This document shows, piece by piece, positions 1-64,000 of a stretch of 64,000 nucleotides of DNA. The stretch is from Solobacterium sp. (GTDB lineage: Bacteria > Bacillota_I > Bacilli_A > Erysipelotrichales > Erysipelotrichaceae), in the NCBI GenBank assembly GCA_017430925.1, contig JAFRMA010000088.1, forward strand, positions 1-64,000, written 5' to 3'. Within the stretch, counting starts at the first letter, position 1. Every line of letters starts with the position of its first letter. Position numbers and translations under genes: made by a program. A model generated the notes under the pieces. It was not told where the DNA came from and searched no databases. It worked only from the letters and a program-made list of their open reading frames with translations.

Positions 1-57
1 AACCGGCCAAATCAAATGATGGTGGTTGTCGATGCAGATGCAGAAGAAGAAATAGGA

Positions 58-249
58 TTATATACTGCTGCTGGGTTTGGCAAGTTGGAAGGCCAGAACA
101 GTATTACTGCTTATATCAAATAGAAGCACTATAAATTCCAGTTTCCCGTTCTCATAGGATACCTGTCCTTGTAGTTTAGTCCCGACTTGAATGCCTGGCT
201 TAGAGTTGCAGTAGCCTGGAATGACCCTCATTGGATAACGATCGTTCAT
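58..249 (-). CDS. Small hypothetical protein, 63 aa
   Basis: I do not recognise this protein. The start is supported by a GGAGG ribosome site 7 nt upstream of the ATG on the minus strand. The product has no membrane segment or cysteine motif; the middle reads like beta strands (GTKLQGQVSYENGKLEFIVLLF). It lies in DNA visibly richer in A+T than the rest of the window, so it may be an accessory gene or the surviving 5' part of a larger one. Confidence 0.4.
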   Translation of the reverse strand: MNDRYPMRVIPGYCNSKPGIQVGTKLQGQVSYENGKLEFIVLLFDISSNTVLAFQLAKPSSSI

Positions 250-591
250 TATTCAACCTCCAGTTATTATCTGTAAATTGGATTAACAAAGTATAAAACA
301 GTATAAATGTAAGTTAATAATATAATAGCAACAGTATATCTATCTAACTAATAAATTAATGATTTCACATTTGATGAAAGAGAATAACAGAAATCAATAA
401 ATACTATGGTTTATGATGGGTTATTTCGAAGAAGATGAAGAATCGGATTACAACGGTATTACTATTATTTGTTAAATTTGAGATTAGAAGATCTGAAAAT
501 CTCTACAGCATCACCGTTCATCATTAACGAAGTGTTTCATCGAACCGGATCCTTCCTCCTACAGAATGACAGGATAACAAGAAATATGACT
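250..591. other. AT-rich intergenic stretch without a recognisable gene
   Basis: About 340 bases with many A/T runs, clearly lower GC than the genes to the right. The only open frames are very short, for example a 19-codon frame at 416-475 coding mostly acidic residues and without a ribosome site. It looks like decayed or accessory DNA. Confidence 0.5.
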
Positions 592-629
592 TGAAAATGA
601 AAGCCATGCCTGATGTACAGACACGGCTT
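592..629 (-). terminator. Probable rho-independent terminator of the C69 peptidase gene
   Basis: AAGCCATG (601-608) pairs with CACGGCTT (622-629), one G-U pair, 13-nt loop. On the minus strand the stem is followed by TCATTTTC. It sits about 26 bases beyond the peptidase stop codon. Confidence 0.5.
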
Positions 630-654
630 ATTCTGTTTATCAACTCGGTGTGTA

Positions 655-2118
655 TTAGTTATCTGCCCGGTTATATCCGTTTTTCATGTGTGTGCTGGCA
701 TCGTGGAGAACTCTGTTCAGGGTATTGATCGTCTCTTTTCTGGCCATGGCGCAGAGTTTCTCGTTCGCTTCGTTCATCAAGGTGAAGTCATTCGCTTCGA
801 TCATCTTCTTGTCATACTCATTGATGAGCTGATGACCCTGGTTGGCAATCGCACTCTGATAACGTTCCACAAGCTGAATGCAGGTCGCGTAATTCGGATC
901 AACCAGGGCACCAATCAGACGGCTTCCCCAGTAGAAGTTTTCTGTGGAAGTATCTGTACTGACATCGCTGATGTACTTAGGCATCTTCTCTACCTGGGCA
1001 TACACAGGCAGTGCCGCGTTAAACGCATTGGAACCGAAACAGATCCACTCAATACCCTTCAGAGGCTCAGGCATATACGGACGAATCTGCAGGATGGCCA
1101 TAACGCCGGTGCGGTTGATACCGATGGAACGATACATCGCTCCCTTGTAGGTATCTGCGCTTGTGTACGGATTGTACAGAGTTCCCTGGTAATACGAAGA
1201 GAGGATATATTTGACATCTTCTACCGTGATCTTTTTCTCCGGTACGAAAGACCAGGGGATATTGTCACTCTGCGGATGGAAATCAGCGTTTTCACCATCC
1301 CAGCGGTAAGTATTCGGGTTGAAGTATCTGCCCATGAACCAGGCACGGGGAGTGTTGTAAATGTGATCGGAATCGGAATGTGATCCAAACGCATAGCGGG
1401 GATTGAATGTGCCATCCAGATTCAGATCCAGGAAATTCTTCGCCATGAATTCCTTCATGTCTTTGGAACACAGGTATTCCCTGCCTTCTCCGAAAGCGTC
1501 ATCGAAGTCAAAACGGTCAATACCGAACTGGTTGGGCATGATCACATACTCTTCGTCCTTGACACGTCTGGCGATCCAGTGATGTCCGCCGATGGTTTCC
1601 AGCCACCAGATCTCATCCTGGTCACTGAACGCGATACCATTGGTTTCCGATGTGCCGTACTGTTCCAGCAATGCTCCCAGACGTAATACGCCTTCTCTGG
1701 CGCTGCGGATATACGGCAGTACGAGGACGACAAGATCTTCTTCTCCGATACCGCCGGGGATATCCTTATCTCTGCGGGATTTCTTCTCCTGATAACGTAC
1801 CAGGGGATCTGCGCCGAGTACTCTCGGGTTGGAGGTGATGGTTTCCGTGGCGGTCATGGCTACGTTTAATTCGTTGATTCCGTTGGCAGCCCAGATTCCG
1901 TGTTTCAGGTCTACACTTGGCGTGGATGTATAACGCAGAGGATTATCCGGCAATTCAATCTCCAGATGACTGATTATACTCTTGTATTTACGAGGCTGAT
2001 CCTTCGGATTGACAACGATCAGTTTTTTGACGTCATAGAATCCGTCATCGTTTCTCGCAATCATGGTAGAACCATCGTAAGATGCTTTCTTTCCGACTAA
2101 AATGGTTGTACAAGACAT
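655..2118 (-). CDS. C69-family dipeptidase (PepD type)
   Basis: Cytoplasmic dipeptidase of MEROPS family C69, N-terminal-nucleophile fold, releasing amino acids from dipeptides. The N terminus MSCTTILVGKKASYDGST is the family signature, with Cys3 as expected nucleophile after removal of the first residues. DGSTMIARNDD follows as in lactobacillar PepD enzymes. Length (487 aa) is normal and there is no signal peptide. The start has a good site (AGGGAGAATACCT before ATG). Single-gene unit with its own hairpin downstream; the next gene, glmU, is divergent. Confidence 0.9.
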   Translation of the reverse strand: MSCTTILVGKKASYDGSTMIARNDDGFYDVKKLIVVNPKDQPRKYKSIISHLEIELPDNPLRYTSTPSVDLKHGIWAANGINELNVAMTATETITSNPRVLGADPLVRYQEKKSRRDKDIPGGIGEEDLVVLVLPYIRSAREGVLRLGALLEQYGTSETNGIAFSDQDEIWWLETIGGHHWIARRVKDEEYVIMPNQFGIDRFDFDDAFGEGREYLCSKDMKEFMAKNFLDLNLDGTFNPRYAFGSHSDSDHIYNTPRAWFMGRYFNPNTYRWDGENADFHPQSDNIPWSFVPEKKITVEDVKYILSSYYQGTLYNPYTSADTYKGAMYRSIGINRTGVMAILQIRPYMPEPLKGIEWICFGSNAFNAALPVYAQVEKMPKYISDVSTDTSTENFYWGSRLIGALVDPNYATCIQLVERYQSAIANQGHQLINEYDKKMIEANDFTLMNEANEKLCAMARKETINTLNRVLHDASTHMKNGYNRADN

Positions 2119-2346
2119 AGGTATTCTCCCTTCAAACTCTAAGAATAATACTTATTATAATATATTTTCGGTTCTGCACGGATAGAAGATACGCTTGCTT
2201 CGGTGACACGGATACCGTAAGCGCATACAATTCCAGTATTCCTGTAGAAGTGCCAAAATAAGCAGTAAAATGCCAAAAAAAGACTAAATTATTCCCATAA
2301 TACCCCCCTTTCTCGGGTATAATATTCATACACGGGAGGGACGAAT

Positions 2347-3354
2347 ATGAAGAATGCGATCGTTCTTGCGGCAGGTAAAGGCACACGTATGCATTCCGAT
2401 TCACCAAAGGTACTGCACGAAGTCTGCGGCGAACCGATGGTATCGATTATTCTGGACAAGCTGAAAGATGCCGGTGCAGAGAGAATCGTTACGATCGTCG
2501 GTTACCAGCATGAGCTTGTGGAAGAAGCTCTGAAAGGACGCTGTGAATTCGCGTTGCAGGAACCTCAGCTGGGAAGCGGACACGCGGCGATGCAGGCCAG
2601 ACAGCTGGAAAACGAACAAGGCATCACACTGGTCGTCAACGGAGATGTACCATGTATTGAAGCGAAGACCTACCAGGCATTATACGAAGCCATCGAAGAC
2701 GCAGATATGGCAGTCCTGACCGTAAAACTGGCGAATCCCGCTGCTTACGGGCGGATCGTCAGAAACGCAGACGGCAATATCGAAAAGATCGTCGAATTCA
2801 GGGATTGTAACGAGGAAGAAAAGAAGATCAACGAGATCAATACCGGGATCTATGCCTTCCGCAATGAAGACCTGTTTGCCGGACTGAAGGAACTGAAAAA
2901 CAACAACGCGCAGAATGAGTATTATATTACCGATCTTGTTGAGATCCTGAAATCTAAAGGGAAGACGGTAAAAGCTGTATTATCTGATGATCCTGAGGAA
3001 GTCCAGGGTGTAAACGATAATGTGGAATTAGCCAAGGTCAACGCTTATTCACGCAGGAAGATCAATGAGGGATGGATGCGCCGGGGTGTAACCATGGTTG
3101 ATCCGGATAACACCTATATCGGTCATAAGGTAACCTTCGGCAGAGATGTCGTCCTGTATCCCAATACGTATCTTTACGGAAATACATCTGTCGGGAATGA
3201 CACAACGATCACTCCCGGAAGCTATCTGGTCAATGCGGCAGTAGGCAGTCATTGCCTGATTAAAGCCAGTGAGATCATCGACAGTACGATCAAAGATGGT
3301 TCCGCAATTGGCCCATATGCACATCTGAACTGCTTCAGGGACAAAGCAGAGTAA
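2347..3354 (+). CDS. glmU: UDP-GlcNAc pyrophosphorylase GlmU, truncated (no acetyltransferase domain)
   Basis: N-terminal uridylyltransferase of GlmU, making UDP-GlcNAc from GlcNAc-1-phosphate and UTP. The nucleotide loop LAAGKGTRMHS (residues 7-17), the GSGHA motif near 77 and the VNGDVPC metal site are intact. After residue ~230 the first left-handed beta-helix coils are present, but the protein ends at residue 335 with GPYAHLNCFRDKAE, just where GlmU normally continues with about 120 residues holding the acetyltransferase active site. prs starts 26 nt later, so the missing part is not in another frame here. Start has GGGAGGG upstream. Probably co-transcribed with prs. Confidence 0.88.
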   Translation: MKNAIVLAAGKGTRMHSDSPKVLHEVCGEPMVSIILDKLKDAGAERIVTIVGYQHELVEEALKGRCEFALQEPQLGSGHAAMQARQLENEQGITLVVNGDVPCIEAKTYQALYEAIEDADMAVLTVKLANPAAYGRIVRNADGNIEKIVEFRDCNEEEKKINEINTGIYAFRNEDLFAGLKELKNNNAQNEYYITDLVEILKSKGKTVKAVLSDDPEEVQGVNDNVELAKVNAYSRRKINEGWMRRGVTMVDPDNTYIGHKVTFGRDVVLYPNTYLYGNTSVGNDTTITPGSYLVNAAVGSHCLIKASEIIDSTIKDGSAIGPYAHLNCFRDKAE

Positions 3355-3380
3355 CAAAAAACAGGGGGAGAGACATATCA

Positions 3381-4361
3381 ATGATTAAGGAAACGATTAT
3401 ATTTGCGTTGACTTCAAGTGTGGCTTTGACAGAGAAGATCTGTAAAGAATTAGATGTACCGATGGGAGAGATCAAGGTTGAGCATTTCGCTGATGGGGAA
3501 ATTCTGGTAACTCCGATGGAAACTGTGCGCGGAAGATCTGTATTCCTGGTACAGTCCACATGTTCACCGGTAACGGAACACTTAATGGAAGTACTGATCG
3601 CAATTGATGCGCTGAAGAGGGCCAGTGCTGCGGAAATCAACGTCATTATCCCGTATTACGGATATGCGCGTCAGGATCGTAAAGCAGCTGCTCACCAGCC
3701 GATTACAGCGAAATTGGTCGCAAATCTTCTGCAGGTCGCAGGTGCTCACCGTATTGTGACGATGGACCTCCATGCGGCACAGATCCAGGGATTCTTTGAT
3801 ATCCCGATCGATGACCTGACAGCTACACCGCTTCTGGGACATTATTTCATGAAGAAAGACTTCCCGGAAAATGAATTAGTCGTCGTTTCCCCGGATCATG
3901 GCGGAGCCACAAGAGCGCGCAGACTGGCGGAGATCCTGAACTGCCCGATTGCCATCGTTGACAAGAGAAGACCGAGACCCAATGAGGTGGAAGCTCAGAG
4001 TATTATCGGTGATGTCAAGAATAAACATGCGATCGTTATTGACGATATCTGTGATACAGCAGGTTCCTTATGCGCAGCTTGTAATATCGTTGCGGAACAT
4101 GGTGCCAAGGAAGTCTATGCGGCAATCACTCACGGTATCTTCTCCAAGAACGCGGTGGAACTGATTGAACAGTCCGCAATCAAGGAACTGGTTATGGCAG
4201 ATACGATTCCTCTGAGTCCGGAAAAGAAAGCCAGAACCACCAAGATCGTTGAATTATCCGTAGCGGATATCCTGGCAGAAACCATTGACGCAATACAGAA
4301 TCATACTTCTGTATCCAAGGTCTATGACCAGTATGAAAGCCGCAAATTACAAGAAAACTAA
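3381..4361 (+). CDS. prs: Ribose-phosphate pyrophosphokinase
   Basis: Makes PRPP from ribose 5-phosphate and ATP, feeding nucleotide, His, Trp and NAD synthesis. Class I Prs features are complete: PYYGYARQDRK ATP loop near residue 92, MDLHAAQIQGFF near 131, VVSPDHGGATRAR near 172, the flexible KRRPRPNE loop near 195 and the PRPP loop VIDDICDTAGS near 222. Length 326 aa is slightly above the usual ~315. Ribosome site GGGGGAGAG. It follows glmU by 26 nt, the common glmU-prs pairing of Bacillota. Confidence 0.97.
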   Translation: MIKETIIFALTSSVALTEKICKELDVPMGEIKVEHFADGEILVTPMETVRGRSVFLVQSTCSPVTEHLMEVLIAIDALKRASAAEINVIIPYYGYARQDRKAAAHQPITAKLVANLLQVAGAHRIVTMDLHAAQIQGFFDIPIDDLTATPLLGHYFMKKDFPENELVVVSPDHGGATRARRLAEILNCPIAIVDKRRPRPNEVEAQSIIGDVKNKHAIVIDDICDTAGSLCAACNIVAEHGAKEVYAAITHGIFSKNAVELIEQSAIKELVMADTIPLSPEKKARTTKIVELSVADILAETIDAIQNHTSVSKVYDQYESRKLQEN

Positions 4362-4403
4362 CAGAGAAGGGTATACCCCTTTTCTTTTTGGAGGTACAGA
4401 AAC

Positions 4404-5174
4404 ATGCGCAGAACATTCCGTTCTTTACTGGAATCAGACAAGAAATTTATCGGTTGTTACATCACCATATCATCCCCGGAGATCATCGAAGTACTGAAAT
4501 ATGCCGGACTGGATTACGTTATCCTGGATCTCGTACATGACGGTCTGACGGTGGCAGATCTCAGACCCATGATCATGGCGGCAGACAGCTGCGGAATGGC
4601 GGTCATGGCGAGAGTAGAAGCGGACGACGCATCCACGATCGCAAAAGTCCTGGATCTTGGTGTATCCGCATTACGTATACCCAACGTAGATAACGCGGAG
4701 ATTGCCCGTACAGCCGTCAGAAACGCATATTACGCCCCGGAAGGGATCCGTGGTGTATGCCCGAATGTCCGCGCAAATCGCTATGCCTGTTATGGCCCTG
4801 TCGATACCAAGGCAAAGAATGAAGAACTGGTGATTTCTGCCATCATTGAGAGTGTTCAGGGCGTGGAAAATATCGAGGAGATCCTGGACGTGGAGGGCAT
4901 TGATACAATCAGTGTCGGGCGTTCTGACTTAGCGAATGCGAAAGGAGTATCCGGGCAGCAGGATCATCCCCTGGTGGAACAGGCAGTACTGGAAGTCGCA
5001 GAGATCTGTACACGCAAGGGAAAGAGCTGTTCGGTGACAGTCAATCGTCCCGAAAACGCCGGGAAGTATAAAGAAATCACCGGGATCACGCATTTCATGG
5101 TCAGACAGCCGGTAAATATCCTGTATGACGGGTATAGGAATATCGTAGATACGATACGCAGAGAGACAGAATAA
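4404..5174 (+). CDS. HpcH/HpaI-family aldolase
   Basis: Class II, metal-dependent aldolase with a TIM-barrel fold that cleaves 2-keto-3-deoxy acids to pyruvate and an aldehyde. The catalytic set fits HpaI numbering closely: His45 (DLVHDG), Arg70 (MARVEA), Glu149 (IIESVQG) and Asp175 (GRSDL). Length 256 aa is normal. It follows prs by 42 nt with a GGAGG site and ends before a strong terminator, so it probably shares the glmU-prs transcript. Substrate cannot be told from sequence; it is not CitE, which is longer. Confidence 0.88.
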   Translation: MRRTFRSLLESDKKFIGCYITISSPEIIEVLKYAGLDYVILDLVHDGLTVADLRPMIMAADSCGMAVMARVEADDASTIAKVLDLGVSALRIPNVDNAEIARTAVRNAYYAPEGIRGVCPNVRANRYACYGPVDTKAKNEELVISAIIESVQGVENIEEILDVEGIDTISVGRSDLANAKGVSGQQDHPLVEQAVLEVAEICTRKGKSCSVTVNRPENAGKYKEITGITHFMVRQPVNILYDGYRNIVDTIRRETE

Positions 5175-5209
5175 CAGAGAATATTTATTATTCATAAACA
5201 AAAGAAAAG

Positions 5210-5237
5210 CTGCAGTCTTGTTCTGACTGCAGTTTTT
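5210..5237 (+). terminator. Rho-independent terminator after the aldolase gene
   Basis: Perfect 8-bp stem CTGCAGTC/GACTGCAG with a 7-nt loop, then TTTTT. A-rich bases on the other flank let it serve the converging minus-strand gene too. Confidence 0.9.
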
Positions 5238-5263
5238 CCGTGATATTTGTTTAGAGGGGTGAT

Positions 5264-7276
5264 TTATTTCTTGAAATGTACAGGCATACCGAAGGCGGAG
5301 TTGCCGGCGATATCTGTCGCAAGTACACGAGCCCACTTCATTCCCTTCGGGAAGTCGAAGGAGACTGTCTTTCTGCCGTAAGGAGTTGTGTCTTCCAGAG
5401 GAATGACTACGCTCTGAACATTCTCACCGTCGGAGTAAACCAGTTCAGCGTCAATCAGCGGGAATGTCCAGCTGAATGTAGCATCCGCATGTCCATCCTT
5501 GAGTTCGGACTCTTCGATGAGGATCTCACCTGTAGAGTAGAAGTGTCTGCCCTGACGAAGAGCATCAACGAGTTCCTGCCAGTTTTCAGAAGAAGGAATG
5601 TGGTCGAGCTGTACATAAGTGCAGTTGATCATACCGTACTGTTCCCAGTCTTCTTCACGTTCTTCAACCTTGGTATAGGTATCCAGTTCGCTCATCATAT
5701 AGATCGGTCTGTCATACCAGTTGTTCAGGTCGTTCCAGACACGGTCTGTACGTCCGGAGAACATGGTCTTGACGGAGTTGTCTGCCGGCAGCATACGTGC
5801 GCCGCAGCCGATCCATCTGTCAGAAGTCTGCCAGTTGGTTTCCTTGGAGTCATAAGGCAGACCATCATTAGCCTTTGTATCCGGATGAGGCATCTGGATG
5901 AAGCAGTCTTCCAGTTCACACATCTTGATGACATCTGCAGCACTCTTCAGGTGGTAGTAAGTTCTGCCATCCGGTAATTTCTCTGCGAATTCCTGGTCAT
6001 CATCTCTCCATCTGGAGTACAGCATATGATGAGAAGGCCATACCATGAAGTGATAAGGGATTAACTGTTTTTCTTTGTCCTTACCCATAACCGCGATTTC
6101 TTCGCCGGTAACGAGCAGGAAGTCGGGTGTAGATACATATGTAGATTCGAGATTGTAGCGTTCCAGGTCAGCTTTACGGCCTTCCTTGTTGTCGTCATTT
6201 CTTCCTTCAGCCCAGAAATCTGCCGGGGAGAAGATATCAAAGCCTACTTCTTTCAGAGCCAGCTCCCAAGGTCTCTGTTTACGGTAGTCACGCGCAAACG
6301 CAGCCTGGGAAGCGATATGCATATGGGAACCTAATCTCTGATAACCATTCAGTTTACGGAGATGATCGTGGTTGGTATACTTCATTGCCATATTACGGCA
6401 ATCGTAGATACCTTCACTGTTGACAACGAGGAAGAAGTTCATTTTCTGGATTGTGCCGGGTTTGGCGTTGTATAACGGCCAGCGGACGTTGAAGTGCTCT
6501 TGTTCTTTATTCTGGCGGACACCGATGGCTACGGTCTTCCAGTCTTTGGAGAGGATGTAGTAGTTATAGCCGACAATATTCTCTGTCTGGCCGCCCCAGA
6601 TGAATCTGTGCGGGTTAGGCATTACCGCTACAGCACCATTCGGCTGCTGCAGTGTCAATACACGGCCTCTGGCATCAACTCTCTGACGGTCACGGTCCGG
6701 TCCGCTGTTTGTACGCGGTGCAGGATTTTCGATGACTTCTCTTTTCTTCGGAGTTACATAGTAGAGTTTATCATTCTTGAAGTTGTCCAGTCCTCCGTGA
6801 TAGAGATAGCAGACACCGTCTTCTTCAGTAGAAGCGACAGCTTCAATACGGATCAGGTTGGAACCTTCAAAGAAGTTTACAGCGAAACCGCCGGAGAACT
6901 TACCGCAGGTGAATCCATCCCATGTGACAGTCTGACGATTGCCGGATGTCTCATAGGTGAATGATGTTGTCTTGAAGGAACTGTTGGCTTCTGCCACTTC
7001 CTTCTTGCGGCTCATCGGATCATCAGAGTAGGTATCCCACTGGAAATCCAGTTCTTCACCCGGCGCAAGACCTTTTTCTCTCTGGGGATTGATCTTTGTA
7101 CGTACACCGGTAACGATCTTGAACTGCGGGTGGAGTTTTTCCGCAAGAACTTTCTTCTCGCCGTTTGTCTCGTAGCTCAGTTCAAGGATACAAGGCTTTT
7201 CATCATCGATACCGACTACGGCTGTCCAGGCAAGATGATCTTCACCTGTCCATTTGATTGTTTGTGTATTTGCCAT
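5264..7276 (-). CDS. PHP-domain-like large protein of unknown function, 670 aa
   Basis: The first ~300 residues look beta-rich (GGFAVNFFEGSNLIRIEAVAS; RFIWGGQTE). From about residue 314 there are features of PHP-type metal phosphoesterases: LGSHMHIAS (HxH), VTGEEI, MVWPSHH, and FIQMPHPDTK. There is no signal peptide, so the protein is probably cytoplasmic. Start has AGGAGG 8 nt upstream. The gene lies 33 nt behind the SLC13-type permease gene and probably shares its transcript, suggesting it processes the imported compound. The PHP assignment is my inference from motifs; no precise family is recognised. Confidence 0.6.
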   Translation of the reverse strand: MANTQTIKWTGEDHLAWTAVVGIDDEKPCILELSYETNGEKKVLAEKLHPQFKIVTGVRTKINPQREKGLAPGEELDFQWDTYSDDPMSRKKEVAEANSSFKTTSFTYETSGNRQTVTWDGFTCGKFSGGFAVNFFEGSNLIRIEAVASTEEDGVCYLYHGGLDNFKNDKLYYVTPKKREVIENPAPRTNSGPDRDRQRVDARGRVLTLQQPNGAVAVMPNPHRFIWGGQTENIVGYNYYILSKDWKTVAIGVRQNKEQEHFNVRWPLYNAKPGTIQKMNFFLVVNSEGIYDCRNMAMKYTNHDHLRKLNGYQRLGSHMHIASQAAFARDYRKQRPWELALKEVGFDIFSPADFWAEGRNDDNKEGRKADLERYNLESTYVSTPDFLLVTGEEIAVMGKDKEKQLIPYHFMVWPSHHMLYSRWRDDDQEFAEKLPDGRTYYHLKSAADVIKMCELEDCFIQMPHPDTKANDGLPYDSKETNWQTSDRWIGCGARMLPADNSVKTMFSGRTDRVWNDLNNWYDRPIYMMSELDTYTKVEEREEDWEQYGMINCTYVQLDHIPSSENWQELVDALRQGRHFYSTGEILIEESELKDGHADATFSWTFPLIDAELVYSDGENVQSVVIPLEDTTPYGRKTVSFDFPKGMKWARVLATDIAGNSAFGMPVHFKK

Positions 7277-7309
7277 GAATATAACCTCCTATTTTAGTAT
7301 ATTAGAATA

Positions 7310-8611
7310 TTATTTCGGGAATGCAGGGAACATGTAGGATGTCCAGAGAATCATCGTGACCAGCTTCAGAATCGCCGGAATAATACCCTGTTTGAACATG
7401 GATTTCAGGTCATAACCACCGGATTCCATAACCAGAGGCATGATCGGTGTAGCTGTCGGGAAGAACCAGGCAATCAGAGAAGCGTTCTGGATTGCAAGCA
7501 TCAGACCCTTGGCGCTGCATCCCAGTACTTCGCAGGTCATGATTGCGATCGGGAAGAACAAGTTTGCTGTAGCACCATTGTTCATGAACTGTGTCAGGAT
7601 AATGATGATTAAGCAGAACATGAAGTACATAACGAATGTGCTCGGATGATCACCTAACATAGCAGCAATCTTTTCACCAATGAAGCGGCCTGTACCGGTC
7701 TGTACGAATGCTTCACTCATGACATACGCGCCGATCAGCAGCATCATCAGGGAGATAGGAATAGCGTCGTGAGACTCTTTAACAGTGTTAACACCGGTGA
7801 AGTACATCAATACTGCACATGCGGTTGTGATTTCCCACTGCGCAAGACCAGTCTTGTCGGCAGTAATCAACAGAGCAGTCATGAGAACGAAGATGACAAT
7901 TGCCAGTTTATCCTGTGTCGGAGTAAGTTCACGGGCAGCCTTTTTCTGTTTCAGGTTCAGACCCTTGATTTCAACGGGAGGCTGTTCCGGAGCCATCTTC
8001 AGACCGAAGAATACGAAGTAAGCCAGCATGATCAGGCAGATCGGCAGACGGGCGATAAACGGATCCCAGACACCGAAGGAATCACCGAAGGTGTAACCTG
8101 CACTCTCGAGGAAGCCGTTCAGTCTGACGTAAGCGACAGCACCGGATCCCAGAGGAATGGATGTCTGGTCACTGAGCATCAGAGCTGCCAGCGGGAACAT
8201 AACCTTGGAAGGACTCTTATCAAACTTCTCGCAGACCTCAAGAATCAGAGGATAAACGATAGCCAAACGTGTCAGCGCAGCACCGAGCAGGAAGCCCATG
8301 CCGAACAGGATGACCATGAACAGAGCGATACACTTTTCAAAGCTCCCCCCGGATACCTTGTAAAGTACGTTACCGATGTTCTTGATCAGCTTTGTCTTAC
8401 TGAAGCCTGCCGCAACCATCATCAGACCAGGCATCATGATGACGTTCTGGTCCGCGAACTTGGCTAATGCTGTCTTCGGATCAACGCAGCCCGTCAGAAC
8501 CAGCAGAATGACGACGAACATCGCGATTCCGCCGAAGCTGTACTTGGTGAATCCCAGCATACCAAGCATGACGAGCCAGATTATAATGTTAGTTAAAATC
8601 AAGTTTGTCAT
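7310..8611 (-). CDS. SLC13/ArsB-type (ion transporter superfamily) permease
   Basis: Integral membrane protein of 433 aa with about 10-12 hydrophobic segments. Small-polar hairpin-like stretches LSDQTSIPLGSGAVA (near 150) and TQFMNNGATANLFFPIA (near 355) match the two re-entrant motifs of the DASS/ArsB permease group, which import dicarboxylates, sulfate or related anions. Ribosome site AAAGGAG. It heads an operon with the PHP-like gene. A cre-like site lies ~110 bp upstream, so catabolite repression is likely. Substrate unknown. Confidence 0.82.
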   Translation of the reverse strand: MTNLILTNIIIWLVMLGMLGFTKYSFGGIAMFVVILLVLTGCVDPKTALAKFADQNVIMMPGLMMVAAGFSKTKLIKNIGNVLYKVSGGSFEKCIALFMVILFGMGFLLGAALTRLAIVYPLILEVCEKFDKSPSKVMFPLAALMLSDQTSIPLGSGAVAYVRLNGFLESAGYTFGDSFGVWDPFIARLPICLIMLAYFVFFGLKMAPEQPPVEIKGLNLKQKKAARELTPTQDKLAIVIFVLMTALLITADKTGLAQWEITTACAVLMYFTGVNTVKESHDAIPISLMMLLIGAYVMSEAFVQTGTGRFIGEKIAAMLGDHPSTFVMYFMFCLIIIILTQFMNNGATANLFFPIAIMTCEVLGCSAKGLMLAIQNASLIAWFFPTATPIMPLVMESGGYDLKSMFKQGIIPAILKLVTMILWTSYMFPAFPK

Positions 8612-8719
8612 TATATTTCTCCTTTCCCTTTATGAATTTGCATAATGACACGCAATTCTTTTTGCACACTAAACGTAACATCAGATGAGAAAGACACAAA
8701 TCGCAGATATTTATCGATG

Positions 8720-8735
8720 ATAAAAGCGCTTACAA
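8720..8735. promoter_or_regulatory. Probable cre (CcpA) site in the divergent promoter region
   Basis: ATAAAAGCGCTTACAA matches the cre consensus WTGNNARCGNWWWCAW at all fixed positions except one (G to A at position 3) and holds the AAGCGCTT core. It lies between the permease operon (start 8611, minus) and the Nudix gene (start 8778, plus). Confidence 0.6.
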
Positions 8736-8765
8736 ATATACGCACAGGGAATCGGATGTATACGC

Positions 8766-8771
8766 TATAAT
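8766..8771 (+). promoter_or_regulatory. -10 element of the Nudix gene, likely leaderless
   Basis: A consensus TATAAT ends 6 nt before the ATG at 8778, placing the transcript start on the start codon. No Shine-Dalgarno sequence is present. No good -35 hexamer is seen 16-18 nt upstream. Confidence 0.55.
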
Positions 8772-8777
8772 ACTTCT

Positions 8778-9383
8778 ATGAATATTGATGATATCCGAAA
8801 GGCATTCCGTAACCGGGAAGAATCACCGGTCACCCACGCGGTCATGATTCCCTTGATTGAGAAAGAAAACACCCTGTATATCCTGTTTGAAGTACGTAAC
8901 AGGAATATTTCACAGGGTGGAGAGATCTGTTTCCCGGGAGGAAGGATTGAAACCGGAGAAGACCCTGAAACAGCGTTGATCCGGGAAGTATGCGAAGAAC
9001 TGCTGGTGCAGGAAGATCAGATCCAGATCCTGGACCCTCTCCCCGGCACATTTACTTCCCGAGGAAGACAAGTCCGGGTATATACCGGTGTGATCCATGA
9101 TTACCGGGAGACATACGATTCCGGAGAAACAGAAAAGATCCTCCTGTTTAAACTGGAGGATCTGATGAATACAAAACCGGAGATCTATCAGGTACCAATG
9201 AAACTGGAGTTTGAGGATACTTTCCCGTTCTCACAGATTCCCCATGGAAGAGAGTATCCGTTCCGTACACGTACAGAATCTTTTTATTTCTATACGCAGG
9301 ATGGATATACGATCTGGGGACTGACCGGGCGTATCCTGTATGCCTTCTTCAGAATCTGCGGCAGGAATACAGAACGGGAATAA
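8778..9383 (+). CDS. Nudix hydrolase, CoA-pyrophosphatase-like
   Basis: Hydrolyses a nucleoside diphosphate linked to another moiety. The Nudix box is complete: Gly55, Glu61, then R69-E70-V-C-E73-E74-L. The preceding CFPGGRIE and N-terminal VMIPLIEKENTLYILFEVR resemble the CoA-pyrophosphatase subgroup (YeaB/NUDT7), though CoA specificity is only inferred. Length 201 aa is typical. The mRNA appears leaderless. The gene stands alone; the LysR gene downstream converges with only 7 bp between stop codons. Confidence 0.85.
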   Translation: MNIDDIRKAFRNREESPVTHAVMIPLIEKENTLYILFEVRNRNISQGGEICFPGGRIETGEDPETALIREVCEELLVQEDQIQILDPLPGTFTSRGRQVRVYTGVIHDYRETYDSGETEKILLFKLEDLMNTKPEIYQVPMKLEFEDTFPFSQIPHGREYPFRTRTESFYFYTQDGYTIWGLTGRILYAFFRICGRNTERE

Positions 9384-9390
9384 TCCTTTC

Positions 9391-10299
9391 TTACCAGTGA
9401 TACGTGGTATTACGATCCAGTGTACGGCTGTCTCTTTGCCATGTTTTCGCAAAGTCGGAAAGAAGCATAGACAAGGGATTTAACGGTTCTTCACGCCATG
9501 TGAGTATAAGATTTTCAGGTTCTGTCTGTTCCAGCAGGATCGGGATGGTTTTCAATCCATAAATACTCTTACGGAAATGACGCATGGTATTGAAGGTGAT
9601 TCCGACCGCATCTGAATTCAGGATCAGACTGATCTTGGCATCCATACCTTCACATAAGTAAGCAATTTCCGGTTCAAACCCGTACTCTTTACAGATGGAA
9701 TAAACTCTTTCAATCTTCCCGTTATTCCGGGCATTGAAGACAAAATGCTGGTCTTTCAGTTCTTCCAGGCGTACAGATTCTCTGGACGCGAAGGGAGAAT
9801 TATTTTTTACCATCAGGAAAAGACCGGATTGTCTGGCAATACGCACTCCCGGCAGGTCGCCGGCACTGCTTTCCGGCACAACAAAGAAATCCAGATCACT
9901 CATCAGGTAATCATCCATGATTGCCTTTTCATCATAGAGTTCGATCCGGATATCCGGATATTGATCCTGAAAATCCGATAATAAGAAGTACAGAGAATCA
10001 CTGTCCATCATCACACCGATCTTCAGTACGCCGGTTTCTTTGGATGATTCACGTACACGATGTAAAGTCATTTCCTGCATCTGGATGATCTTCCGGGCAC
10101 AAGTAAGAAAGTATCTTCCGTCCGGGTTCAGTTTCAGGTGTTTCCCTGAACGGTCAAACAGACGTGTACCCAGTTCTTTTTCCAGCTTGGTTATGGATGC
10201 GCTGAGGGTAGATTGTGAGACATTCGCTTCTTCTGCCGCAATCGTCATATTCTCGCACTCTGCCAGTTTGACAAAGGCCTTCAGGTTTTCAATCTCCAT
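9391..10299 (-). CDS. LysR-family transcriptional regulator
   Basis: DNA-binding regulator: winged helix-turn-helix at residues 1-60 (LKAFVKLAECENMTIAAEEANVSQSTLSASITKLEKEL) and a LysR substrate domain from ~90. I start it at 10299 because GGAAGGAG precedes this ATG; an upstream in-frame start would add 11 residues. It overlaps the preceding LysR gene by 11 bp, so the two are translationally coupled. Two LysR proteins in one operon with an esterase-like gene suggest paired sensing of a related ligand. Ligand unknown. Confidence 0.88.
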   Translation of the reverse strand: MEIENLKAFVKLAECENMTIAAEEANVSQSTLSASITKLEKELGTRLFDRSGKHLKLNPDGRYFLTCARKIIQMQEMTLHRVRESSKETGVLKIGVMMDSDSLYFLLSDFQDQYPDIRIELYDEKAIMDDYLMSDLDFFVVPESSAGDLPGVRIARQSGLFLMVKNNSPFASRESVRLEELKDQHFVFNARNNGKIERVYSICKEYGFEPEIAYLCEGMDAKISLILNSDAVGITFNTMRHFRKSIYGLKTIPILLEQTEPENLILTWREEPLNPLSMLLSDFAKTWQRDSRTLDRNTTYHW

Positions 10300-11173
10300 A
10301 CAAGAACTCCTTCCTGTCTGTCGAGCGTACAAATTCCACGAAATCTCTTTCTGCCGCAGAGATACGCGCGTCTCTGTAAGTCAGACATACCAGTTTTCCG
10401 GACAGGGCGGAATGCATGGGAATCACTACACAGGAATCAAGTCTAGGCGCAAAGGATAACTCATGATTATACGCAAGTCCGATCCAGGCACCGTTATTGA
10501 TGGCCGCGTACTTGGCGTAATCGGTATCGACAGCCAATGCCACATGCGGGACGACTCCGGTCAATAAACACTGGTTATAACTTTGTTCATAACCTGTCGC
10601 TGTATTTGCCCTCAGAAAGACAAAGTCTTCGTTGCGTATATCCGAGAAGTGGATCTGTTCGCTGTGTGCCAGGGGATGGTTCTTGTTCATAATGACATAC
10701 AAAAGATCCTGAATGTCGACAGGCAGATACTGTTCATTATTCACGTATTGTCTTAACTTCAAAGATAACCCGAAGTGGGCGGTATCTTCATTCTCCCCGG
10801 TATACGGGCGCAGCACAAATCCTGTGTTGGGATGTTTCTTGTGGTATTCACTCATCAGGGGGTAGATTTTATCCGTAGAAGTAAACACATTGATAAAGAT
10901 TTCTTCCTGAGGACGGTAACCGCCCCGGATACTCTCTGTCATATGATTGATGTCATTCATCATTTCAGAAACGTAGGAGTAGAAGATCCTGCCTTGTTCA
11001 TTCGGGATCAGATACTTATTCCGGCGGATAAACAGGGGACATCCGGCTTCATCTTCCAGGCGTTTCAGGGCTGCACTTACGGCAGGCTGTGTCAGCTGGA
11101 ACTCCTCCGCTACCCGGGTGATATTCTGATAGTCTACGGCTTTCAGAAAGATCTGTAATGTTCGTGTATCCAT
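10289..11173 (-). CDS. LysR-family transcriptional regulator
   Basis: Residues 1-60 form the LysR helix-turn-helix (LQIFLKAVDYQNITRVAEEFQLTQPAVSAALKRLE); the rest is the periplasmic-binding-like effector domain. Length 294 aa is normal. It begins 9 bp after the esterase-like gene and overlaps the next LysR gene, so the three form one minus-strand unit. Its ribosome site (AGGAAC) is weak. The effector domain diverges strongly from that of its neighbour, so the two probably do not bind the same compound. Confidence 0.87.
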   Translation of the reverse strand: MDTRTLQIFLKAVDYQNITRVAEEFQLTQPAVSAALKRLEDEAGCPLFIRRNKYLIPNEQGRIFYSYVSEMMNDINHMTESIRGGYRPQEEIFINVFTSTDKIYPLMSEYHKKHPNTGFVLRPYTGENEDTAHFGLSLKLRQYVNNEQYLPVDIQDLLYVIMNKNHPLAHSEQIHFSDIRNEDFVFLRANTATGYEQSYNQCLLTGVVPHVALAVDTDYAKYAAINNGAWIGLAYNHELSFAPRLDSCVVIPMHSALSGKLVCLTYRDARISAAERDFVEFVRSTDRKEFLYGD

Positions 11174-11182
11174 AATATGTTC

Positions 11183-12061
11183 CTATTCTTCGTAGATTGG
11201 TGTGTTCTTCAGCGGTAACAGATTCTCTATCGCATACTTGATATGGGTATCCCACATGGTGAAGTCATGGTCATATCCTTCTGCCAGTATGTAATTTACA
11301 TCATAACCCAATTCTTTCAATAACTGCGCATCTCTTTCAATGCGGGCACGGATAAACTCTTTTTCCCCGCAGATCAGATGAAACTTCGTCAGTTCCGCGC
11401 CGCTCTCCTTGAATCTCTTCGCTGTAGTATAGAGATCGTTGGGAGAATTGTCCAGCTGATCTGCCGGTCCGAACGAAGACAGATACAGCGGCATCCGTAC
11501 CGGGAAATGATCACCGGTAAGTTCATCCTTCAATGTCTGTGTATCCAGGGTCATACCGATCCCGCCGGAGATATCCACGCAGGTGTGGTAAAGATGCGGA
11601 TTGCGTATAGCCGTACCCAGCGCCACATTCGCCCCCATCGCATAACCCATGATGAAGTTATCCTCCCGCCTCGGGGATGACGCAAACAGTGCCTGTACGA
11701 CCTTTGGAAGTTCTTCTGACAAGAAGATCTGATAAGACAGCCCGTAACCGGTATCCACACCAAAACTCAGGGATACATCCGGTGTAACGACCATCAGATG
11801 ATGTTTCTGCACAAAGCGCTCCACGTTGGTGAACCGGGAAGGTCCTGTATCATCTTCACTTCCTCCGTGCATGAGATACAGGGTCTGGAATTTCATCCCT
11901 GGACGGTAGGGAAGCGGATTGCCCGGACCTGGTTTGAACTGTATGCGGTCGATCGTTTCCTGATCTTCGTAGAAAGCAAGGAAGTCCGTAGGATAGATGA
12001 TCGTTGTGTCGACATATTTACCCAGGGCCATACTGCGGAAATTATAACGAAGAATACCCAT
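11183..12061 (-). CDS. Esterase D/tributyrin esterase-like alpha/beta hydrolase, nucleophile Ser replaced by Ala
   Basis: Resembles the EstA/esterase-D group: SMALGKYVDTTIIYP at the N terminus, LYLMHGGSEDD (oxyanion region, 62-71) and HDFTMWD with the expected His at 265. The nucleophile elbow, normally GxSMG, reads GYAMG at 139-143: Ala141, codon GCG, replaces Ser. By family knowledge this should abolish esterase activity, so it may be a pseudoenzyme, binding protein or very recently inactivated gene. First gene of the unit with two LysR genes. No signal peptide; ribosome site GAGAGG. Confidence 0.8.
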   Translation of the reverse strand: MGILRYNFRSMALGKYVDTTIIYPTDFLAFYEDQETIDRIQFKPGPGNPLPYRPGMKFQTLYLMHGGSEDDTGPSRFTNVERFVQKHHLMVVTPDVSLSFGVDTGYGLSYQIFLSEELPKVVQALFASSPRREDNFIMGYAMGANVALGTAIRNPHLYHTCVDISGGIGMTLDTQTLKDELTGDHFPVRMPLYLSSFGPADQLDNSPNDLYTTAKRFKESGAELTKFHLICGEKEFIRARIERDAQLLKELGYDVNYILAEGYDHDFTMWDTHIKYAIENLLPLKNTPIYEE

Positions 12062-12211
12062 GATGATTACCTCTCTGAAGTTATTGTACAGGAGAAGTAT
12101 AAAAATTTTCCAGAGATTATGTGCCAGACAGCCTGTTCCTCAGGACCATACCAGAATCTGAAACCACATCATGCCGGATTGTGATACTCTTAATACAGGA
12201 AGGTTATCCAT

Positions 12212-12814
12212 ATGAAATTTACAGTCCGGTCAGTCACCATTGTCATGATTTCTGCACTGTTGTTTGTCTTGTGCATCATGGGTTTTCTCTATGCCGGGTT
12301 TGGAAGTGATTCCATCACGGTATTTGAGGATGGTCTCCGGTCATTCTTTCATATCAGTATCGGCAATGCGGCCCTCATATACAACACTGCCGCGTTTATC
12401 CTTGGAATCCTTTTCGCAAGGAAATATATGGGCTGGGGATCTGTAGTTAACGGCTTCCTGATCGGTATCCTTCTGAATGTTCTGGAGCCGGTATTTCTGC
12501 CGTTCTTCACCCTGAGTGATTCTCTTGTTTTCCGGATCTTCCTGCTTGTGTTCGCACTGCTCGCCTGTTCGTCCGGCTGCGGGCTTCTCATTGTGGGAGA
12601 CGCCGGGATGAACTGTCTTGACGCAATCGTCACCGCAGTATCCGACAGGACTAAGATTCCGTTCCGATACGGCAGGATCCTCGTGGATGCGGGATTGATG
12701 TGTACAGGTTACCTTCTTGGCGGAACTGTCGGAATAGGCTCAATCGCTGCCGTCCTCTGTCTTGGACCGATGATTTCCTGGACAGTGAACGTATTCAGAA
12801 AAATCGGATTCTGA
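12212..12814 (+). CDS. YczE/YitT-type integral membrane protein
   Basis: About 200 aa with five or six hydrophobic segments. The pattern (N-terminal helix ending AGFGSDSITVFEDGL, then GDAGMNCLDAIVTAVS and FRYGRILVDAGLMCTGYLLGGTVGIGS) matches the YczE/YyaS membrane family, whose biochemical role is unknown. Ribosome site AGGAAGG. The following MFS gene begins 65 bp later. Nothing more specific can be said. Confidence 0.75.
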   Translation: MKFTVRSVTIVMISALLFVLCIMGFLYAGFGSDSITVFEDGLRSFFHISIGNAALIYNTAAFILGILFARKYMGWGSVVNGFLIGILLNVLEPVFLPFFTLSDSLVFRIFLLVFALLACSSGCGLLIVGDAGMNCLDAIVTAVSDRTKIPFRYGRILVDAGLMCTGYLLGGTVGIGSIAAVLCLGPMISWTVNVFRKIGF

Positions 12815-12879
12815 GAGGGAACAGAAAACAATCGATAAAAGTATCCCTGTTCAGGTATATTAAGAATAGGCAGGTTTAT

Positions 12880-14043
12880 ATGACAGTAAAAAACGAAACG
12901 ATCTGGACACCAAAGTTTGTGCTGGTAATCCTACTGACATTCTTTTCCGGTGCGGCCGGACAGATGACCTATCCGCTTGTCGCGAAGTTCTCGCTGACGC
13001 TGAATCCCGATCTTACCCTGGCTTCTACCATTGCCGGGTTAATGTCTCTGATGTCTTTGTTTGTGTGCCCGTTTGCGGGAGTGCTGTCAGATCGTTTCTC
13101 ACGTAAACGTATCTTACAGATTTCTTCCCTGTGTTACGGGGCAGTACTGATCATGCATGCGTTTGTGAAGGATATTCCGACATTGATCGCGCTGAGATTG
13201 CTGGTAGGTGTATTCTTCTCCATAAACAATGTCACGTCTGTAGCGTTCTCTACCGCGTTTATTCCTGCCTCAAGGATCGGTGAAGGCCTTGGTTACGCAG
13301 CTCTGGCAAATACCCTGGCTATGGCAGTAGGCCCCGGAATCGGTCTGAAACTGGTGGAGATGTACGGTTATCCTGCAACATTCTATGGGGCCGCAATATC
13401 CGCCTTCCTCTGCGCGGTAGTCATTACCCTGTTACCGTACAAAGAACCGGAGAAGAAGACGGAAACCAGGGGCATACACCTGGATCAGTTAATTGCGATG
13501 GAGTTCTTCGGGTTTATGATCCTGGCAGCGTTATTCTCCTCCGGAAGCGGTTTAATCAGTACGTATCTGGCTATTATCGGGGAAGAACGGGGAATTACGA
13601 ACATCGCGCTGTACTTTACCTTGTATTCCGCTTCCATGGTGATACTGCGGCCTTTAACCGGAAGACTGCTGGACAAGAAGGGCGTATATTTCCTGGTGGC
13701 TCCTGCGGTCGTCTTTACAGCGCTTGGTATGGCGCAGATCGGTATTGCGCATTCTCTGAATATGGTCCTGATTGCCAGCTTGTTCCTGGCTGTGGGACAA
13801 GGTGCCGGTGTACCATCCCTGCAGGCAGATGTTATACGCAAACTGGATAAAAGCAGGACAGGTGTAGCCACATCCACGATCCAGATTGGACAGAATATCG
13901 GTAATGCGGTAGCACCTATGCTCGGGTCATTCTTTGTCAAACAATATGGCTATCCGAAAGCATTCAGCGGATTTGGGATGTTGTTAGTGGTCTGCGGATG
14001 GCTGATCCTGTATCTCCATTACCGGAAAGAAGTGAGGAGTTAA
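12880..14043 (+). CDS. Major facilitator superfamily transporter
   Basis: Twelve-helix secondary transporter, 387 aa from the chosen start. The MFS motif between helices 2 and 3 is clear (GVLSDRFSRKRILQ), and a related one occurs between helices 8 and 9 (GRLLDKKGVYF). I start it at 12880 (MTVKNETIW) because the longer in-frame extension overlaps the membrane protein gene and lacks a ribosome site. The citrate lyase ligase-like gene follows after 3 nt, so the two are co-transcribed and may serve the same metabolite. Resembles drug/metabolite exporters of the YfcJ type; substrate unknown. Confidence 0.87.
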   Translation: MTVKNETIWTPKFVLVILLTFFSGAAGQMTYPLVAKFSLTLNPDLTLASTIAGLMSLMSLFVCPFAGVLSDRFSRKRILQISSLCYGAVLIMHAFVKDIPTLIALRLLVGVFFSINNVTSVAFSTAFIPASRIGEGLGYAALANTLAMAVGPGIGLKLVEMYGYPATFYGAAISAFLCAVVITLLPYKEPEKKTETRGIHLDQLIAMEFFGFMILAALFSSGSGLISTYLAIIGEERGITNIALYFTLYSASMVILRPLTGRLLDKKGVYFLVAPAVVFTALGMAQIGIAHSLNMVLIASLFLAVGQGAGVPSLQADVIRKLDKSRTGVATSTIQIGQNIGNAVAPMLGSFFVKQYGYPKAFSGFGMLLVVCGWLILYLHYRKEVRS

Positions 14044-14046
14044 AAT

Positions 14047-15099
14047 ATGTCTGATTATACGATTTCACAGATTTATTCATCCAACAAACGTGCACTGACC
14101 CAGATCGATGCTTTATTGATGCAGGAAGGGATTACCCGGGATAAGAACCTGGATTATATCTGTGCCATGTATGACGCAGACTACAAGATCATCGGCACAG
14201 GCAGCTGCTTCGGCAATACTCTGCGGTGTTTTGCGGTGAGCTCTGCGCATCAGGGAGAAGGTCTGTTGAATGAGATCATTACCCACCTGATCAACGTGCA
14301 GTATGAACGCGGAAACTATCATCTCTTTCTATACACCAAGGTGAAATCAGCGAAGTTCTTCCGGGATCTGGGATTCTATGAGATCGCCCAGGTGGAAGAT
14401 ACACTTGTCTTCATGGAGAATAAGCGTACTGGCTTTACAGATTATTTGGAAGGATTAAAAAGAGAGGGTACTAATCTCTCCGGAAAGCGCGTAGGAGCGC
14501 TGGTGATGAACGCGAATCCATTCACCCTCGGACATCAATATCTGGCGGAGAAAGCTTCTGCGGAATGCGATGTGTTACATCTGTTTGTGGTAAGCGAAGA
14601 TGCCAGTCTTGTGCCTTTTAAAACCCGTTTAGAACTGATTAAAAAGGGTACAGCACACCTCAGAAATATAGTGATTCATGAAAGCGGGCCATATATCATC
14701 AGTAATGCGACCTTCCCGAGTTATTTCCTGAAGGACGAAGAAGCAGTAATTAACGGACATGCGCGCCTGGACCTGGCAGTCTTCAAACGTATTGCGGAGG
14801 TGCTGGGCATCAATGTACGTTATGTCGGGGAAGAACCAAACAGCCAGGTAACCGGTATATACAACAAGATCATGGCGGAAGAGTTACCCAAGGCAGGAAT
14901 CGAGTGTGTCATTGTGCCGAGAATCGAATCTGACGGTAAAGCGATCAGTGCTTCGGATGTACGTCAGGCAATCAAGGAAGAAAACTGGGAGAAACTCAAG
15001 ACCCTGGTGCCGAAGACGACTTATGCCTATTTCACCTCCGAAGAAGCACAAGATGTGATCCGGAAGATCCGGAATACAGACAACGTCATTCACTACTAA
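14047..15099 (+). CDS. citC: [Citrate (pro-3S)-lyase] ligase-like protein (CitC)
   Basis: CitC acetylates the phosphoribosyl-dephospho-CoA group of citrate lyase. An N-terminal GNAT-like domain (residues ~1-135, AVSSAHQGEGLLNEII) precedes a nucleotidyltransferase domain with NPFTLGHQYLAEKAS (HxGH-type site near 155-165) and a C-terminal ISASDVR motif (ISxSxxR type, near 303). Length 350 aa is usual. No citrate lyase gene (citD/E/F), holo-ACP synthase citX or citrate carrier is in the window, so the partner must lie elsewhere or the protein has another target. Coupled to the upstream MFS gene. Confidence 0.85.
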   Translation: MSDYTISQIYSSNKRALTQIDALLMQEGITRDKNLDYICAMYDADYKIIGTGSCFGNTLRCFAVSSAHQGEGLLNEIITHLINVQYERGNYHLFLYTKVKSAKFFRDLGFYEIAQVEDTLVFMENKRTGFTDYLEGLKREGTNLSGKRVGALVMNANPFTLGHQYLAEKASAECDVLHLFVVSEDASLVPFKTRLELIKKGTAHLRNIVIHESGPYIISNATFPSYFLKDEEAVINGHARLDLAVFKRIAEVLGINVRYVGEEPNSQVTGIYNKIMAEELPKAGIECVIVPRIESDGKAISASDVRQAIKEENWEKLKTLVPKTTYAYFTSEEAQDVIRKIRNTDNVIHY

Positions 15100-15115
15100 A
15101 TACGGATAACAGAAC

Positions 15116-15145
15116 AACTGCAGGAACATTCCTGCAGTTTTATTT
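15116..15145 (+). terminator. Rho-independent terminator after citC
   Basis: AACTGCAGG (15116-15124) pairs with CCTGCAGTT (15131-15139), then a T-rich tract. Confidence 0.88.
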
Positions 15146-15154
15146 CCGCAGTTA

Positions 15155-15214
15155 ATTGACTGGCGAGTCAATCTCTGTCATACTGATTACAGATTTATTG
15201 ACTATGCGGTCAAT
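15155..15214 (+). promoter_or_regulatory. Twin TetR-type operators and overlapping promoter
   Basis: Two copies of ATTGAC-N6-GTCAAT: ATTGACTGGCGAGTCAAT (15155-15172) and ATTGACTATGCGGTCAAT (15197-15214), centres 42 bp apart. TTGACT inside the first copy is a good -35, with CATACT 17 nt downstream as a possible -10. The second copy ends just before the ribosome site of the TetR gene, so autorepression is likely. Confidence 0.75.
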
Positions 15215-15228
15215 ATCACGGAGGCTTT

Positions 15229-15864
15229 ATGTCATTTGAATCATTTGAAAAACTCCCTGGGGAGAAGAAAGACAAGATTCTTTCTGCCGGAATCCGGGAA
15301 TTCTCGCAAAAGTCATATAACGATGCCGGTACAGACAGAATCACAGAACAATGTCAGATCTCTAAGGGGATCCTTTTCCACTATTTCGGGTCAAAGAAAA
15401 AGTTCTATCTTTACTGTCTGGAGAAGTCCATGGAACGACTGACTTCGAATACAGAAACAGTCACCGGAAAAGACTTCTATGAAATTCTGTTTATGGAAAT
15501 GGACCGGAAGATGAGCCTGTGCATGGAGTACAAGGATGAGATGCACATGGTCAATATGGCATCCCGTGACGCATCCTCGGAGATTGCGGCAGAGAAGGCG
15601 GAAATCCTGCAGAACCATGCCCGGAAGATCCATGCGGAATCAGCGCAGACACTCCGGAATGCCATGGCAGCACTCAATCTGAAGAACACGGAGAAAGTAA
15701 CAGCGGAAGGTCTGCAGCTCTATATCAATGCGATCATGAACAAGTATCTCCTGCAGTACCAGGCTGTCCCGGATCAGTTTTTTGAACAAAGTGAAACGAT
15801 CAAGGCAGAGATGAAAACGTACATTGACCTGATGTTGTACGGAATATGCAAGGAGGAGTTATGA
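15229..15864 (+). CDS. TetR/AcrR-family regulator
   Basis: Helix-turn-helix at residues ~14-60 (DKILSAGIREFSQKSYNDAGTDRI, ISKGILFHYFGSKKKFY), then an all-helical ligand domain, 211 aa. The FHYFGSK turn is typical of TetR repressors. Ribosome site CACGGAGG. The stop codon overlaps the next gene's start (ATGA), so repressor and ligase are translationally coupled. The twin palindromes upstream are the probable operator. The ligand could be a product or substrate of the co-transcribed ligase. Confidence 0.9.
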   Translation: MSFESFEKLPGEKKDKILSAGIREFSQKSYNDAGTDRITEQCQISKGILFHYFGSKKKFYLYCLEKSMERLTSNTETVTGKDFYEILFMEMDRKMSLCMEYKDEMHMVNMASRDASSEIAAEKAEILQNHARKIHAESAQTLRNAMAALNLKNTEKVTAEGLQLYINAIMNKYLLQYQAVPDQFFEQSETIKAEMKTYIDLMLYGICKEEL

Positions 15865-17228
15865 GAAAAACCGGTATACTCAAAGCGATGAAACTGTGCC
15901 GCGACTACGAAAAGATGAATCCGGAACAGAGAAAGAAGCTCCAGACGCAAAGATTACAGGAAATCGTACATTACGCAAAAGAAAACAGCCCGTATTACAA
16001 AGAACTATACCGGGATATTCCGGATACGTTCAACTTGAATGATCTTCCTCCGACAAACAAGAAAACCCTGATGGAGAACTGGGATAACTGGGTATGTGAC
16101 AGTGATCTGACCCTGGATAAAGTCGAGAAATTCATGGAAGACAAGAAGAACATCGGCGCGAAACTGAACGGAGAATATCTGATCTTCACGACTTCCGGGT
16201 CTACAGGCAATCCCCTGGTGGCAGTGTACGACAAGACCGCAAACAATATCATGGGAGGAATCAGCGCGGTACGCAGCTTTACCCGGAAAGAAGATCTCCT
16301 GGCATTTATCAAACGAGGCGGGAAAAGTATTGGTGTGTTTGCGGATGAAGGCTTCTATCTTGGCAACAGCAGTATACGCACAAGACTGCGCAGTATGCCC
16401 TGGAAGAGAAAACAACTCGCTGTATCCAGTGCCCTGTATCCTATTCCGCAGATCGTTGAACAACTGAATACGTTCCAGCCTGCGATGCTGGGAGGGTATC
16501 CCTCCAACCTGGAGTTACTCATCGATGAAGCGAAAGAAGGAAGACTGAAAATTTCTCCGGTATTGATCATGACCGGAGGAGAATACTTGTCCGAAGAACT
16601 GCGTCAAAGACTCAGTGAGACTTTCCATTGTTATGTGCAGACGACGTATTCCTGTACGGAGGGAGGTACGGTAGCCTGTGAGTGTACAGAACATCATTTC
16701 CACATCAACGATGACTGGCTGATTGTAGAAGCGGTCGATGCGGAAGGAAACCCGGTACCGGATGGTGTACAATCCGACAAGATCTACCTCACAAACTTGT
16801 ACAACTATACACAGCCGTTTATCCGCTACGAAGTAACAGACCGGGTGATCATGCACCATGAACCATGTGCCTGCGGTAATCCTTCACCCTGGCTGGAACT
16901 GGAAGGCAGGACCGACGATGTTATCACGTTTACCGAAGAAGGAAAGGTGATCAAGATCGCACCATTATCTATATATGCTGTACTGAAGGAAGTTCACGAC
17001 CTCCGCCGTTTTCAGGTACTTGCGTATCCAGATAACACCATGGTTCTGCGTATGGAAGAAAAGGAAAGAACAGACAGGAACTATGTCTTTGAGAATGCTT
17101 CAGAGTACTTGAAGAACTATCTCCAGACCCAGGGAATCACCCATGTGACGATCATCCTGTCGGAAGATCCTCCCCGCCAGCATCCTCAGAGCGGTAAATT
17201 CAAACATATCATCAATATGGGGATATAA
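15861..17228 (+). CDS. Phenylacetate-CoA ligase-like adenylate-forming enzyme (PaaK/CapK family)
   Basis: ANL-superfamily enzyme that activates a carboxylate with ATP. The P-loop TTSGSTGNP lies near residue 110. YSCTEGG near 260 and the LEGRTDDVI motif near 347 complete the family pattern. A CEC/CACG cysteine set (265-345) is like the zinc knot of PaaK-group proteins. I start it at 15861, which has an AAGGAGG site and an ATGA overlap with the TetR gene; an upstream in-frame start would add 5 residues. The acid substrate is unknown. 455 aa is within family range. Confidence 0.82.
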   Translation: MRKTGILKAMKLCRDYEKMNPEQRKKLQTQRLQEIVHYAKENSPYYKELYRDIPDTFNLNDLPPTNKKTLMENWDNWVCDSDLTLDKVEKFMEDKKNIGAKLNGEYLIFTTSGSTGNPLVAVYDKTANNIMGGISAVRSFTRKEDLLAFIKRGGKSIGVFADEGFYLGNSSIRTRLRSMPWKRKQLAVSSALYPIPQIVEQLNTFQPAMLGGYPSNLELLIDEAKEGRLKISPVLIMTGGEYLSEELRQRLSETFHCYVQTTYSCTEGGTVACECTEHHFHINDDWLIVEAVDAEGNPVPDGVQSDKIYLTNLYNYTQPFIRYEVTDRVIMHHEPCACGNPSPWLELEGRTDDVITFTEEGKVIKIAPLSIYAVLKEVHDLRRFQVLAYPDNTMVLRMEEKERTDRNYVFENASEYLKNYLQTQGITHVTIILSEDPPRQHPQSGKFKHIINMGI

Positions 17229-17263
17229 CTTGAGAGTATATCCGTAAGGAACGGAACAGAATA

Positions 17264-17290
17264 AAAGATCCGGGATCATCGGATCTTTTT
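17264..17290. terminator. Bidirectional terminator between convergent genes
   Basis: AAAGATCCG (17264-17272) pairs with CGGATCTTT (17280-17288), loop of 7, A/T runs on both sides. It serves the ligase gene on plus and the AraC gene on minus. Confidence 0.85.
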
Positions 17291-18182
17291 AATCTTTATG
17301 TTTACCCGGATACATAGGGTCATGGAGGTAGGCTTTCTGGTATTCCTTCGGGGATAGATTGTATTCCTTCTTAAATGCCCGGAAGAATGAGGAGTAATCC
17401 TGGAAACCATAATCGGAATAGATCCTGCTTACAGACTTCCCTGTCTTGATCTCATCCGCGCATCTTTCCAGTCTCTTCTTGATGATGTACTGATGTACGG
17501 AGATGCCTGTGCGTTCCTTGAACTCATGGGCTGCGTAATATTTGGAGATATAGAATTGTTCTCCCAGAGCTTCCAGTGAGAGTTCTTCTTCCAGGTGGTG
17601 ATCGATATACTCAATGATGGCCTGTACAATATCCGTTTCCTTCTCTTTGCCCTGGGGATGATCCTGTTCATAGATCAATCTGCTTAGTGTCATGAGAAGA
17701 TCCGAGATTACAATATCGGTAAAGACATCGTGCCCGAATCGATCTGCTTTATCTTCTTCAATCAGGCGCAGGATCTTTGACTGTATGGACGTATATTCAT
17801 ATTCACTGAAGTGATGAATATAATACCCGGATTCTGCCTGTTCGGCAATATATCCCAGGGATGGCATCTTATCCCTGAGTCTGCGGAAATAGGATCTGGA
17901 GATCCAGAAGACATACCGGCAGTAAGAACGTTCATCACTTTCGGTGACAGCACGGTGGATCGTTCCGGGCGGAATGACTGCGGTACTGCGGTTATTCAGA
18001 GGAGTACGCTTCCCGTTGATCTCCATTTCGATCTTTCCGGCAACCGGAAAGTAGAACTCATAATAGTCATGTTTATGGGGGGAAACACTCTGAAAGTGAG
18101 AATCACTGTAGTAGTAGATCTCATAGTTTTCCCTGGTCATGTTCTGACGCTGATTAAACTCTGAACGATAACTTTTCTTCAT
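17289..18182 (-). CDS. AraC-family regulator of the hexuronate operon (inferred)
   Basis: Residues ~25-110 form a cupin-like sensor (SPHKHDYYEFYFPVAGKIEMEING, PPGTIHRAV). Residues ~190-290 hold two helix-turn-helix motifs ending in the AraC signature YGFQDYSSFFRAFKKEYNLSPKEYQ. 297 aa. It is divergent from uxuA with ~115 bp between starts, the usual place for a pathway activator. There is no ribosome site; a TATAGT hexamer ends 6 nt before the ATG, so its mRNA is probably leaderless. Confidence 0.9.
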   Translation of the reverse strand: MKKSYRSEFNQRQNMTRENYEIYYYSDSHFQSVSPHKHDYYEFYFPVAGKIEMEINGKRTPLNNRSTAVIPPGTIHRAVTESDERSYCRYVFWISRSYFRRLRDKMPSLGYIAEQAESGYYIHHFSEYEYTSIQSKILRLIEEDKADRFGHDVFTDIVISDLLMTLSRLIYEQDHPQGKEKETDIVQAIIEYIDHHLEEELSLEALGEQFYISKYYAAHEFKERTGISVHQYIIKKRLERCADEIKTGKSVSRIYSDYGFQDYSSFFRAFKKEYNLSPKEYQKAYLHDPMYPGKHKD

Positions 18183-18188
18183 ACTTTA

Positions 18189-18194
18189 ACTATA
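18189..18194 (-). promoter_or_regulatory. -10 element of the AraC gene, likely leaderless
   Basis: TATAGT on the minus strand ends 6 nt before the ATG at 18182, the spacing also seen at 8766 and 63149. No clear -35 hexamer. Confidence 0.45.
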
Positions 18195-18296
18195 CCACTA
18201 TTTTTGCAATATTTTTCTCAATTTGCACAATGTGATGAAAGTACAGAATCAACGAAAATATAAGTGTAAACAAACAACGAAAGGATGGGACAGACT

Positions 18297-19373
18297 ATGG
18301 AAATGACATTACGCTGGTACGGAACGGGACACGATACCGTAACATTGGAACAGATCAGACAGATTCCCGGAGTCACAGGCGTGATCACCATGCTGTATGA
18401 CAAACAGCCCGGTGAACTTTGGACAAGAGAAGAAATTCGCGCATTAAAAGAGGAAGTTGAGGCATCAGGCCTGCATATTTCCGGTATAGAATCCGTGAAT
18501 GTCTCCGATGCGATCAAGACAGGATCTGCGGACAGAGACAAAGACATTGCGACATATATTGAATGTCTCAGAAACTTAGGTGAAGAAGGTATTCATCTTG
18601 TCTGCTATAATTTCATGCCTGTATTTGACTGGACCAGAACAGAACTCGCAAGAAAGAGAGAAGATGGTTCCACTGTCCTGGCATATACACAGGAAGCAGT
18701 TGACAGTATCAATCCTGAACAAATGTTTGACAGTATTGCCGGTGATATGAACGGTACAGTCATGCCTGGCTGGGAGCCGGAAAGAATGGCCAAGGTCAAG
18801 GAACTGTTCGAAATGTACAAGGATATCGACAACGAAAAACTGTTTGAGAATCTTGTATACTTCCTAAAGGCAATTATGCCTGTATGTAATGAATATGACA
18901 TCAAGATGGCTATTCATCCCGATGATCCTGCATGGTCCGTATTCGGACTTCCGCGTATTATCATCAACAAGGAAAACATCCTGCGTCTGATGCACGCAGT
19001 GGATGATGTCCATAACGGTGTTACTTTCTGTTCCGGAAGTTATGGTACAAATCTGAAGAATGACCTGCCGGATATGATCCGTTCCCTGAAGGGAAGAATC
19101 CACTTCGCGCATGTCAGAAATCTGAAGTTCCATACACCGACAAATTTTGAAGAAGCTGCGCATCTCTCTTCTGACGGAACCTTCGATATGTATGAGATCG
19201 TCAAGGCTCTGTATGATATCGGATTCGAAGGACCAATCAGACCGGATCACGGCAGAATGATCTGGGGCGAAGTCGCTATGCCTGGCTACGGCCTGTATGA
19301 CAGAGCACTTGGCGCAACATATATCAACGGACTCTGGGAAGCAATCGACAAGGCAAGTACAAGGGGGATATAA
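18297..19373 (+). CDS. uxuA: Mannonate dehydratase
   Basis: Converts D-mannonate to 2-keto-3-deoxy-D-gluconate in glucuronate breakdown. The N terminus MEMTLRWYG is the family start. Metal/active-site segments are present: NFMPVFDWTRT near 105, IHPDDP near 205, FCSGSYG near 247, HVRN near 270 and RPDHGRMI near 319. I prefer 18297 to the in-frame ATG at 18285, because the latter touches the GAAAGG site and extends beyond the usual N terminus. First gene of uxuA-uxuB-kdgK; divergent AraC gene is the likely regulator. Confidence 0.95.
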   Translation: MEMTLRWYGTGHDTVTLEQIRQIPGVTGVITMLYDKQPGELWTREEIRALKEEVEASGLHISGIESVNVSDAIKTGSADRDKDIATYIECLRNLGEEGIHLVCYNFMPVFDWTRTELARKREDGSTVLAYTQEAVDSINPEQMFDSIAGDMNGTVMPGWEPERMAKVKELFEMYKDIDNEKLFENLVYFLKAIMPVCNEYDIKMAIHPDDPAWSVFGLPRIIINKENILRLMHAVDDVHNGVTFCSGSYGTNLKNDLPDMIRSLKGRIHFAHVRNLKFHTPTNFEEAAHLSSDGTFDMYEIVKALYDIGFEGPIRPDHGRMIWGEVAMPGYGLYDRALGATYINGLWEAIDKASTRGI

Positions 19374-19376
19374 GTC

Positions 19377-20231
19377 ATGGAAAAGAATGTACTGAATACA
19401 GATTTAACAGGTAAGGTAGCAGTTGTTACAGGTGCCGGCGGCGTATTATGTTCGGCATTTGCGAAAGTACTCGCAAGAGCAGGCGCCAAGGTAGCGCTTC
19501 TTGACCGTAACTATGAGAATGCGAGCAAGTACGCGGAAGAGATCAATGCGGAAGGCGGATGTGCCAAAGCTTACGCGTGTGATGTTCTGGATAAGGATGT
19601 CTGTTATGCGGTTGCGGATGAAGTCCTCAAGGATTTCGGACCGTGTGATATTCTGCTGAACGGTGCCGGCGGAAACAATCCCCGCGCAACCACCGACAAG
19701 GAATACTTCGAGGAAGGAGATATCGAAGCTGATACGAAGAGTTTCTTCGATCTCGATAAGTCCGGTGTGGAATTTGTCTTCAACCTGAACTTCATCGGCA
19801 CATTGATTCCTACACAGGCATTTGCCAGACAGATGGTAGGCCGTGAAGGCTGCAACATCCTGAATATCTCTTCCATGAACGCATATACACCGCTGACCAA
19901 GATCCCGGCATATTCCGGTGCCAAGGCGGCAGTCTCCAACTTCACACAGTGGCTGGCTGTACATTTCTCCAAAGCGGGAATCCGTGTCAACGCAATTGCT
20001 CCGGGCTTCTTCTCCACCAAGCAGAATGCCGCATTACTGTGGAACGCAGACGGTACACCGACAGCGCGTACAGGAAAGATCCTTGCCGCAACACCGATGG
20101 GAAGATTCGGTGACAGTGAAACAGAACTTGCCGGTGCTGTATTGTTCCTGCTGAACAATGATGCCGCAAGCTTCATTACCGGTGTAACACTCCCGATCGA
20201 TGGTGGTTTCTCTGCTTACTCCGGTGTGTAA
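19377..20231 (+). CDS. uxuB: SDR-type D-mannonate oxidoreductase (fructuronate reductase)
   Basis: Short-chain dehydrogenase, 284 aa, reducing D-fructuronate to D-mannonate with NAD(P)H. TGAGGVLCSAF (18-28) is the dinucleotide loop, LNGAGGNNP the NAG-like motif near 98, and the S-Y-K site lies in NISSMNAY...YSGAKAAV near 164-185. The YxxxK reads YSGAK. Assignment to UxuB rests on fold plus position 3 nt after uxuA and before kdgK. A related SDR such as gluconate 5-dehydrogenase is the alternative. Confidence 0.87.
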   Translation: MEKNVLNTDLTGKVAVVTGAGGVLCSAFAKVLARAGAKVALLDRNYENASKYAEEINAEGGCAKAYACDVLDKDVCYAVADEVLKDFGPCDILLNGAGGNNPRATTDKEYFEEGDIEADTKSFFDLDKSGVEFVFNLNFIGTLIPTQAFARQMVGREGCNILNISSMNAYTPLTKIPAYSGAKAAVSNFTQWLAVHFSKAGIRVNAIAPGFFSTKQNAALLWNADGTPTARTGKILAATPMGRFGDSETELAGAVLFLLNNDAASFITGVTLPIDGGFSAYSGV

Positions 20232-20261
20232 AGATAGTACCGATCAGAAAGGACAAAGATT

Positions 20262-21359
20262 ATGAAATTAAATCTCAGACCAGCTAATGAATGTAAATAT
20301 GATGCCGTAAGTCTCGGTGAAATTATGCTTCGTCTTGATCCGGGAGAAGGCAGGATCCGTACAGCCCGTACGTTCCAGGCCTGGGAAGGCGGCGGAGAGT
20401 ATAACGTCATCCGTGGCCTTCACAAGTGCTTCGGTATGAATACTGCGGTTATCACAGCGTTTGCGGACAATGAAGTCGGTAAACTGATGAAGGACCTGAT
20501 CGAACAGGGCGGTGTAGACACAAGCCTGATCTATTGGAAGAAAACAGACGGTATCGGACGTATCTGCCGCAACGGACTGAACTTCACGGAAAGAGGATTT
20601 GGTATCCGCGGCGCGATTGGATGCAGTGACAGAGCGAACACAGCGATCTCCCAGGCAACACCGGAAGACTTCGACTTCGACTATATCTTCGGTACATTAG
20701 GCGTACGGTGGCTCCATACCGGCGGTATCTATGCAGCATTGTCTGAACAGGCATGTGACACAGTCATCGCCGCATGCAAGACCGCAAAGAAATACGGAAC
20801 AGTCATTTCTTATGACCTGAACTATCGTCCTTCCATGTGGAGTGCAATCGGCGGTCTGGAGAAGTGCCGTGAGGTCAACCGTGAGATCGCAAAGTATGTT
20901 GATGTCATGATCGGAAACGAAGAAGACTTTACAGCATGTCTTGGTCTGGAAGTGGAAGGCAACGATGCCGGACTGAAGGAACTGAATCTGGATGGTTACT
21001 ACAAGATGATCGCGGCTGCCGCGAAGGAATATCCGAACTTCAAGGCAATCGCTACCACACTGCGTACTGTGAAAACAGCTACAGTCAATGACTGGAAAGC
21101 AATCTGCTGGGCAGATGGAGAGATCCACATGTCCAAGGAATACAACGGACTTGAGATCCTTGACCGTGTAGGCGGCGGCGACTCCTTCGCATCCGGTCTG
21201 GTTTATGGACTGATGACCTACGGTGATGCTGAAAAGGCTGTTAACTATGGTGCAGCTCACGGCGCACTGGCAATGACAACACCTGGTGATACATCCATGG
21301 CTTCCAAGGAAGAAGTTGAAGCAGTCATGGGTGGTGCAGGCGCAAGAGTTAAACGATAA
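20262..21359 (+). CDS. kdgK: 2-keto-3-deoxygluconate kinase (PfkB family)
   Basis: Phosphorylates KDG to KDPG, the last hexuronate-specific step before aldol cleavage. PfkB features: GEIMLRLDPGEG near 20, WEGGGEYNV near 42 and the signature GGGDSFASGLVYGLM near 303, with catalytic Asp ~306. 365 aa, a little longer than usual. Preceded by AGAAAGGA. Ends the operon before a strong terminator. The KDPG aldolase and uronate isomerase needed to complete the route are not adjacent. Confidence 0.9.
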   Translation: MKLNLRPANECKYDAVSLGEIMLRLDPGEGRIRTARTFQAWEGGGEYNVIRGLHKCFGMNTAVITAFADNEVGKLMKDLIEQGGVDTSLIYWKKTDGIGRICRNGLNFTERGFGIRGAIGCSDRANTAISQATPEDFDFDYIFGTLGVRWLHTGGIYAALSEQACDTVIAACKTAKKYGTVISYDLNYRPSMWSAIGGLEKCREVNREIAKYVDVMIGNEEDFTACLGLEVEGNDAGLKELNLDGYYKMIAAAAKEYPNFKAIATTLRTVKTATVNDWKAICWADGEIHMSKEYNGLEILDRVGGGDSFASGLVYGLMTYGDAEKAVNYGAAHGALAMTTPGDTSMASKEEVEAVMGGAGARVKR

Positions 21360-21367
21360 AAAAATAC

Positions 21368-21397
21368 AGGATGAGTACCAGTACTCATCCTTTTATT
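21368..21397 (+). terminator. Rho-independent terminator after kdgK
   Basis: AGGATGAGTA (21368-21377) pairs perfectly with TACTCATCCT (21382-21391), 4-nt loop, then TTTATTATT. Its 3' part overlaps the end of the converging Sfp-type gene. Confidence 0.9.
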
Positions 21398-22074
21398 ATT
21401 TCCGGAAGATCTGTCATACGCAGATCCACAGTAGTAACTTCCTGCGCAGTACATACCGCGCAGTGATATTCCGGCGCAATTACAGGCTCATGAAAGGAAT
21501 AGCTCTCTGTATTGATCTCCTGGATGACTTGAACATCCGGACCGGTGAGATCGATCCGGAAGGCATTCATCGGCAGGAGAAGACCCTGGCCAAGAATCTT
21601 GGTGAAGCTTTCCTTGAGCGTCCAGTAACGGAAGAATACTTCTTTCTGTTTTCCGGGATCACGCAGGATATCTTCATACTCTTCTTTACAGAAATAACGT
21701 CTAGCGACAGTAAGATCTATATCTCTGATCTTCTCGATATCACAGCCCGTTTCGGTATCTGATACGGAAAGAATCACGTAATCTCCGGCATGAGACAGGT
21801 TGAAGTATAACCCGGGGTAGTTCTCAAGATAAGGTTTCCCGTATCTGCCGTAAGTATATTGAAGATGTATTCCGGTATAACCCAGGTCTTTCAGACATTT
21901 CCGCAGGAGAAGTTCACCGCCGAGAGAGAGGCGCTGTTGGTCTGAAGGATACTTCCGGATCTTCTGCAGGCACTGAAAAGAAGCGAGAGAGTATACCTGA
22001 TCATACAGGGACTCTTCCTTCAGGGGACGGACATCTGCCGCATATACGTATATCTTGGTGTTCTCAGGACCCAT
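21385..22074 (-). CDS. 4'-phosphopantetheinyl transferase, Sfp type
   Basis: Transfers phosphopantetheine from CoA to carrier proteins. Motifs of the Sfp group are all visible: GGELLLRK near 52, YGKPYL near 78, NLSHAGDYV near 92, GCDIEKI (110-116, Mg-binding Asp and Glu) and the second-half motif RYWTLKESFTKILG near 146-160. I choose ATG 22074 (GTGAGG upstream); a GTG 12 nt earlier is possible. No carrier-protein, NRPS or PKS gene is in the window, so its target lies elsewhere, perhaps fatty-acid ACP. Confidence 0.9.
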   Translation of the reverse strand: MGPENTKIYVYAADVRPLKEESLYDQVYSLASFQCLQKIRKYPSDQQRLSLGGELLLRKCLKDLGYTGIHLQYTYGRYGKPYLENYPGLYFNLSHAGDYVILSVSDTETGCDIEKIRDIDLTVARRYFCKEEYEDILRDPGKQKEVFFRYWTLKESFTKILGQGLLLPMNAFRIDLTGPDVQVIQEINTESYSFHEPVIAPEYHCAVCTAQEVTTVDLRMTDLPEIIKG

Positions 22075-22176
22075 GGAATACCTCACGAAGTAACTCTCAT
22101 ACAGACAGAATCATATCTATATCATATACGCAGAGACTCAGGATTGTAAGAGAACTGTTTACGGTTGAATAAGCAG

Positions 22177-22246
22177 AACAGTATTCTGTTTATCTTGCCA
22201 TACGCATGAGAATCGTCTAAGATAATTAAGAGAACAGTATTCTGTT
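22177..22246 (+). promoter_or_regulatory. Twin AACAG-N4-CTGTT operators
   Basis: The identical 14-mer AACAGTATTCTGTT occurs at 22177-22190 and 22233-22246, centres 56 bp apart, the second ending 20 nt before the hydrolase start codon. This is a typical layout for control by the TetR protein encoded at the end of the same transcript. Confidence 0.75.
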
Positions 22247-22266
22247 AATTTGGAAGGAGTATGATC

Positions 22267-23418
22267 ATGCGTTTTAATGTCGGATTTTATGATTTTAGTA
22301 CGGATGTGGGAATGAATTTCCAGCTGAACAGGTTCTATTCTACCGGTGTTCTGGATTACGAAGAACTCATGGAAATCGGCAGACAAGCCAGGGATTTTGA
22401 GACATGGATCTCCCTGTTCACCGAGGCAGGAAAGAAAGCAGAGAAAGAGGGTAATCTGAAAAAAGCTGCACAGTGTTACCGTGCCGCCCAGTTCTATACC
22501 ATGAATGACGCAAAGAATGAAAATGGTGAATCGCTGAAAAAGATCTTGTATGAGAAGTGTATGTCACTATATGACGCATACTATGGTTCTATCGAACAAT
22601 TGAAGTATGAACGTATTCCCTATCAGAACGGGTATCTGCCGGTATACTACATCAAGCCGGAACATCCCCGCAGTATCGTTGTCCTGCATGGCGGATATGA
22701 CAGCTTTGTGCAGGAATTCCTGGATTTCTTACTGTACTTTGCGGAACAGGGATATGAGACCTATTTCTTTGAAGGACCCGGGCAGGGGGAAGTACTGATG
22801 CGCTGCGGCATACAGATGACTCCGGAGTGGGAGCACTGTACTTCCGCCGTACTGGATCATTTCCAGCTGGAAGATGTTACCCTGATCGGTATATCCCTGG
22901 GCGGATATCTTGCGCCGAGAGCTGCCGCCTATGATCAACGCATACAGAGAGTCGTCATGTATGATCTGATCTACGATTTCTACGGATCCATCACCCAGAA
23001 GATGGGAGAGAAGAAAGCACGTTTCTTTGACTACATGACTGCGCATCCCCGCAATATTCTCTGGAGGTGGCTGGAGAAGAAACTGAATGAGAATATCTTC
23101 CTGCGCTGGCTTCTGGGGCAGGGATACGCAATCTACGAAAACGTACATACCCCGTGTGAATACTTCAACTGTATCAAGCAGTACAACACCCGGGAAATAT
23201 CAGGGATGTTGACACAAGATGTACTCGTACTTGCGGGTACGGGAGATCTGTATACAATATATTATGAAGATCAGCTGAAGGCTCTGACCAATGCAAGAAG
23301 TGTTACCGGACGTCTGTTTACCGAAGCAGAATGTGCGGATCACCACTGTCAGATCGGGAACCTGAAACTGGCTCTGGAAACCATAGAAGGATGGATTGAG
23401 TCGAAGACTAATGGCTAG
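22267..23418 (+). CDS. Alpha/beta hydrolase (FrsA-like/peptidase-like)
   Basis: 383 aa. Residues ~1-110 are a helical N-terminal domain with a TPR-like piece (KEGNLKKAAQCYRAAQFY); the hydrolase domain follows with VVLHGGYDS (oxyanion, ~138-146), FEGPGQGEV and nucleophile elbow GISLGG (Ser210). ADHHCQIG near the C terminus gives the likely His and TGDLYTI the Asp. I start it at 22267 because AAGGAG is then 7 nt away; the ATG at 22261 abuts the site. Overlaps the following TetR gene, implying coupling. Substrate unknown. Confidence 0.8.
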   Translation: MRFNVGFYDFSTDVGMNFQLNRFYSTGVLDYEELMEIGRQARDFETWISLFTEAGKKAEKEGNLKKAAQCYRAAQFYTMNDAKNENGESLKKILYEKCMSLYDAYYGSIEQLKYERIPYQNGYLPVYYIKPEHPRSIVVLHGGYDSFVQEFLDFLLYFAEQGYETYFFEGPGQGEVLMRCGIQMTPEWEHCTSAVLDHFQLEDVTLIGISLGGYLAPRAAAYDQRIQRVVMYDLIYDFYGSITQKMGEKKARFFDYMTAHPRNILWRWLEKKLNENIFLRWLLGQGYAIYENVHTPCEYFNCIKQYNTREISGMLTQDVLVLAGTGDLYTIYYEDQLKALTNARSVTGRLFTEAECADHHCQIGNLKLALETIEGWIESKTNG

Positions 23419-23968
23419 AAAAGCAGTGCTGGAAGGCGGAAAAAGGGAAGAAATCATTACAGCTGCGGAACAGTTGTTCTTTACCGAAGGTTTTGAAAAG
23501 ACCTCAGTAAGGATGATCCTGGAGAAAGTCGGAGGAGAAGTAGGAATGTTCTATCACTACTTCAAGTCCAAGGATGAACTCTTTGACGTGGTTGCGCAGC
23601 GGTTCTTTCAGACGTATCAGTCTGGTTTTGAAGCGATGGCGGAACAGATCAGCACACCGGAAGACTTTGTGAACACATTCCTGGAAAACTATGAAGCTGC
23701 CATGGAGAGATACCGGCACATAGAACAAAATATGCACTGGACCATCCGCTCTGCCTTACATGAGAGTACGGTAATGGCATTGATTCCCACGGTACAGAAA
23801 CTGCTGGAAAGATTCGGCTATCAAGGTAAGTATCCCATGGATATCGCTGCCGGAAGAATCACTGCGGATATCTCTGCCGCAATCCATTCTCAAAGCTTTA
23901 TCCGGATGAGTGATACCGAGAAGAAAGAAGTATTACTCAGCCTGCTCAAGGATACACTGGGACAATAA
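23411..23968 (+). CDS. TetR/AcrR-family regulator
   Basis: Helix-turn-helix in residues ~10-55 (REEIITAAEQLFFTEGFEKTSVRMIL, VGMFYHYFKSKDELF), then a ligand domain. I give ATG 23411, which overlaps the end of the hydrolase gene; a TTG at 23396 with AGAAGGA upstream would add 5 residues and is a real alternative. Co-transcription with the hydrolase, and the twin palindromes upstream of that gene, suggest it represses its own operon and responds to a hydrolase substrate. Confidence 0.88.
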   Translation: MARKAVLEGGKREEIITAAEQLFFTEGFEKTSVRMILEKVGGEVGMFYHYFKSKDELFDVVAQRFFQTYQSGFEAMAEQISTPEDFVNTFLENYEAAMERYRHIEQNMHWTIRSALHESTVMALIPTVQKLLERFGYQGKYPMDIAAGRITADISAAIHSQSFIRMSDTEKKEVLLSLLKDTLGQ

Positions 23969-23977
23969 ATACTATAG

Positions 23978-23999
23978 AAAAAGGGAGTATAGTACTCCC
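23978..23999 (-). terminator. Terminator of the XRE gene (minus strand)
   Basis: GGGAGTA/TACTCCC stem with a 3-nt loop; on the minus strand it is followed by TTTTTC. Confidence 0.75.
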
Positions 24000-24021
24000 A
24001 TAAAAAATGATAGATAAGAAT

Positions 24022-24048
24022 GGCATGATCACCGGATCATGCCATTTT
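24022..24048 (+). terminator. Terminator of the hydrolase-TetR operon
   Basis: GGCATGATC (24022-24030) pairs with GATCATGCC (24035-24043), 4-nt loop, then ATTTT on the plus strand. Confidence 0.75.
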
Positions 24049-24054
24049 GATAAC

Positions 24055-24630
24055 TTATATAAGCTGGTATGGGGCTTTATAGAAAACATTATTCCCCAGG
24101 ATGAATTTCTTCGGATCCACGTTGTTTGCCAGTTCAGAAGAAGTAATGAAGTCTTTCCCGACACGGACCAGAATCTGTTTTCCCTTCGTTTCCACCAGGA
24201 AATAACCATCACTGTCATTCATGTAGTCTGTTAACTGCACAATACCCGGGCGGACAATAAAGTCCACAGTTTTCTCCATGAGCGTCTGTTTTCTTCTGCG
24301 GATCAGGGGATAAATAGCGTCCGCGTCCCTGTATCTGGCATAACACGCCGCGTCTTTCTTATCCCGGCACTTTCCTGTCTTTGTGTAGGAATTGAGATCA
24401 ATCGGTTCTCTTGTTTCGTTGAATGTCAGCCGGGTATCTTCATCCAGCAGATAATCAATACTGATCTTCAGAAGAGACGCGATCACTTTCAGATTATCCA
24501 CATCCGGCATCCCTCTGTCAGACTCCCATTTGGCGACTGCGGACCGGGAAACACCAACCTTTTCCGCAAATTCTTCTTGAGAAAGTTTTGCTTCTTTTCG
24601 TGCTTCTCTGAGTTTTTCTCCCAATGTCAT
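24055..24630 (-). CDS. XRE-family helix-turn-helix regulator
   Basis: Residues 4-60 are a Cro/C1-type helix-turn-helix (LGEKLREARKEAKLSQEEFAEKVGVSRSAVAKWESDRGMPDVD). The remaining ~125 residues are an undefined C-terminal domain with a basic stretch (ARYRDADAIYPLIRRRKQ) and predicted beta strands. AAGGAGG precedes the ATG. It lies downstream of the MFS gene on the same strand, ~95 bp apart, so it may be its regulator. Ligand unknown. Confidence 0.85.
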   Translation of the reverse strand: MTLGEKLREARKEAKLSQEEFAEKVGVSRSAVAKWESDRGMPDVDNLKVIASLLKISIDYLLDEDTRLTFNETREPIDLNSYTKTGKCRDKKDAACYARYRDADAIYPLIRRRKQTLMEKTVDFIVRPGIVQLTDYMNDSDGYFLVETKGKQILVRVGKDFITSSELANNVDPKKFILGNNVFYKAPYQLI

Positions 24631-24725
24631 ATACAGACCTCCTTTGTGCTTACGTCTGTATGATAGGTCGGGGATGATCTGTCCGCAAGAAACGTACTGT
24701 CACACGGCTGTTACTTATCGTAACA

Positions 24726-25934
24726 CTATGCTTCTATTTCGTTTGAATCTCTCCGGTAGATCTTTCTGTACACTATACCAATCAACGTTGAAACCAGGAA
24801 AGCGATAAACGCCAGGATAAACGGATACATCGGATTCTTACTGTAGATCAGTCCTGCAAACAAGGCGCCGAAGATCCCGCCCAGAGAATTCATTGACTGG
24901 TAGAACCCCATCACAGAATTACTGGTCTCACGGGTAGCCTGCGCGGAACTCATTGCCTGTAACAGAGGCATACGCAGAACCATTACGCTGGAGTAAATGA
25001 TGTAGATTGCGATGAAGTAGATCTGTCCGTGGTAAATCAGAACAGAACCGATCAATGCGGTACACAACATGAGTATATACAGGAAGGAACGGTTGATATC
25101 TGTACGCTTCTGCAGATAGATACCCACGGAAGAATTCAGCAGTAACGTAAGCGTGGCGATTCCTGCCTTGAACATTCCGTTATAGGCGGAAGACATCCCG
25201 TACTGGTCTTTGATGAAATAGTTAAAGCACTGTTCATAAGAGTTCTGCCCGATGGCAGCGACGGCAGTAATCGCAAACACCAGCGCAAGCAACGGAGTCA
25301 TGAATGTACGCGCACTGATAAACGCGGAGAACGGATTGACATCACGGAGAGATAGTTTTTTCTCCGGTTTCACTTTCACACTGGTATCGTCTTCGCAGCC
25401 GAACTGATAACACAATCCGCCGCAGACCAATGCCAGTACCTGTGCCATGAACGCGGTTTTAACGGAGATCAGTCCCAGCATACCTCCGATGAAGTATCCG
25501 CAGGCACCTCCGACATTCTGCACGGTGGAAAGAATCACGAGCTTACGGCCGCGCTCTTTCAGGTCATCCTGGGTGAAGTTGATCACATAGTTCGCAATTG
25601 CGGTAAAGGCACCGCTGGAGAAGGCACCCGCGAACATACGACCGGCGATCACTGTTGTTTCTGTATATGCGGAACCGAAAATCAGCTGCCCGGCCGCATA
25701 ACCCACAGCACCAATTAACATGATCTGTTTTGTCGGAATATAGGCGCATAACTTTCCCCAGAACGGAGAAAACAGGAAATACATGAACATCATTGCCGCA
25801 AGCGCAACCCCGAACATGGAACTATCCAGAGAACGTTCAACGATCAATGTCGGTGTCACCGGATGCGCAAAATTCGCTGCCATACTGAAACAAAAACTGA
25901 TCACAAAAAACAGTGTGAATTTATCTTTCTTCAT
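24726..25934 (-). CDS. Major facilitator superfamily transporter
   Basis: 402 aa, 12 predicted membrane helices. The loop between helices 2 and 3 (FWGKLCAYIPTKQIMLIGA) is a divergent MFS motif. A charged central loop (DDTSVKVKPEKKLSLRDVNP) separates two six-helix halves. Ribosome site GGAGG. Looks like an uncharacterised gut-Bacillota MFS permease; no substrate can be assigned. Neighbours are the XRE gene downstream and a small unknown gene upstream, ~100 bp away. Confidence 0.85.
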   Translation of the reverse strand: MKKDKFTLFFVISFCFSMAANFAHPVTPTLIVERSLDSSMFGVALAAMMFMYFLFSPFWGKLCAYIPTKQIMLIGAVGYAAGQLIFGSAYTETTVIAGRMFAGAFSSGAFTAIANYVINFTQDDLKERGRKLVILSTVQNVGGACGYFIGGMLGLISVKTAFMAQVLALVCGGLCYQFGCEDDTSVKVKPEKKLSLRDVNPFSAFISARTFMTPLLALVFAITAVAAIGQNSYEQCFNYFIKDQYGMSSAYNGMFKAGIATLTLLLNSSVGIYLQKRTDINRSFLYILMLCTALIGSVLIYHGQIYFIAIYIIYSSVMVLRMPLLQAMSSAQATRETSNSVMGFYQSMNSLGGIFGALFAGLIYSKNPMYPFILAFIAFLVSTLIGIVYRKIYRRDSNEIEA

Positions 25935-26038
25935 CTTTCCTCCGGTACGATATTCTGCGAGTCATGGAAACAGTATACACCCGCAAAGAATATCTTGGTA
26001 AAAACATGAATGAAAACCGGAAATTATAGTATTTCCGG

Positions 26039-26449
26039 TTATTTACTCTCTGACAGAAGATACTTATCTCTTCCGCCCTTCATTGGTTCCGTATAAACAA
26101 CAGTGAATGTACTTCCCAGGATAAGAACTGCATCAAGACACATCTCCGCCTGTTTTACGGCATCTCCCAAAGACAGGCACTGTCCATCCATGGAAGAATC
26201 CGGAGAAAGAACCAGGCAGGTCTCATGATGCTGTTTCAGGAAGCGTTGAAATTCCTGAGTTCTGTCCATGTCCTTTCCCTTCATGAGGATCCTGGAAGGC
26301 TCCAGAAGTTCTTTTGCCTGGTGGCAGAATCTGCTTACTCCGTCATATCTGTCTTCCTTTGTCAGTTCAAAGAGAAGCCGTTCACGACGGTTTTTCCGGA
26401 TAAACGTCTTTACAAAGTGTTCAATGGAATATTCCGTATTCATTTTCAC
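26039..26449 (-). CDS. Hypothetical protein, 136 aa
   Basis: I do not recognise the family. Soluble, mixed charged N terminus (FVKTFIRKNRRERLLFELTKEDRY), then a predicted alpha/beta part (CLVLSPDSSMDGQCLSLGDAVK, DAVLILGSTFTVVYTEPM). It starts 7 bp after the membrane protein gene at 26457, with GTG 26449 as first start and ATG 26443 as alternative, so the two are surely co-transcribed. Function unknown. Confidence 0.65.
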   Translation of the reverse strand: MKMNTEYSIEHFVKTFIRKNRRERLLFELTKEDRYDGVSRFCHQAKELLEPSRILMKGKDMDRTQEFQRFLKQHHETCLVLSPDSSMDGQCLSLGDAVKQAEMCLDAVLILGSTFTVVYTEPMKGGRDKYLLSESK

Positions 26450-26456
26450 CGGTCAC

Positions 26457-27125
26457 TCAGATAATTCCCAGCGGAATCAATACGGCCAGCAGTACAGCCA
26501 CGAGACCCCACTCACCGATCAGGAAGGTTTTCCGTTTCTGCGGAGTCATGTCCGGCACATAATTACTGGCCAGGAAAAAAGGGATATACGTTGTAATAAA
26601 CACAGGGAGAACACCCCACCACGTATAGACCCAGATAAAGGAATGATTGCTGGTACCAGCCAGGAAAGACTCAAACAACGCAAACAAGAGCGCCATTTCC
26701 AGTGCCACAGCGAGTTTACAGCTGATTCCTCCTTTGCCGTTCTTCGCGAAATAACGCTTCGTCCTGTCATGGGGCATCATCTTAAACGAAATAATCCCGG
26801 CAAGAGAGAACATCATGGATAACTCCCAGCATACCCCGATCAACAGAATAAACGTTGTGGATTCGTTGGATACCGACCACAGGGGATAACCCCACACATG
26901 ACCGATCACCGCATTACCGATCTCATACAGCCAGTGGACCCCATACAGCGCCAGACCCGCAAAGACAGCCTCATAATTCTTTTTGTTGATCTCTGTCCAG
27001 TAGACGTAGAAAACTACTGCCAGGATGAAGATAAATGTCCAGTTGAAATTCTCTGTACTTCTGACAATGATACTATCCACAAGATCTTTCGCTTCCTGTG
27101 AACCATCTCCCCAGAACACAAACAT
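26457..27125 (-). CDS. Integral membrane protein of unknown function
   Basis: 222 aa with about six hydrophobic segments; Trp-rich (YWTEINKKNYEAVFAGLALYGVHWLYEIGNAV, VYTWWGVLPVFIT). I start it at ATG 27125, where GGAGG lies 7 nt upstream; a TTG at 27131 is a weaker option. No motif identifies a family. It precedes the 136-aa gene by 7 bp and follows the DUF2804 gene by ~50 bp on the same strand. Confidence 0.7.
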   Translation of the reverse strand: MFVFWGDGSQEAKDLVDSIIVRSTENFNWTFIFILAVVFYVYWTEINKKNYEAVFAGLALYGVHWLYEIGNAVIGHVWGYPLWSVSNESTTFILLIGVCWELSMMFSLAGIISFKMMPHDRTKRYFAKNGKGGISCKLAVALEMALLFALFESFLAGTSNHSFIWVYTWWGVLPVFITTYIPFFLASNYVPDMTPQKRKTFLIGEWGLVAVLLAVLIPLGII

Positions 27126-27174
27126 ACACAATCCTCCTGCGCTGTTCTATTTGCTTTTGTACTACATACAGGGA

Positions 27175-28197
27175 TTAGTAACGGTTATGAACCTTTTCCG
27201 CAAAGCACATCATATCCCTGACTTCAATTACCGTACCGTCATCCAGTACGGCTTTACCGCTCATTCTGCCGAAGACCTGATGCTGGTCGGAGACGATCAC
27301 CTTGTAGTCCAGATTCGCGGCTCTGTCCAGCACAGGGATAAAGTCCATCTCAAAACGTCCGTCTGAAGAGGTAAACTTCCAGGGATCGGTATAACCGGAT
27401 TCCGGGATATGGAAGGTGATATCGTCTAACTTATGTGCTTTCCCGTTCCAGAAGAGGATATTCTCGCTTGCGGCAGAAGTATTGCCGAAACCATAACCGA
27501 TGTTAAAGCCAAAACTATTCCCGTTAATATCGGTATTTCCGGAACCCCAGAACCAGGTATTGTCGTATGTCCATACGCCTCTGCCCCAGTCTAACGTACC
27601 GAAGTCAGTCTCCGGATGGAACTCATATCTCTTTCCGTCGTATTCCATATATCCGGAAGCTCTCATACAGTTGATCTTCTGGTTATAGTAGAACGCGTGT
27701 TTCTTATCCCACGGAGTAGCGATGACCATGGTATCCATATCCGGCTGAGCCAATGTAATCTCGCAGGAAAACGGCTTATTCTCATGGAAATTCTCAAAGT
27801 GACAGGAGATATGTCTCTGTCCGTTCTCTGCCGTAAAGGTCATCTGAAGACGTTTATCCGCGTATCTGGTAATACCGGAGGAAGAATGTGAAGGTAACTT
27901 CAGTTTCCCCATCGGGAAGGCATTCAGTACGGTTTCGGTATGTTCCCAGGGATGATCAAATGTGAGCAAGGATACCGACTGTAACCCGATATACCCGTCA
28001 TCCGAGATCGTAAACGCTCCCGCAAACGTATCACTTAATACCAGATAATAGTCCCACTCCTTGATCCTGAACTTCGGTGCCTTGATCATGGAACGGTCAT
28101 ACCCGAGGATCATCTTCCTTGACCATCCGGGTTCTCTTAACTCTCCGTCATTGTTCAGTAATAAACCAGGTGTGGTAATCTCATGATTTCTGCCCAT
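27175..28197 (-). CDS. DUF2804 family protein
   Basis: 340 aa, soluble, beta-rich. It has the DUF2804 pattern: EITTPGLLLNNDGELREPGWSR at the N terminus, FDHPW, and a central DFGTLDWGRGVWTYDNTWFWGSG region, ending in EVRDMMCFAEKVHNRY. The function of the family is unknown. AGGAGG site. It lies 11 bp behind the S9 peptidase gene and is probably co-transcribed with it. Confidence 0.85.
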   Translation of the reverse strand: MGRNHEITTPGLLLNNDGELREPGWSRKMILGYDRSMIKAPKFRIKEWDYYLVLSDTFAGAFTISDDGYIGLQSVSLLTFDHPWEHTETVLNAFPMGKLKLPSHSSSGITRYADKRLQMTFTAENGQRHISCHFENFHENKPFSCEITLAQPDMDTMVIATPWDKKHAFYYNQKINCMRASGYMEYDGKRYEFHPETDFGTLDWGRGVWTYDNTWFWGSGNTDINGNSFGFNIGYGFGNTSAASENILFWNGKAHKLDDITFHIPESGYTDPWKFTSSDGRFEMDFIPVLDRAANLDYKVIVSDQHQVFGRMSGKAVLDDGTVIEVRDMMCFAEKVHNRY

Positions 28198-28208
28198 ATA
28201 AGAGCCTC

Positions 28209-30455
28209 CTATGCTTTATGAAAGTGAACTTCCGGTACTTCTTCTCCTAAAAGATAACGGACAAAGTAGTCCAGTTTCCTGCGGATAAAATACGGATCTG
28301 CCGGCACATTATGGTTACATCTCGGCAGGATCAGGAAGTCAAAATCCTTATCTGCCTTGACTAACGCATCCACCAGACGCATACTCTCCGACATCGCCAC
28401 ATTGTCATCCATTGCGCCGTGAGCGATAAAGAGCTTACCCTTCAGGTTCTTTGCAAGAGCGGTATTATCTCCCTTGAGGTAGATATCTTCCTTGTACAGT
28501 CCATAATAATTCTCTGTCCAGATATTGGAATACATTCTCTGGTCATGGTTACCTGCGGAAGATACGCCGACTTTATAGGTGTCCGGGTATTCCAGCATAG
28601 CCCGGCTGGTTGCGCATCCGCCTCCGGAGTTGCCCCAGATACCCACACGGTCCAGATCGATGAAGGGGTAGAGCTCCTTCAACTGCGGCAGTACATACAC
28701 ATGATCCGCAAGACCTGCGCACCCATGGATATTCTCATACGCATAGTGATGGAACTTCCTGCCTCTGCCCGGAGTGCCTTTGCCATCCAGGATGATGCCG
28801 ACGAAACCTAACTGCGCAAGTTCCTCCAGACCACCCATGATCTCTCTGCCGGGAATCTTCGCGCCGGCCTGGAACGTCATCGGTACGTTGTATGTCTGCA
28901 TACCGCCGTAGATATAATCGATCATCGGATAGGTCTTCTCCGGATCAAACTCTGCCGGGCGGATCAGGATACCGTACAGGTCATAGCCTTCTTCACTCTT
29001 CACCGTGAAACGTTCAGGAATGACATACCCCTTAGCCAGTAACGCGGAGATATCTGCCTCAACGACCGTACGGATCAGGTTACCCTCCAGATCACGCATC
29101 ACCGTTACCGGAGTCTTATCCGCTCTGGACCAGGTATCCAGGATCACATTGTTCATGATCACGCACTTATGCATACCGTCTTCCGGTGTCAGGATGCGGA
29201 AATCACTGCCGTCCATCTGTACACGGCACAACAGTTCATAGCACGGGTGGCTGATCTCTTCGAACATCCCGCCCATGAAGTAGATCGTATCCCCTTGTAC
29301 AGAGATGATCCTGCCTGCCCGTACGCCCTTTGGTGTAATGGGATACAGACACTGTCCGGTTTCTGCGTCATAGCGGTAGAAACGGGCAATATCTTCTCTT
29401 TCCGACTGGAAGACCAGCGTCTTTCTGTCTCCGGTAATGAAATTGGAACAGTTGTATGACCCATAACCGTCATGCTGGAACGTACGCATATTCAGGAATT
29501 CATCATCGTATTCCGTATGCAGGGTCTTCCACTCTCCGGTATTCTCAATCACGGTAAACATCGCTGTCTTGTATGCCCTGGAAATAATAGAAGTATACAC
29601 AGCGGAGGAATCATCCAGCCAGCGCGCAAAGCTCCAGCGGGGATTAAACAAACCGCCCTCAACACTCTGGGGAGCACATCCTACTGCTTTCAGGGTCTTA
29701 TTTACCGCGTCACCCATGTAGAAGTATGCCTGCGGTACTTCGTCATCCTCATCCTCCGGGAATGCGCAGCGGTAGGTATGTATACGGGGACGGATCGAAG
29801 AAGAGTTCTCATCATCGTAAGACTGCAGAAGATACAGTTTCTTGGTCTTTCTCTGATCAATACGATACGTCAGGAAATGTGCAGAATCCGGACTCCAGAG
29901 TACTCCCGGTTTCTGGATCAGTCCGAATCTCTGCGCGGAGATATAATCACTGGCCTGACCTCTTCCGGCATAGTCATTGGCTTCCTCACCATCATTACTC
30001 AACTGGTATTCTTCCCCGGTACTGAGATCTTTGAGGTACAGGTTATATTCCCTGACATAGATTTCTTTCTTGCCATCCGGAGATACGGAGACCGCTCTTT
30101 CCGGCTGTTTCTCTTCAGAAGTCAGTGTCTTATTCCCCAGGTCGTAATGCCAGATCTTCCGGTCCTGTTCAAACGTAAAGATATTGTCTTGTACAGTCCC
30201 GTCACGGAAGGTCAGTTCCTGTCCGAGTTTCTGTTTCAGATCTTCATGATCAAAGAGATCAGTCTCTTTACCTGTCTGGGTATCGATGACCAGGAAATGT
30301 CTGGTTATGGTTTTGTCTGTACGTTCTTCTTTGGCGTAGTACAGTTGTGTATCCGAGAGGGAATGAAACACCGGATCTGTATTTAAAGCGTCTGCGGTGA
30401 CATTCCAGGGCAGTAATTGTTCGGCTGCCAGATAACGTTCTTTCATATTTGTCAT
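28209..30455 (-). CDS. S9 prolyl-oligopeptidase family protein (DPP IV-like)
   Basis: 748 aa: N-terminal beta-propeller (~1-480) and C-terminal alpha/beta hydrolase. The catalytic triad is visible: Ser near 609 in WGNSGGGCA, Asp near 685 in AMDDNV and His near 716 in RCNHNVP. PMIDYIYGGMQTYNVP and DGKGTPGRGRKFHHYAY are typical DPP IV-group segments. There is no signal peptide, so it acts in the cytoplasm, probably releasing dipeptides from peptides. The nucleophile motif GNSGG differs from the usual GWSYGG. Confidence 0.9.
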   Translation of the reverse strand: MTNMKERYLAAEQLLPWNVTADALNTDPVFHSLSDTQLYYAKEERTDKTITRHFLVIDTQTGKETDLFDHEDLKQKLGQELTFRDGTVQDNIFTFEQDRKIWHYDLGNKTLTSEEKQPERAVSVSPDGKKEIYVREYNLYLKDLSTGEEYQLSNDGEEANDYAGRGQASDYISAQRFGLIQKPGVLWSPDSAHFLTYRIDQRKTKKLYLLQSYDDENSSSIRPRIHTYRCAFPEDEDDEVPQAYFYMGDAVNKTLKAVGCAPQSVEGGLFNPRWSFARWLDDSSAVYTSIISRAYKTAMFTVIENTGEWKTLHTEYDDEFLNMRTFQHDGYGSYNCSNFITGDRKTLVFQSEREDIARFYRYDAETGQCLYPITPKGVRAGRIISVQGDTIYFMGGMFEEISHPCYELLCRVQMDGSDFRILTPEDGMHKCVIMNNVILDTWSRADKTPVTVMRDLEGNLIRTVVEADISALLAKGYVIPERFTVKSEEGYDLYGILIRPAEFDPEKTYPMIDYIYGGMQTYNVPMTFQAGAKIPGREIMGGLEELAQLGFVGIILDGKGTPGRGRKFHHYAYENIHGCAGLADHVYVLPQLKELYPFIDLDRVGIWGNSGGGCATSRAMLEYPDTYKVGVSSAGNHDQRMYSNIWTENYYGLYKEDIYLKGDNTALAKNLKGKLFIAHGAMDDNVAMSESMRLVDALVKADKDFDFLILPRCNHNVPADPYFIRRKLDYFVRYLLGEEVPEVHFHKA

Positions 30456-30547
30456 AGTAAAAATCTCCCTGAATTCATTTTATCAGTGAATACTGGATCC
30501 TGAAATGAAATCATACAGGAAAAAAGGAATCCATTCTCCGGGAATGA

Positions 30548-32068
<1,521 letters not shown>

Positions 32069-32079
32069 ACAATATACTT

Positions 32080-32112
32080 AAGGCTGAACTGTGATTTCCG
32101 GTCAGCCTTTTT
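32080..32112 (+). terminator. Terminator after the GH1 gene
   Basis: AAGGCTGA (32080-32087) pairs with TCAGCCTT (32102-32109), then TTT. Confidence 0.8.
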
Positions 32113-32146
32113 ATAAAGTATAATTTAAGTATAGAAGTATATCTCT

Positions 32147-32830
32147 ATGTTTATCCAAACCCAGACATGTCTCAAAAGACTGATCCTATATCTGATTCCC
32201 TGTGTGGTGATCCTCTTTCCCGTGAGGATGTATACGCATATACCTGCATATATCTTCCGTAAGTTACTGCATATGGTTGCCTTTACCTGCGTAACCTTGA
32301 TGATCGTCTTTGCGGATACCTGGCAAGCAGCGTCTCTTACTTCGCTGATCATTGCCGGAGCCGCATATCCGATTCTAGCTGTACTGGAAGGCAAACCCTG
32401 GTTTTCCCGTCTCTTTGTGGAGAAGAGCCATGGAGAAATCTGCCGCAGTCTGTGGATGTTATTCGGGATGTTCGCGGCCCTTACCGCTGTATCCTGGGGA
32501 ATCTTTCACTCCCCTGAACGGGCAGCCATCTCCGTACTGATGTGGGGAATAGGGGATGCCTTTGCAGCCCTGGTCGGTATTCCCTTTGGTAAACACAAGA
32601 TTAACATCCCGCCCGTGAACGGTAAGAAGTCATGGGAAGGGAGTACAGCCATGTTTGTCTCATCTCTGACCTGCGGTCTCCTGTTTATTTCTCTTACCAG
32701 TACGGAATTCTCTCTGCTGTCCCTGTTTACAGCAGCCCTGGCAGGAACTCTTACCGAACTACTTACACCTAGTGAGTATGATACAGTGACTGTACCGGCA
32801 GTGATCCTTGCGGTGCTATTACTGCTGTAG
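32147..32830 (+). CDS. Dolichol/phytol kinase-like membrane protein
   Basis: 227 aa with about six membrane segments. IFRKLLHMVAF near 37 and GIGDAFAALVG...GKKSWEGSTAMF (~140-170) match the CTP-dependent lipid kinase group (yeast Sec59/Dgk1, plant phytol kinase), and LTELLTPSEYDTVTVP near 205 matches its C-terminal motif. Such proteins phosphorylate polyprenols or diacylglycerol. No ribosome site is visible; a TATAAT hexamer lies at 32119-32124. Monocistronic between two terminators. Confidence 0.75.
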   Translation: MFIQTQTCLKRLILYLIPCVVILFPVRMYTHIPAYIFRKLLHMVAFTCVTLMIVFADTWQAASLTSLIIAGAAYPILAVLEGKPWFSRLFVEKSHGEICRSLWMLFGMFAALTAVSWGIFHSPERAAISVLMWGIGDAFAALVGIPFGKHKINIPPVNGKKSWEGSTAMFVSSLTCGLLFISLTSTEFSLLSLFTAALAGTLTELLTPSEYDTVTVPAVILAVLLLL

Positions 32831-32858
32831 GACACATTCATTACTGCGGGCATATAAA

Positions 32859-32884
32859 AACATCGCTTTATAAGCGATGTTTTC
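32859..32884. terminator. Bidirectional terminator between convergent genes
   Basis: Perfect 10-bp stem AACATCGCTT/AAGCGATGTT with a 3-nt loop and A/T tails on both sides. Confidence 0.9.
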
Positions 32885-32905
32885 TGTACTGCAAGCGGCC
32901 AAATA

Positions 32906-34045
32906 TCAGCCGATGCCTGTAATCTGTTTCAGGCTGTCAGGGCCTAATTGAGTGGTGATTGCGTCAATCTGTTTAAGATATGGAAGAGGATAACGTTCCT
33001 GCCAGTTACCGATCCAGCCTCTCTGTGCAAGAGGGATAAAGACCTTTTCAACCTCGTGTACTTCCTGACGCAGAGCTTGTGCTTCCTGCGGATCCAGATC
33101 TTTCTTCCGGAGTTTCTTATCCAGTTCCGCATGTCTGCGCAGATTCAGATCCAGCAGATAGGAATGTACCATACCGTGCAAAGATAACTTATACGGTGTT
33201 ACGATGTTATTCCCTATACCTGCTTTCTGCGCTGTAGTCACAACCAGATGATGGATTGCTCTGTAATTATAAGGAAGGTGACGTGAAGTCATGAAGAAAG
33301 GCCGGTCATCGTCATTCTCTCCGATCGTCGGACTGTGATAACGAATCAGATCAGCGAACTCATCAAAGAATTCGAATGTCCCCAGATACTCCCATGTGAT
33401 GACTTTGGATTCATTCTGACGGATAAACCGTACAGGATAACGGTTAACACGGTAATAAGACTCTTCCGGATCAACACCGGAACGATCCTGGAATGTCCCA
33501 AGAGGAATCGTCAGAGTCAGGGTGCCGTTCTCTGTTTTCCCAAAATCACATACACGGATATTTTCTATCTGGTTCGGACTAAGACCGAGGTAGATCATTA
33601 ACTGCAGTATCAAAGACTCATCGTTAGGGAGTTGAGACAGATAATTGTGTAATTTTCTAATGACATCCCGGGACAGAAAAATATCCGGGGTATACGTCGT
33701 TGGTTTACGCAGCTCGTTTTTCACTAACTGAGAGAAGGGATTTGTATATCCTGGAAATATATCACTATTCTGTAATTTTGCCCCGAGAGAACGCAGCGTA
33801 GCTTTATAACGGTGTGCAGTATTATGAGATAAAGTACCGTCTTCAACACGCTGGTCAAGGCAGGAGAAGTAATATTGAGCATCCTCTTTGGACATTGTAG
33901 AGATATGAAAACGATGATTTTCAAAGGAGTGAAGCAAGTTTAAAACTTTACGATAGTCATTGATCGTTGATGGATTGTCTTTCAGATCGCCAACAATCAG
34001 GTTCCATTGGCCGGCAGTAATCCCTAAGGGTAATTTTGCTACCAT
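32906..34045 (-). CDS. Degenerate tyrosine-recombinase-like protein
   Basis: The layout is that of a phage-integrase/XerCD protein: an N-terminal core-binding domain (NDYRKVLNLLHSFENH, NTAHRYKATLRSLGAKL) and a C-terminal catalytic-fold domain. The canonical residues are missing: GLRxSEL reads GLSPNQIENI (no Arg), and HxLRHT reads SLHGMVHSYLL (no Arg). It is unlikely to cut DNA by the usual chemistry. I start it at 34045, with AAAGGAG upstream, giving 379 aa. No att site or mobile genes surround it; it may be a DNA-binding or host-domesticated protein. Confidence 0.65.
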   Translation of the reverse strand: MVAKLPLGITAGQWNLIVGDLKDNPSTINDYRKVLNLLHSFENHRFHISTMSKEDAQYYFSCLDQRVEDGTLSHNTAHRYKATLRSLGAKLQNSDIFPGYTNPFSQLVKNELRKPTTYTPDIFLSRDVIRKLHNYLSQLPNDESLILQLMIYLGLSPNQIENIRVCDFGKTENGTLTLTIPLGTFQDRSGVDPEESYYRVNRYPVRFIRQNESKVITWEYLGTFEFFDEFADLIRYHSPTIGENDDDRPFFMTSRHLPYNYRAIHHLVVTTAQKAGIGNNIVTPYKLSLHGMVHSYLLDLNLRRHAELDKKLRKKDLDPQEAQALRQEVHEVEKVFIPLAQRGWIGNWQERYPLPYLKQIDAITTQLGPDSLKQITGIG

Positions 34046-34250
34046 ATAGAATCTCCTTTTGTCATGTTCATCATACACTGAAAGCAATTCCAGTGTCTAT
34101 TGTTTTATATAAGGATTTGTTTAATCATCATAAGTTTTCACAAGTGCTCAGAGAACAATCACATAATTTCACAATGAGTTTTGATAATTTACATATAATG
34201 ATTTTATAGGATAATGGTGTCCCCTTTATAAATAATATTGCATAGTGCAG

Positions 34251-34270
34251 AAAGACCTCAGGGTCTTTTT
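34251..34270 (+). terminator. Plus-strand terminator without an upstream gene
   Basis: AAAGACC/GGTCTTT stem, 4-nt loop, then TTTTT-like tract on plus. The gene to its left is on the minus strand, so this may end a small RNA; TATAAT-like boxes lie at 34194-34209. Confidence 0.6.
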
Positions 34271-34301
34271 GTATTATATGTACATGGATGAATGAATTGT
34301 A

Positions 34302-34323
34302 AAAGCCGGTATTTACCGGCTTT
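34302..34323 (-). terminator. Terminator of the aldo/keto reductase gene
   Basis: AAAGCCGGT/ACCGGCTTT stem with a 4-nt loop, directly downstream of the reductase stop codon on the minus strand. Confidence 0.8.
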
Positions 34324-34329
34324 CATCAC

Positions 34330-35460
34330 TTATGAAGACTGTTGATCTTCGAATACTGCTGTGACTTTGGCAAGCAGCTCACGGATAGGCAGATGCTGAG
34401 GACAAACTCTTTCACATTTACCGCAGCGGATACAGTCTGAAGGTTTTCCGTGCTCAGCAATCGCTCTGTTGTAGTAGTGATCAACATTCCAATCTTTTTT
34501 GATCTGAGCACTGTTGTAGCTGGCAAACAGATCCGGAATCAGAATGTTCCTGGGACAGGAACTTTCTTCGATACAATACCGGCAGGCTGTACAGGGAATC
34601 ATATTCCTGGAATTGAAGACATCACGAACTTTACGTACAGCTTCCATTTCCTTATCGTTCAGAGGCACATAGTTTTCCATGAAGGAAACATTGTCTTTCA
34701 TCTGATCCATGTTGCTCATACCGGAAAGAACGACCCGGATGTTCGGGAAACCGGCAGCGAAACGTATCGCATAACTGGCATTGGAACCTCCGTTCAGCTC
34801 ATCAAAGTATTCCTGTGCTTCAGGAGGCAGGTTGACAAGGCTTCCGCCTTTGACTGGCTCCATGACCAGTACCGGTTTATCGTGTTTTTCACACACTTCA
34901 TATACTCTCCGGCTCTCAACAGACGCGCTGTCATAGTCAAGATAGTTGAACTGGATCTGAACGATTTCAATCTCCGGATATTCGGAGAGGATTCTGTCCA
35001 GAACAGCTGCCTTATCATGGAAGGAAATACCGACATGTTTTATTTTTCCTTCCTTTTTCAGCTCAAAGGCTGTTTCATACGCCCGGCATTTTTTGAATTT
35101 CTCAAAAACATCACCGTTCTGTGAATGCATGAGATAGAAATCGAAGTAGTCAACACCGCAGATTTCAAGCTGACTCTCAAACAGGGGACGGATATCTTCC
35201 TGCTTGTTGAAATAACTGCCGGTCAGCTTGTCTGTCAATAAATACTCACTCCGGTCATGACGTGAAGTAAGGCATTCTTTTACTGCTTGTTCGCTCTTGC
35301 CGTTGATATAGCCGTGGGCTGTATCGAAATAGTTGAATCCATGGTCAAGAAAGTAGTCAACCATGTCCTTTACCTGTTCCATATCTACTTCATCTTCTAT
35401 CATCGGTAAACGCATCATACCGAAACCGAAGTTCTTTTTGATCTTTTCGAATTGTTCCAT
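34330..35460 (-). CDS. Aldo/keto reductase with C-terminal 4Fe-4S domain
   Basis: NAD(P)H-linked carbonyl reductase fold at 1-280, with the AKR residues in YFDTAHGY (Asp, Tyr), TDKLTG (Lys) and LMHSQ (His). Residues ~285-365 add a ferredoxin-like region: CTACRYC...SCP and CIRCGKCERVCP, enough cysteines for two clusters, as in the anaerobic AKR subgroup. 376 aa. AAGGAGAG site. Monocistronic. Substrate unknown; electrons may come from or go to the Fe-S clusters. Confidence 0.92.
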   Translation of the reverse strand: MEQFEKIKKNFGFGMMRLPMIEDEVDMEQVKDMVDYFLDHGFNYFDTAHGYINGKSEQAVKECLTSRHDRSEYLLTDKLTGSYFNKQEDIRPLFESQLEICGVDYFDFYLMHSQNGDVFEKFKKCRAYETAFELKKEGKIKHVGISFHDKAAVLDRILSEYPEIEIVQIQFNYLDYDSASVESRRVYEVCEKHDKPVLVMEPVKGGSLVNLPPEAQEYFDELNGGSNASYAIRFAAGFPNIRVVLSGMSNMDQMKDNVSFMENYVPLNDKEMEAVRKVRDVFNSRNMIPCTACRYCIEESSCPRNILIPDLFASYNSAQIKKDWNVDHYYNRAIAEHGKPSDCIRCGKCERVCPQHLPIRELLAKVTAVFEDQQSS

Positions 35461-35517
35461 GATCTTTACTCTCCTTACTACTTTAATTATATTGTATTCA
35501 AGCTTATAGATTATGGA

Positions 35518-36408
35518 TTATTTGATTTCTGTGACATACTTCCGGAGATATACCATCTGTGTCGAAATACCCCCGTCCATGCGCAGCGCATTCACCGTAT
35601 CCAGTGACCGGAGAAATTCCAGGATCTTCTTGTCGTCAACCACCCCGAAAATATCGATCAGCATATATTCGTGCTGTGCATTCTGGGCAAATATTGTTGC
35701 AGCACGTCCGAACGTACGGTAATCAATGATCCCGTAATCATCTCCGGTAATATCCTTTGCCTCTCCGTCAACGATATATGTATATGACCCGGAGATCCCG
35801 TTTTCCGCATCAAGCACATAACCGGACGTATACGTCCAGTCTTCATCCCCGGTCCATACACCCTCCTGCCAACCATGATACTTCAACCACATGGTATCCC
35901 CGGTAAAGTATGCTGTGGCAAATCCGCTGCCGTAAGCAGGGGTATTCTCTTCCCCATGCCATTTCGTCCAGGCATTCTTTCTCCGGACCGCTCCGACAGG
36001 TCTGCCGTATTCCTTTCCGCTTAACTGGAAAAACCCTCCGTTGATTCCTCCTGCATATGCATATCCTGCAGAAACCGTTTCTTCATCCACCAGTTTACTC
36101 AGCGGTTTCGGTTCCTCTGAATAATCGATCTGAAGAAATGTATGTTCAGACGGGATGACTCTCAGTATGTCGTATTGAATTCCTTCCAGTGATCCGGTTT
36201 CATGAAACACTTCCCGCACTGTCCCGTCTGTATAAACATTGATCGCAGTTGTGATATCCCTGCTAAGCTGATGATCTATTCCTTTTTCATTCCAGGAATA
36301 AGTGACAGGTTTATTCCGGGAATTCAAAGTAAAAACAACTGCAGCGGTAATGAAAAGGATGACCGCAGCCAGGAGCAGTTTCCGGTATTTCTTCAGAAAG
36401 TCTTTCAC
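35518..36408 (-). CDS. Membrane-anchored phosphodiester glycosidase-like (NAGPA domain) protein
   Basis: A single N-terminal membrane helix (residues 10-28, LLLAAVILFITAAVVFTLN) probably anchors an extracellular domain. NGGFFQLSGKEYGRPVG near 125 and the C-terminal FLRSLDTVNALRMDGGISTQM match the NAGPA (exopolysaccharide GlcNAc phosphodiesterase/DUF2233) family, which cleaves sugar phosphodiesters. It begins with GTG, AAGG just upstream. 296 aa. Monocistronic. Likely acts on surface glycopolymers, which is inference. Confidence 0.82.
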   Translation of the reverse strand: MKDFLKKYRKLLLAAVILFITAAVVFTLNSRNKPVTYSWNEKGIDHQLSRDITTAINVYTDGTVREVFHETGSLEGIQYDILRVIPSEHTFLQIDYSEEPKPLSKLVDEETVSAGYAYAGGINGGFFQLSGKEYGRPVGAVRRKNAWTKWHGEENTPAYGSGFATAYFTGDTMWLKYHGWQEGVWTGDEDWTYTSGYVLDAENGISGSYTYIVDGEAKDITGDDYGIIDYRTFGRAATIFAQNAQHEYMLIDIFGVVDDKKILEFLRSLDTVNALRMDGGISTQMVYLRKYVTEIK

Positions 36409-36611
36409 CCTTGAAATAATAATACTACTGTATTACAACACATTATTATAACAATGACACTTCCGTTCTCTCCTGCACGGGATATCTTAATCCGGAAGGG
36501 ATAACAGAAGGATGTTTCCTGTACCAAAAGAGCGAATGATCCCGGTACTGACAGCCATGTCTACACCAAAGAGAATTGAAGGCGTATAATATATAATGAG
36601 AGGTTAGAATT

Positions 36612-37787
36612 ATGGCGGATATAAAGACACAATTACAGGAAACGTTTGAACGTATTTACTGTTATGAAGGAAATTACAGGTATTTCTTTTCTCCAGGCAG
36701 AGTGAATCTGATTGGTGAACATACGGACTACAACGGTGGTCATGTGTTCCCCTGCGCGATCCAGCTGGGAATTTACGCGGTGATCTCCATGCGTGAGGAC
36801 AAGTTCATCCGTTATTACTCGATGAATGAAGAGGATACCGGCGTCATCTACCGGGATGTGGAGAATATCGGTGACTTTAGTTACGGCAGAACCTGGAGTG
36901 ATTATGTGTCAGGAATGATCTATGCACTGATTAATGAGGGGTACGAAATAGACCGTGGATTTGATCTGGTGATCTGCGGGAATCTTCCCCTGGGAGCGGG
37001 ATTATCCAGTTCGGCAGCGTTGGAAGTACTGACAGGTTATATCTGTAAGACCGTCTATAACCTGGATATCACCAATGACTTCATTGCGGTACTTGGCCAG
37101 CGTGTGGAGAATGACTACATCGGTGTAAAATCCGGCATCATGGACCAGTTCGCGATTGCCATGGCGGAAGAACACAAAGCCCTGTATCTGGATACTTCCA
37201 CATTGGAATATAAGTCTGTACCGGTAAACATGGGTGATTACACCTTCGTGATCATGAACACGAATAAGAAACGTGAACTGGCAGACTCCAAATATAACGA
37301 ACGCAGACATGAATGTGAAGATGCTCTGGAAGATCTGCGCACGGTTCTGGATATCCAGACGCTCGGCGAGTTATCCATCCCGCAGTTTGAGGAATATTCC
37401 TACCTGATCACGGATGAAGTAAAGCGCAGAAGGGCAAAACACGCGGTCTATGAGAATCAGCGCACAAATCTGGCCGTCCAGGTATTGCTGGCAGATAAGC
37501 TGGACCTGTTCGGACAACTGATGAACGCTTCTCATGAATCTCTGCGCAAGGATTATGAAGTCACCGGTGTGGAACTGGATACGCTGGTGGATTCCGCCAG
37601 GGAATGTGATCATGTGCTTGGGGCAAGAATGACCGGCGCAGGCTTCGGCGGCTGTGCCATTGCCCTGGTGAAATACGAGTATGCCCTGATCATGCAGGAG
37701 TATGTAAAAAAGAAATATCTGGAGAAGATCGGCTATGAGCCTTCCTTCTATGAGGTAGAAATCTGCGGAGGACCAAGAGAGATATGA
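36612..37787 (+). CDS. galK: Galactokinase
   Basis: Phosphorylates alpha-D-galactose (Leloir pathway). The GHMP motifs are intact: GRVNLIGEHTDYNGG near 30, the ATP loop LPLGAGLSSSAALEV near 126 and GARMTGAGFGGC near 340, plus SGIMDQFA. 391 aa is typical. The -10 TATAAT at 36585-36590 and GAGAGG lie upstream. The stop overlaps galM by 4 bp. galE and galT are not in the window. Confidence 0.97.
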   Translation: MADIKTQLQETFERIYCYEGNYRYFFSPGRVNLIGEHTDYNGGHVFPCAIQLGIYAVISMREDKFIRYYSMNEEDTGVIYRDVENIGDFSYGRTWSDYVSGMIYALINEGYEIDRGFDLVICGNLPLGAGLSSSAALEVLTGYICKTVYNLDITNDFIAVLGQRVENDYIGVKSGIMDQFAIAMAEEHKALYLDTSTLEYKSVPVNMGDYTFVIMNTNKKRELADSKYNERRHECEDALEDLRTVLDIQTLGELSIPQFEEYSYLITDEVKRRRAKHAVYENQRTNLAVQVLLADKLDLFGQLMNASHESLRKDYEVTGVELDTLVDSARECDHVLGARMTGAGFGGCAIALVKYEYALIMQEYVKKKYLEKIGYEPSFYEVEICGGPREI

Positions 37788-38791
37788 TCAAGAGTTTTGG
37801 CATCACAAAGAACGGTCAGGAAGCCCATCTGTTTACCCTGGAAAACGAGAACACAATCGTCACTTTATGTGAACACGGGGCCAGAATGGTATCCTTTATC
37901 GACAAGAAAACAGGAACGGATATTTTACAAGGATTTGATGATGTGTCCGGATTTGAGAAGATGAAATCCATGGGCGCATCGGTAGGACGTGTATGCAACC
38001 GCATCACGAAAGGTACCTTTACCCTGAACGGGAAAGAGTATCATACCGAGATCAACGAATACGATAATACCCGGCACAGCGGTTCGGCGACATTCGCGAA
38101 CAAGATGTTTGCGTATGATGTACAGGGAAACAAGGTGACCTTCTCACTGGAATCTCCGGACGGGGAAGGAGGCTTCCCGGGAAATCTTCATGTGGATATC
38201 ATCTATGAACTGAAGGATGATGGTTTGTACTATACGTTCTGCGGCACAAGTGACAAGGATACACCGCTGTCGGTGACCAACCACGCATACTTCAATCTGA
38301 ACGGTCCGGCAGACAATTCCGTGCTTGATCATGAACTGCAGGTGTGTGCTGAATCGTTTATGGGCATTGACCCTCATGAGTTAATTACAGGTGAAGTGAT
38401 TAAAACAGAGGGTACACCATTTGACTTCCGCGAATTCAAACGCATCGGGAAAGACATTGATGAAGAGAATGAGCAGCTGAAGAATGGTATCGGTTATGAT
38501 CATCACTTTGTGATTGACGGAGAAGGAATGCGTAAGCACTGCGAACTCCGCAGCGATGTCCTGGATTTGGAAGTCTGGTCAGATCTGCCAGGTGTCCAGG
38601 TCTATACCTCCAATACCAACACCGGTGAATTCCCCGGGAAACAGGGAGGCACATTCCCCGCCAGAAGCTCCATCTGTCTGGAAACACAGTATGTGCCGGA
38701 TGCGCTGAATCATCCTGAAGTGGAACAGCCGATCCTCAAAGCGGGCGGCATACTGAAGCATACAACGATCTACAAACTGCATAATCGTTAA
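37784..38791 (+). CDS. galM: Galactose mutarotase (aldose 1-epimerase)
   Basis: Interconverts alpha and beta galactose, supplying galactokinase. Family motifs: HGARMVSF near 27, GRVCNRITKGTFTLNGKEY near 67, NHAYFNLNG near 166 (catalytic His) and CLETQYVPDALNHPE near 294 (catalytic Glu). 335 aa. Start overlaps the galK stop (ATGA), so the pair is coupled. A terminator-like hairpin follows. Confidence 0.96.
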   Translation: MIKSFGITKNGQEAHLFTLENENTIVTLCEHGARMVSFIDKKTGTDILQGFDDVSGFEKMKSMGASVGRVCNRITKGTFTLNGKEYHTEINEYDNTRHSGSATFANKMFAYDVQGNKVTFSLESPDGEGGFPGNLHVDIIYELKDDGLYYTFCGTSDKDTPLSVTNHAYFNLNGPADNSVLDHELQVCAESFMGIDPHELITGEVIKTEGTPFDFREFKRIGKDIDEENEQLKNGIGYDHHFVIDGEGMRKHCELRSDVLDLEVWSDLPGVQVYTSNTNTGEFPGKQGGTFPARSSICLETQYVPDALNHPEVEQPILKAGGILKHTTIYKLHNR

Positions 38792-38797
38792 GAAATA

Positions 38798-38846
38798 AAC
38801 CTGACAAATTGTGAAGACTATCTTCTATATGAGTCAGGTTATTTTA
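38798..38846 (+). terminator. Terminator after galM
   Basis: AACCTGAC (38798-38805) pairs with GTCAGGTT (38833-38840), long 27-nt loop, then ATTTTAT. It separates gal genes from the hydrolase array. Confidence 0.65.
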
Positions 38847-38870
38847 TATATTGTAAAAAATACCCAAGAC

Positions 38871-38899
38871 TATAATGGAAGTGTTGATAGCGCTTACAT
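38871..38899 (+). promoter_or_regulatory. Promoter -10 and perfect cre site of the hydrolase array
   Basis: TATAAT at 38871-38876 is followed at 38884-38899 by TTGATAGCGCTTACAT, which fits every position of the cre consensus WTGNNARCGNWWWCAW. The cre covers the expected transcript start, where bound CcpA would block transcription. No convincing -35 hexamer is seen, so the promoter may need an activator. Confidence 0.78.
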
Positions 38900-38938
38900 G
38901 TTTTTCGTGCAGGCTGAAGATAATTAAAGGAGAGTTTT

Positions 38939-39808
38939 ATGGGTATCAGTAAACCAATTGTATTGGAGATTGCGTATAGAACTTACGCGATCAATGAATT
39001 CGGTATGGCTACCGCTTTTATTCTGTGGGGAACCGAAAGAGGACTTCTGATCGACACCGGGTGCGGAATGTACAATATCCGGGAGATTGCGGATGAACTC
39101 TGTCCGGTACCATACGATGTCGTATTAACACACGGACACGGAGATCACAGCGGCTATATGGATGCCTGGGATGAAGTGTGGCTCCACCCGGCAGACTGGG
39201 ATGCGTATCTTCCGGAGAAGATGGCAGCTGCCAAAGAGTTCCACAAGAGCTATCCGAAGATGATGGCCGGCTACGGCAGTTTTGACGCGTATGACATTAC
39301 AGAAGAACAGTTACACTTCCCGGATCATGCGCCGAAGTTCCTGCCTCTTACCGAAGGAACTGTATTTGATCTGGGCGGAGGACGCAAGGTAGATGTCATT
39401 CATACCCCGGGTCATACGGCAGGAGAGGTCGTACTGATTGATCCGAGTGTAAGGATCCTGTTCAGCGGTGATGCCTGCAATCCCAATCTTGGCTTAAGAG
39501 CCACCAGTGTAAATACCGCGCTCAAAGGTCTGTTAAAGGTAAAAGCACGTCAGGCAGACTTTGACCGTAACTTCAACAGTCATATCGGCTACGGCGGAAG
39601 TAATGTGCATATCGCGATGCCGGACAGCTGTCTGGATGACTGCCTCTATATCCTGAGAGGAATCATTGACGGTACTGCGGATGTCAGACATGCGTCTTCC
39701 CCGTTCCGCCCCGGTACTCCTCCGGTATGGTATGTGAAATACGGCAACGTACAGATCACCTTCAACCCGGAAAGAATTATTGATGAAGGAGAGGAACCTG
39801 CGGAATGA
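38939..39808 (+). CDS. MBL-fold metallohydrolase, array copy 1
   Basis: Metallo-beta-lactamase-fold hydrolase, 289 aa, no signal peptide. The dinuclear metal motif is H65-G-H67-G-D69-H70, followed by the later ligands in HTPGHTAGE near 150 and LFSGDACN near 175, and a C-terminal His (NSHIGYGG). The fold covers lactonases, thioesterases, amidases and phosphodiesterases, so the reaction is open. First gene behind the cre promoter; AAAGGAGAG site. Ends with DEGEEPAE, a tail shared by the copies. Confidence 0.85.
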   Translation: MGISKPIVLEIAYRTYAINEFGMATAFILWGTERGLLIDTGCGMYNIREIADELCPVPYDVVLTHGHGDHSGYMDAWDEVWLHPADWDAYLPEKMAAAKEFHKSYPKMMAGYGSFDAYDITEEQLHFPDHAPKFLPLTEGTVFDLGGGRKVDVIHTPGHTAGEVVLIDPSVRILFSGDACNPNLGLRATSVNTALKGLLKVKARQADFDRNFNSHIGYGGSNVHIAMPDSCLDDCLYILRGIIDGTADVRHASSPFRPGTPPVWYVKYGNVQITFNPERIIDEGEEPAE

Positions 39809-39925
39809 GTCTATGCGCAGGAGCACCTGCGTTGTTACATATATAAATTCGGATTATACCGGATATATTCCGGAAAAAACATACAGAGAGATGTTCAAGA
39901 AACTCAAATAGTCAGGAGGTATTGT

Positions 39926-41284
39926 ATGACATTGAGAGTTGGTGCAGGGAAAGCCTGTATCTCCCCTACAGCAGACCTGTTTCCGTTTGCCGGGTTTGCG
40001 GGAAGCGATCCCAAGGTAGAGGTCCACGATGATCTGTATACCAGAGCGATCGTAATCGACAACGGTGAAAAGCTTGCGGCAATCGTCAACTTTGACCTGG
40101 GCATGTTACCGCCTTGGAAAGAGATGGTAGAGATACTGCAGAGTGTCATGCCGATCGAAGAAAAATACATGTTCTTTGCGCCTACACACAGCCATGGTTC
40201 TCCGCACGCAAGACCTTCGGTAAAACCTGCCGGTATGGATAAGCTGATGAACAGAAACGAAGAACAGACCGAGAAGTATACCGCGATCGTGTTCAAGGGG
40301 CTGAAAGAAGCAGTGGAGAAAGCTTATGCGACTCTGCGTCCTGCGAAGTACGGCTTCGGCACCGGTGAGAGCTGGATCAATGTCAACCGTGATAAACAAT
40401 TTGAAGATGGTTACTGGATGCAGGATAACAACTATGCCGGATATGCGGACAAGACCCTGGCTGTAATCAAGTTTGTGGATGAAGAAGAGAAACTGATCGC
40501 CGCCGTACTCAACTATGCCTGCCATGCCGTACTGACCTTTGTCGGTAAGGATGCGGATGGCAAGTGCAAGGTCTCCGGAGACATCCCGGGATATACCGAG
40601 GCATACGTGGAGAGACGTTTCGGGAATGACGCTGTAGTACTTTGGACACCGGCAGCGCAGGGCAATATCAACCCGGTGATCGGTACCGGAGTGTTTACCT
40701 ACCTGGATGATGGGTATGGCGTACGTACGAATCTTCCGGATGGCACAGCATTTATCCTGAGAGCTTCCCTGGGCGGACAGCACGCGATTGACTCCATCAA
40801 GGTCCTCAACAGTATCACGGAATACAGCGATACGATGGATATCCAGGCAGACCGGGAGATCATTCCTCTGCCGGCACAGAAACCTCCGGTAGGCGCGGAT
40901 ATGGGCTATAACCGCCTGCTGGTGGATAATATCATCCCTCTGGGACCGAACGGCGAACATCCGGAGAAGAAATTGGTCATCATGGAAGATGATCCCGATC
41001 ATCCGTTCCAGATGGAACTGAAGATGCTGAAACTCGGAGATATCGCTGTCCTGGGTTCATCCAATGATATCTATTCGGAGATCGGCAGAGACATGAAAGC
41101 TGCTTCTCCGATGAAGAATACGATCGTTGTTGTCCACACCAATCCCGCCATCAACAGTTACATTCCGGATAAGACAGCCAAGGATCATCTGACCTTCCAG
41201 GCTTACGGATTTGTTAAACCCGGTGCCTGTGATGAACTGATCGTGGATGGAATGCTCAGACTGTTTAAGAAGTTTGATTTATAG
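39926..41284 (+). CDS. Neutral-ceramidase-like protein, array copy 1
   Basis: 452 aa, resembles the N-terminal catalytic domain of neutral/alkaline ceramidases, zinc amidases that cut N-acyl-sphingosine. VGAGKACISPTADLFPFAGF is the family N terminus; PTHSHGSPH (His88, His90) and NYACHAV near 200 fit the zinc-ligand positions. Unlike classical ceramidases there is no signal peptide or C-terminal Ig-like domain, so a cytoplasmic substrate is implied. AGGAGG site. The 117-bp gap before it holds two small hairpins (39825-39842; CCGGA/TCCGG). Confidence 0.78.
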   Translation: MTLRVGAGKACISPTADLFPFAGFAGSDPKVEVHDDLYTRAIVIDNGEKLAAIVNFDLGMLPPWKEMVEILQSVMPIEEKYMFFAPTHSHGSPHARPSVKPAGMDKLMNRNEEQTEKYTAIVFKGLKEAVEKAYATLRPAKYGFGTGESWINVNRDKQFEDGYWMQDNNYAGYADKTLAVIKFVDEEEKLIAAVLNYACHAVLTFVGKDADGKCKVSGDIPGYTEAYVERRFGNDAVVLWTPAAQGNINPVIGTGVFTYLDDGYGVRTNLPDGTAFILRASLGGQHAIDSIKVLNSITEYSDTMDIQADREIIPLPAQKPPVGADMGYNRLLVDNIIPLGPNGEHPEKKLVIMEDDPDHPFQMELKMLKLGDIAVLGSSNDIYSEIGRDMKAASPMKNTIVVVHTNPAINSYIPDKTAKDHLTFQAYGFVKPGACDELIVDGMLRLFKKFDL

Positions 41285-41295
41285 AGGAGGTCTTT

Positions 41296-42642
41296 ATGAC
41301 ATTAAAAGCAGGTGCCGCCAAGGCATGTATCTCTCCTACAGCGGAGTGTTTCCCGTTCCCGACCTTCGGTAATGCGGATCCGCGTTCGGCAATGCACGAT
41401 GATATCTATACCAGAGCTGTTGTTATTGATAACGGGAAAACACGAGCTGCCATAGTCAATTTTGATATGGTTGCGATTCCTCTGTTTGAGACAACAAGAA
41501 AACTGATCTCAGAAACCGGTAATATTCCGGAAGAGAATGTATTCATGACCGCAACACATAACCATGATGCGCCTTCGATCCGTACACCTCAGCCGGGTGC
41601 CAAACAGGATGAAGATCTTGCGAGAAGAATGGACATCTATAAGAAGATCGTTCTTGATGGTGTGAAGAGAGTGATTGAAGAGGCTGTGGCAGGGCTGCGT
41701 CCGGCAAAGTATGGTTTTGACACCGGTGAAAGCTGGATCAATGTTAACCGTGACTTCCAGTTTGAAGATGGATACTGGATGCAGGGGCCAAACTTCAAGG
41801 CATATGCGGATAAGACGCTGGCTGTCATGAAGTTTGTGGATGAAGAAGGTAAGCTGATTGCGGCAGTGCTGAACTATGGCTGTCATGCGGTACTTGGCTT
41901 TGTCGCTAAGGATGTGGACGGTAAGATCAAGGTTTCTTCGGACTGGCCGGGTTATGCGCAGAATTATGTGGAGCAGAGATTCGGGGACGGCGCAGTATGT
42001 CTATGGACACCGGCTGCGGAAGGAAATCTGAATCCGGTATACGGAGCCGGGTTGTATACATTCCTTGAGGATGGCTATGCTGTGTCCAAACAGCTTCCTC
42101 CGGGAACAGCGTTTGTGCTGATGGAAGCACTTGGCGGTCAACATGCCATTGATGCAATTAAGGTAATTAACGGTATCACAACGTATTGTGACAATATGGA
42201 AATCAAGAATGCCCGCACGGAGGTAGAACTTCCATCACAGAAACCTCCGGTAGGCGCGGATATGATGCGGAATCGTATGCTGGTAGATAACCTGTTACCT
42301 CTTGGCCCTAACGGGGAACGTCCGGAGAAGAACCTGGTTGTCATGGAAGATGATCCGGAACATCCGTTCAGGATGGAGATCAAGATCCTGCAGTTAGGTG
42401 ATGTCGCATGGGTTGGTGTACCCTGTGAAATCTATTCTGAGATAGGCAGAGACATGAAAGCCGCTTCACCATGCCCGAATACTGTAGTCGTTACACATAC
42501 AAATACGAACTATCACAGTTATATCCCGGATAAGACCGCTGCGGATCATCATACGTTCCAGTCTTACGGTGCCGCGAAACCGGGTGCCTGCGATGAGTAT
42601 ATCGTCAATGGTATGGTCGAACTGTTCAAGGAATTGAAATAA
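41296..42642 (+). CDS. Neutral-ceramidase-like protein, array copy 2
   Basis: 448 aa, 11 bp after copy 1 with GAGGAGG. Zinc motif reads TATHNHDAPS; the second-half motif NYGCHAVLGF is shared with copy 3. It is far closer to copy 3 than to any other copy: long stretches are identical in DNA (for example around 41930-42000 versus 43290-43375), indicating recent tandem duplication. No signal peptide. Same family reservations as for copy 1: amidase chemistry is inferred from fold only. Confidence 0.8.
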   Translation: MTLKAGAAKACISPTAECFPFPTFGNADPRSAMHDDIYTRAVVIDNGKTRAAIVNFDMVAIPLFETTRKLISETGNIPEENVFMTATHNHDAPSIRTPQPGAKQDEDLARRMDIYKKIVLDGVKRVIEEAVAGLRPAKYGFDTGESWINVNRDFQFEDGYWMQGPNFKAYADKTLAVMKFVDEEGKLIAAVLNYGCHAVLGFVAKDVDGKIKVSSDWPGYAQNYVEQRFGDGAVCLWTPAAEGNLNPVYGAGLYTFLEDGYAVSKQLPPGTAFVLMEALGGQHAIDAIKVINGITTYCDNMEIKNARTEVELPSQKPPVGADMMRNRMLVDNLLPLGPNGERPEKNLVVMEDDPEHPFRMEIKILQLGDVAWVGVPCEIYSEIGRDMKAASPCPNTVVVTHTNTNYHSYIPDKTAADHHTFQSYGAAKPGACDEYIVNGMVELFKELK

Positions 42643-42655
42643 GGAGGTAAACAGA

Positions 42656-44007
42656 ATGAGTTTTAAGGTTGGTGCCGCCAAGGTATGTATCTCTCCTACA
42701 GCGGATTGTTTCCCGTTCCCGACCTTCGGTGATGCGGATCCGCGTTCAGCGATGCACGATGATATCTATACCAGAGCGGTAGTCATGGATAACGGGGAAA
42801 CAAGAGCTGCCATAGTGAATTTTGATATGGTTTCAATCCCTGTGTTTGAGACAACGAGAAAACTATCTCAGAAACTGGTAATATTCCGGAAGAGAATGTC
42901 TTCATGACCGCAACACATAATCATGATGCACCGTTTGCAGGAAGCCCCGTACAGGGCGCAGGTGTAAAGCGTGATGATGATCTTGCGGCAAGGATGGAGA
43001 AATTCACGCAGATCGTACTGGACGGCGTGAAGAAGGTAATTGAAGAGGCGACAGCATCTCTGCGTCCGGCAAAGTATGGCTTTGACACCGGGGAAAGCTG
43101 GATCAATGTTAACCGTGATTTCCAGTTTGAAGATGGTTACTGGATGCAGGAACCGAACTTCAAGGCGTATGCGGATAAGACTTTGGCAGTCATGAAATTC
43201 GTGGATGAGAATGACAAGTTGATTGCGGCAGTACTGAACTATGGTTGTCATGCGGTACTTGGTTTTGTCGCCAAGGATGTGGACGGTAAGATCAAGGTTT
43301 CTTCGGACTGGCCGGGTTATGCGCAGAATTACGTAGAGCAGAGATTCGGGGACGGCGCAGTATGTCTGTGGACACCGGCGGCGGAAGGTAACCTGAATCC
43401 GGTATACAGTTCTACGTTGTATACATTCCTTGAGGATGGTTACGCGGTAGGTAAGCCGCTTCCTCCGGGAACAGCGTTTGTCCTGATGGAAGCTCTGGGC
43501 GGTCAGCACGCAATCGATGCGATCGGTGTAATAAACAAGATCACAGAGTACAAGGATGAACTGCCGATCCAGTATGCACGCGGGGAGTTTGAAATGCCTT
43601 CACAGAAACCTCCGGTAGGCGCGGACATGATGCGGAATCGTATGCTGGTGGATAACCTGTTACCTCTTGGCCCTAACGGGGAACGTCCGGTCAAAGATCT
43701 GGTTGTCATGGAAGATGATCCCGAACATCCGTTTGTGATGGAAATCAAGATCCTGAAGCTCGGGGATGTCGCGTGGGTCGGCGTACCGTGCGAGATTTAT
43801 TCCGAGATCGGCAGAGATATGAAAGCTGCTTCACCGTGTCCGAATACTGTAGTCGTTACGCATACAAACACGAACTACAGAAGTTATATCCCGGATAAGA
43901 CCGCCGCGGATCATCATACGTTCCAGTCTTACGGTGCCGCGAAGCCAGGCGCATGTGACGAGTATATCGTGAACGGAATGTTAGAACTATTCAAAGAAAT
44001 CAAGTAA
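42656..44007 (+). pseudogene. Neutral-ceramidase-like protein, array copy 3, frameshifted
   Basis: Two frames make up one copy of the family: 42656-42907 (83 codons, last ~14 out of register) and 42904-44007 (367 codons). Compared with copy 2, one G is missing between 42864 and 42865 (AAACTGATCTC becomes AAACTATCTC). The rest is intact, including THNHDAP and NYGCHAVLGF. The shifted frame ends in TGA overlapping an ATG (ATGA at 42904), so the C-terminal part, which keeps the zinc motif, could be re-initiated. It may be a true pseudogene, a split gene, or a sequencing error. Confidence 0.75.
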
Positions 44008-44037
44008 TGCAAAACACACTGCAGGAGGATGACAAAA

Positions 44038-44121
44038 TGAGTATTATAGCATTTATCAGTAATATTTATTTCATCCGTGACAGTGTGTTAAGAGTGTTTG
44101 AATACAGATTAAATCTGTAAT
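44038..44121 (+). CDS. Possible small ORF, 27 aa, or remnant of a deleted array gene
   Basis: ATG at 44038 has a full AGGAGG site 8 nt upstream and opens 27 codons, product MSIIAFISNIYFIRDSVLRV plus 7 residues. The 5' context resembles that of the ceramidase-like copies (AGGAGG, spacer, ATGAGT), so this may be the start of a deleted copy or a real hydrophobic small peptide. Confidence 0.35.
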
Positions 44122-44142
44122 AATTTTAGCGAATGTATGAGT

Positions 44143-44175
44143 AAGGAAGATAACTACAGTACAGTTGTCTTCCTT
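44143..44175 (+). promoter_or_regulatory. Strong hairpin before the second MBL block
   Basis: AAGGAAGATAACT (44143-44155) pairs with AGTTGTCTTCCTT (44163-44175), one G-U pair, 7-nt loop. There is no T tract after it. It sits 39 nt before the MBL copy 2 start and could be an mRNA processing or stability element within the array transcript. Confidence 0.5.
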
Positions 44176-44214
44176 ATGATATACGCATGGTTATTAATAA
44201 ACAGGAGGGTATGT

Positions 44215-45102
44215 ATGGGAATACGCAAGCCGGAAGTGCTGGAAATCGCGCAGAAGACCTACGCAATCAATGAATTCGGTATGGTTACCTGTTATCTCCT
44301 GATCGGAGAAGAAAGAGGTCTGTTGATCGACTGTGGGACCGGTATGTATAACATCCGGGAGATTGCCGACGAACTGTGTGATTTACCCTATGATGTCGTG
44401 ATCACCCACGCTGACTTTGACCACTATTGTTCCATGGACATGTGGGATGAAGTGTGGCTGCATCCCGCGGACTGGCACATGATGGAACCGGAGTATCAGG
44501 AGCGTGCCCGGGAGATGTTCAAAGATTATCCTGCCATGATGGTCAAACCGGGAACTTTTGACGCCTACGATATTACGCCGGACCAGATGCGCTATCCGGA
44601 GAAGATGCCCAGGTTCCTGCCGCTTGCGGATGGTCAGGTATTTGATCTCGGAGGCAGGAAAGTAGACGTGATCCACACACCCGGGCATTCTGCCGGTGAA
44701 GTTGTTCTGATCGATCCTTCTGTACGTATCCTTTTCAGCGGCGATGCCTGCAACACCAACCTGATCCTGGTCAGGGAACTGGTGGGAAACGGCAGAGGAG
44801 TATCCGTGAATACAGCCTTGAAAGGATTACTGAAGATCAAGGCCAGAGAAAAAGACTTTGACCGTAACTTTAACGGACATATAGGCTATGGCGGCAGCAC
44901 CGTGCACCGGAGCGTGCCGGAAGAAGTTCTGGATGAAGCGATTGAGATCCTGACCAGGATCCTGAAGGGAACCGCGGAAGTAGAGAAGTTCCCGGTATTT
45001 GACGGGATCTACGGTGAGTGGTCTACAGTAAATCTTGGGTATACCAGGATTAGTTTTGATCCGGAAAGATTAATTGATGAAGGGGAAGAACCTGCAGTTT
45101 AG
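44215..45102 (+). CDS. MBL-fold metallohydrolase, array copy 2, altered metal motif
   Basis: 295 aa, beginning MGIRKPEVLE with CAGGAGGG upstream; the longer in-frame ATG at 44137 is excluded by the ribosome site and by alignment with the other copies. The first metal motif reads H65-A-D67-F-D69-H70, so the second His is Asp. Later ligands (HTPGHSAGE, LFSGDACN) remain. It has a 6-residue insertion LVRELVGNGRG-like loop after SGDACNTN. A metal with oxygen preference, or changed activity, is possible. Confidence 0.84.
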   Translation: MGIRKPEVLEIAQKTYAINEFGMVTCYLLIGEERGLLIDCGTGMYNIREIADELCDLPYDVVITHADFDHYCSMDMWDEVWLHPADWHMMEPEYQERAREMFKDYPAMMVKPGTFDAYDITPDQMRYPEKMPRFLPLADGQVFDLGGRKVDVIHTPGHSAGEVVLIDPSVRILFSGDACNTNLILVRELVGNGRGVSVNTALKGLLKIKAREKDFDRNFNGHIGYGGSTVHRSVPEEVLDEAIEILTRILKGTAEVEKFPVFDGIYGEWSTVNLGYTRISFDPERLIDEGEEPAV

Positions 45103-45110
45103 GAGGAATT

Positions 45111-45977
45111 ATGGGAGTCAGTAAACCGGAAGTACTGGAGATTGCGAGAAATACATACGCGATCAATGAGTTTGGCATGGCCACATGCTTTTTGCTGGTG
45201 GGCAGTGAAAGAGGACTGCTGATCGATACAGGGTGCGGTATGTACAATATCCGTGAGATTGCGGATGAATTGTGCAAGGTACCGTATGATGTCGTTCTGA
45301 CACATGCGCATGGAGATCATTTCGGGTCTATGGACAAATGGGACGAAGTATACCTCCATCCGGATGATTTTGACCTGCTGGCACCGGATAAAGATGAACT
45401 GAATCATGCGAAATACGCGATGTATCCGGGAATGATGGCGAAGTTTGGAACTTTTGATGCGTATGATATCGTACCGGAACAGTTACGTTATCCTGAGAAG
45501 ACGCCGCGTTTGCTTCCCTGTGAGGAAGGTTATGTGTTTGATCTTGGAGGGGGACGTAAGGTGGATGTGGTACATACACCCGGACACACACCGGGAGAGA
45601 TCGTACTATTTGATCCGTACACGAGAATTCTGTTCAGCGGTGATGCATGTAACGTGAATCTGGGACTGACTGCCACCAGCGTAAATACTGCTTTGAAGGG
45701 TCTCTTGAAGATCAAGGCACGAGAGAATGAGTTTGACCGTAACTTTAACGGACATATCGGCTACGGCGGAAGTACCGTGCATCGCAGTATGCCGGAGGGT
45801 GTTCTGGACAACTGTCTGTATATCTGCCGGGGCTTGTTAAGTGGAATGCTGACCGGTACCGAAGGTCAGGCAATTGTACCTGGAGAGAAACCACGTTGGT
45901 CAGTCCGGCATGGAAATGTAAGAATCAGTTATTATCCCTGGAGATTGATAGATGATGGAGAGGAGCCTGCAGAATAA
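45111..45977 (+). CDS. MBL-fold metallohydrolase, array copy 3
   Basis: 288 aa, metal motif H65-A-H-G-D-H70 intact, then HTPGHTPGE and LFSGDACN. The stop of the previous gene forms part of the ribosome site (TAGGAGG). A region near 75-110 (LHPDDFDLLAPDKDELNHAKY) varies most between copies and probably shapes substrate choice. Its stop overlaps the start of copy 4 (TAATG), implying coupled translation. Confidence 0.86.
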   Translation: MGVSKPEVLEIARNTYAINEFGMATCFLLVGSERGLLIDTGCGMYNIREIADELCKVPYDVVLTHAHGDHFGSMDKWDEVYLHPDDFDLLAPDKDELNHAKYAMYPGMMAKFGTFDAYDIVPEQLRYPEKTPRLLPCEEGYVFDLGGGRKVDVVHTPGHTPGEIVLFDPYTRILFSGDACNVNLGLTATSVNTALKGLLKIKARENEFDRNFNGHIGYGGSTVHRSMPEGVLDNCLYICRGLLSGMLTGTEGQAIVPGEKPRWSVRHGNVRISYYPWRLIDDGEEPAE

Positions 45978-46843
45978 TGGGAATCAGTAAACCTTTAGTG
46001 CTGGAAGTAGCACGCAACACGTATGCGATCAATGAGTTTGGCATGGCCACATGTTTCCTGCTGGTCGGCAGTAAGAGAGGACTGCTGATCGATACAGGGT
46101 GCGGTATGTACAACCTCCGTGAGATTGCGGATGAATTGTGCAAGGTGCCGTACGATGTCGTACTGACACATGGTCATGGAGATCATATCGGTTCCATGGA
46201 TCGTTGGGATGAAGTGTGGCTGCATGAAGCGGACTGGGACGACTTGTCCATGGATAAGTTTGAAGAGAATCAGGCAAGATTGTTATCTTATCCGGACAGG
46301 ATGGAGCCTTTCGGAAGCTTTGAAGCCTATGACATCAAGAAGAGCCAGGCACGTTATCCGCAGAAGAATCCCAAATTCATACCGTTAAATGAGGGACAGG
46401 TGTTTGATCTCGGAGATGGCTGGAAGCTGGATGTGATCCACACACCCGGACATACGGCAGGAGAGGTCGTACTGATTGATCCGACCACCAGGATCTTATT
46501 CTCCGGGGATGCCTGCAATGTGAATCTCGGACTGGGAGGAGCCAGTGTCAATGCGGCTTTGAAAGGTCTGTTGAAAGTCAAGGCAAGAGAAGCGGATTTT
46601 GACCGTAACTTTAACGGTCATATCGGCTATGGAGGCGGAACGATACACCGCAGTATGCCGGAGAGCGTGCTGGATGACTGCTTACATATCATGCGGGGTG
46701 TATGTGACGGAAGTATCATCGGCGAAGAACGTCCGGGATTCCGTCCGGGAATGCCCCCGAGATTACATGTAAATTACGGACATGTCCATATCGGTTATGA
46801 TCCGGCAAGAATTATCGATGAAGGTGAAGAACCCGCGGAATAG
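45977..46843 (+). CDS. MBL-fold metallohydrolase, array copy 4
   Basis: 288 aa, HGHGDH motif intact. The segment before the third ligand reads LGDGWKLDVIHTPGHTAGE, where other copies have GGGRKVD. The first ~70 residues are nearly the same as copy 3, also in DNA (for example GAGTTTGGCATGGCCACATG in both), pointing to duplication or gene conversion between them. Starts within the TAATG overlap; GAGAGGAG lies ~12 nt upstream. Confidence 0.86.
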   Translation: MGISKPLVLEVARNTYAINEFGMATCFLLVGSKRGLLIDTGCGMYNLREIADELCKVPYDVVLTHGHGDHIGSMDRWDEVWLHEADWDDLSMDKFEENQARLLSYPDRMEPFGSFEAYDIKKSQARYPQKNPKFIPLNEGQVFDLGDGWKLDVIHTPGHTAGEVVLIDPTTRILFSGDACNVNLGLGGASVNAALKGLLKVKAREADFDRNFNGHIGYGGGTIHRSMPESVLDDCLHIMRGVCDGSIIGEERPGFRPGMPPRLHVNYGHVHIGYDPARIIDEGEEPAE

Positions 46844-46852
46844 GAGGAGACT

Positions 46853-47716
46853 ATGGGAATCAAGAAACCAATTGTACTGGAGATCGCTTATCGTACGTTT
46901 GCGATCAACGAATTCGGAGCGGCCACTGCCTTTGTGCTGATGGGCACAGAGAGAGGTCTGGTCATCGATACCGGTACCGGAATGTATAATCTTCGTGAGA
47001 TCGTGGATGAACTGTGTGGTCTTCCATATGATGTGGCAATCACGCACGGACATTGCGATCATATCGCCTGGGCAGACCAGTGGGAAGAAGTCTACCTGCA
47101 TCCGGCAGACAACGATATCTTCTACGATATCAAACGTAATAAGGAGATGACGGCGAATTATCCCGGAATGATGGCGAAACACGGCACATACGATGCGTAT
47201 GATATTCCGATGAGTCAGATTACTTTCCCGGATCATATGCCGAAGACGATACCGATGGAAGATGGCCATGTGTTTGACCTTGGCGGCGGACGTAAGGTGG
47301 ATGTGATCCATACTCCCGGTCACAGTAAGGGAGAAGTGGTGTTTATTGATCCTTATACAAGGATCCTGTTCAGCGGTGATGCCTGCAATCCCAACCTGGG
47401 GATCCGGGCTACCAGCATCAATACTGCCCTCAAGGGTCTGTTAAAGGTAAAAGCACGCCAGGCAGACTTTGACCGGAACTTCAACAGTCATATCGGATAC
47501 GGAGGAAGTACTGTGCATATCGCAATGCCGGACAGCTGCCTGGATGACTGCCTGTATATCATGAGCGGTCTGGTCAAGGGTGAGATCCAGCCGGAGTTTG
47601 CGGAATCTCCGTTCCGTCCGGGATCTGCGCCGATCTACTTTGTCCGTCACGGGGCAGTGCAGATCAGTCTTGATCCGGAGAGAATTATCGATGAAGGGGA
47701 AGAACCTGCAGTATAG
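46853..47716 (+). CDS. MBL-fold metallohydrolase, array copy 5
   Basis: 287 aa, metal motif HGHCDH with a Cys in place of the small residue, followed by HTPGHSKGE and LFSGDACN. Its C-terminal half (KVKARQADFDRNFNSHIGYG, VHIAMPDSCLDDCLYIM) is closest to copy 1 rather than to its direct neighbours. Ribosome site TAGGAGGAG overlaps the previous stop. Confidence 0.86.
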   Translation: MGIKKPIVLEIAYRTFAINEFGAATAFVLMGTERGLVIDTGTGMYNLREIVDELCGLPYDVAITHGHCDHIAWADQWEEVYLHPADNDIFYDIKRNKEMTANYPGMMAKHGTYDAYDIPMSQITFPDHMPKTIPMEDGHVFDLGGGRKVDVIHTPGHSKGEVVFIDPYTRILFSGDACNPNLGIRATSINTALKGLLKVKARQADFDRNFNSHIGYGGSTVHIAMPDSCLDDCLYIMSGLVKGEIQPEFAESPFRPGSAPIYFVRHGAVQISLDPERIIDEGEEPAV

Positions 47717-47725
47717 GAGGAGACG

Positions 47726-48595
47726 ATGGGAATTAAAAAACCTTTAGTGCTTGAAGTGGCACACAGAACCTACGCAATTAACGAATTTGGTATGGCAACA
47801 TGCTTTCTTCTGTGGGGTACAGAGAGAGGGCTTCTGATCGATACGGGATGTGGTATGTACAATATCCGTGAGATTGCGGATGAGTTATGCCCGCTGCCGT
47901 ATGATGTGGTAATTACACATAGTCACGGGGATCATTACGGGTATATGGATGCCTGGGATGAAGTATGGATCCACCCGGATGATATTCCGAATCTCACAGA
48001 TGAAAAACTGGCAGCCTGGAAGAATCGCCCGACGACATATCTGGATATGATGGCAACATTTGGGACAACAGAAGCGTACGAAGTAACCCAGGAACAGTGC
48101 CATCATCCTGAACATGCGCCGAGATTGATTCCCTGCCCGGAAGGCACGGTATTTGACCTTGGCGGCGGACGTAAGGTGGATGTGATCCACACTCCGGGAC
48201 ATAGCGAGGGAGAAATCGTACTGATCGATCCAACCACAAGAATCTTATTCTCCGGAGATGCCTGTAACGGTAACCTCGGTATCCGTTCCACAAGTATGAA
48301 TAAAGCGTTGAAGGGTTTATTGAAAGTAAAGGCAAGAGAGGCAGACTTTGATCGTAACTTCAATTCGCATATCGGTTATGGAGGCGATACAGTACATAAA
48401 TCACAGGTTGACGGTATTCTGGATGACTGTCTGTATATCATGACAGGATTAGTCAAGGGAACAATCAAACCTGAGTATACCCCGAATCCATGGCGCCCGG
48501 GATCCGCGCCGGTCTATCTGGTAAAACACGGGAATGTCGTCATTACCTGTGATCCGGACAATATCATTGGTGAAGGGGAAGAACCTGCAGTATAA
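47726..48595 (+). CDS. MBL-fold metallohydrolase, array copy 6
   Basis: 289 aa, metal motif HSHGDH, then HTPGHSEGE and LFSGDACN. N terminus (LLWGTERGLLIDTGCGMYNIREIADELC) is closest to copy 1. The region 75-115 (IHPDDIPNLTDEKLAAWKNR) is again unlike the other copies. TAGGAGGAG site over the previous stop. Last MBL gene; the ceramidase-like genes resume 53 bp later. Confidence 0.86.
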   Translation: MGIKKPLVLEVAHRTYAINEFGMATCFLLWGTERGLLIDTGCGMYNIREIADELCPLPYDVVITHSHGDHYGYMDAWDEVWIHPDDIPNLTDEKLAAWKNRPTTYLDMMATFGTTEAYEVTQEQCHHPEHAPRLIPCPEGTVFDLGGGRKVDVIHTPGHSEGEIVLIDPTTRILFSGDACNGNLGIRSTSMNKALKGLLKVKAREADFDRNFNSHIGYGGDTVHKSQVDGILDDCLYIMTGLVKGTIKPEYTPNPWRPGSAPVYLVKHGNVVITCDPDNIIGEGEEPAV

Positions 48596-48648
48596 ATAAG
48601 TATTACATGATATAGTAGTATCAAAGCAGTGAAAGGATATAAGATCAT

Positions 48649-50031
48649 ATGGCAAACAGATTACAAGTAGGCGCAGCTAAACTGTGTATTTCGCCGACTC
48701 CGGATATGTTCCCGGTACCGGTCGCAGTTCCCAACGCAATGTATGAAGAAGTGAAGGAAGGACAGGACCTCCACGTCCGCGCAATCGTCGCAGATAACGG
48801 AGAGAAGAGAGTTCTGTTCCTGGCTTTTGAAGCGGGAGGGGTACCCTGGCCGGATGAACTTCTTGGGTATTTAAAAGAGAGTTATGGCTTTGAGGAAGAA
48901 GACGTATTGTTGTCTGCTTCACACTGCCATTCCATGCCGAGAATCGATCATGCGAATAATCGTGATGCATACAGAGATCCGGCATCTCGTACAGATAATA
49001 TGGGCAGATTCGCAACCATGGTCCTGCAGAAGGCTGTGGAAGTTGTCGGCCTGGCACTGAAGACCATGCGTCCTGCCAAGGTTGGCTACGGAGAGGGTAA
49101 GTCCTATCTGAATATCAACCGTGACCAGTTATTCTATGAAGGCTTCTGGATGCAGGGGCAGAACTGGGAAGGACCCAGTGACAAGACTCTGGCCGTTGTG
49201 GAATTTGTGGATGATGACAACAAGGTGATTGCGGCAATCCTGAACTATGCATGTCATTCCGTAACCAACTTTGTACAGAAAGACTATGACGGCAAGTATA
49301 AAGTATCCTGTGATTTCCCGGGAATTGCGTGTGACTGGCTGGAGAGACACTTCGGCAACGGCGCAATCGTCGCATGGCAGTCCGGCGCGGCAGGAAACCA
49401 GAATCCGGTGATGGCGTTCGGCGGCAGAAGATACGATCTGCTGGGCACTAACTATTCCGCGTTGAACGGCGGGACAATCGGAGCTTCCTATATCAACTGC
49501 ATCACCATGGGTGAACAGCACGCCATCGATGCTTTACAGGCAATGGAGAAGATCGATACCTTTATTGAGAACCCGGAAATCAAGACATATCTGGGTGGTG
49601 TGGAATTCCCCGGACAGAAGTTCCCGGAAGGAATTGACCGCGCAAAACATCGCTGGATGGTGGACAATATCGCGTTTGGCCTGGAAGGTTGGACACCGGG
49701 CACACCGCTGAAAAAGGAACTCGCAATCATGGAGCCGAGCGGAAAGGTTATTCCGGGAAGAACACAGTTGTTTGTCATCGGTGACACGGCATTCTATGGA
49801 TTTAACGCGGAGCTGTATAACGAGATCGCCATGTTGTGCAAACAAGAATCTCCGTTAAAGCACACGATTGTGACAACCCACACGCATTATACGATAGGGT
49901 ACATTCTGGATGATGCGTCCAAGGATCACAAAGTATTCCAGTACTTTGGAAACATCCTGCACGGCGGCAGTAACAAGATCGTCCTGGATGGCATGAAGGA
50001 ACTTTTCAGTAGATATTATAACGATAAATAA
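48649..50031 (+). CDS. Neutral-ceramidase-like protein, array copy 4
   Basis: 460 aa, a second subfamily with copy 5. The start is VGAAKLCISPTPDMFPVPV, and the pair shares KEGQDLHVRAI near 43. Zinc motif SASHCHSMPRID; second-half motif NYACHSVTNF near 204; WQSGAAGNQNPVM near 245 replaces WTPAAEGNLNPV of copies 1-3. No signal peptide. Preceded by GAAAGGA. Probably on the array transcript, although the 53-bp gap could hold a promoter. Confidence 0.8.
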   Translation: MANRLQVGAAKLCISPTPDMFPVPVAVPNAMYEEVKEGQDLHVRAIVADNGEKRVLFLAFEAGGVPWPDELLGYLKESYGFEEEDVLLSASHCHSMPRIDHANNRDAYRDPASRTDNMGRFATMVLQKAVEVVGLALKTMRPAKVGYGEGKSYLNINRDQLFYEGFWMQGQNWEGPSDKTLAVVEFVDDDNKVIAAILNYACHSVTNFVQKDYDGKYKVSCDFPGIACDWLERHFGNGAIVAWQSGAAGNQNPVMAFGGRRYDLLGTNYSALNGGTIGASYINCITMGEQHAIDALQAMEKIDTFIENPEIKTYLGGVEFPGQKFPEGIDRAKHRWMVDNIAFGLEGWTPGTPLKKELAIMEPSGKVIPGRTQLFVIGDTAFYGFNAELYNEIAMLCKQESPLKHTIVTTHTHYTIGYILDDASKDHKVFQYFGNILHGGSNKIVLDGMKELFSRYYNDK

Positions 50032-50108
50032 CAAAAAACAGGGTACTCAATGATTGGGCGGCCTGGATAAACAAAAGTAAATGAATATTAGAAGTAAAGG
50101 AGTAACAC

Positions 50109-51485
50109 ATGGCAAAGCAATTATTGGTTGGCGCAGCGAAACTGTGTATCAATCCCGCACCGGAATTATTCCCGTTTGAATTATCTTTCTCCGGTGATCA
50201 ATATACCGGTGTCAAAGAAGGACAAGACATCCATGTACGCGCAATTGCCGTAGATAACGGGGAAAAGAAAGTTCTCTTCCTGGGTTTTGAACTGGGAGGA
50301 GTTCCGGATCCCAAACGTCTGCAGAAACTGCTGAAAGAAAAATACGGTTATGAAAAAGACGAGGTGTTTGCCACGGCTACACATAACCATAGTGCGGTAC
50401 GCGCAATCTCCCAGGATCCGGGACCGGTTCCGATGCCTCAGGATACCAGCGAAAGTGCCAAGGTCTATACCGAGTTCATGTTTGAGCAGATCGATAAAGT
50501 AACCGGACTGGCACAGGCGAATATGCGTCCGGCAAAATTCGGCTACGGCGAAGACAAATCCTACATCAACGTCAACCGTGACCAGCATTTCGATGACGGT
50601 TACTGGATGCAGGGACAGAATTTTGAAGGATGCAGCGACAAGACTGTTGCGGCGGTGAAGTTTGTTGGTGAAGACGGGAATGTGATTGCGGCAATCGTGA
50701 ACTATGCCTGCCACTCCGTAACGAATTTCACTGCCAAAGATGTGGACGGCGGTTGTAAGATTTCCTGCGATTTCCCGGGAATTGCGAGCGGATGGCTGGA
50801 GAACCATTTCGGCAATGACGCGGTAGTCCTCTGGCAGTCCGGTGCTGCAGGCAACCAGAACCCGATCATGGCTTACGCGACACATCGTTATGATGTGAAC
50901 GGTACGGTATATGGAGACAATACCATGAGTATTCCGGGTTCAACGTATAAGACTTGTGTGGTTATCGGTGAACAGCACGCGGTAGACTGCTTAAGAGCTC
51001 TGAAAAAAGCCGATGCGAATAAGTCCTGGGCTTCCATCAAGACATTGGGTTCAGTATTACAGCTCCCCGGTCAGGAGTTCCCGGAAGGAATCAATCGTGC
51101 ACAGCATCGTCTGATGGTTGATAATATCCGTCTGGAGAATCTCGGATGGGCACCAGGTAAGCCGTTGGTAAAACATCTGGCGAATATGATTCCGGTGGAT
51201 GAAACAGTACCTCTGAGAACACAGCTCCTGCTTTTCGGGGATGTGGCATTCTACGGTATGAACTGCGAACTGTATAACGAGATCGGTGTTCTCTGTAAAG
51301 AAGCGTCACCGTACAAACATACGATCGTGGCTACACATACAGATTCTTCCATCGGTTATGTCCTGGATGATGATTCCAAGGGCCGTAAAGTATTCCAGTC
51401 CTTCGGAAGAGTCAGAGAAGGAGAGAGCAACGGTATTATCGTCAAAGGTATGCTGGAACTCTTTGATAAGGCAGTAGAAGAATAA
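50109..51485 (+). CDS. Neutral-ceramidase-like protein, array copy 5
   Basis: 458 aa, partner of copy 4 in the second subfamily. TATHNHSAVRAI is the closest of all copies to the THTHSGP-type zinc motif of true ceramidases; NYACHSVTNF and WQSGAAGNQNPIM follow. Ribosome site AAAGGAG. Last gene of the array, ending before a terminator shared with the converging symporter gene. Confidence 0.8.
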   Translation: MAKQLLVGAAKLCINPAPELFPFELSFSGDQYTGVKEGQDIHVRAIAVDNGEKKVLFLGFELGGVPDPKRLQKLLKEKYGYEKDEVFATATHNHSAVRAISQDPGPVPMPQDTSESAKVYTEFMFEQIDKVTGLAQANMRPAKFGYGEDKSYINVNRDQHFDDGYWMQGQNFEGCSDKTVAAVKFVGEDGNVIAAIVNYACHSVTNFTAKDVDGGCKISCDFPGIASGWLENHFGNDAVVLWQSGAAGNQNPIMAYATHRYDVNGTVYGDNTMSIPGSTYKTCVVIGEQHAVDCLRALKKADANKSWASIKTLGSVLQLPGQEFPEGINRAQHRLMVDNIRLENLGWAPGKPLVKHLANMIPVDETVPLRTQLLLFGDVAFYGMNCELYNEIGVLCKEASPYKHTIVATHTDSSIGYVLDDDSKGRKVFQSFGRVREGESNGIIVKGMLELFDKAVEE

Positions 51486-51517
51486 AACCGGATAACTCAG
51501 GTAAAACCAGTTCAAAG

Positions 51518-51559
51518 AAAAAGGTATTGAAGGAGATAAGACCATCAGCACCTTTTTTT
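51518..51559. terminator. Terminator at the end of the hydrolase array
   Basis: AAAAAGGT (51518-51525) pairs with ACCTTTTT (51550-51557), loop of 24 nt, followed by TT; probably works for both converging genes. Confidence 0.6.
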
Positions 51560-51569
51560 CCGGATAATT

Positions 51570-52901
51570 TTATTTCTGGATATTTTTTCCACGGGTGCGG
51601 TACAGCAAAGCTATCAGCAGAATCATGAAAGATCCTCCAAGTGTCACAAAGAGATAGGTCATACGGATCATAGCCAGAGCAGAGGCACTCTGTACAGTAG
51701 CAGAGGAAGCAAAGCCTCCAAAAGACATTGCCTGACCCCAGATCACAGCACCGATACTGTTACCGATCTTCAGCAGGAAACTGTAGGCAGCTGTGCCGAT
51801 ACCAATGAATCCTCTGTCTGTTCCGGGAGCGGTCAGAGAATCTGCAAGGAGACCAAAAGCCATCGCACCGATCATGGAGGTGCCGATGCCTTTAAGTACA
51901 TTGCCGGCACAGATACCGTAAATTGTCTTTGAGAAGATAGCCGTAAATAAAGCCCCAAGAATCATAAACACAGTACCGGTTAAAAAGATTCTGTATTTGG
52001 AGAACTTCCTCAGCAGCAGCGGCAGGATCACCAGAAGACAGAATAAGCCAGAAAACTGCAGACTTCCGTTAAGCCAGGAGAATAACTGCACATCATTCAA
52101 AAGATACTGGGCATAATAGGCTGCTGAGCTTTGCGAGATATTGCTGGACATATGAAACAGGACCATGCATAAACTGACAACGATCCAATTACGGTTATGG
52201 CTGAGGTAGTGCAGAGTATCCCGCATAGAAGGAAAACGGCGAACTTCCGTAACAGAATGCTTTTCTGTAAGATTACCGGCACAGAACAGATAGAAGATCA
52301 CACTGAGAATACCGAAAATACTGAATGCCTTCGTCCATCCCGAACGAACAGCAATATCACCGCCGAAGAAAACGACGAGACGAAGAGCCAGAAAGCTGAT
52401 GACCAACTGTGCGGAGAAAGCAAACACCATCCGGATATTGCCTAGAATACCTCGTTCTGCCTCATCATCGGTAATATAAGAGAGAAGGGATGAATAAGGG
52501 ATATTCACACTTGTGGAGAAGATCGTACGGGCAAGATTGTAGGTGATAAACAGCCAAATCAGGGAACCGGTGATATCCAGTGAGGAAGGAACGGAAAACA
52601 GCAGTACGGAACAGATTGCAAAGGGAATGCACATACGCATGATCCAGGGCCTCGCCTTGCCCAGCGGAGATTTGGTACGGTCAATCACAAATCCCATGAT
52701 TACATCACTGCCGGCGTCCAGAAGATTGGATATGGCAATCATCGAAGAAAAAAGCCCCGGCTGAATACCGACAATTCCGGTATAGTACATCGGTAACAGG
52801 GATGATATCGGGGCATAATGCAGATTACACGCAAAATCTCCAGACCCGTAAGCAATCTTTTCCTTCAATGATAATGGTTTATGTGTTTTGGCGGTGCTCA
52901 T
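51570..52901 (-). CDS. GPH-type (MelB-like) sugar:cation symporter
   Basis: Glycoside-pentoside-hexuronide symporter family, 12 helices, ~443 aa. The N terminus LKEKIAYGSGDFACNL and DVIMGFVIDRTKSPLGKARPW (helix 2-3 loop) are diagnostic. I choose ATG 52901; ATG 52910 and a TTG at 52937 are in frame. None has a ribosome site, but TTGACT ending ~17 nt before an AAAAAT box suggests a leaderless start at 52901. It converges on the hydrolase array and is a candidate importer for its substrate. Confidence 0.87.
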   Translation of the reverse strand: MSTAKTHKPLSLKEKIAYGSGDFACNLHYAPISSLLPMYYTGIVGIQPGLFSSMIAISNLLDAGSDVIMGFVIDRTKSPLGKARPWIMRMCIPFAICSVLLFSVPSSLDITGSLIWLFITYNLARTIFSTSVNIPYSSLLSYITDDEAERGILGNIRMVFAFSAQLVISFLALRLVVFFGGDIAVRSGWTKAFSIFGILSVIFYLFCAGNLTEKHSVTEVRRFPSMRDTLHYLSHNRNWIVVSLCMVLFHMSSNISQSSAAYYAQYLLNDVQLFSWLNGSLQFSGLFCLLVILPLLLRKFSKYRIFLTGTVFMILGALFTAIFSKTIYGICAGNVLKGIGTSMIGAMAFGLLADSLTAPGTDRGFIGIGTAAYSFLLKIGNSIGAVIWGQAMSFGGFASSATVQSASALAMIRMTYLFVTLGGSFMILLIALLYRTRGKNIQK

Positions 52902-53079
52902 TATTTTCATTTTTTGCGTCTTTGCCGGAATAGTCAAGCGAACAAATTAGATAGTGTTATCAACTGGTATCCAGAAGAATTTCTTCTGATTTGATTCCGG
53001 CAATCTGGTTCATCTCCTGACCTAGTGTCTGTTCTTTTTTGCGTGGATAGGTGTATTTGGAATTAATCTCTCAGCAGGA

Positions 53080-53904
53080 CTAACTCTTCAGGGCATCACC
53101 ATCCAGAAGATACCGGCACTTATTGACCAGATCCATAGACCATTCAACACCATGCCGGGCAAAGGGATCATTATCGGATTCTCTTCTTCGGAATACATGT
53201 TCGGCTCTTTGTGCCCAATACAAGGCATATAACGGATCCTGTTCACAGCCGGTACCATTTGCGTAACAATCCGCGTATCTGACGTAGACATCCGCGTCAT
53301 ACTCTTTAGCGTCTTCACCCTCTTTGTTGACAATATCGACGCAGTGGGAATAAATCTGATAGGCTTCTTTCAGGTCCTGATTGACGTAAAATCCGTTCTT
53401 GTACATATCACCGATCTTGTACAAAGACGTAACTCTGCCCTGGAAGGCTCCTTTAGCAAAACATTCGAATGCCTTCGCATAGTCTACGTCACAGTCACGG
53501 CCGTAGTAATAACAGTAACCTAGATTCTCGATTGCCTGGATATCACCGCTGTCAGCCGCAATCTCGTACAGATCCATGGCCTTGCGGTAAGACTGTTCAC
53601 CAATCTGTCCGGTATAGTATAGGGCACCAAGGTTACAGGCGGCGACACCGCTGCCCTGGTTGATCCCCTGAAGAAGGATACCTTCTACCAGTTCTCTGAC
53701 GACCGGGGGCATAGGGTCTTTTCGCATATAACTGAAAATATTGTTGGGATAATCCAGAACATCCGCTTCCGGGTTTCTGTCAGCATACGCTATACCATCT
53801 CTTGCCCAGTCTTTAAATTCTTCCGGGATGTCTTCTTTTAACAGCAGTTTAAGATCAGCAACCACGGATTTTACCGTATATGTTAAGTCAATTTTAAACA
53901 TCAT
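53080..53904 (-). CDS. Sel1-repeat (TPR-like) protein
   Basis: 274 aa, cytoplasmic. Residues ~85-250 hold several Sel1-like repeats: AACNLGALYYTGQIGEQSYRK, AIENLGYCYYYGRDCDVDYAK, SLYKIGDMYKNGFYVNQDLKE, and a final YADCYANGTGCEQDPL. Such repeats form protein-interaction solenoids. The N-terminal ~70 residues are unique. GAAAGGGG precedes the start (ATGATG; either could be used). A 27-bp repeat also found upstream of the sigma gene lies 60 bp before it, hinting at shared control. Confidence 0.87.
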   Translation of the reverse strand: MMFKIDLTYTVKSVVADLKLLLKEDIPEEFKDWARDGIAYADRNPEADVLDYPNNIFSYMRKDPMPPVVRELVEGILLQGINQGSGVAACNLGALYYTGQIGEQSYRKAMDLYEIAADSGDIQAIENLGYCYYYGRDCDVDYAKAFECFAKGAFQGRVTSLYKIGDMYKNGFYVNQDLKEAYQIYSHCVDIVNKEGEDAKEYDADVYVRYADCYANGTGCEQDPLYALYWAQRAEHVFRRRESDNDPFARHGVEWSMDLVNKCRYLLDGDALKS

Positions 53905-53963
53905 TTTATTATTCCCCTTTCTGTCTACAGTTATAGTTTATCTGTATCCCTGCGCAAAAAAGA

Positions 53964-53990
53964 CGCCTCCCATTTGCACAGTGGTGCTGA
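53964..53990 (+). repeat. 27-bp direct repeat, copy A
   Basis: Begins CGCCTCCCATTTGCACAGT; identical to copy B at 56403-56429 except one base (G/A at position 20). It contains GCAC-N4-GTGC and follows a run of A. The two copies flank the sigma/anti-sigma pair in the same orientation. Confidence 0.75.
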
Positions 53991-54207
53991 GTGATTGTCT
54001 ATTTATCGGGTTTTTGTGACATCTGATCAACGATTTTTTGTGATAAAGGTCATCAAAGAATAAAATCAACGAACAGGATTCATTCCAAAAGGGTTCCTGT
54101 AATGATAGCCAGATCATAGCGTATCAGATTTTCTGATCCAAACAAATAACAATAAAGGGGCTGTACGAAACGGCTGACTTGTCCGTCGGTACTACCCCTG
54201 TTTTTTT
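53991..54207 (+). ncRNA. Possible structured transcript in a 368-bp gene-free gap
   Basis: No coding frame. It holds hairpins ACAGGA/TCCTGT (near 54074-54101) and ATCAG/CTGAT (near 54123-54137), and ends in a plus-strand terminator (54156-54207) although no plus-strand gene precedes it. Candidate small RNA or 5' leader; no known RNA family is recognised. Confidence 0.3.
54156..54207. terminator. Strong terminator, possibly bidirectional
   Basis: AGGGG (54156-54160) pairs with CCCCT (54195-54199), with inner pairing GTAC/GTAC and ACGG/CCGT, then seven T on plus. On minus the stem is followed by TTTATTGTT, so it could end the sigma/anti-sigma transcript. Confidence 0.7.
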
Positions 54208-54215
54208 ATCTCGGT

Positions 54216-54271
54216 CAGAAGGACTCTTTGATCTGTGCTGATCCGTAAAGGAGCCCTTCTGTTTCTTTTTT
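54216..54271 (+). terminator. Second plus-strand terminator
   Basis: CAGAAGGACTCTTT (54216-54229) pairs with AAAGGAGCCCTTCTG (54247-54261), two irregularities, then TTTCTTTTTT. Lies 2 bp from the anti-sigma stop codon and would stop plus-strand transcription before it becomes antisense to that gene. Confidence 0.6.
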
Positions 54272-54272
54272 C

Positions 54273-54455
54273 TCAGTCATCATCACGGTCATCATGATCA
54301 TCATCGTCATAGTCATCGCGATCGTCGTAGTCATCGTGATCATCATCGAGGTCGTCGTCATGATCGTCGTGATCATCGAAGTCATCGCGGTCATCATCGG
54401 ATCTGTCATCAATGTCATCAATGTCATCGGCATCCTCATGATCATCGTCTTCATC
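54273..54455 (-). repeat. GAY/CAY triplet-rich coding repeat (Asp/His tail)
   Basis: About 180 bp made almost wholly of GAT/GAC/CAT/CAC codons with occasional CGx, TAx and TTx, giving a DDx-type period. Slippage could change its length without frameshift. The antisense frames read as long Ile/Val runs and are not genes. Confidence 0.75.
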
Positions 54456-55667
54456 CTGCGGCTCTTTTTCGCTTTTCAGGATCTTTCCGCTTGATGCATC
54501 GACTTCATAATCATACTCCTGACCATCGGAATCAAATTCGATCTCATATTTCAAGATCCCGTCTTCGTATTCGAGTTCGATCTTGAGATCGGTGATCTGT
54601 GCTTCGCTTAAACCGGCATGGCTCAAGGCGTTTCGTTTTGCCTCTTCCTGGCTGATGATCTTATCCACGGATGGCGCAGCGGCTGATGTCGAAGTTGCAG
54701 ATGATCTGGTCTTTTTCGAATGAAGGACGGCTGCGTTCAGTGCATCGATCTTGTATTCATAGTCGTATTCTTCATAGCGGAATTCCACTTCATAGATCAT
54801 GCGGCCGTTTTCATAGTCCAGCTCGGCTTCATTGATGAAGACGTTGCTGCCGGAAATGCCGGCATGGTCAAGGGCAGCCTGTATGGCATTGCGGATGCCG
54901 ATATAGGCCTGATCGCTCGGTTCGCCTTGTCTGTGCGTGATGCTTCCCTCGTTTCTTTTGTTGAGCAGATTGAGTTCATGTATGGTCAGTCCCGCAAGTT
55001 CTTCATACGTGTAAGTATTTGATCCGTCGCAGATTTCTTTGATCAGCTGTGCTTTGCCCAAAGAGATGCCATAGTCTTTGGACAACGTCCGGATCGCATC
55101 ATCCGTAATGACCTGCTGGGAGAGAATGGAGCCGTTGTCGATCAGCTTTGAGATCTCATCCAGCAGTTCCTGTTCCAGATGTTCGCCGCTTTGCCAGTCG
55201 GTGTCAGAGACAGAGACCAGGATCGAATTGTTGATCTCATTGATATAACCTTTCCTCACCAAGGAACCGATCAGGGCGTTTACGGTGACCTTGAGATCCG
55301 ATCCCTTGAAGTCCATGCCGTCAATGATCTTTTCGGCGTCTTCATTCAAGGCATTCACCTGCAGCACTTTTTCATTCCTGTTGATAGAGACCTCGATGCT
55401 CGGATTGACATCAAGACAGATCGTCGCAAAGGATCGGAAATTGGTCCGGTAAGTATTCATTCCCAAAAACATAAGCAGCAGACATGCCATAGCCAGCGAC
55501 AGCTTGAAGAAGACCGGATAACGCTTTTCCTGAGCTGTGCCTGAGGCAAGATACCATTCATCACCTTTCGCTTTTTCGACCGACATATCATAGAGATCTT
55601 TCTTTTCGACGGACATCTGATCATCTCCGTCTTGAAGCAGTTTATTCAGTTTTTTATTTGTCAGCAT
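54273..55667 (-). CDS. RsgI-like anti-sigma factor with PepSY-like repeats and Asp/His-rich tail
   Basis: 464 aa membrane-spanning anti-sigma factor for the adjacent ECF sigma factor. Residues 1-50 are cytoplasmic; one helix spans ~51-70. The outside part begins with CLDVNPSIEVSINRNEKV (85-102), the RsgI-type domain; in studied RsgI proteins the Asn-Pro bond (here 88-89) is self-cleaved. Two PepSY-like repeats follow (~265-330, ~345-402: IISQEEAKRNALSHAG, LEYEDGILKYEIEFDSDGQEY). The last 60 residues (405-464) contain 41 Asp and 5 His. Starts 1 bp after the sigma gene. Confidence 0.87.
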   Translation of the reverse strand: MLTNKKLNKLLQDGDDQMSVEKKDLYDMSVEKAKGDEWYLASGTAQEKRYPVFFKLSLAMACLLLMFLGMNTYRTNFRSFATICLDVNPSIEVSINRNEKVLQVNALNEDAEKIIDGMDFKGSDLKVTVNALIGSLVRKGYINEINNSILVSVSDTDWQSGEHLEQELLDEISKLIDNGSILSQQVITDDAIRTLSKDYGISLGKAQLIKEICDGSNTYTYEELAGLTIHELNLLNKRNEGSITHRQGEPSDQAYIGIRNAIQAALDHAGISGSNVFINEAELDYENGRMIYEVEFRYEEYDYEYKIDALNAAVLHSKKTRSSATSTSAAAPSVDKIISQEEAKRNALSHAGLSEAQITDLKIELEYEDGILKYEIEFDSDGQEYDYEVDASSGKILKSEKEPQDEDDDHEDADDIDDIDDRSDDDRDDFDDHDDHDDDLDDDHDDYDDRDDYDDDDHDDRDDD

Positions 55668-55668
55668 A

Positions 55669-56220
55669 TTACAATTTTCCTTCCAGTTCTTTTCTCAGTT
55701 TTGACAGTCCCCGGTGGTATTTTGAAAGTACCGTAGGAAGCTTCAGTTCCATGATCCCGGCGATATCGGCGAATTTCATTTCCGATACCGCACGCAAGAG
55801 GATGATCTGGTGTTCCTGATCGTTCAGCACTTTGAATGCCGCCGCAAGAGTCAGACGCAGCGAAGGATCGCTGTGAGATTCAAAGATCAGCTGACTGTCC
55901 AGATCTTCGATCGGAACAGGCATCATTTTCTGCTGTTCCCTGAATCTCATCTGACACAGGTTTCTGGCGATCGTGAAGATCCATGCCCGGGCCTTGCCCT
56001 TTCCACGGTATGTGTGAGCGGCTGCCCTGACCTTCAGGAAACAGTCCTGCATCACTTCTTCCGCATCATGTCTGTTTTTTAAGATCGATAATGCATAAGC
56101 GAAGATCGGACGGTACAGCCTTTCATAAAGACAGTTGAAAGCCTCCCTGTCATCCAGGGCGATCTTGTGAAGCAATCCATCTTCGTCGATCATTGACAGA
56201 TCCTCTTTGTTCTCAGACAT
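55669..56220 (-). CDS. ECF-type RNA polymerase sigma factor
   Basis: 183 aa. Region 2 (FNCLYERLYRPIFAYALSILKNRHDAEEVMQDCFLKV) and region 4 (LNDQEHQIILLRAVSEMKFADIAGIMELKLPTVLSKYHRGLSKLRKEL) are both complete. I start it at 56220, where GGGGAGGAG lies 4 nt upstream; a longer frame would add 17 residues. It precedes the RsgI-like gene by 1 bp, so the sigma factor is held by that protein until an envelope signal arrives. Target genes are unknown; the Sel1 gene with the shared 27-bp motif is a candidate. Confidence 0.93.
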   Translation of the reverse strand: MSENKEDLSMIDEDGLLHKIALDDREAFNCLYERLYRPIFAYALSILKNRHDAEEVMQDCFLKVRAAAHTYRGKGKARAWIFTIARNLCQMRFREQQKMMPVPIEDLDSQLIFESHSDPSLRLTLAAAFKVLNDQEHQIILLRAVSEMKFADIAGIMELKLPTVLSKYHRGLSKLRKELEGKL

Positions 56221-56402
56221 GTTCTCCTCCCCTATTCTTGTAATACAAGAATATTCTAAATCATAATTCATCGTTTTCCCTCTGTACGACGACGATGTTC
56301 AGACTTAAGATCTTCGCAAACGTTTTATCTTTCCATCGCCTTCATAAATACGATGCACAAAGGACCATTTTTATTGCACACTTTGAAAAGAAAACAAAAA
56401 AC

Positions 56403-56429
56403 CGCCTCCCATTTGCACAGTAGTGCTGA
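56403..56429 (+). repeat. 27-bp direct repeat, copy B
   Basis: Second copy of the element at 53964-53990, one mismatch, also preceded by an A run. It lies 183 bp upstream of the sigma gene and 76 bp upstream of the S-component gene. Confidence 0.75.
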
Positions 56430-56447
56430 TTTCGGTAATTCAGGTTT

Positions 56448-56484
56448 AATACTATGATAGTATTGTCTAGGTCAGGTATACCTG
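56448..56484 (+). promoter_or_regulatory. Two palindromes upstream of the S-component gene
   Basis: AATACTATGATAGTATT (56448-56464) and CAGGTATACCTG (56473-56484) lie 21-57 nt before the start codon. Either may be an operator; no regulator is recognised. Confidence 0.45.
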
Positions 56485-56504
56485 TAACATAACGGTGAAA
56501 GATA

Positions 56505-57011
56505 ATGATGAAGACACACTCCTATGTAAGAAAAATCGTATATATTGCAGTGATTACAGCGATCCTGGAAGCGGCCAAGTTTGCGCTGAATGCGATTGCG
56601 AATGTTGAACTGATCTCTCTTTTGACAATTGTGTTCACGGTATATTTTGGCTGGCAGATTACACTTCCTGCGCTGCTGATCTTCGCGGTGATCGAAAGTC
56701 TGTGGTGGGGAATCAGTATCTGGACTGTCACGTATTTCTATGTGTGGCCGGTCCTGATCCTGTTAACGGTACTGCTGAGAAAGCAGATGAGCCGGTTTAC
56801 GGCGTCATGTTTATCATCGTTATTCGGATTCGGGTTTGGACTGTTGTGTGCCTTTACGACACTGTTGATCAGCGGAATGAATGCGGCTGTTGCCTGGTGG
56901 ATCGCCGGGATTCCATACGATTTAGTTCATGGAGTCAGTAATCTTGTGATTGCGTTTGTGTTGTATGATCCTCTGATCAAGGCTTTGAGAAAACTGAATA
57001 TCACAATATAA
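56505..57011 (+). CDS. ECF transporter S component (substrate-binding membrane subunit)
   Basis: 168 aa with six predicted helices. The N-terminal helix (RKIVYIAVITAILEAAKFALNAI) contains the A-rich segment used to contact EcfT, and the C-terminal IPYDLVHGVSNLVIAFVLYDPLIKALRKL is a typical S-component ending. It needs the shared EcfA/EcfT module, absent here. The vitamin or other ligand cannot be read from sequence. Two start codons in tandem; GGTGAAAG upstream. Confidence 0.8.
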   Translation: MMKTHSYVRKIVYIAVITAILEAAKFALNAIANVELISLLTIVFTVYFGWQITLPALLIFAVIESLWWGISIWTVTYFYVWPVLILLTVLLRKQMSRFTASCLSSLFGFGFGLLCAFTTLLISGMNAAVAWWIAGIPYDLVHGVSNLVIAFVLYDPLIKALRKLNITI

Positions 57012-57012
57012 A

Positions 57013-57038
57013 AGAACCGTACATGATTGTACGGTTCT
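57013..57038 (-). terminator. Terminator of the QueG-like gene
   Basis: Perfect 11-bp stem AGAACCGTACA/TGTACGGTTCT, 4-nt loop; on minus it is followed by TTTATATT. It also separates the converging S-component gene. Confidence 0.85.
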
Positions 57039-57052
57039 GACTTGTCTGGGAA

Positions 57053-57871
57053 TTAACGTGAGGGATTGCGGTGTTCGCATGGTACACCGACCATACATCT
57101 TCCGCATCCTCCGCCGCCGTAGTGTTCTCTCAGATATGCGCCGTATTCGGAGCATTTTTTCAGGTTGCGCAGACCTGACGGTTCCATGGCTTTTGCGGGA
57201 CAGTTTACACCACACTGACCACACTGGATACAGTAATCATAGATACCGGTATAGTCTCTTTCCGTGGCTGTAAATTCCTGGTTAGTGATCAGTGTCGCAA
57301 TCGATCCGCAGGTACCTTTCTCCGTGATGATATGCCTGTTCATACCGAAAGTACCGATACCTGCCACATATCCGGCATGTCTGGTAGACCAGCTGGTCAT
57401 GAAGTGTATATCTTCTATACCTCCGTTTTCACCCGGCACAATCGTTCTGCCCATACGGGGGTCTGTAACCGGGTTAACCACTTTGAGTCCGGCTTCCTCG
57501 AGTTGTTCCTTCAGTTTCATAGCCAGTTTCTGTGCAAGCGCACTGCCTGCCGGATAACCATATTTCCAGGCTTCGGTGATGATCTTGTCGGAGTTTGCCA
57601 GACGGCTGCGGATGTCTTCGGTATACGGAAAGAAGAAGACAATGACAGATTTAGCATTGTCCAGCCATTCCTTAGGTGTCATATAGCCTTCGCCGATCGC
57701 TGCCGGGTTATTCTTCAGTTCATCGAAAAGAGGGTCTGACGCAGACGCGAATCCGATGACAGGTTCTTCCAGGATCGGAACATCGACATTTTCTTCGGGG
57801 AGATGAATCGTATTCTCTGTGGTTGTGCGGAAAATCTCGGAGAACATTTCACGGATATCTGTATTATTCAT
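57053..57871 (-). CDS. QueG-like 4Fe-4S protein (epoxyqueuosine reductase-related)
   Basis: 272 aa. The C-terminal CIQCGQCGVNCPAKAMEP (near 222-239) and CSEYG...GCGRCMVGVPCEHRN provide two cysteine clusters of the QueG pattern, and the middle segment ATLITNQEFTATERDY fits that family. True QueG is longer (~370 aa) with a distinct N-terminal cobalamin-binding domain, so this is likely one of the shorter relatives of unknown substrate. GGAG upstream. Monocistronic. Confidence 0.78.
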   Translation of the reverse strand: MNNTDIREMFSEIFRTTTENTIHLPEENVDVPILEEPVIGFASASDPLFDELKNNPAAIGEGYMTPKEWLDNAKSVIVFFFPYTEDIRSRLANSDKIITEAWKYGYPAGSALAQKLAMKLKEQLEEAGLKVVNPVTDPRMGRTIVPGENGGIEDIHFMTSWSTRHAGYVAGIGTFGMNRHIITEKGTCGSIATLITNQEFTATERDYTGIYDYCIQCGQCGVNCPAKAMEPSGLRNLKKCSEYGAYLREHYGGGGCGRCMVGVPCEHRNPSR

Positions 57872-58011
57872 AAGTTTTCTCCATCTCTGTTATCATCATA
57901 TACTATATTCTTTTCCTGTCTCAAGGAGAAAGCAGAGGTACTGAGAAAGATATGGGTAATACCGGTAAAGGAATTCCGGTATTATAATAAAACTGTTAAG
58001 GAGGTTCTCGT

Positions 58012-58527
58012 ATGACAGATTGTCTGGAAGTCATCAACACTCGTAGTTCAATCCGCAAGTATACCAATCAGCCGGTTCCGGAAGATGTATGCCGTTGCCT
58101 TGTTGAAGCTGGTTTAAAGGCTCCTACAGCCGCAAACAAGCAGGAGATCCATATTACCGTAGTAGGCAAGGATAACCCTGTACAGGAAGAAATCCAACAG
58201 GATCTCAATCCCAATGCAGAAGTAAACTTCTACTATGATGCGCCGCTGACCTTCTATCTGTCCGCAGATGAAAACTTCAAGTGGAGTGGTGTAGATGCCG
58301 GTATCGCTGTAGAGAATATGCACCTGGCAGCGAAAGCACTGGGTCTTGGCAGTGTGATCCTTGGCTGTATGGAACGTGTATTAAACGGGGAGAAGAAAGC
58401 CGAATATGCCAAGAAACTTGGTTTCCCGGAAGGGTATCAGTATTTTGTGGCAATCTCTGTCGGTTATGCGGACACGGAGAAACAACCGCATCCGATCAAC
58501 TTTGAAAGAGATGTAACAGTTCTCTAG
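58012..58527 (+). CDS. Nitroreductase-family protein
   Basis: 171 aa FMN-dependent reductase. RSSIRKYTNQPVPEDVCRCLVEAGLKAPTAAN is the family N terminus (FMN contacts at Arg-Ser and the later APTAAN). DAGIAVENMHLAAKALGLGSVILGC near 90 is the central helix motif. The length fits the short, usually homodimeric group. AAGGAGG upstream. Natural substrate unknown (quinone, flavin or nitro compound). Confidence 0.9.
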   Translation: MTDCLEVINTRSSIRKYTNQPVPEDVCRCLVEAGLKAPTAANKQEIHITVVGKDNPVQEEIQQDLNPNAEVNFYYDAPLTFYLSADENFKWSGVDAGIAVENMHLAAKALGLGSVILGCMERVLNGEKKAEYAKKLGFPEGYQYFVAISVGYADTEKQPHPINFERDVTVL

Positions 58528-58547
58528 ACAGACAAAAAAGAGACAGA

Positions 58548-58573
58548 CAGCCCGGTATATTACCGGGCTGTTT
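58548..58573 (+). terminator. Terminator after the nitroreductase gene
   Basis: CAGCCCGGTA/TACCGGGCTG perfect 10-bp stem, 3-nt loop, then TTT. It marks the left border of native sequence before the IS element. Confidence 0.9.
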
Positions 58574-58604
58574 CTATCCATCTCCGAGAGTACCACAACT
58601 GATT

Positions 58605-59045
58605 CTATGAATCAGCTGTGGGTGAATCGGGCTCTTCTTTCTGATTGCGGATGTACTTTTTGACAGCTTCGGTTGTCCTCTCGCTCACCGTTCCCAGAAA
58701 ATAAGACAGACTCCAGAAATAAGGTTTCCAATAATACGGTCTTAACTTTTCAGGAAACTCTGATCGTATCCGCCGTGAGGACGCTGATTTATACGCATTC
58801 ACGAAATCCGCAAGATTGATCTGCGGCGGTGCGTCAAACAGGATATGGATATGATCCGGCATACATTCCATTGCCTGGATCACGCAGTCTCTGTCCTTGA
58901 AGTACTGCTGTGTATAATCGATCAGCCGCTTTTCGATATCTCCTGTAATGACCGGATGCCGGTATTTGGTTACCAGCACGAGGTGATATTGGAGAAGAAA
59001 ACAGCTATGCCTGTTCACATAATAACCATCACTTCGAATACGCAT
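58605..59045 (-). CDS. tnpA: IS200/IS605 Y1 transposase
   Basis: HUH single-strand transposase, 146 aa. The metal-binding HUH is H65-I-H67 in CMPDHIHIL and the nucleophile is Tyr131 in TEAVKKYIRNQ. YHLVLVTKYRHPVI and WKPYFWSLSYFLGT are typical family segments. ATG 59045 has AGAGG 7 nt upstream; a TTG 15 nt earlier is in frame. The gene's 3' end overlaps the left-end hairpin. Confidence 0.93.
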   Translation of the reverse strand: MRIRSDGYYVNRHSCFLLQYHLVLVTKYRHPVITGDIEKRLIDYTQQYFKDRDCVIQAMECMPDHIHILFDAPPQINLADFVNAYKSASSRRIRSEFPEKLRPYYWKPYFWSLSYFLGTVSERTTEAVKKYIRNQKEEPDSPTADS

Positions 59046-59142
59046 AAGTATACCTCTCAAAGACTGACAACTGAATCACTTTATGATATAATAATAGTAC
59101 CATATAAAGCCAATATCTGTAATATTCCGGAGCTTACAACTG

Positions 59143-60546
59143 ATGTATTATTCACGAAATGTTTTTATTCTCTCTGATCATCCCGCATACGATTACTTGT
59201 CGCATATCTCACACTGTGCAAATGATCTTTATAATGCCGCCCTGTTCAGAGAGCGTCAGCTCATGTCTTCTTCCAGAAAAGAAGTTGAAGACTATTCGGA
59301 AAACGAACGGGAGATACGGAATGAATTTGAACAGGCTGTTCCTCAGATGAAGAGAGTCAGGGCCATACCCAAAAGCGGGTTCGTTTCTTATGCTTTCCTG
59401 GAAGAAGAGATGCGTGTGACGAGGAACCCGGATTACTATGCGGAAGGACTTCCAGTACAGACAGCACAGAGTGTGATCCGGCATGTGTGTAATAACCTGA
59501 GATCTTTCTTTGAGGCTCAACGTGCATATACCAGGGATCCTTCGAAGTTTACTGCCCGTCCTCAGTTGCCTGGATATAAGCATAAAGGAGGTCTCTCTTC
59601 CTTTGATATCACGAATCAGGATTGCGTTATCCGCCAGAATAAGAAAGGGCATTATGCAGCCAAACTGCCGCTGACTAAAGAAACGATCTCATTAGGGAAG
59701 GATATCCCCGGAATACTGAAAGAAGTCCATGTGACACCGGTCAACGGAAGATTTCAGGTGTCTTTCGTATTTGACGATGGTGCAGCAGAACCGGAACTGG
59801 ACGATAAACCGGAACGGATCACAGCGATCGATCTCGGAGTAGATAATCTGATGGCTGTGACGAACAACTGTGGACTGGAGAATCTGTTATACAAAGGAGG
59901 AGTGATCAAATCGGTCAATCACAACTACAATAAACGGGTCGCGGATATCGTCAGTAAACAGACTAAAGGTGGTACAGATAAATTCATTCCGACAGAAGAA
60001 TACTATCGTGTAACGAACAGAAGGAATGACCGGATAAAGGATCAGCTGTTGAAGACCGGGAAACATTTCATCACATGGTGCGTAGAAAACCGTATCGACA
60101 CTATCGTGATCGGAAAGAACCGGTTCTGGAAACAGGAGATCAATATTGGGAAGACAAACAACCAGAAGTTCATGCAGATCCCTTTTGAACAGTTAAGGAA
60201 TATCCTTGTGTGGCAGGCTTCAAGACACGGGATCAGGATCGTAGAACAGGAGGAATCCTACACCTCAAAGGCAAGTTTTACAGACAATGACGCGATCCCG
60301 GAATACAGCGATGGGGAGAATCCTTCCTGTGTATTCAAAGGAAAAAGGGTCAAACGCGGACTGTATCAGACAGGCGACGGGACACTCATCAACGCGGACT
60401 TGAACGGAGCAGCGAATATCTTGCGGAAGGCGTTCCCTAGGGCTTTTAACACGGGAATTGACCCTGACTTTCAGAACATTCGGGTGATCCGGCAAGCGGA
60501 GTATGAGCAATGTCAGGTCAACCGCACAAAACAACTTCAAATGTAA
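59143..60546 (+). CDS. tnpB: RNA-guided nuclease TnpB, atypical active site
   Basis: 467 aa. RuvC-type residues Asp230 (ITAIDLGVDN) and Asp419 (INADLNGAAN) are in place. The usual Glu of the IVxEDL motif is absent: the site reads IVIGKNRF (Gly324). Glutamates at 368-371 in IVEQEESYTSKASF may substitute, as known for TnpB and Fanzor lineages with a rearranged site. The normal CxxC zinc finger is also missing between 372 and 410. TnpB proteins cut DNA using an RNA from the element's right end. Its start has GGAG 11 nt upstream. Confidence 0.88.
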   Translation: MYYSRNVFILSDHPAYDYLSHISHCANDLYNAALFRERQLMSSSRKEVEDYSENEREIRNEFEQAVPQMKRVRAIPKSGFVSYAFLEEEMRVTRNPDYYAEGLPVQTAQSVIRHVCNNLRSFFEAQRAYTRDPSKFTARPQLPGYKHKGGLSSFDITNQDCVIRQNKKGHYAAKLPLTKETISLGKDIPGILKEVHVTPVNGRFQVSFVFDDGAAEPELDDKPERITAIDLGVDNLMAVTNNCGLENLLYKGGVIKSVNHNYNKRVADIVSKQTKGGTDKFIPTEEYYRVTNRRNDRIKDQLLKTGKHFITWCVENRIDTIVIGKNRFWKQEINIGKTNNQKFMQIPFEQLRNILVWQASRHGIRIVEQEESYTSKASFTDNDAIPEYSDGENPSCVFKGKRVKRGLYQTGDGTLINADLNGAANILRKAFPRAFNTGIDPDFQNIRVIRQAEYEQCQVNRTKQLQM

Positions 60547-60646
60547 TCCTGGTAAAACAGGATATGGGAGACGTGGATCCCCTTGAGTAATCTGACTTAG
60601 CCAGACGAAAAGAAACCACGATCTGATTTTCAGAATCAGTCGTGGT
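60440..60646 (+). ncRNA. Candidate omega RNA (reRNA) of TnpB
   Basis: By family knowledge the guide RNA overlaps the 3' end of tnpB and runs to the right end, the guide being the flanking DNA beyond it. Here the 69 nt between tnpB stop and right-end hairpin contain further pairing (ATCCTGG...CAGGAT near 60547-60564). The 5' limit is a guess. Confidence 0.45.
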
Positions 60647-60672
60647 AATTCATGTCATAAAGAGTGTACGGA

Positions 60673-61890
60673 TTACTTACGCCACATATCCTTGATGATC
60701 CAGTCTTTTTTCTTCAGGTCATAGGGAGTACCGCAGTACGGACAGTGACTCTGGTGCATGGCGTCAAAACTGCCGCCGCAGGAAGGGCAGGATACACGGT
60801 GGATGGAGAAGCCTGGATCCGCATGTCCCTCCGCTTCTTTTTCCAGGATAAAGTGGATCGTTTCGTCCTTTTCTCGAACTTTATCACGGATATAGGTGTT
60901 GGTCAGGTAGGCGGTTCCTTCAACACGGAGAAGGTGGTCTCTTTCTTCAAATCTCTTGATATAGACAGCACCACGGTACTGCATATCCACAATATCATCA
61001 AAGTCTGAAAGATCCCTGTTTCCTTCCCAGACAGAGAGGGTATCCCGGTCATCCGCAAACGCGATGATCCGCAACAGGGAGATGATTCTGCCTTCAAAGG
61101 CTTCATAAGAGAAGTCAGGATCGTATTCCTTCATGAACTCCAGCATTTTCTTCCGGCTGTTCATCGTCTTGAGCAGAGGCATGGATCTTCCGGCTTCCTT
61201 GAATACCTTCATCATCAGGATCAGGCTGCGGCCCATATACCACAGGAACGCGAATACGACACCGTAGAAACCTCCGGCAAGTACTGCTCCGAGGATACGG
61301 AAGATCAGATCCAAATCATTCCAGGAAATAAAGAACAGGATGGCGAGTACCGTACCGCAGATTTTGCCGACTTTGATCATTTCCTTCTTCAGTGTATCTT
61401 CCAGGGTGGATCTTTCCACGATACCGGGTACGGTGTAATACGTGGATACACAGGGGTAGACTTCATCGGTTTCGAAGAATGTGCCGCAGTACGGACAGCC
61501 GTCTCTTGCCTGTAAGGCAGTCAGGGTATGACCGCAGTTAGGACAGGTATATTCTCTGTCTTCGTGTCCTTCTTTATCGACGAAGGAAACATACAGGTTG
61601 ACCGGACGTCTGTACTTTTTTAGCTGTTTACCATTCTGCTGGTAGGTGATATGTTGTACAGCTTCCCGGTACAGGATTCTGGAAGAATAACCATTCTCAG
61701 ACCGGTAGGAACATCCGCTGATATCCCCTTCGGAATATGTAAACTCTTCTTCTCTGACCGTGCCTGATCTCTTCAGACGTTTTTCCTGCAGGTCCAGAAA
61801 ATAGCGAAGATCGCGGGATGCGGTGGATGGTTCGGTTCCGTTCAAAGACCATTCATGTAATTCACTGGTAAATTGATCGAGCTGCTGCAT
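60673..61890 (-). CDS. Tim44-like membrane protein with two zinc ribbons
   Basis: 405 aa. A first zinc ribbon, CPNCGHTL...CPYCGTFF (~115-138), precedes two membrane segments (~175-195, ~202-225). A Tim44-like domain (~240-350, YDPDFSYEAFEGRIISLLRIIAFA, DIVDMQYRGAVYIKRFEERD) follows and a second ribbon CPSCGGSFD...CPYCGTPY ends the protein (~372-393). Function unknown. GGAGG upstream. Monocistronic; the IS lies just beyond its 3' end without breaking it. Confidence 0.8.
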   Translation of the reverse strand: MQQLDQFTSELHEWSLNGTEPSTASRDLRYFLDLQEKRLKRSGTVREEEFTYSEGDISGCSYRSENGYSSRILYREAVQHITYQQNGKQLKKYRRPVNLYVSFVDKEGHEDREYTCPNCGHTLTALQARDGCPYCGTFFETDEVYPCVSTYYTVPGIVERSTLEDTLKKEMIKVGKICGTVLAILFFISWNDLDLIFRILGAVLAGGFYGVVFAFLWYMGRSLILMMKVFKEAGRSMPLLKTMNSRKKMLEFMKEYDPDFSYEAFEGRIISLLRIIAFADDRDTLSVWEGNRDLSDFDDIVDMQYRGAVYIKRFEERDHLLRVEGTAYLTNTYIRDKVREKDETIHFILEKEAEGHADPGFSIHRVSCPSCGGSFDAMHQSHCPYCGTPYDLKKKDWIIKDMWRK

Positions 61891-61936
61891 TTGTCGTCCT
61901 CCGGTTTTGTACTACTATATCACATACACTGTATAG

Positions 61937-63142
61937 TTAATCTTCGAGAGTAAAGGACTGGTAACCTTCTCCCTGGTTCATTTCCTGCACGGCAGAGAGA
62001 ATATAAACGGTTGTGGGACCTCCGAACTTACTCCATGCTTCAATACCGCCGGGAGGGATCTCCGGGTCATTTCTGCCCTCGAAGTAGGCAGTGTTGATCT
62101 GCGCAAAGGTCTCTGCCAGAAGATCTGCTGTCTTTTCGTCTGTTTCTTCCAGAAGTCCCTGATATGTACGTTCATATGCCTGTCTGCGGAAGTATTCCCG
62201 GGCTTCCTGGGCCAGTTCTTCGTCAACGGATACGGTCTGGTACTGCAGTTGTCTGCCGTCCATGGAGATCTGCGCGTACTGTACAGGGGTTACCGACAGG
62301 GCGGAAGATGCGGCTTCCGTAAAGCCTTCCTCATGACATACATGCTGGATATGCATATGTCCGCAGAGACAGAGGATCACTGTATCAGGATCCAGGATCT
62401 TCATCAGGCTGTCCGCGTTTTCGATACGCATACCACCGATAAAGATCTGATGGGTAAGAATCGTCTGGTGAGTGAAGACGAGTATCTTTGCGCCTTTGTT
62501 TTCCGCTTCTTTCCGGGCCTCTTCCACAAAGGCCAGTGTCTTGTCAGAGAGTATGCCGACCTGGTCACTGTTGGCATCAATTGCCAGTATCCACAGATCC
62601 TCTCTGAGTTCATAGACATAACTAAAGGAATCCTCACTGGTAATACTTGCTTCGTTCAGACCGAAGTCTGCGTATGCTTCCCGGAATACCTCCGGTTTCA
62701 TCGTTTCCACGATCTTGTACTGATCTCCTTCAAATCTGGCATCATAGTATGCCCCGAGGTCATGATTGCCGGGAATCACCAGTACCGGGATACCTGCATC
62801 CTCAATTCTTCTCAGTTTCTCGATCAGATCTTCGTGACTTTTGACCGCGCCGTTGAAGGTCAGATCTCCGCCCAGCAGAACAACATCTGGTTTCTCTTCA
62901 GTACACTTCTGTACGAAAGCTTCCGTGATCTCTTCAATCTTGTACAGATATCTGCCGTCTCCGTTACTCATGAGCTTCCGGAAAGCTTCACCGCCGTCAT
63001 TCAGTGCCGGTGAGATATAGTGCGGATCTGTCGCAAAGATGATCTTTACCGGGGCTTCCGATGTCTTTGACATCCTGTTCTTGCTTTGACACGCGAAAAG
63101 ACAACTGATACACATACACAGGATCACAAAATACTTCTTCAT
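61937..63142 (-). CDS. Metallophosphoesterase lipoprotein
   Basis: 401 aa exported lipoprotein: signal helix FVILCMCISCLFAC with lipobox LFAC (Cys18). The calcineurin-like metal motifs follow in order: FATDPHY, LGGDLTFNG, IPGNHDLGAYYD, FTHQT and CGHMHIQH. It hydrolyses phosphoester bonds at the cell surface; substrate unknown. No ribosome site; TATAAT ends 6 nt before ATG, so the mRNA is probably leaderless. Divergent from a second gene of the same type. Confidence 0.9.
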   Translation of the reverse strand: MKKYFVILCMCISCLFACQSKNRMSKTSEAPVKIIFATDPHYISPALNDGGEAFRKLMSNGDGRYLYKIEEITEAFVQKCTEEKPDVVLLGGDLTFNGAVKSHEDLIEKLRRIEDAGIPVLVIPGNHDLGAYYDARFEGDQYKIVETMKPEVFREAYADFGLNEASITSEDSFSYVYELREDLWILAIDANSDQVGILSDKTLAFVEEARKEAENKGAKILVFTHQTILTHQIFIGGMRIENADSLMKILDPDTVILCLCGHMHIQHVCHEEGFTEAASSALSVTPVQYAQISMDGRQLQYQTVSVDEELAQEAREYFRRQAYERTYQGLLEETDEKTADLLAETFAQINTAYFEGRNDPEIPPGGIEAWSKFGGPTTVYILSAVQEMNQGEGYQSFTLED

Positions 63143-63148
63143 ACCGGA

Positions 63149-63177
63149 ATTATATCAGTGTGATTCCTTTCTGGTAA
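63149..63177 (-). promoter_or_regulatory. Promoter of the phosphoesterase lipoprotein gene, likely leaderless
   Basis: On the minus strand TTACCA (63172-63177), 17-nt spacer, TATAAT (63149-63154), then 6 nt and the ATG at 63142. The start site falls on the start codon. Confidence 0.6.
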
Positions 63178-63250
63178 GATACTGTGAAATAGGTGATTAT
63201 GATCCTTTGTTGTTGTAGGACAGACTGTTTTTTGCGAAGATGAAGGTGGA

Positions 63251-64000
63251 ATGAATAGGATCAAACACGAAATACTGCGGAGTCTGAGAGAGCGAGTTTT
63301 TGTCGTGCTGAAGATTGCGGCAATCCTGTCTCTTGGCTTATGCGGCTGTACGGAAAGCAGTCAGGAGGAACCTCTTAAGGCCGTGATTACTTCGGATCTT
63401 CATTTCACTATTCAGCCGGAGATCAACGGGGATATCGTCCCGGCAATGCCTTATGCCAGGGAGATGACAGAAGTGATGTCTGCGCAGGTCATGGAAATGA
63501 ATCCGGATGTCTTTATTATGACCGGAGATAATACCAACAGCGGCAGGAGAGAGGATATCATTGCTTTGGTGGATATCCTGCAGAAGATCAAGAATGCCGG
63601 AATACCGGTGATCCTTACTACAGGAAATCACGATAAAGATCAATGCACGAAAGAGGAATATGAAGAACTGTATTTCTCCCTGCTGGAACCGGAAGAAAGA
63701 GATACTGAGACATTAAGCTATAGTAAAACCATAAACGATACAGTTTTTCTGGTCATGGATGATAGTTTCTGTACAGAAGGAACAGGCGGACAGTTTCCGG
63801 CTTCGACGATGACCTGGCTGAAAGAAGTACTGAAGGAACACAAAGATCTCGGGCACAGGATCATCTTCCTGTCACATCACAGTGTCCTGACGGAAGACAA
63901 CCGGGGATATTACCAGATACAGAATCAGGATTTGTACAAGTTATTGAAGAAGTATGGTGTAAAGCTGTGTTTTACCGGGCATCAGCACGCCCAGGTGATC
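63251..64000 (+). CDS. Metallophosphoesterase lipoprotein, C terminus beyond window
   Basis: Open for 250 codons to the window edge. Signal helix VFVVLKIAAILSLGLCGC with a lipobox-like LCGC (Cys33), then metal motifs ITSDLHF, MTGDNTN, TTGNHDKD, LSHHSV and TGHQHAQV, all of the metallophosphoesterase order. Start ATG 63251 with GAAGGTGGA just upstream. Related in family to the divergent gene at 61937, but sequence similarity outside the motifs is low. Confidence 0.87.
   Translation, partial: MNRIKHEILRSLRERVFVVLKIAAILSLGLCGCTESSQEEPLKAVITSDLHFTIQPEINGDIVPAMPYAREMTEVMSAQVMEMNPDVFIMTGDNTNSGRREDIIALVDILQKIKNAGIPVILTTGNHDKDQCTKEEYEELYFSLLEPEERDTETLSYSKTINDTVFLVMDDSFCTEGTGGQFPASTMTWLKEVLKEHKDLGHRIIFLSHHSVLTEDNRGYYQIQNQDLYKLLKKYGVKLCFTGHQHAQVI

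Follow-up and report, generated by a model that had tools for sequence, protein, structure and literature searches.

Why would a bacterium keep eleven consecutive genes drawn from only two enzyme families? The question is raised by a locus in Solobacterium sp., found within a 64,000-nucleotide stretch of a single contig (the window). Positions 38939-51485 of its plus strand carry eleven genes for two families of zinc hydrolases, six of the MBL fold (M) and five of the ceramidase fold (C), in the order M-C-C-C*-M-M-M-M-M-C-C, all read from the same strand and with the asterisk marking a frameshifted copy. A preliminary description made from the sequence had reported such an array, and all of its genes were found there in the order given. 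The M proteins match Pfam PF00753 with E-values of 2e-13 to 1e-19, and the C proteins match PF04734 with E-values of 3e-7 to 6e-11. No importer, esterase or regulator gene lies within the main array itself.

The MBL-fold set comprises M1 (38939-39808; PF00753 E 8e-18), M2 (44215-45102), M3 (45111-45977), M4 (45977-46843), M5 (46853-47716) and M6 (47726-48595), all on the plus strand. The start of M2 was taken by homology, the listed open reading frame beginning at 44137. M4 and M5 are assigned by Pfam profile and orthologue comparison, M6 by a profile match and 98% identity to its orthologue, and the structure model of M3 (mc309c7411dcf) has the MBL fold. Alignment and a table of ligand positions show that the set HxHxDH...H...D...H is retained in five of the six copies; in M2, HxHxDH has become HxDxDH (second His to Asp), a change fixed in three species. 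Pairwise identity among the copies (n = 6) is 0.83-0.87 in the catalytic blocks, whereas residues 91-105 reach only 0.23 and residues 241-255 only 0.28; the proposal that side regions around residues 75-115 differ most was therefore nearly right. M1, M3 and M6 score far below the NCBIfam subfamily cut-offs (for gloB, 26 against 200.8 bits), and identities as AHL lactonase, glyoxalase II or B1/B3 beta-lactamase were rejected for these three on that ground. None of the resistance models reached its cut-off in the copies scanned.

The ceramidase-fold genes, likewise on the plus strand, are C1 (39926-41284; PF04734 E 8e-11), C2 (41296-42642), C3* (42656-44007, with an intact frame from 42904 to 44007), C4 (48649-50031) and C5 (50109-51485). 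Relative to the curated PF04734 cut-off of 32.1 bits, C1 and C2 lie above, C3* at, and C4 (29.8 bits) and C5 (31.5 bits) just under; a tree places the last two in a second C subclade. A profile built from the family retrieves solved neutral ceramidases at 1e-14, and the C2 model (m6203f377e267) superimposes on the Pseudomonas aeruginosa neutral ceramidase 2zws with Z 34.4 over 368 residues and on the human enzyme 4wgk with Z 32.0. Judged from this model, C is the neutral-ceramidase catalytic domain by fold. Weak fold matches to Ntn hydrolases and xanthine oxidase (Z under 8) were regarded as background. We take His97, His204, Glu411 and Tyr448 (PaCD numbering) to be the zinc ligands of neutral ceramidases. 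The first three columns correspond to H88, H197 and E378 of C2, the Glu411 column falling in a weak second alignment block; Y409 is invariant across all C proteins, its correspondence to Tyr448 being presumed. In C1 and its orthologues the third ligand is Asp instead of Glu, again fixed in three species. The 448-residue C2 model spans only residues 3-487 of 2zws, and by this coverage C has no C-terminal Ig-like domain. No signal peptide or hydrophobic N-terminal stretch was seen by eye at the N-termini of the array proteins, which are thus predicted to be cytoplasmic.

Orthologues of the array occur in two further species, at the loci L071 and L072. For most orthologue pairs dN/dS is 0.015-0.08 (M1, 0.04 at 99% identity to the L071 copy; C1, 0.05; M2, 0.025; C4, 0.015), and by this measure strong purifying selection acts on nearly every copy. 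The fastest-changing copy is M3 (77% identity to its orthologue, dN/dS 0.18). C3*, the true orthologue of the third C gene of L071, is broken by a one-nucleotide frameshift between about 42838 and 42907; because the unbroken tail shares 96% identity with L071 at dN/dS 0.04, the break is either recent or an assembly error. The earlier view of the copies as diverged variants holds, with catalytic residues kept and differences concentrated in loops.

The region upstream of M1 suggests how the array is controlled. A predicted intrinsic terminator follows galM at 38798-38848 (plus strand), with the hairpin AACCTGAC...GTCAGGTT and a T-rich tail; the stem CCTGAC...GTCAGG and the tail are conserved in three species, and this element, as read from the DNA, separates galKM from the array. 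A -10-like box, TATAAT, lies at 38871-38876 (plus strand), identical in L071 and TACAAT in L072. Just 3′ of it, at 38884-38899 (plus strand), is a cre-like (CcpA-type) operator, TTGATAGCGCTTACAT, kept at the same place in L071 with one end base different and in L072 as TGTAAACGCTTACA. The search pattern WTGNNARCGNWWWCAW, run on both strands of the window, matches at this site alone (0.20 matches expected); genome-wide it gives 19 matches against 5 for a reversed control, and other matches precede genes that, by eye and from their N-termini, resemble sugar PTS or transporter genes. The array is thus apparently sugar (catabolite)-repressed, presumably by way of a CcpA-like repressor. Among the C/M operons, the site was found at this array only and not upstream of the sister operons, so control of the array may be local.

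Comparison with other genomes places the two families in a wider context. High-scoring C proteins occur in 5 of 70 congeneric genomes, and these five hold 20, 20, 13, 9 and 5 M genes (E<=1e-40); the other sampled congeners have 0-4 each, at a looser cut-off, and in a 60-genome sample the four C carriers are the genomes with the highest M counts. Samples drawn from the surrounding family and phylum contain almost no C beyond the genus. Among the Lachnospiraceae, distantly related gut bacteria, 4 of 26 C loci have an M gene within 5 kb (0.32 expected, P 3e-4), and 9 of 26 have an Opp/SBP_bac_5 importer within that distance (0.79 expected, P 2e-7; L067, L163, L168, L169, L171, L172, L173, L183 and L184). 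The operons of L169 and L184 read SBP-OppB-C-D-F-C-M, with similar arrangements elsewhere, and fusions of one esterase type are found as C-esterase in L163 and EstA-esterase-MBL in L184. The linkage between C and M is therefore real: the families co-occur in the genus and again in Lachnospiraceae, and are not scattered apart in related genomes. The relatives' module is wider than two families, including importer, esterase, often an oxidoreductase and sometimes a MATE pump. The pathway first envisaged is consequently supported as to linkage, cytoplasmic location and import, the last through the Opp-type importers of the relatives' operons, but not as to its composition of two families only. The solute-binding proteins near C resemble a broad class of opine (agrocinopine)-, nickel- and peptide-binding proteins; inferring the substrate from them was given up, as they point to broad classes and name no substrate.

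What, then, could the array do? We see a roughly even chance that it encodes catabolite-repressed cytoplasmic hydrolases, diverged in their loops, for imported conjugates with ester, lactone or amide linkages. The catalysis, CcpA repression, substrate import and substrate class that we infer would fit together as follows. The array would be a catabolic transcription unit for two sets of cytoplasmic zinc hydrolases, amplified and retained for cutting a family of related conjugates; an Opp/SBP_bac_5-type ABC importer, in trans or in cis, would bring these compounds in; C and M enzymes, along with serine esterases encoded elsewhere in the genome, would remove groups from them, and the released carbon would feed central metabolism. 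When better sugars are present, the array would be turned off by a CcpA-like repressor acting at the cre-like site. Several observations weigh against this reading: the main array lacks an importer, esterase and regulator of its own, the cre-like site is confined to this array among the C/M operons, the solute-binding proteins belong to a broad class, and the MATE pumps near C/M suit export or detoxification equally well. The likeliest guess at the substrate, for a ruminant-gut genus, is plant (acyl) conjugates.

The main rival, although an unlikely one, is detoxification, in which the hydrolases would disarm antimicrobials of plant, fungal or bacterial origin (lactones, amides, beta-lactam-like compounds or depsipeptides), MATE pumps would export the products and the many copies would provide a broad spectrum. 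It ranks first among the rivals because MATE pumps also recur near C/M, sharing predicted operons with M or C at L053, L059/L154/L164, L172 and L174, and the MBL fold is a classic one among enzymes that hydrolyse antibiotics and lactones. However, such genomes commonly carry MATE genes, the resistance models all stayed below cut-off, and the importers, which would carry a toxin in, suit nutrition better, as does the cre-like operator. Selection for gene dosage, or drift, the copies being tandem duplicates of a single generic pair of hydrolases with no diversification of substrates, would account for the tandem order, the 88% identity of C2 and C3* and the frameshifted copy. We regard this as improbable, as the M paralogues are mutually only 62-71% identical, yet five of the six are 95-99% identical to one L071 orthologue each, C1-C3 fall into one old subclade and C4-C5 into another, with Lachnospiraceae proteins inside or next to these subclades, and the metal-ligand changes of M2 and C1 are fixed.

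Two further explanations draw on what C resembles and on what adjoins the array. C could be true ceramidases acting on internalised sphingolipids or N-acyl lipids; M would then be the thioesterases or lactonases that process what C releases, and galKM would use the galactose of galactosylceramide. The fold and zinc ligands fit, and galK-galM adjoin the array in all three species. Known neutral ceramidases are, however, secreted or membrane sphingolipid enzymes, and C has neither signal peptide nor Ig domain and about 20% identity to them; lipid genes were not noticed near any C locus, and the conserved terminator lies between galM and M1, making this reading very unlikely. Less probable still is glycoside metabolism tied to the adjoining GPH symporter (TIGR00792) and Leloir genes (galK, galM), which flank the array in this genome: in neither L071 nor L072 does the symporter adjoin the array, galM is followed by a conserved terminator, and the array has no glycosidase. 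A galactose pathway via galKM was rejected on the conserved terminator and separate promoter, and a link to the symporter on its unconserved adjacency; neither galK-galM nor the symporter is part of the module.

If hydrolysis of imported conjugates is the preferred reading for this array, a broader proposal can be made only tentatively, namely that an Opp-type importer, C, an MBL hydrolase and an EstA-type esterase form a widespread and so far undescribed module of gut Firmicutes, expanded in Solobacterium-like bacteria to some 10 C and 20 M genes as a 'hydrolase library' directed at conjugates of a single chemical class, the ceramidase fold acting on non-lipid substrates. The open-access literature yielded no relevant report on gut or rumen gene clusters with PF04734, neutral ceramidase or MBL, and no description of a pathway built from the C and M families. 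If true, a branch that is cytoplasmic, linked to importers and paired with MBL enzymes would give the ceramidase fold a second life in small-molecule catabolism; were the substrate some class of conjugates from plants or the host, the genes would mark who removes that class in ruminant and other guts. Together with the matching orthologues of the two other species, the eleven natural variants offer a ready-made set for mapping specificity.

Set against known systems, M resembles the MBL-fold superfamily (PF00753; lactonases, glyoxalase II, the PqsE thioesterase, the SPS-1 lactamase) in fold and, in five of six copies, in its ligand set, but differs from the named enzymes in the HxDxDH of M2 and the divergent loops at 91-105 and 241-255. 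C shares with the neutral/alkaline ceramidase family (PF04734; 2zws, 4wgk) the catalytic-domain fold across the full protein (Z 34 and 32) and the His97, His204 and Glu411 columns, and it has an invariant Tyr presumed to be the Tyr448 equivalent; it departs from that family in lacking signal peptide and Ig domain, in length (about 450 against about 650 residues), in sequence (about 20% identity, one copy with Asp for Glu411) and in having tandem copies that stand in one operon with MBL enzymes. The catabolic enzymes of opine and peptide operons follow importer genes on the same strand. We know of no described importer operon with a set of C, M and EstA-type esterase; the relatives' C and M genes follow importer genes on the same strand, as in Opp/Dpp/Nik-type operons (SBP_bac_5, BPD_transp_1 and oligo_HPY; for example agrocinopine uptake), and what sets them apart from these is the kind of enzyme encoded, namely C, M and EstA-type esterases.

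Eleven genes of two families, metallo-beta-lactamase (MBL)-fold Lactamase_B proteins (M) and Ceramidase_alk-like proteins (C), occupy positions 38939-51485 of the plus strand in the order M-C-C-C*-M-M-M-M-M-C-C. Their genome comprises 2.7 Mb in 115 contigs, the window lying on contig C112; the named members found for its genus were two Solobacterium sp. MAGs, UBA3691 and another of sheep-duodenum origin. A single-nucleotide frameshift, at some point within approximately 42838-42907, interrupts the third C gene, C3*; because the intact portion shares 96% identity with its counterpart, the third C gene at the sister-species locus L071, with a dN/dS of 0.04, the break is either a recent event or an assembly error.

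The AlphaFold model of C2 (mean pLDDT 81) matches the neutral ceramidases of P. aeruginosa (2zws; Z 34.4 over 368 residues) and human (4wgk; Z 32.0), and all structures ranked after the neutral ceramidases score below Z 8. The Pseudomonas enzyme binds zinc through His97, His204 and Glu411, whose counterparts in C2 are H88, H197 and E378, and the unvarying Y409 (C2 numbering) probably matches Tyr448 of that enzyme. In C1 and both its orthologues the Glu ligand is replaced by Asp. Neither a signal peptide nor an Ig-like C-terminal domain was found in the C proteins. The M3 model (pLDDT 85) adopts the MBL fold, its nearest structures being SPS-1, PqsE and chlorothalonil dehalogenase, none clearly best. 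All seven ligand positions are intact in five of the six M copies; the M2 motif, HxDxDH, is fixed across three species. Divergence among M paralogues, which are 62-71% identical to one another, is greatest at residues 91-105 and 241-255, outside the ligand motifs.

Five of the six M copies are 95-99% identical to a single L071 orthologue each (M3, 77%), and dN/dS of orthologue pairs is mostly 0.015-0.08, rising to 0.15-0.18 for M3 and for C2, whose L071 partner is not a strict orthologue because C3* is closer to it; almost all copies are thus conserved individually. A tree of 62 C proteins divides those of the window between two subclades, C1-C3 and C4-C5, which hold or neighbour importer-linked Lachnospiraceae proteins, so the array did not arise in one single recent burst. 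Lachnospiraceae C proteins with a signal form one separate clade; those at L187-L191 have signal-peptide-like N-termini, and some of them are 780-1159 residues long with additional C-terminal parts.

The relatives compared are mainly draft genomes with mechanical, longest-ORF gene calls. Among 70 congeneric genomes, five carry C at high score (with one weak match in a sixth); one further carrier appears among 196 genomes sampled from the family and no further one among 392 sampled from the phylum, and the family to which the Lachnospiraceae locus L073 belongs has C in 19 of 397. The five carriers have 20, 20, 13, 9 and 5 M genes (E<=1e-40). In a 60-genome sample the four carriers yield 24, 23, 14 and 11 M matches, possibly including fragments, against 0-4 in the remaining genomes, these carriers not being independent because three are close relatives.

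Of the 26 distinct Lachnospiraceae C loci counted, nine have an Opp-type importer (oligo_HPY ATPase) at most 5 kb from C (0.79 expected; Poisson P 2e-7) and four have M at most 5 kb away (0.32 expected; P 3e-4). The expectations follow from how densely such genes occur in those genomes, their density being assumed even, and L163, found via its M, is left out. The usual gene order, seen in L169 and L184, is SBP-OppB-OppC-OppD-OppF-C-M. Two gene fusions tie an EstA-type esterase to C and M as a third enzyme: it is joined to a C domain beside M (L163:4740-7280) and to an MBL domain beside C (L184:7274-9361). Judged by eye, some of the ligand residues seem to have been lost from the L163 C domain. 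A family of small membrane proteins that has no Pfam match turns up repeatedly alongside importer and C/M genes and spans two bacterial families (L056:6421-7071, L068:3749-4402, L166:13224-13925, L172:15651-16253 and L173:9577-10182).

The source genome holds further C/M operons, predicted by strand and spacing. On contig C72, one C and seven M genes accompany a Gfo/Idh/MocA oxidoreductase and a MATE pump; contig C12 carries an Opp-type importer with M; and contig C110 encodes C, a PHP-domain protein and M together with three tandem alpha/beta hydrolases, a dehydrogenase of the isocitrate/isopropylmalate type and a CocE-type hydrolase. The tandem hydrolases (L057:5735-9134, 3' of C-PHP-M; the copy scanned has no Pfam match) have relatives adjoining C in two sister species, likewise in tandem (three and two copies), and another near M in L162. 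An open-ended BspA-type leucine-rich-repeat surface protein of 2604 residues (L056:7448-15259) adjoins an importer/M operon. Upstream of galK, an aldo/keto reductase with a 4Fe-4S domain (34330-35460, minus strand) has relatives adjoining M genes on contig C69 and in L164.

Three species have in common, between galM and M1, a hairpin followed by a T-rich tail, together with a -10-like box and a palindrome resembling cre (38884-38899 in the window) that fits the cre consensus. This consensus has 19 matches in the genome versus 5 for a reversed control; other matches lie upstream of PTS-like and other transporter-like genes, as judged by eye from N-termini. We infer CcpA repression for the main array alone, because a search of the other C/M operons found no cre-like site. 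Elsewhere in the window (54273-56271, minus strand), a sigma-70-type factor (55669-56271) adjoins an RsgI-like anti-sigma protein; this carries a PepSY domain, and its C-terminal tail is nearly all Asp, His, Arg and Tyr.

We give about even odds to the array being a catabolite-controlled set of cytoplasmic hydrolases that acts on imported conjugates, a reading built on the observed gene content, protein folds, metal ligands, sequence constraint, linkage, gene fusions and operator. The importer on contig C12 would serve the main array, the imported compounds may be plant or host conjugates, and C and M would cut their ester, lactone or amide bonds. The recurrence of MATE pumps makes detoxification the chief rival; we regard it as rather unlikely. 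Both enzyme families, and importer-linked catabolic operons, are already known; the open-access papers searched yielded no description of their combination, of amplification on this scale or of a cytoplasmic ceramidase-fold branch.

Follow-up and report, generated by a model that had tools for sequence, protein, structure and literature searches.

The window analysed here is a 64-kb stretch of DNA from a genome of 2.7 Mb in 115 contigs, and its minus strand carries a sigma factor gene together with the gene of an anti-sigma factor. The anti-sigma gene occupies 54273..55667 and encodes a protein of 464 aa. This protein begins with a cytoplasmic N-terminal segment, residues 1–53 (55509..55667), which was delimited by alignment of relatives, shares a KAKGDEWYL motif at residues 32–40 with close relatives and is presumed to be the sigma-binding part. 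It continues with a transmembrane helix at residues 52–76 (55440..55514), recognized from the model helix and the hydrophobic sequence, an RsgI_M or SEAL-type domain at residues 80–235 (54963..55430), assigned by Pfam and by fold matches in the PDB, two PepSY domains at residues 245–321 (54705..54935) and 338–404 (54456..54656), and an Asp-rich tail at residues 405–464 (54276..54455), all on the minus strand. The AlphaFold2 model (mean pLDDT 75, pTM 0.55) has the same layout, with the single helix, a well predicted SEAL domain and the PepSY pair, beyond which the tail is unstructured. The closest named relatives, found in a single-protein scan (2 loci), are the MAGs Solobacterium sp. RUI586 and uncultured Erysipelotrichaceae RUG14176.

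Pfam places RsgI_M (PF23750) at residues 81–211 with E = 2e-29 and 103.3 bits against a cut-off of 25.3, and the fold matches of this domain include PDB 8hdj_B (Z 17.2, 2.4 A over 149 residues) and 8t9n, the RsgI of B. subtilis (Z 15.5). A profile of nine relatives, built on the first 250 residues, matched six solved sequences, all titled RsgI or anti-sigma factor, and in five of these six P89 aligns with the first residue of the chain. N88, P89 and S90 are invariant, both in the 10 rows of one alignment and in the 19 rows of another. The alignments point to a predicted Asn-Pro self-cleavage site in the SEAL domain, at Asn88-Pro89 (55401..55406, minus strand). The same genome also encodes an RseP-type M50 protease (E = 5e-58). 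Further outward, Pfam PepSY matches in two stretches (E = 1.8e-17), the best being residues 338–400; the first PepSY domain was drawn from the model, with a PepSY HMM match (E = 2.3e-4) that falls short of the family cut-off. According to Pfam, the model and the fold comparison, which was also made with Foldseek, the two domains stand in tandem and are extracytoplasmic. Their closest solved structure is 4exr (Z 12.7 over residues 231–402, with a sequence match of E = 3.3e-5), and further fold matches are YpmB (2gu3, Z 9.6), YpeB (Z 8.9), UipA (7ath, Z 6.4) and a YPMB-MREC model entry.

The tail consists of 60 codons, delimited by composition and by the model. Among the final 60 residues there are 41 Asp, 5 His, 4 Arg, 2 Glu, 2 Ile and 2 Tyr, and Ala, Ser, Phe and Leu occur once each. 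The count at 54276–54455 bears out the preliminary description, which had reported a 60-residue tail with 41 Asp and 5 His and whose start at 54273 included the stop codon of the gene (54273–54275); the predicted topology, with its one transmembrane helix, likewise agrees with its placing of the tail at the outer end of the protein. Its near-perfect GAY/CAY triplet repeats are right only in part, since 46 of the 60 codons are indeed GAY or CAY but the longest run of a single codon is 3 and the pattern is mostly one of Asp-Asp-x units. The Asp codons are mixed (GAT:GAC = 25:16), and TRF returned overlapping low-score arrays with periods of 9–42. The tail carries a net charge of −39 when His is counted as neutral; for the whole ectodomain the figure is −69. 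Among the open frames of at least 80 aa in the window, the runner-up Asp count per 60 residues is 11. The pattern GAYGAYNNNGAYGAYNNNGAYGAY was matched 8 times in the own genome, every time within the tail, and its reversed control gave 0 matches in the same 2.7 Mb. The Asp-rich tail is sound as an observation and is not a matter of chance. Residues 407–456 and 458–464 have pLDDT below 50 and neither helix nor strand, and the model predicts an extracytoplasmic disordered region beyond the SEAL domain. No EF-hand or RTX-type repeat family was among the Pfam matches at E up to 1, a search in which profiles cover low-complexity tails poorly. An Ile/Val-rich open frame on the plus strand opposite the tail (54294–54494) is a mere mirror of the GAY repeats.

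The partner gene (55669..56271, minus strand) encodes an ECF sigma factor, with matches to Sigma70_r2 (E = 1e-17), Sigma70_r4_2 (E = 5.7e-8) and TIGR02937 (E = 1e-20); an inner ATG may be its real start. The RsgI_N domain is absent from the anti-sigma protein according to Pfam and had 0 matches in the whole own genome, whereas the control search detected it in B. subtilis. Lacking RsgI_N and paired with an ECF sigma factor instead of SigI, the protein is not a true RsgI, and a true SigI/RsgI pair is ruled out. The term RsgI-like, which had been applied to the anti-sigma factor, thus fits its outer domain, RsgI-type by Pfam, cut site and fold, but not its N-terminal part or its partner.

The sigma open frame overlaps or abuts the anti-sigma frame in each of the 26 closest (core) members of the family. 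Upstream of the sigma gene lies a predicted autopromoter, TGCAATAAAA-N12-GCATCGTA (56349..56378, minus strand). With at most one mismatch, TGCAATAAAA is present upstream of 24 of the 26 family sigma genes, against about 1.2 expected from shuffles, and an AT-rich −10 element, e.g. GCATTGTA, follows 12 bases after it. The full promoter pattern with up to 2 mismatches has a single match in the own genome, namely upstream of the own sigma gene, and 14 matches in eight genomes pooled versus 1 for the reversed control. The TGCAATAAAA element is a good candidate for the sigma factor's own promoter, and a conserved element of this kind is a new finding, beyond the preliminary description. An initial search with the canonical GAAC-type ECF promoter pattern gave nothing conserved. 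We set aside one promoter-like match in contig C50 of genome G042, opposite an annotated-looking gene, and the 2-mismatch matches at loci L125–L128; all of these are probably due to chance. Sigma regions 2 and 4, the adjacent anti-sigma gene and the candidate promoter element together characterize an ECF sigma factor with its own anti-sigma factor.

The gene pair lies within a block at 54020..56439 (no strand assigned) that is 97.9% identical to positions 7229–9664 of locus L062 in G038, a distant genome of the genus. Apart from a 34-bp repeat, the rest of the 64-kb window has no match in L062 (10.3 kb), and a core region around rseP is 67–73% identical where it matches in G038. The same 2.4 kb in different contexts in two distant genomes indicates recent transfer, so that 54020–56439 is likely a recently transferred 2.4-kb sigma/anti-sigma cassette. 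Contamination of G038 is rated at 8%; this might put a contig in the wrong genome, yet it would not produce the breakpoints. On either side of the cassette there is a copy of a 26-bp direct repeat, CAGCACYACTGTGCAAATGGGAGGCG (53964–53989 and 56403–56428, minus strand), upstream of a Sel1-repeat gene and of the sigma gene, respectively. These are its only two copies in the own genome, and G038 has one; the repeat may mark a place of recombination or serve as a shared regulatory element. The Sel1-repeat protein gene itself (53080–53904, minus strand) is situated just downstream of the anti-sigma gene, and the homology with L062 stops before it.

We further compared the tail among relatives. The query protein without its tail is matched in 22 of the 70 genus genomes, many of the matches being PepSY alone, and ten genus loci (L001–L010) carry the RsgI_M part with high scores. 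The copy at L002 is 99% identical and has the same tail save for two in-frame indels, one a loss of 9 bp and the other a gain of 24 bp, with 0 substitutions; the aligned block of these near-identical copies holds 18 substitutions, none of them in the tail. A shorter acidic tail is found at L003 (62%), while L042, a near sister at 63% identity, lacks the tail and ends in ADHDD. The proteins of L005 and L006 likewise end after PepSY without a tail. Those of L007–L010 (30–34%) contain no PepSY and bear an Asp-rich end directly after the SEAL domain. The earlier suggestion that triplet slippage could tune the length holds insofar as repeat units were turned over between the two near-identical copies, but these units are of 9 and 24 bp and not single triplets. 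Together with a longest one-codon run of 3, these indel sizes rule out that the tail arose by slippage of single triplets.

In the wider family, profile matches were obtained in 97 of 272 genomes, spread over 33 of 59 genera. We counted an end as Asp-rich when any stretch of 40 residues beyond the SEAL domain held 14 or more Asp. Such ends occur in 29 of 86 distinct family ORFs, taken from loci chosen by score and not at random and with identical sequences counted once, versus 0 of 190 control ORFs, which were drawn from these loci with a minimum length of 200 aa and among which are possibly non-coding frames. The repeat units differ among the tails, being DDx here and DDSDY, GPNNDGVTDYND or DDDSDD elsewhere. 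Tandem end units such as TDYGPNNDGVTDYND or DDSDY are carried by L030 (G069), L082, L085, L086, L088, L092, L094, L095, L102, L106, L108 and L111, some of them in two adjacent genes, and by eye they resemble the Ca-binding NxDGxxD spacing. His-rich tails on a separate branch were considered as a second metal-type end; at least 4 His per 40 residues are seen in 21 of 86 family members versus 52 of 190 control ORFs, and these ends were left unused as evidence because they are not enriched over the controls.

On a quick tree of 59 of the 86 rows (E up to 1e-13; 11 of 54 inner branches starred), at least 9 changes of the Asp-rich state are required, 5 of them forced by starred branches, compared with an average of 16.7 for shuffles, and the PepSY state needs 4. 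Within the 26 core members, an Asp-rich end is present in 9 and missing in 17, although L004 and L052 of these 17 run off their contigs, as does L053. The tail is therefore a recurring accessory and not a fixed part of these proteins. With the sigma gene adjacent in all 26 and the autopromoter in 24, the anti-sigma module persists without it. The preliminary description had named, as a finding that would count against a sensing tail, its absence from most relatives with normal sigma control; this is partly what we see, in 17 tail-less core members that all keep the sigma gene.

The PepSY part varies as well. In G054 and G041, whose anti-sigma factors have no PepSY, strong extra promoter matches lie 49–51 bases upstream of a gene whose small product has a signal-like N-terminus. 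The small protein of G041 is a Pfam PepSY protein (E = 1.2e-14); that of G054 has no significant Pfam family and is 33% identical to it. Such a secreted PepSY-type protein is encoded in 5 of the 70 genus genomes, namely G041, G042, G054, G068 and G048. The first four are exactly the four genomes with a PepSY-less anti-sigma factor, and in G048 (80% complete) the anti-sigma factor was not found, though the PepSY-type protein is present. The promoter is present, with 0 to 3 mismatches, at −49 to −53 of each of the five genes, while it is absent (best 5 to 8 mismatches) from eight PepSY lipoprotein genes in genomes without a close family member. In G068 no promoter is matched at 2 mismatches, and the promoters of the sigma gene and of the PepSY-type gene were recognized only through a variant −10 common to both, GCATTAAC. 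At family level 18 of 272 genomes match the PepSY-type protein at E up to 1e-6, strongly (E below 1e-59) only in the five, the other 13 being weak (1e-7 to 1e-10). The co-occurrence of a PepSY-less anti-sigma factor with the secreted PepSY-type gene has a hypergeometric probability of 5.5e-6, which overstates the evidence because the four PepSY-less members share ancestry; they form one (open) group on the tree, so that the PepSY-less anti-sigma factor and the secreted PepSY gene may be one event. These observations suggest two ways of supplying PepSY, in fusion with the anti-sigma factor or as a secreted protein under control of the sigma factor.

Self-cleaving anti-sigma factors of the RsgI type serve as a model of how bacteria convert the state of the cell wall into gene expression. 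In excerpts of two papers that cite Brunet 2022 (PMC13059805, PMC10202637), B. subtilis RsgI is cut constitutively, its halves stay associated until a wall defect is sensed, and its extracytoplasmic disordered region is the proposed sensor of peptidoglycan gaps; for C. thermocellum RsgI, an excerpt of PMC12203970 gives autocleavage outside, then RseP, then degradation by ClpXP. By analogy, we infer that the Asp tail is a disordered sensor end of the B. subtilis RsgI kind that has been made strongly anionic. Our main reading, to which we give a probability of about one half, is that the tail is the polyanionic, disordered outer sensor end of a self-cutting membrane anti-sigma factor and serves as a wall-sensing handle. 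The SEAL domain would cut itself at N88|P89 with the halves remaining together, and the fragment of PepSY domains plus tail would extend into the wall. An altered wall state or charge environment would then pull off or release the outer half, RseP would cleave the membrane stub, and the freed sigma factor would transcribe its own operon and, in relatives, the secreted PepSY-type protein. The tail would act as a long, stretched, highly charged handle rather than as a defined binding site, and gain or loss of repeat units could alter its reach. Different units and recurrent change on the tree are as expected if bulk disorder and charge outweigh exact sequence. In plain terms, a membrane switch protein of a gut or rumen bacterium restrains a gene activator, and its acidic tail probably helps to sense the state of the wall or ions.

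Some points speak against a handle. The 17 tail-less core members, with the near sister L042 among them, imply that other ectodomain ends serve as well; the Asp bias exceeds what a neutral disordered linker needs; and published metal-binding members of the PepSY family favour a chemical ligand. Charge bias and PepSY domains together leave room for a cation or cationic peptide as signal; the preliminary description had suggested that the tail could bind Ca, Mg, Zn or cationic peptides. A possible reading, which we hold only tentatively, is that a metal (Ca, Mg, Fe or a trivalent ion) or a cationic peptide binds to the Asp/His tail together with the acidic PepSY pair and that its occupancy governs the separation of the cut SEAL halves, with the secreted PepSY-type protein as a sigma-controlled scavenger or buffer of the same ligand. 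Judging from excerpts, two tandem PepSY proteins bind metals, UipA binding uranyl through a negatively charged face (PMC8963506) and LanPepSY binding lanthanides (PMC11845868), and the strongly negative tail and ectodomain as well as the predicted regulon of the relatives, a secreted PepSY-type protein, are consistent with such a sensor. Yet a metal site is only hypothetical, with Pfam matches containing no EF-hand or RTX-type family, the likeness to UipA is weak, and His is not kept across the tails.

The two repeat-unit indels in a tail without substitutions, the tail-less L042 and the recurrent gain or loss on the tree are also what mostly neutral low-complexity drift would leave, in which a short array at a tolerant C-terminus grows and shrinks with little effect on signalling. 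We regard such drift as unlikely, however, for no examined ORF outside the family has an Asp-rich end, these ends arose with differing units, the Asp codons are a mixture of GAT and GAC and not one expanded triplet, and the four PepSY-less members all retain Asp-rich ends. The tail might instead be a spacer, or an element for solubility or protection from proteases, attached to a PepSY ectodomain that senses alone, for example via a cell-wall partner. YpmB of B. subtilis, which contacts MreC, is an example of a PepSY protein with such a partner; both YpmB and a YPMB-MREC model entry are among our fold matches, and tail-less PepSY arrays are the commoner ectodomain in the core family. At L007–L010, however, where PepSY is lacking altogether, the tail comes straight after the SEAL domain and so is not a mere PepSY accessory; we consider a spacer very improbable.

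Beyond the wall-sensing handle itself, we put forward a wider and rather doubtful proposal for an undescribed envelope sensor of the Erysipelotrichaceae. A SEAL anti-ECF-sigma factor would use its disordered poly-Asp end and PepSY to read the charge or the cations of the wall, and the freed sigma factor would make more acidic sensor material, in cis as fused PepSY or in trans as the secreted PepSY-type protein from a promoter of the same kind, so that feedback would buffer the signal; the reach would be tuned by turnover of repeat units, and the 2.4-kb module would move between species. The family couples an RsgI-type device to an ECF sigma factor, with an outer end that is swapped among PepSY arrays, Asp-rich disordered tails and both, and it offers a readable promoter and a small predicted regulon. 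Its members thus lend themselves to a comparison of wall gaps, charge and metals as the possible signals of such sensors.

In the open-licence literature we found nothing that joins RsgI, anti-sigma and PepSY and nothing relevant on an anti-sigma factor with an acidic or aspartate-rich tail. By title, the same literature held nothing on a system of PepSY, anti-sigma and ECF, and its work on RsgI-like proteins, the RsgI family or RsgI homologs concerns cellulosomes or transcriptomes. The known systems can nevertheless be compared part by part. YpmB and YpeB, PepSY proteins of Bacilli, share the PepSY fold and are not known to have a SEAL domain or a sigma partner. The putative lipoprotein CD1622 (4exr) is the closest solved fold to the PepSY pair, but its entry is titled as a lipoprotein and its chain of 174 residues contains no anti-sigma part. 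UipA and LanPepSY resemble the ectodomain in their tandem extracytoplasmic PepSY domains and acidic character; however, they are binding proteins, whereas PepSY is here carried on an anti-sigma factor, and the structural likeness to UipA is low (Z 6.4). With RsgI of B. subtilis and C. thermocellum the protein has in common the SEAL fold, the Asn|Pro site, the single transmembrane helix and a sensor end beyond SEAL, which in B. subtilis, again going by the excerpts, is a disordered region proposed as the sensor. Unlike RsgI, it has no RsgI_N and is paired with an ECF sigma factor, and carbohydrate-binding modules are replaced by PepSY domains and the Asp-rich tail. The system is a new form of the RsgI/SEAL kind, in which PepSY domains and a disordered, Asp-rich end are combined with an ECF partner.
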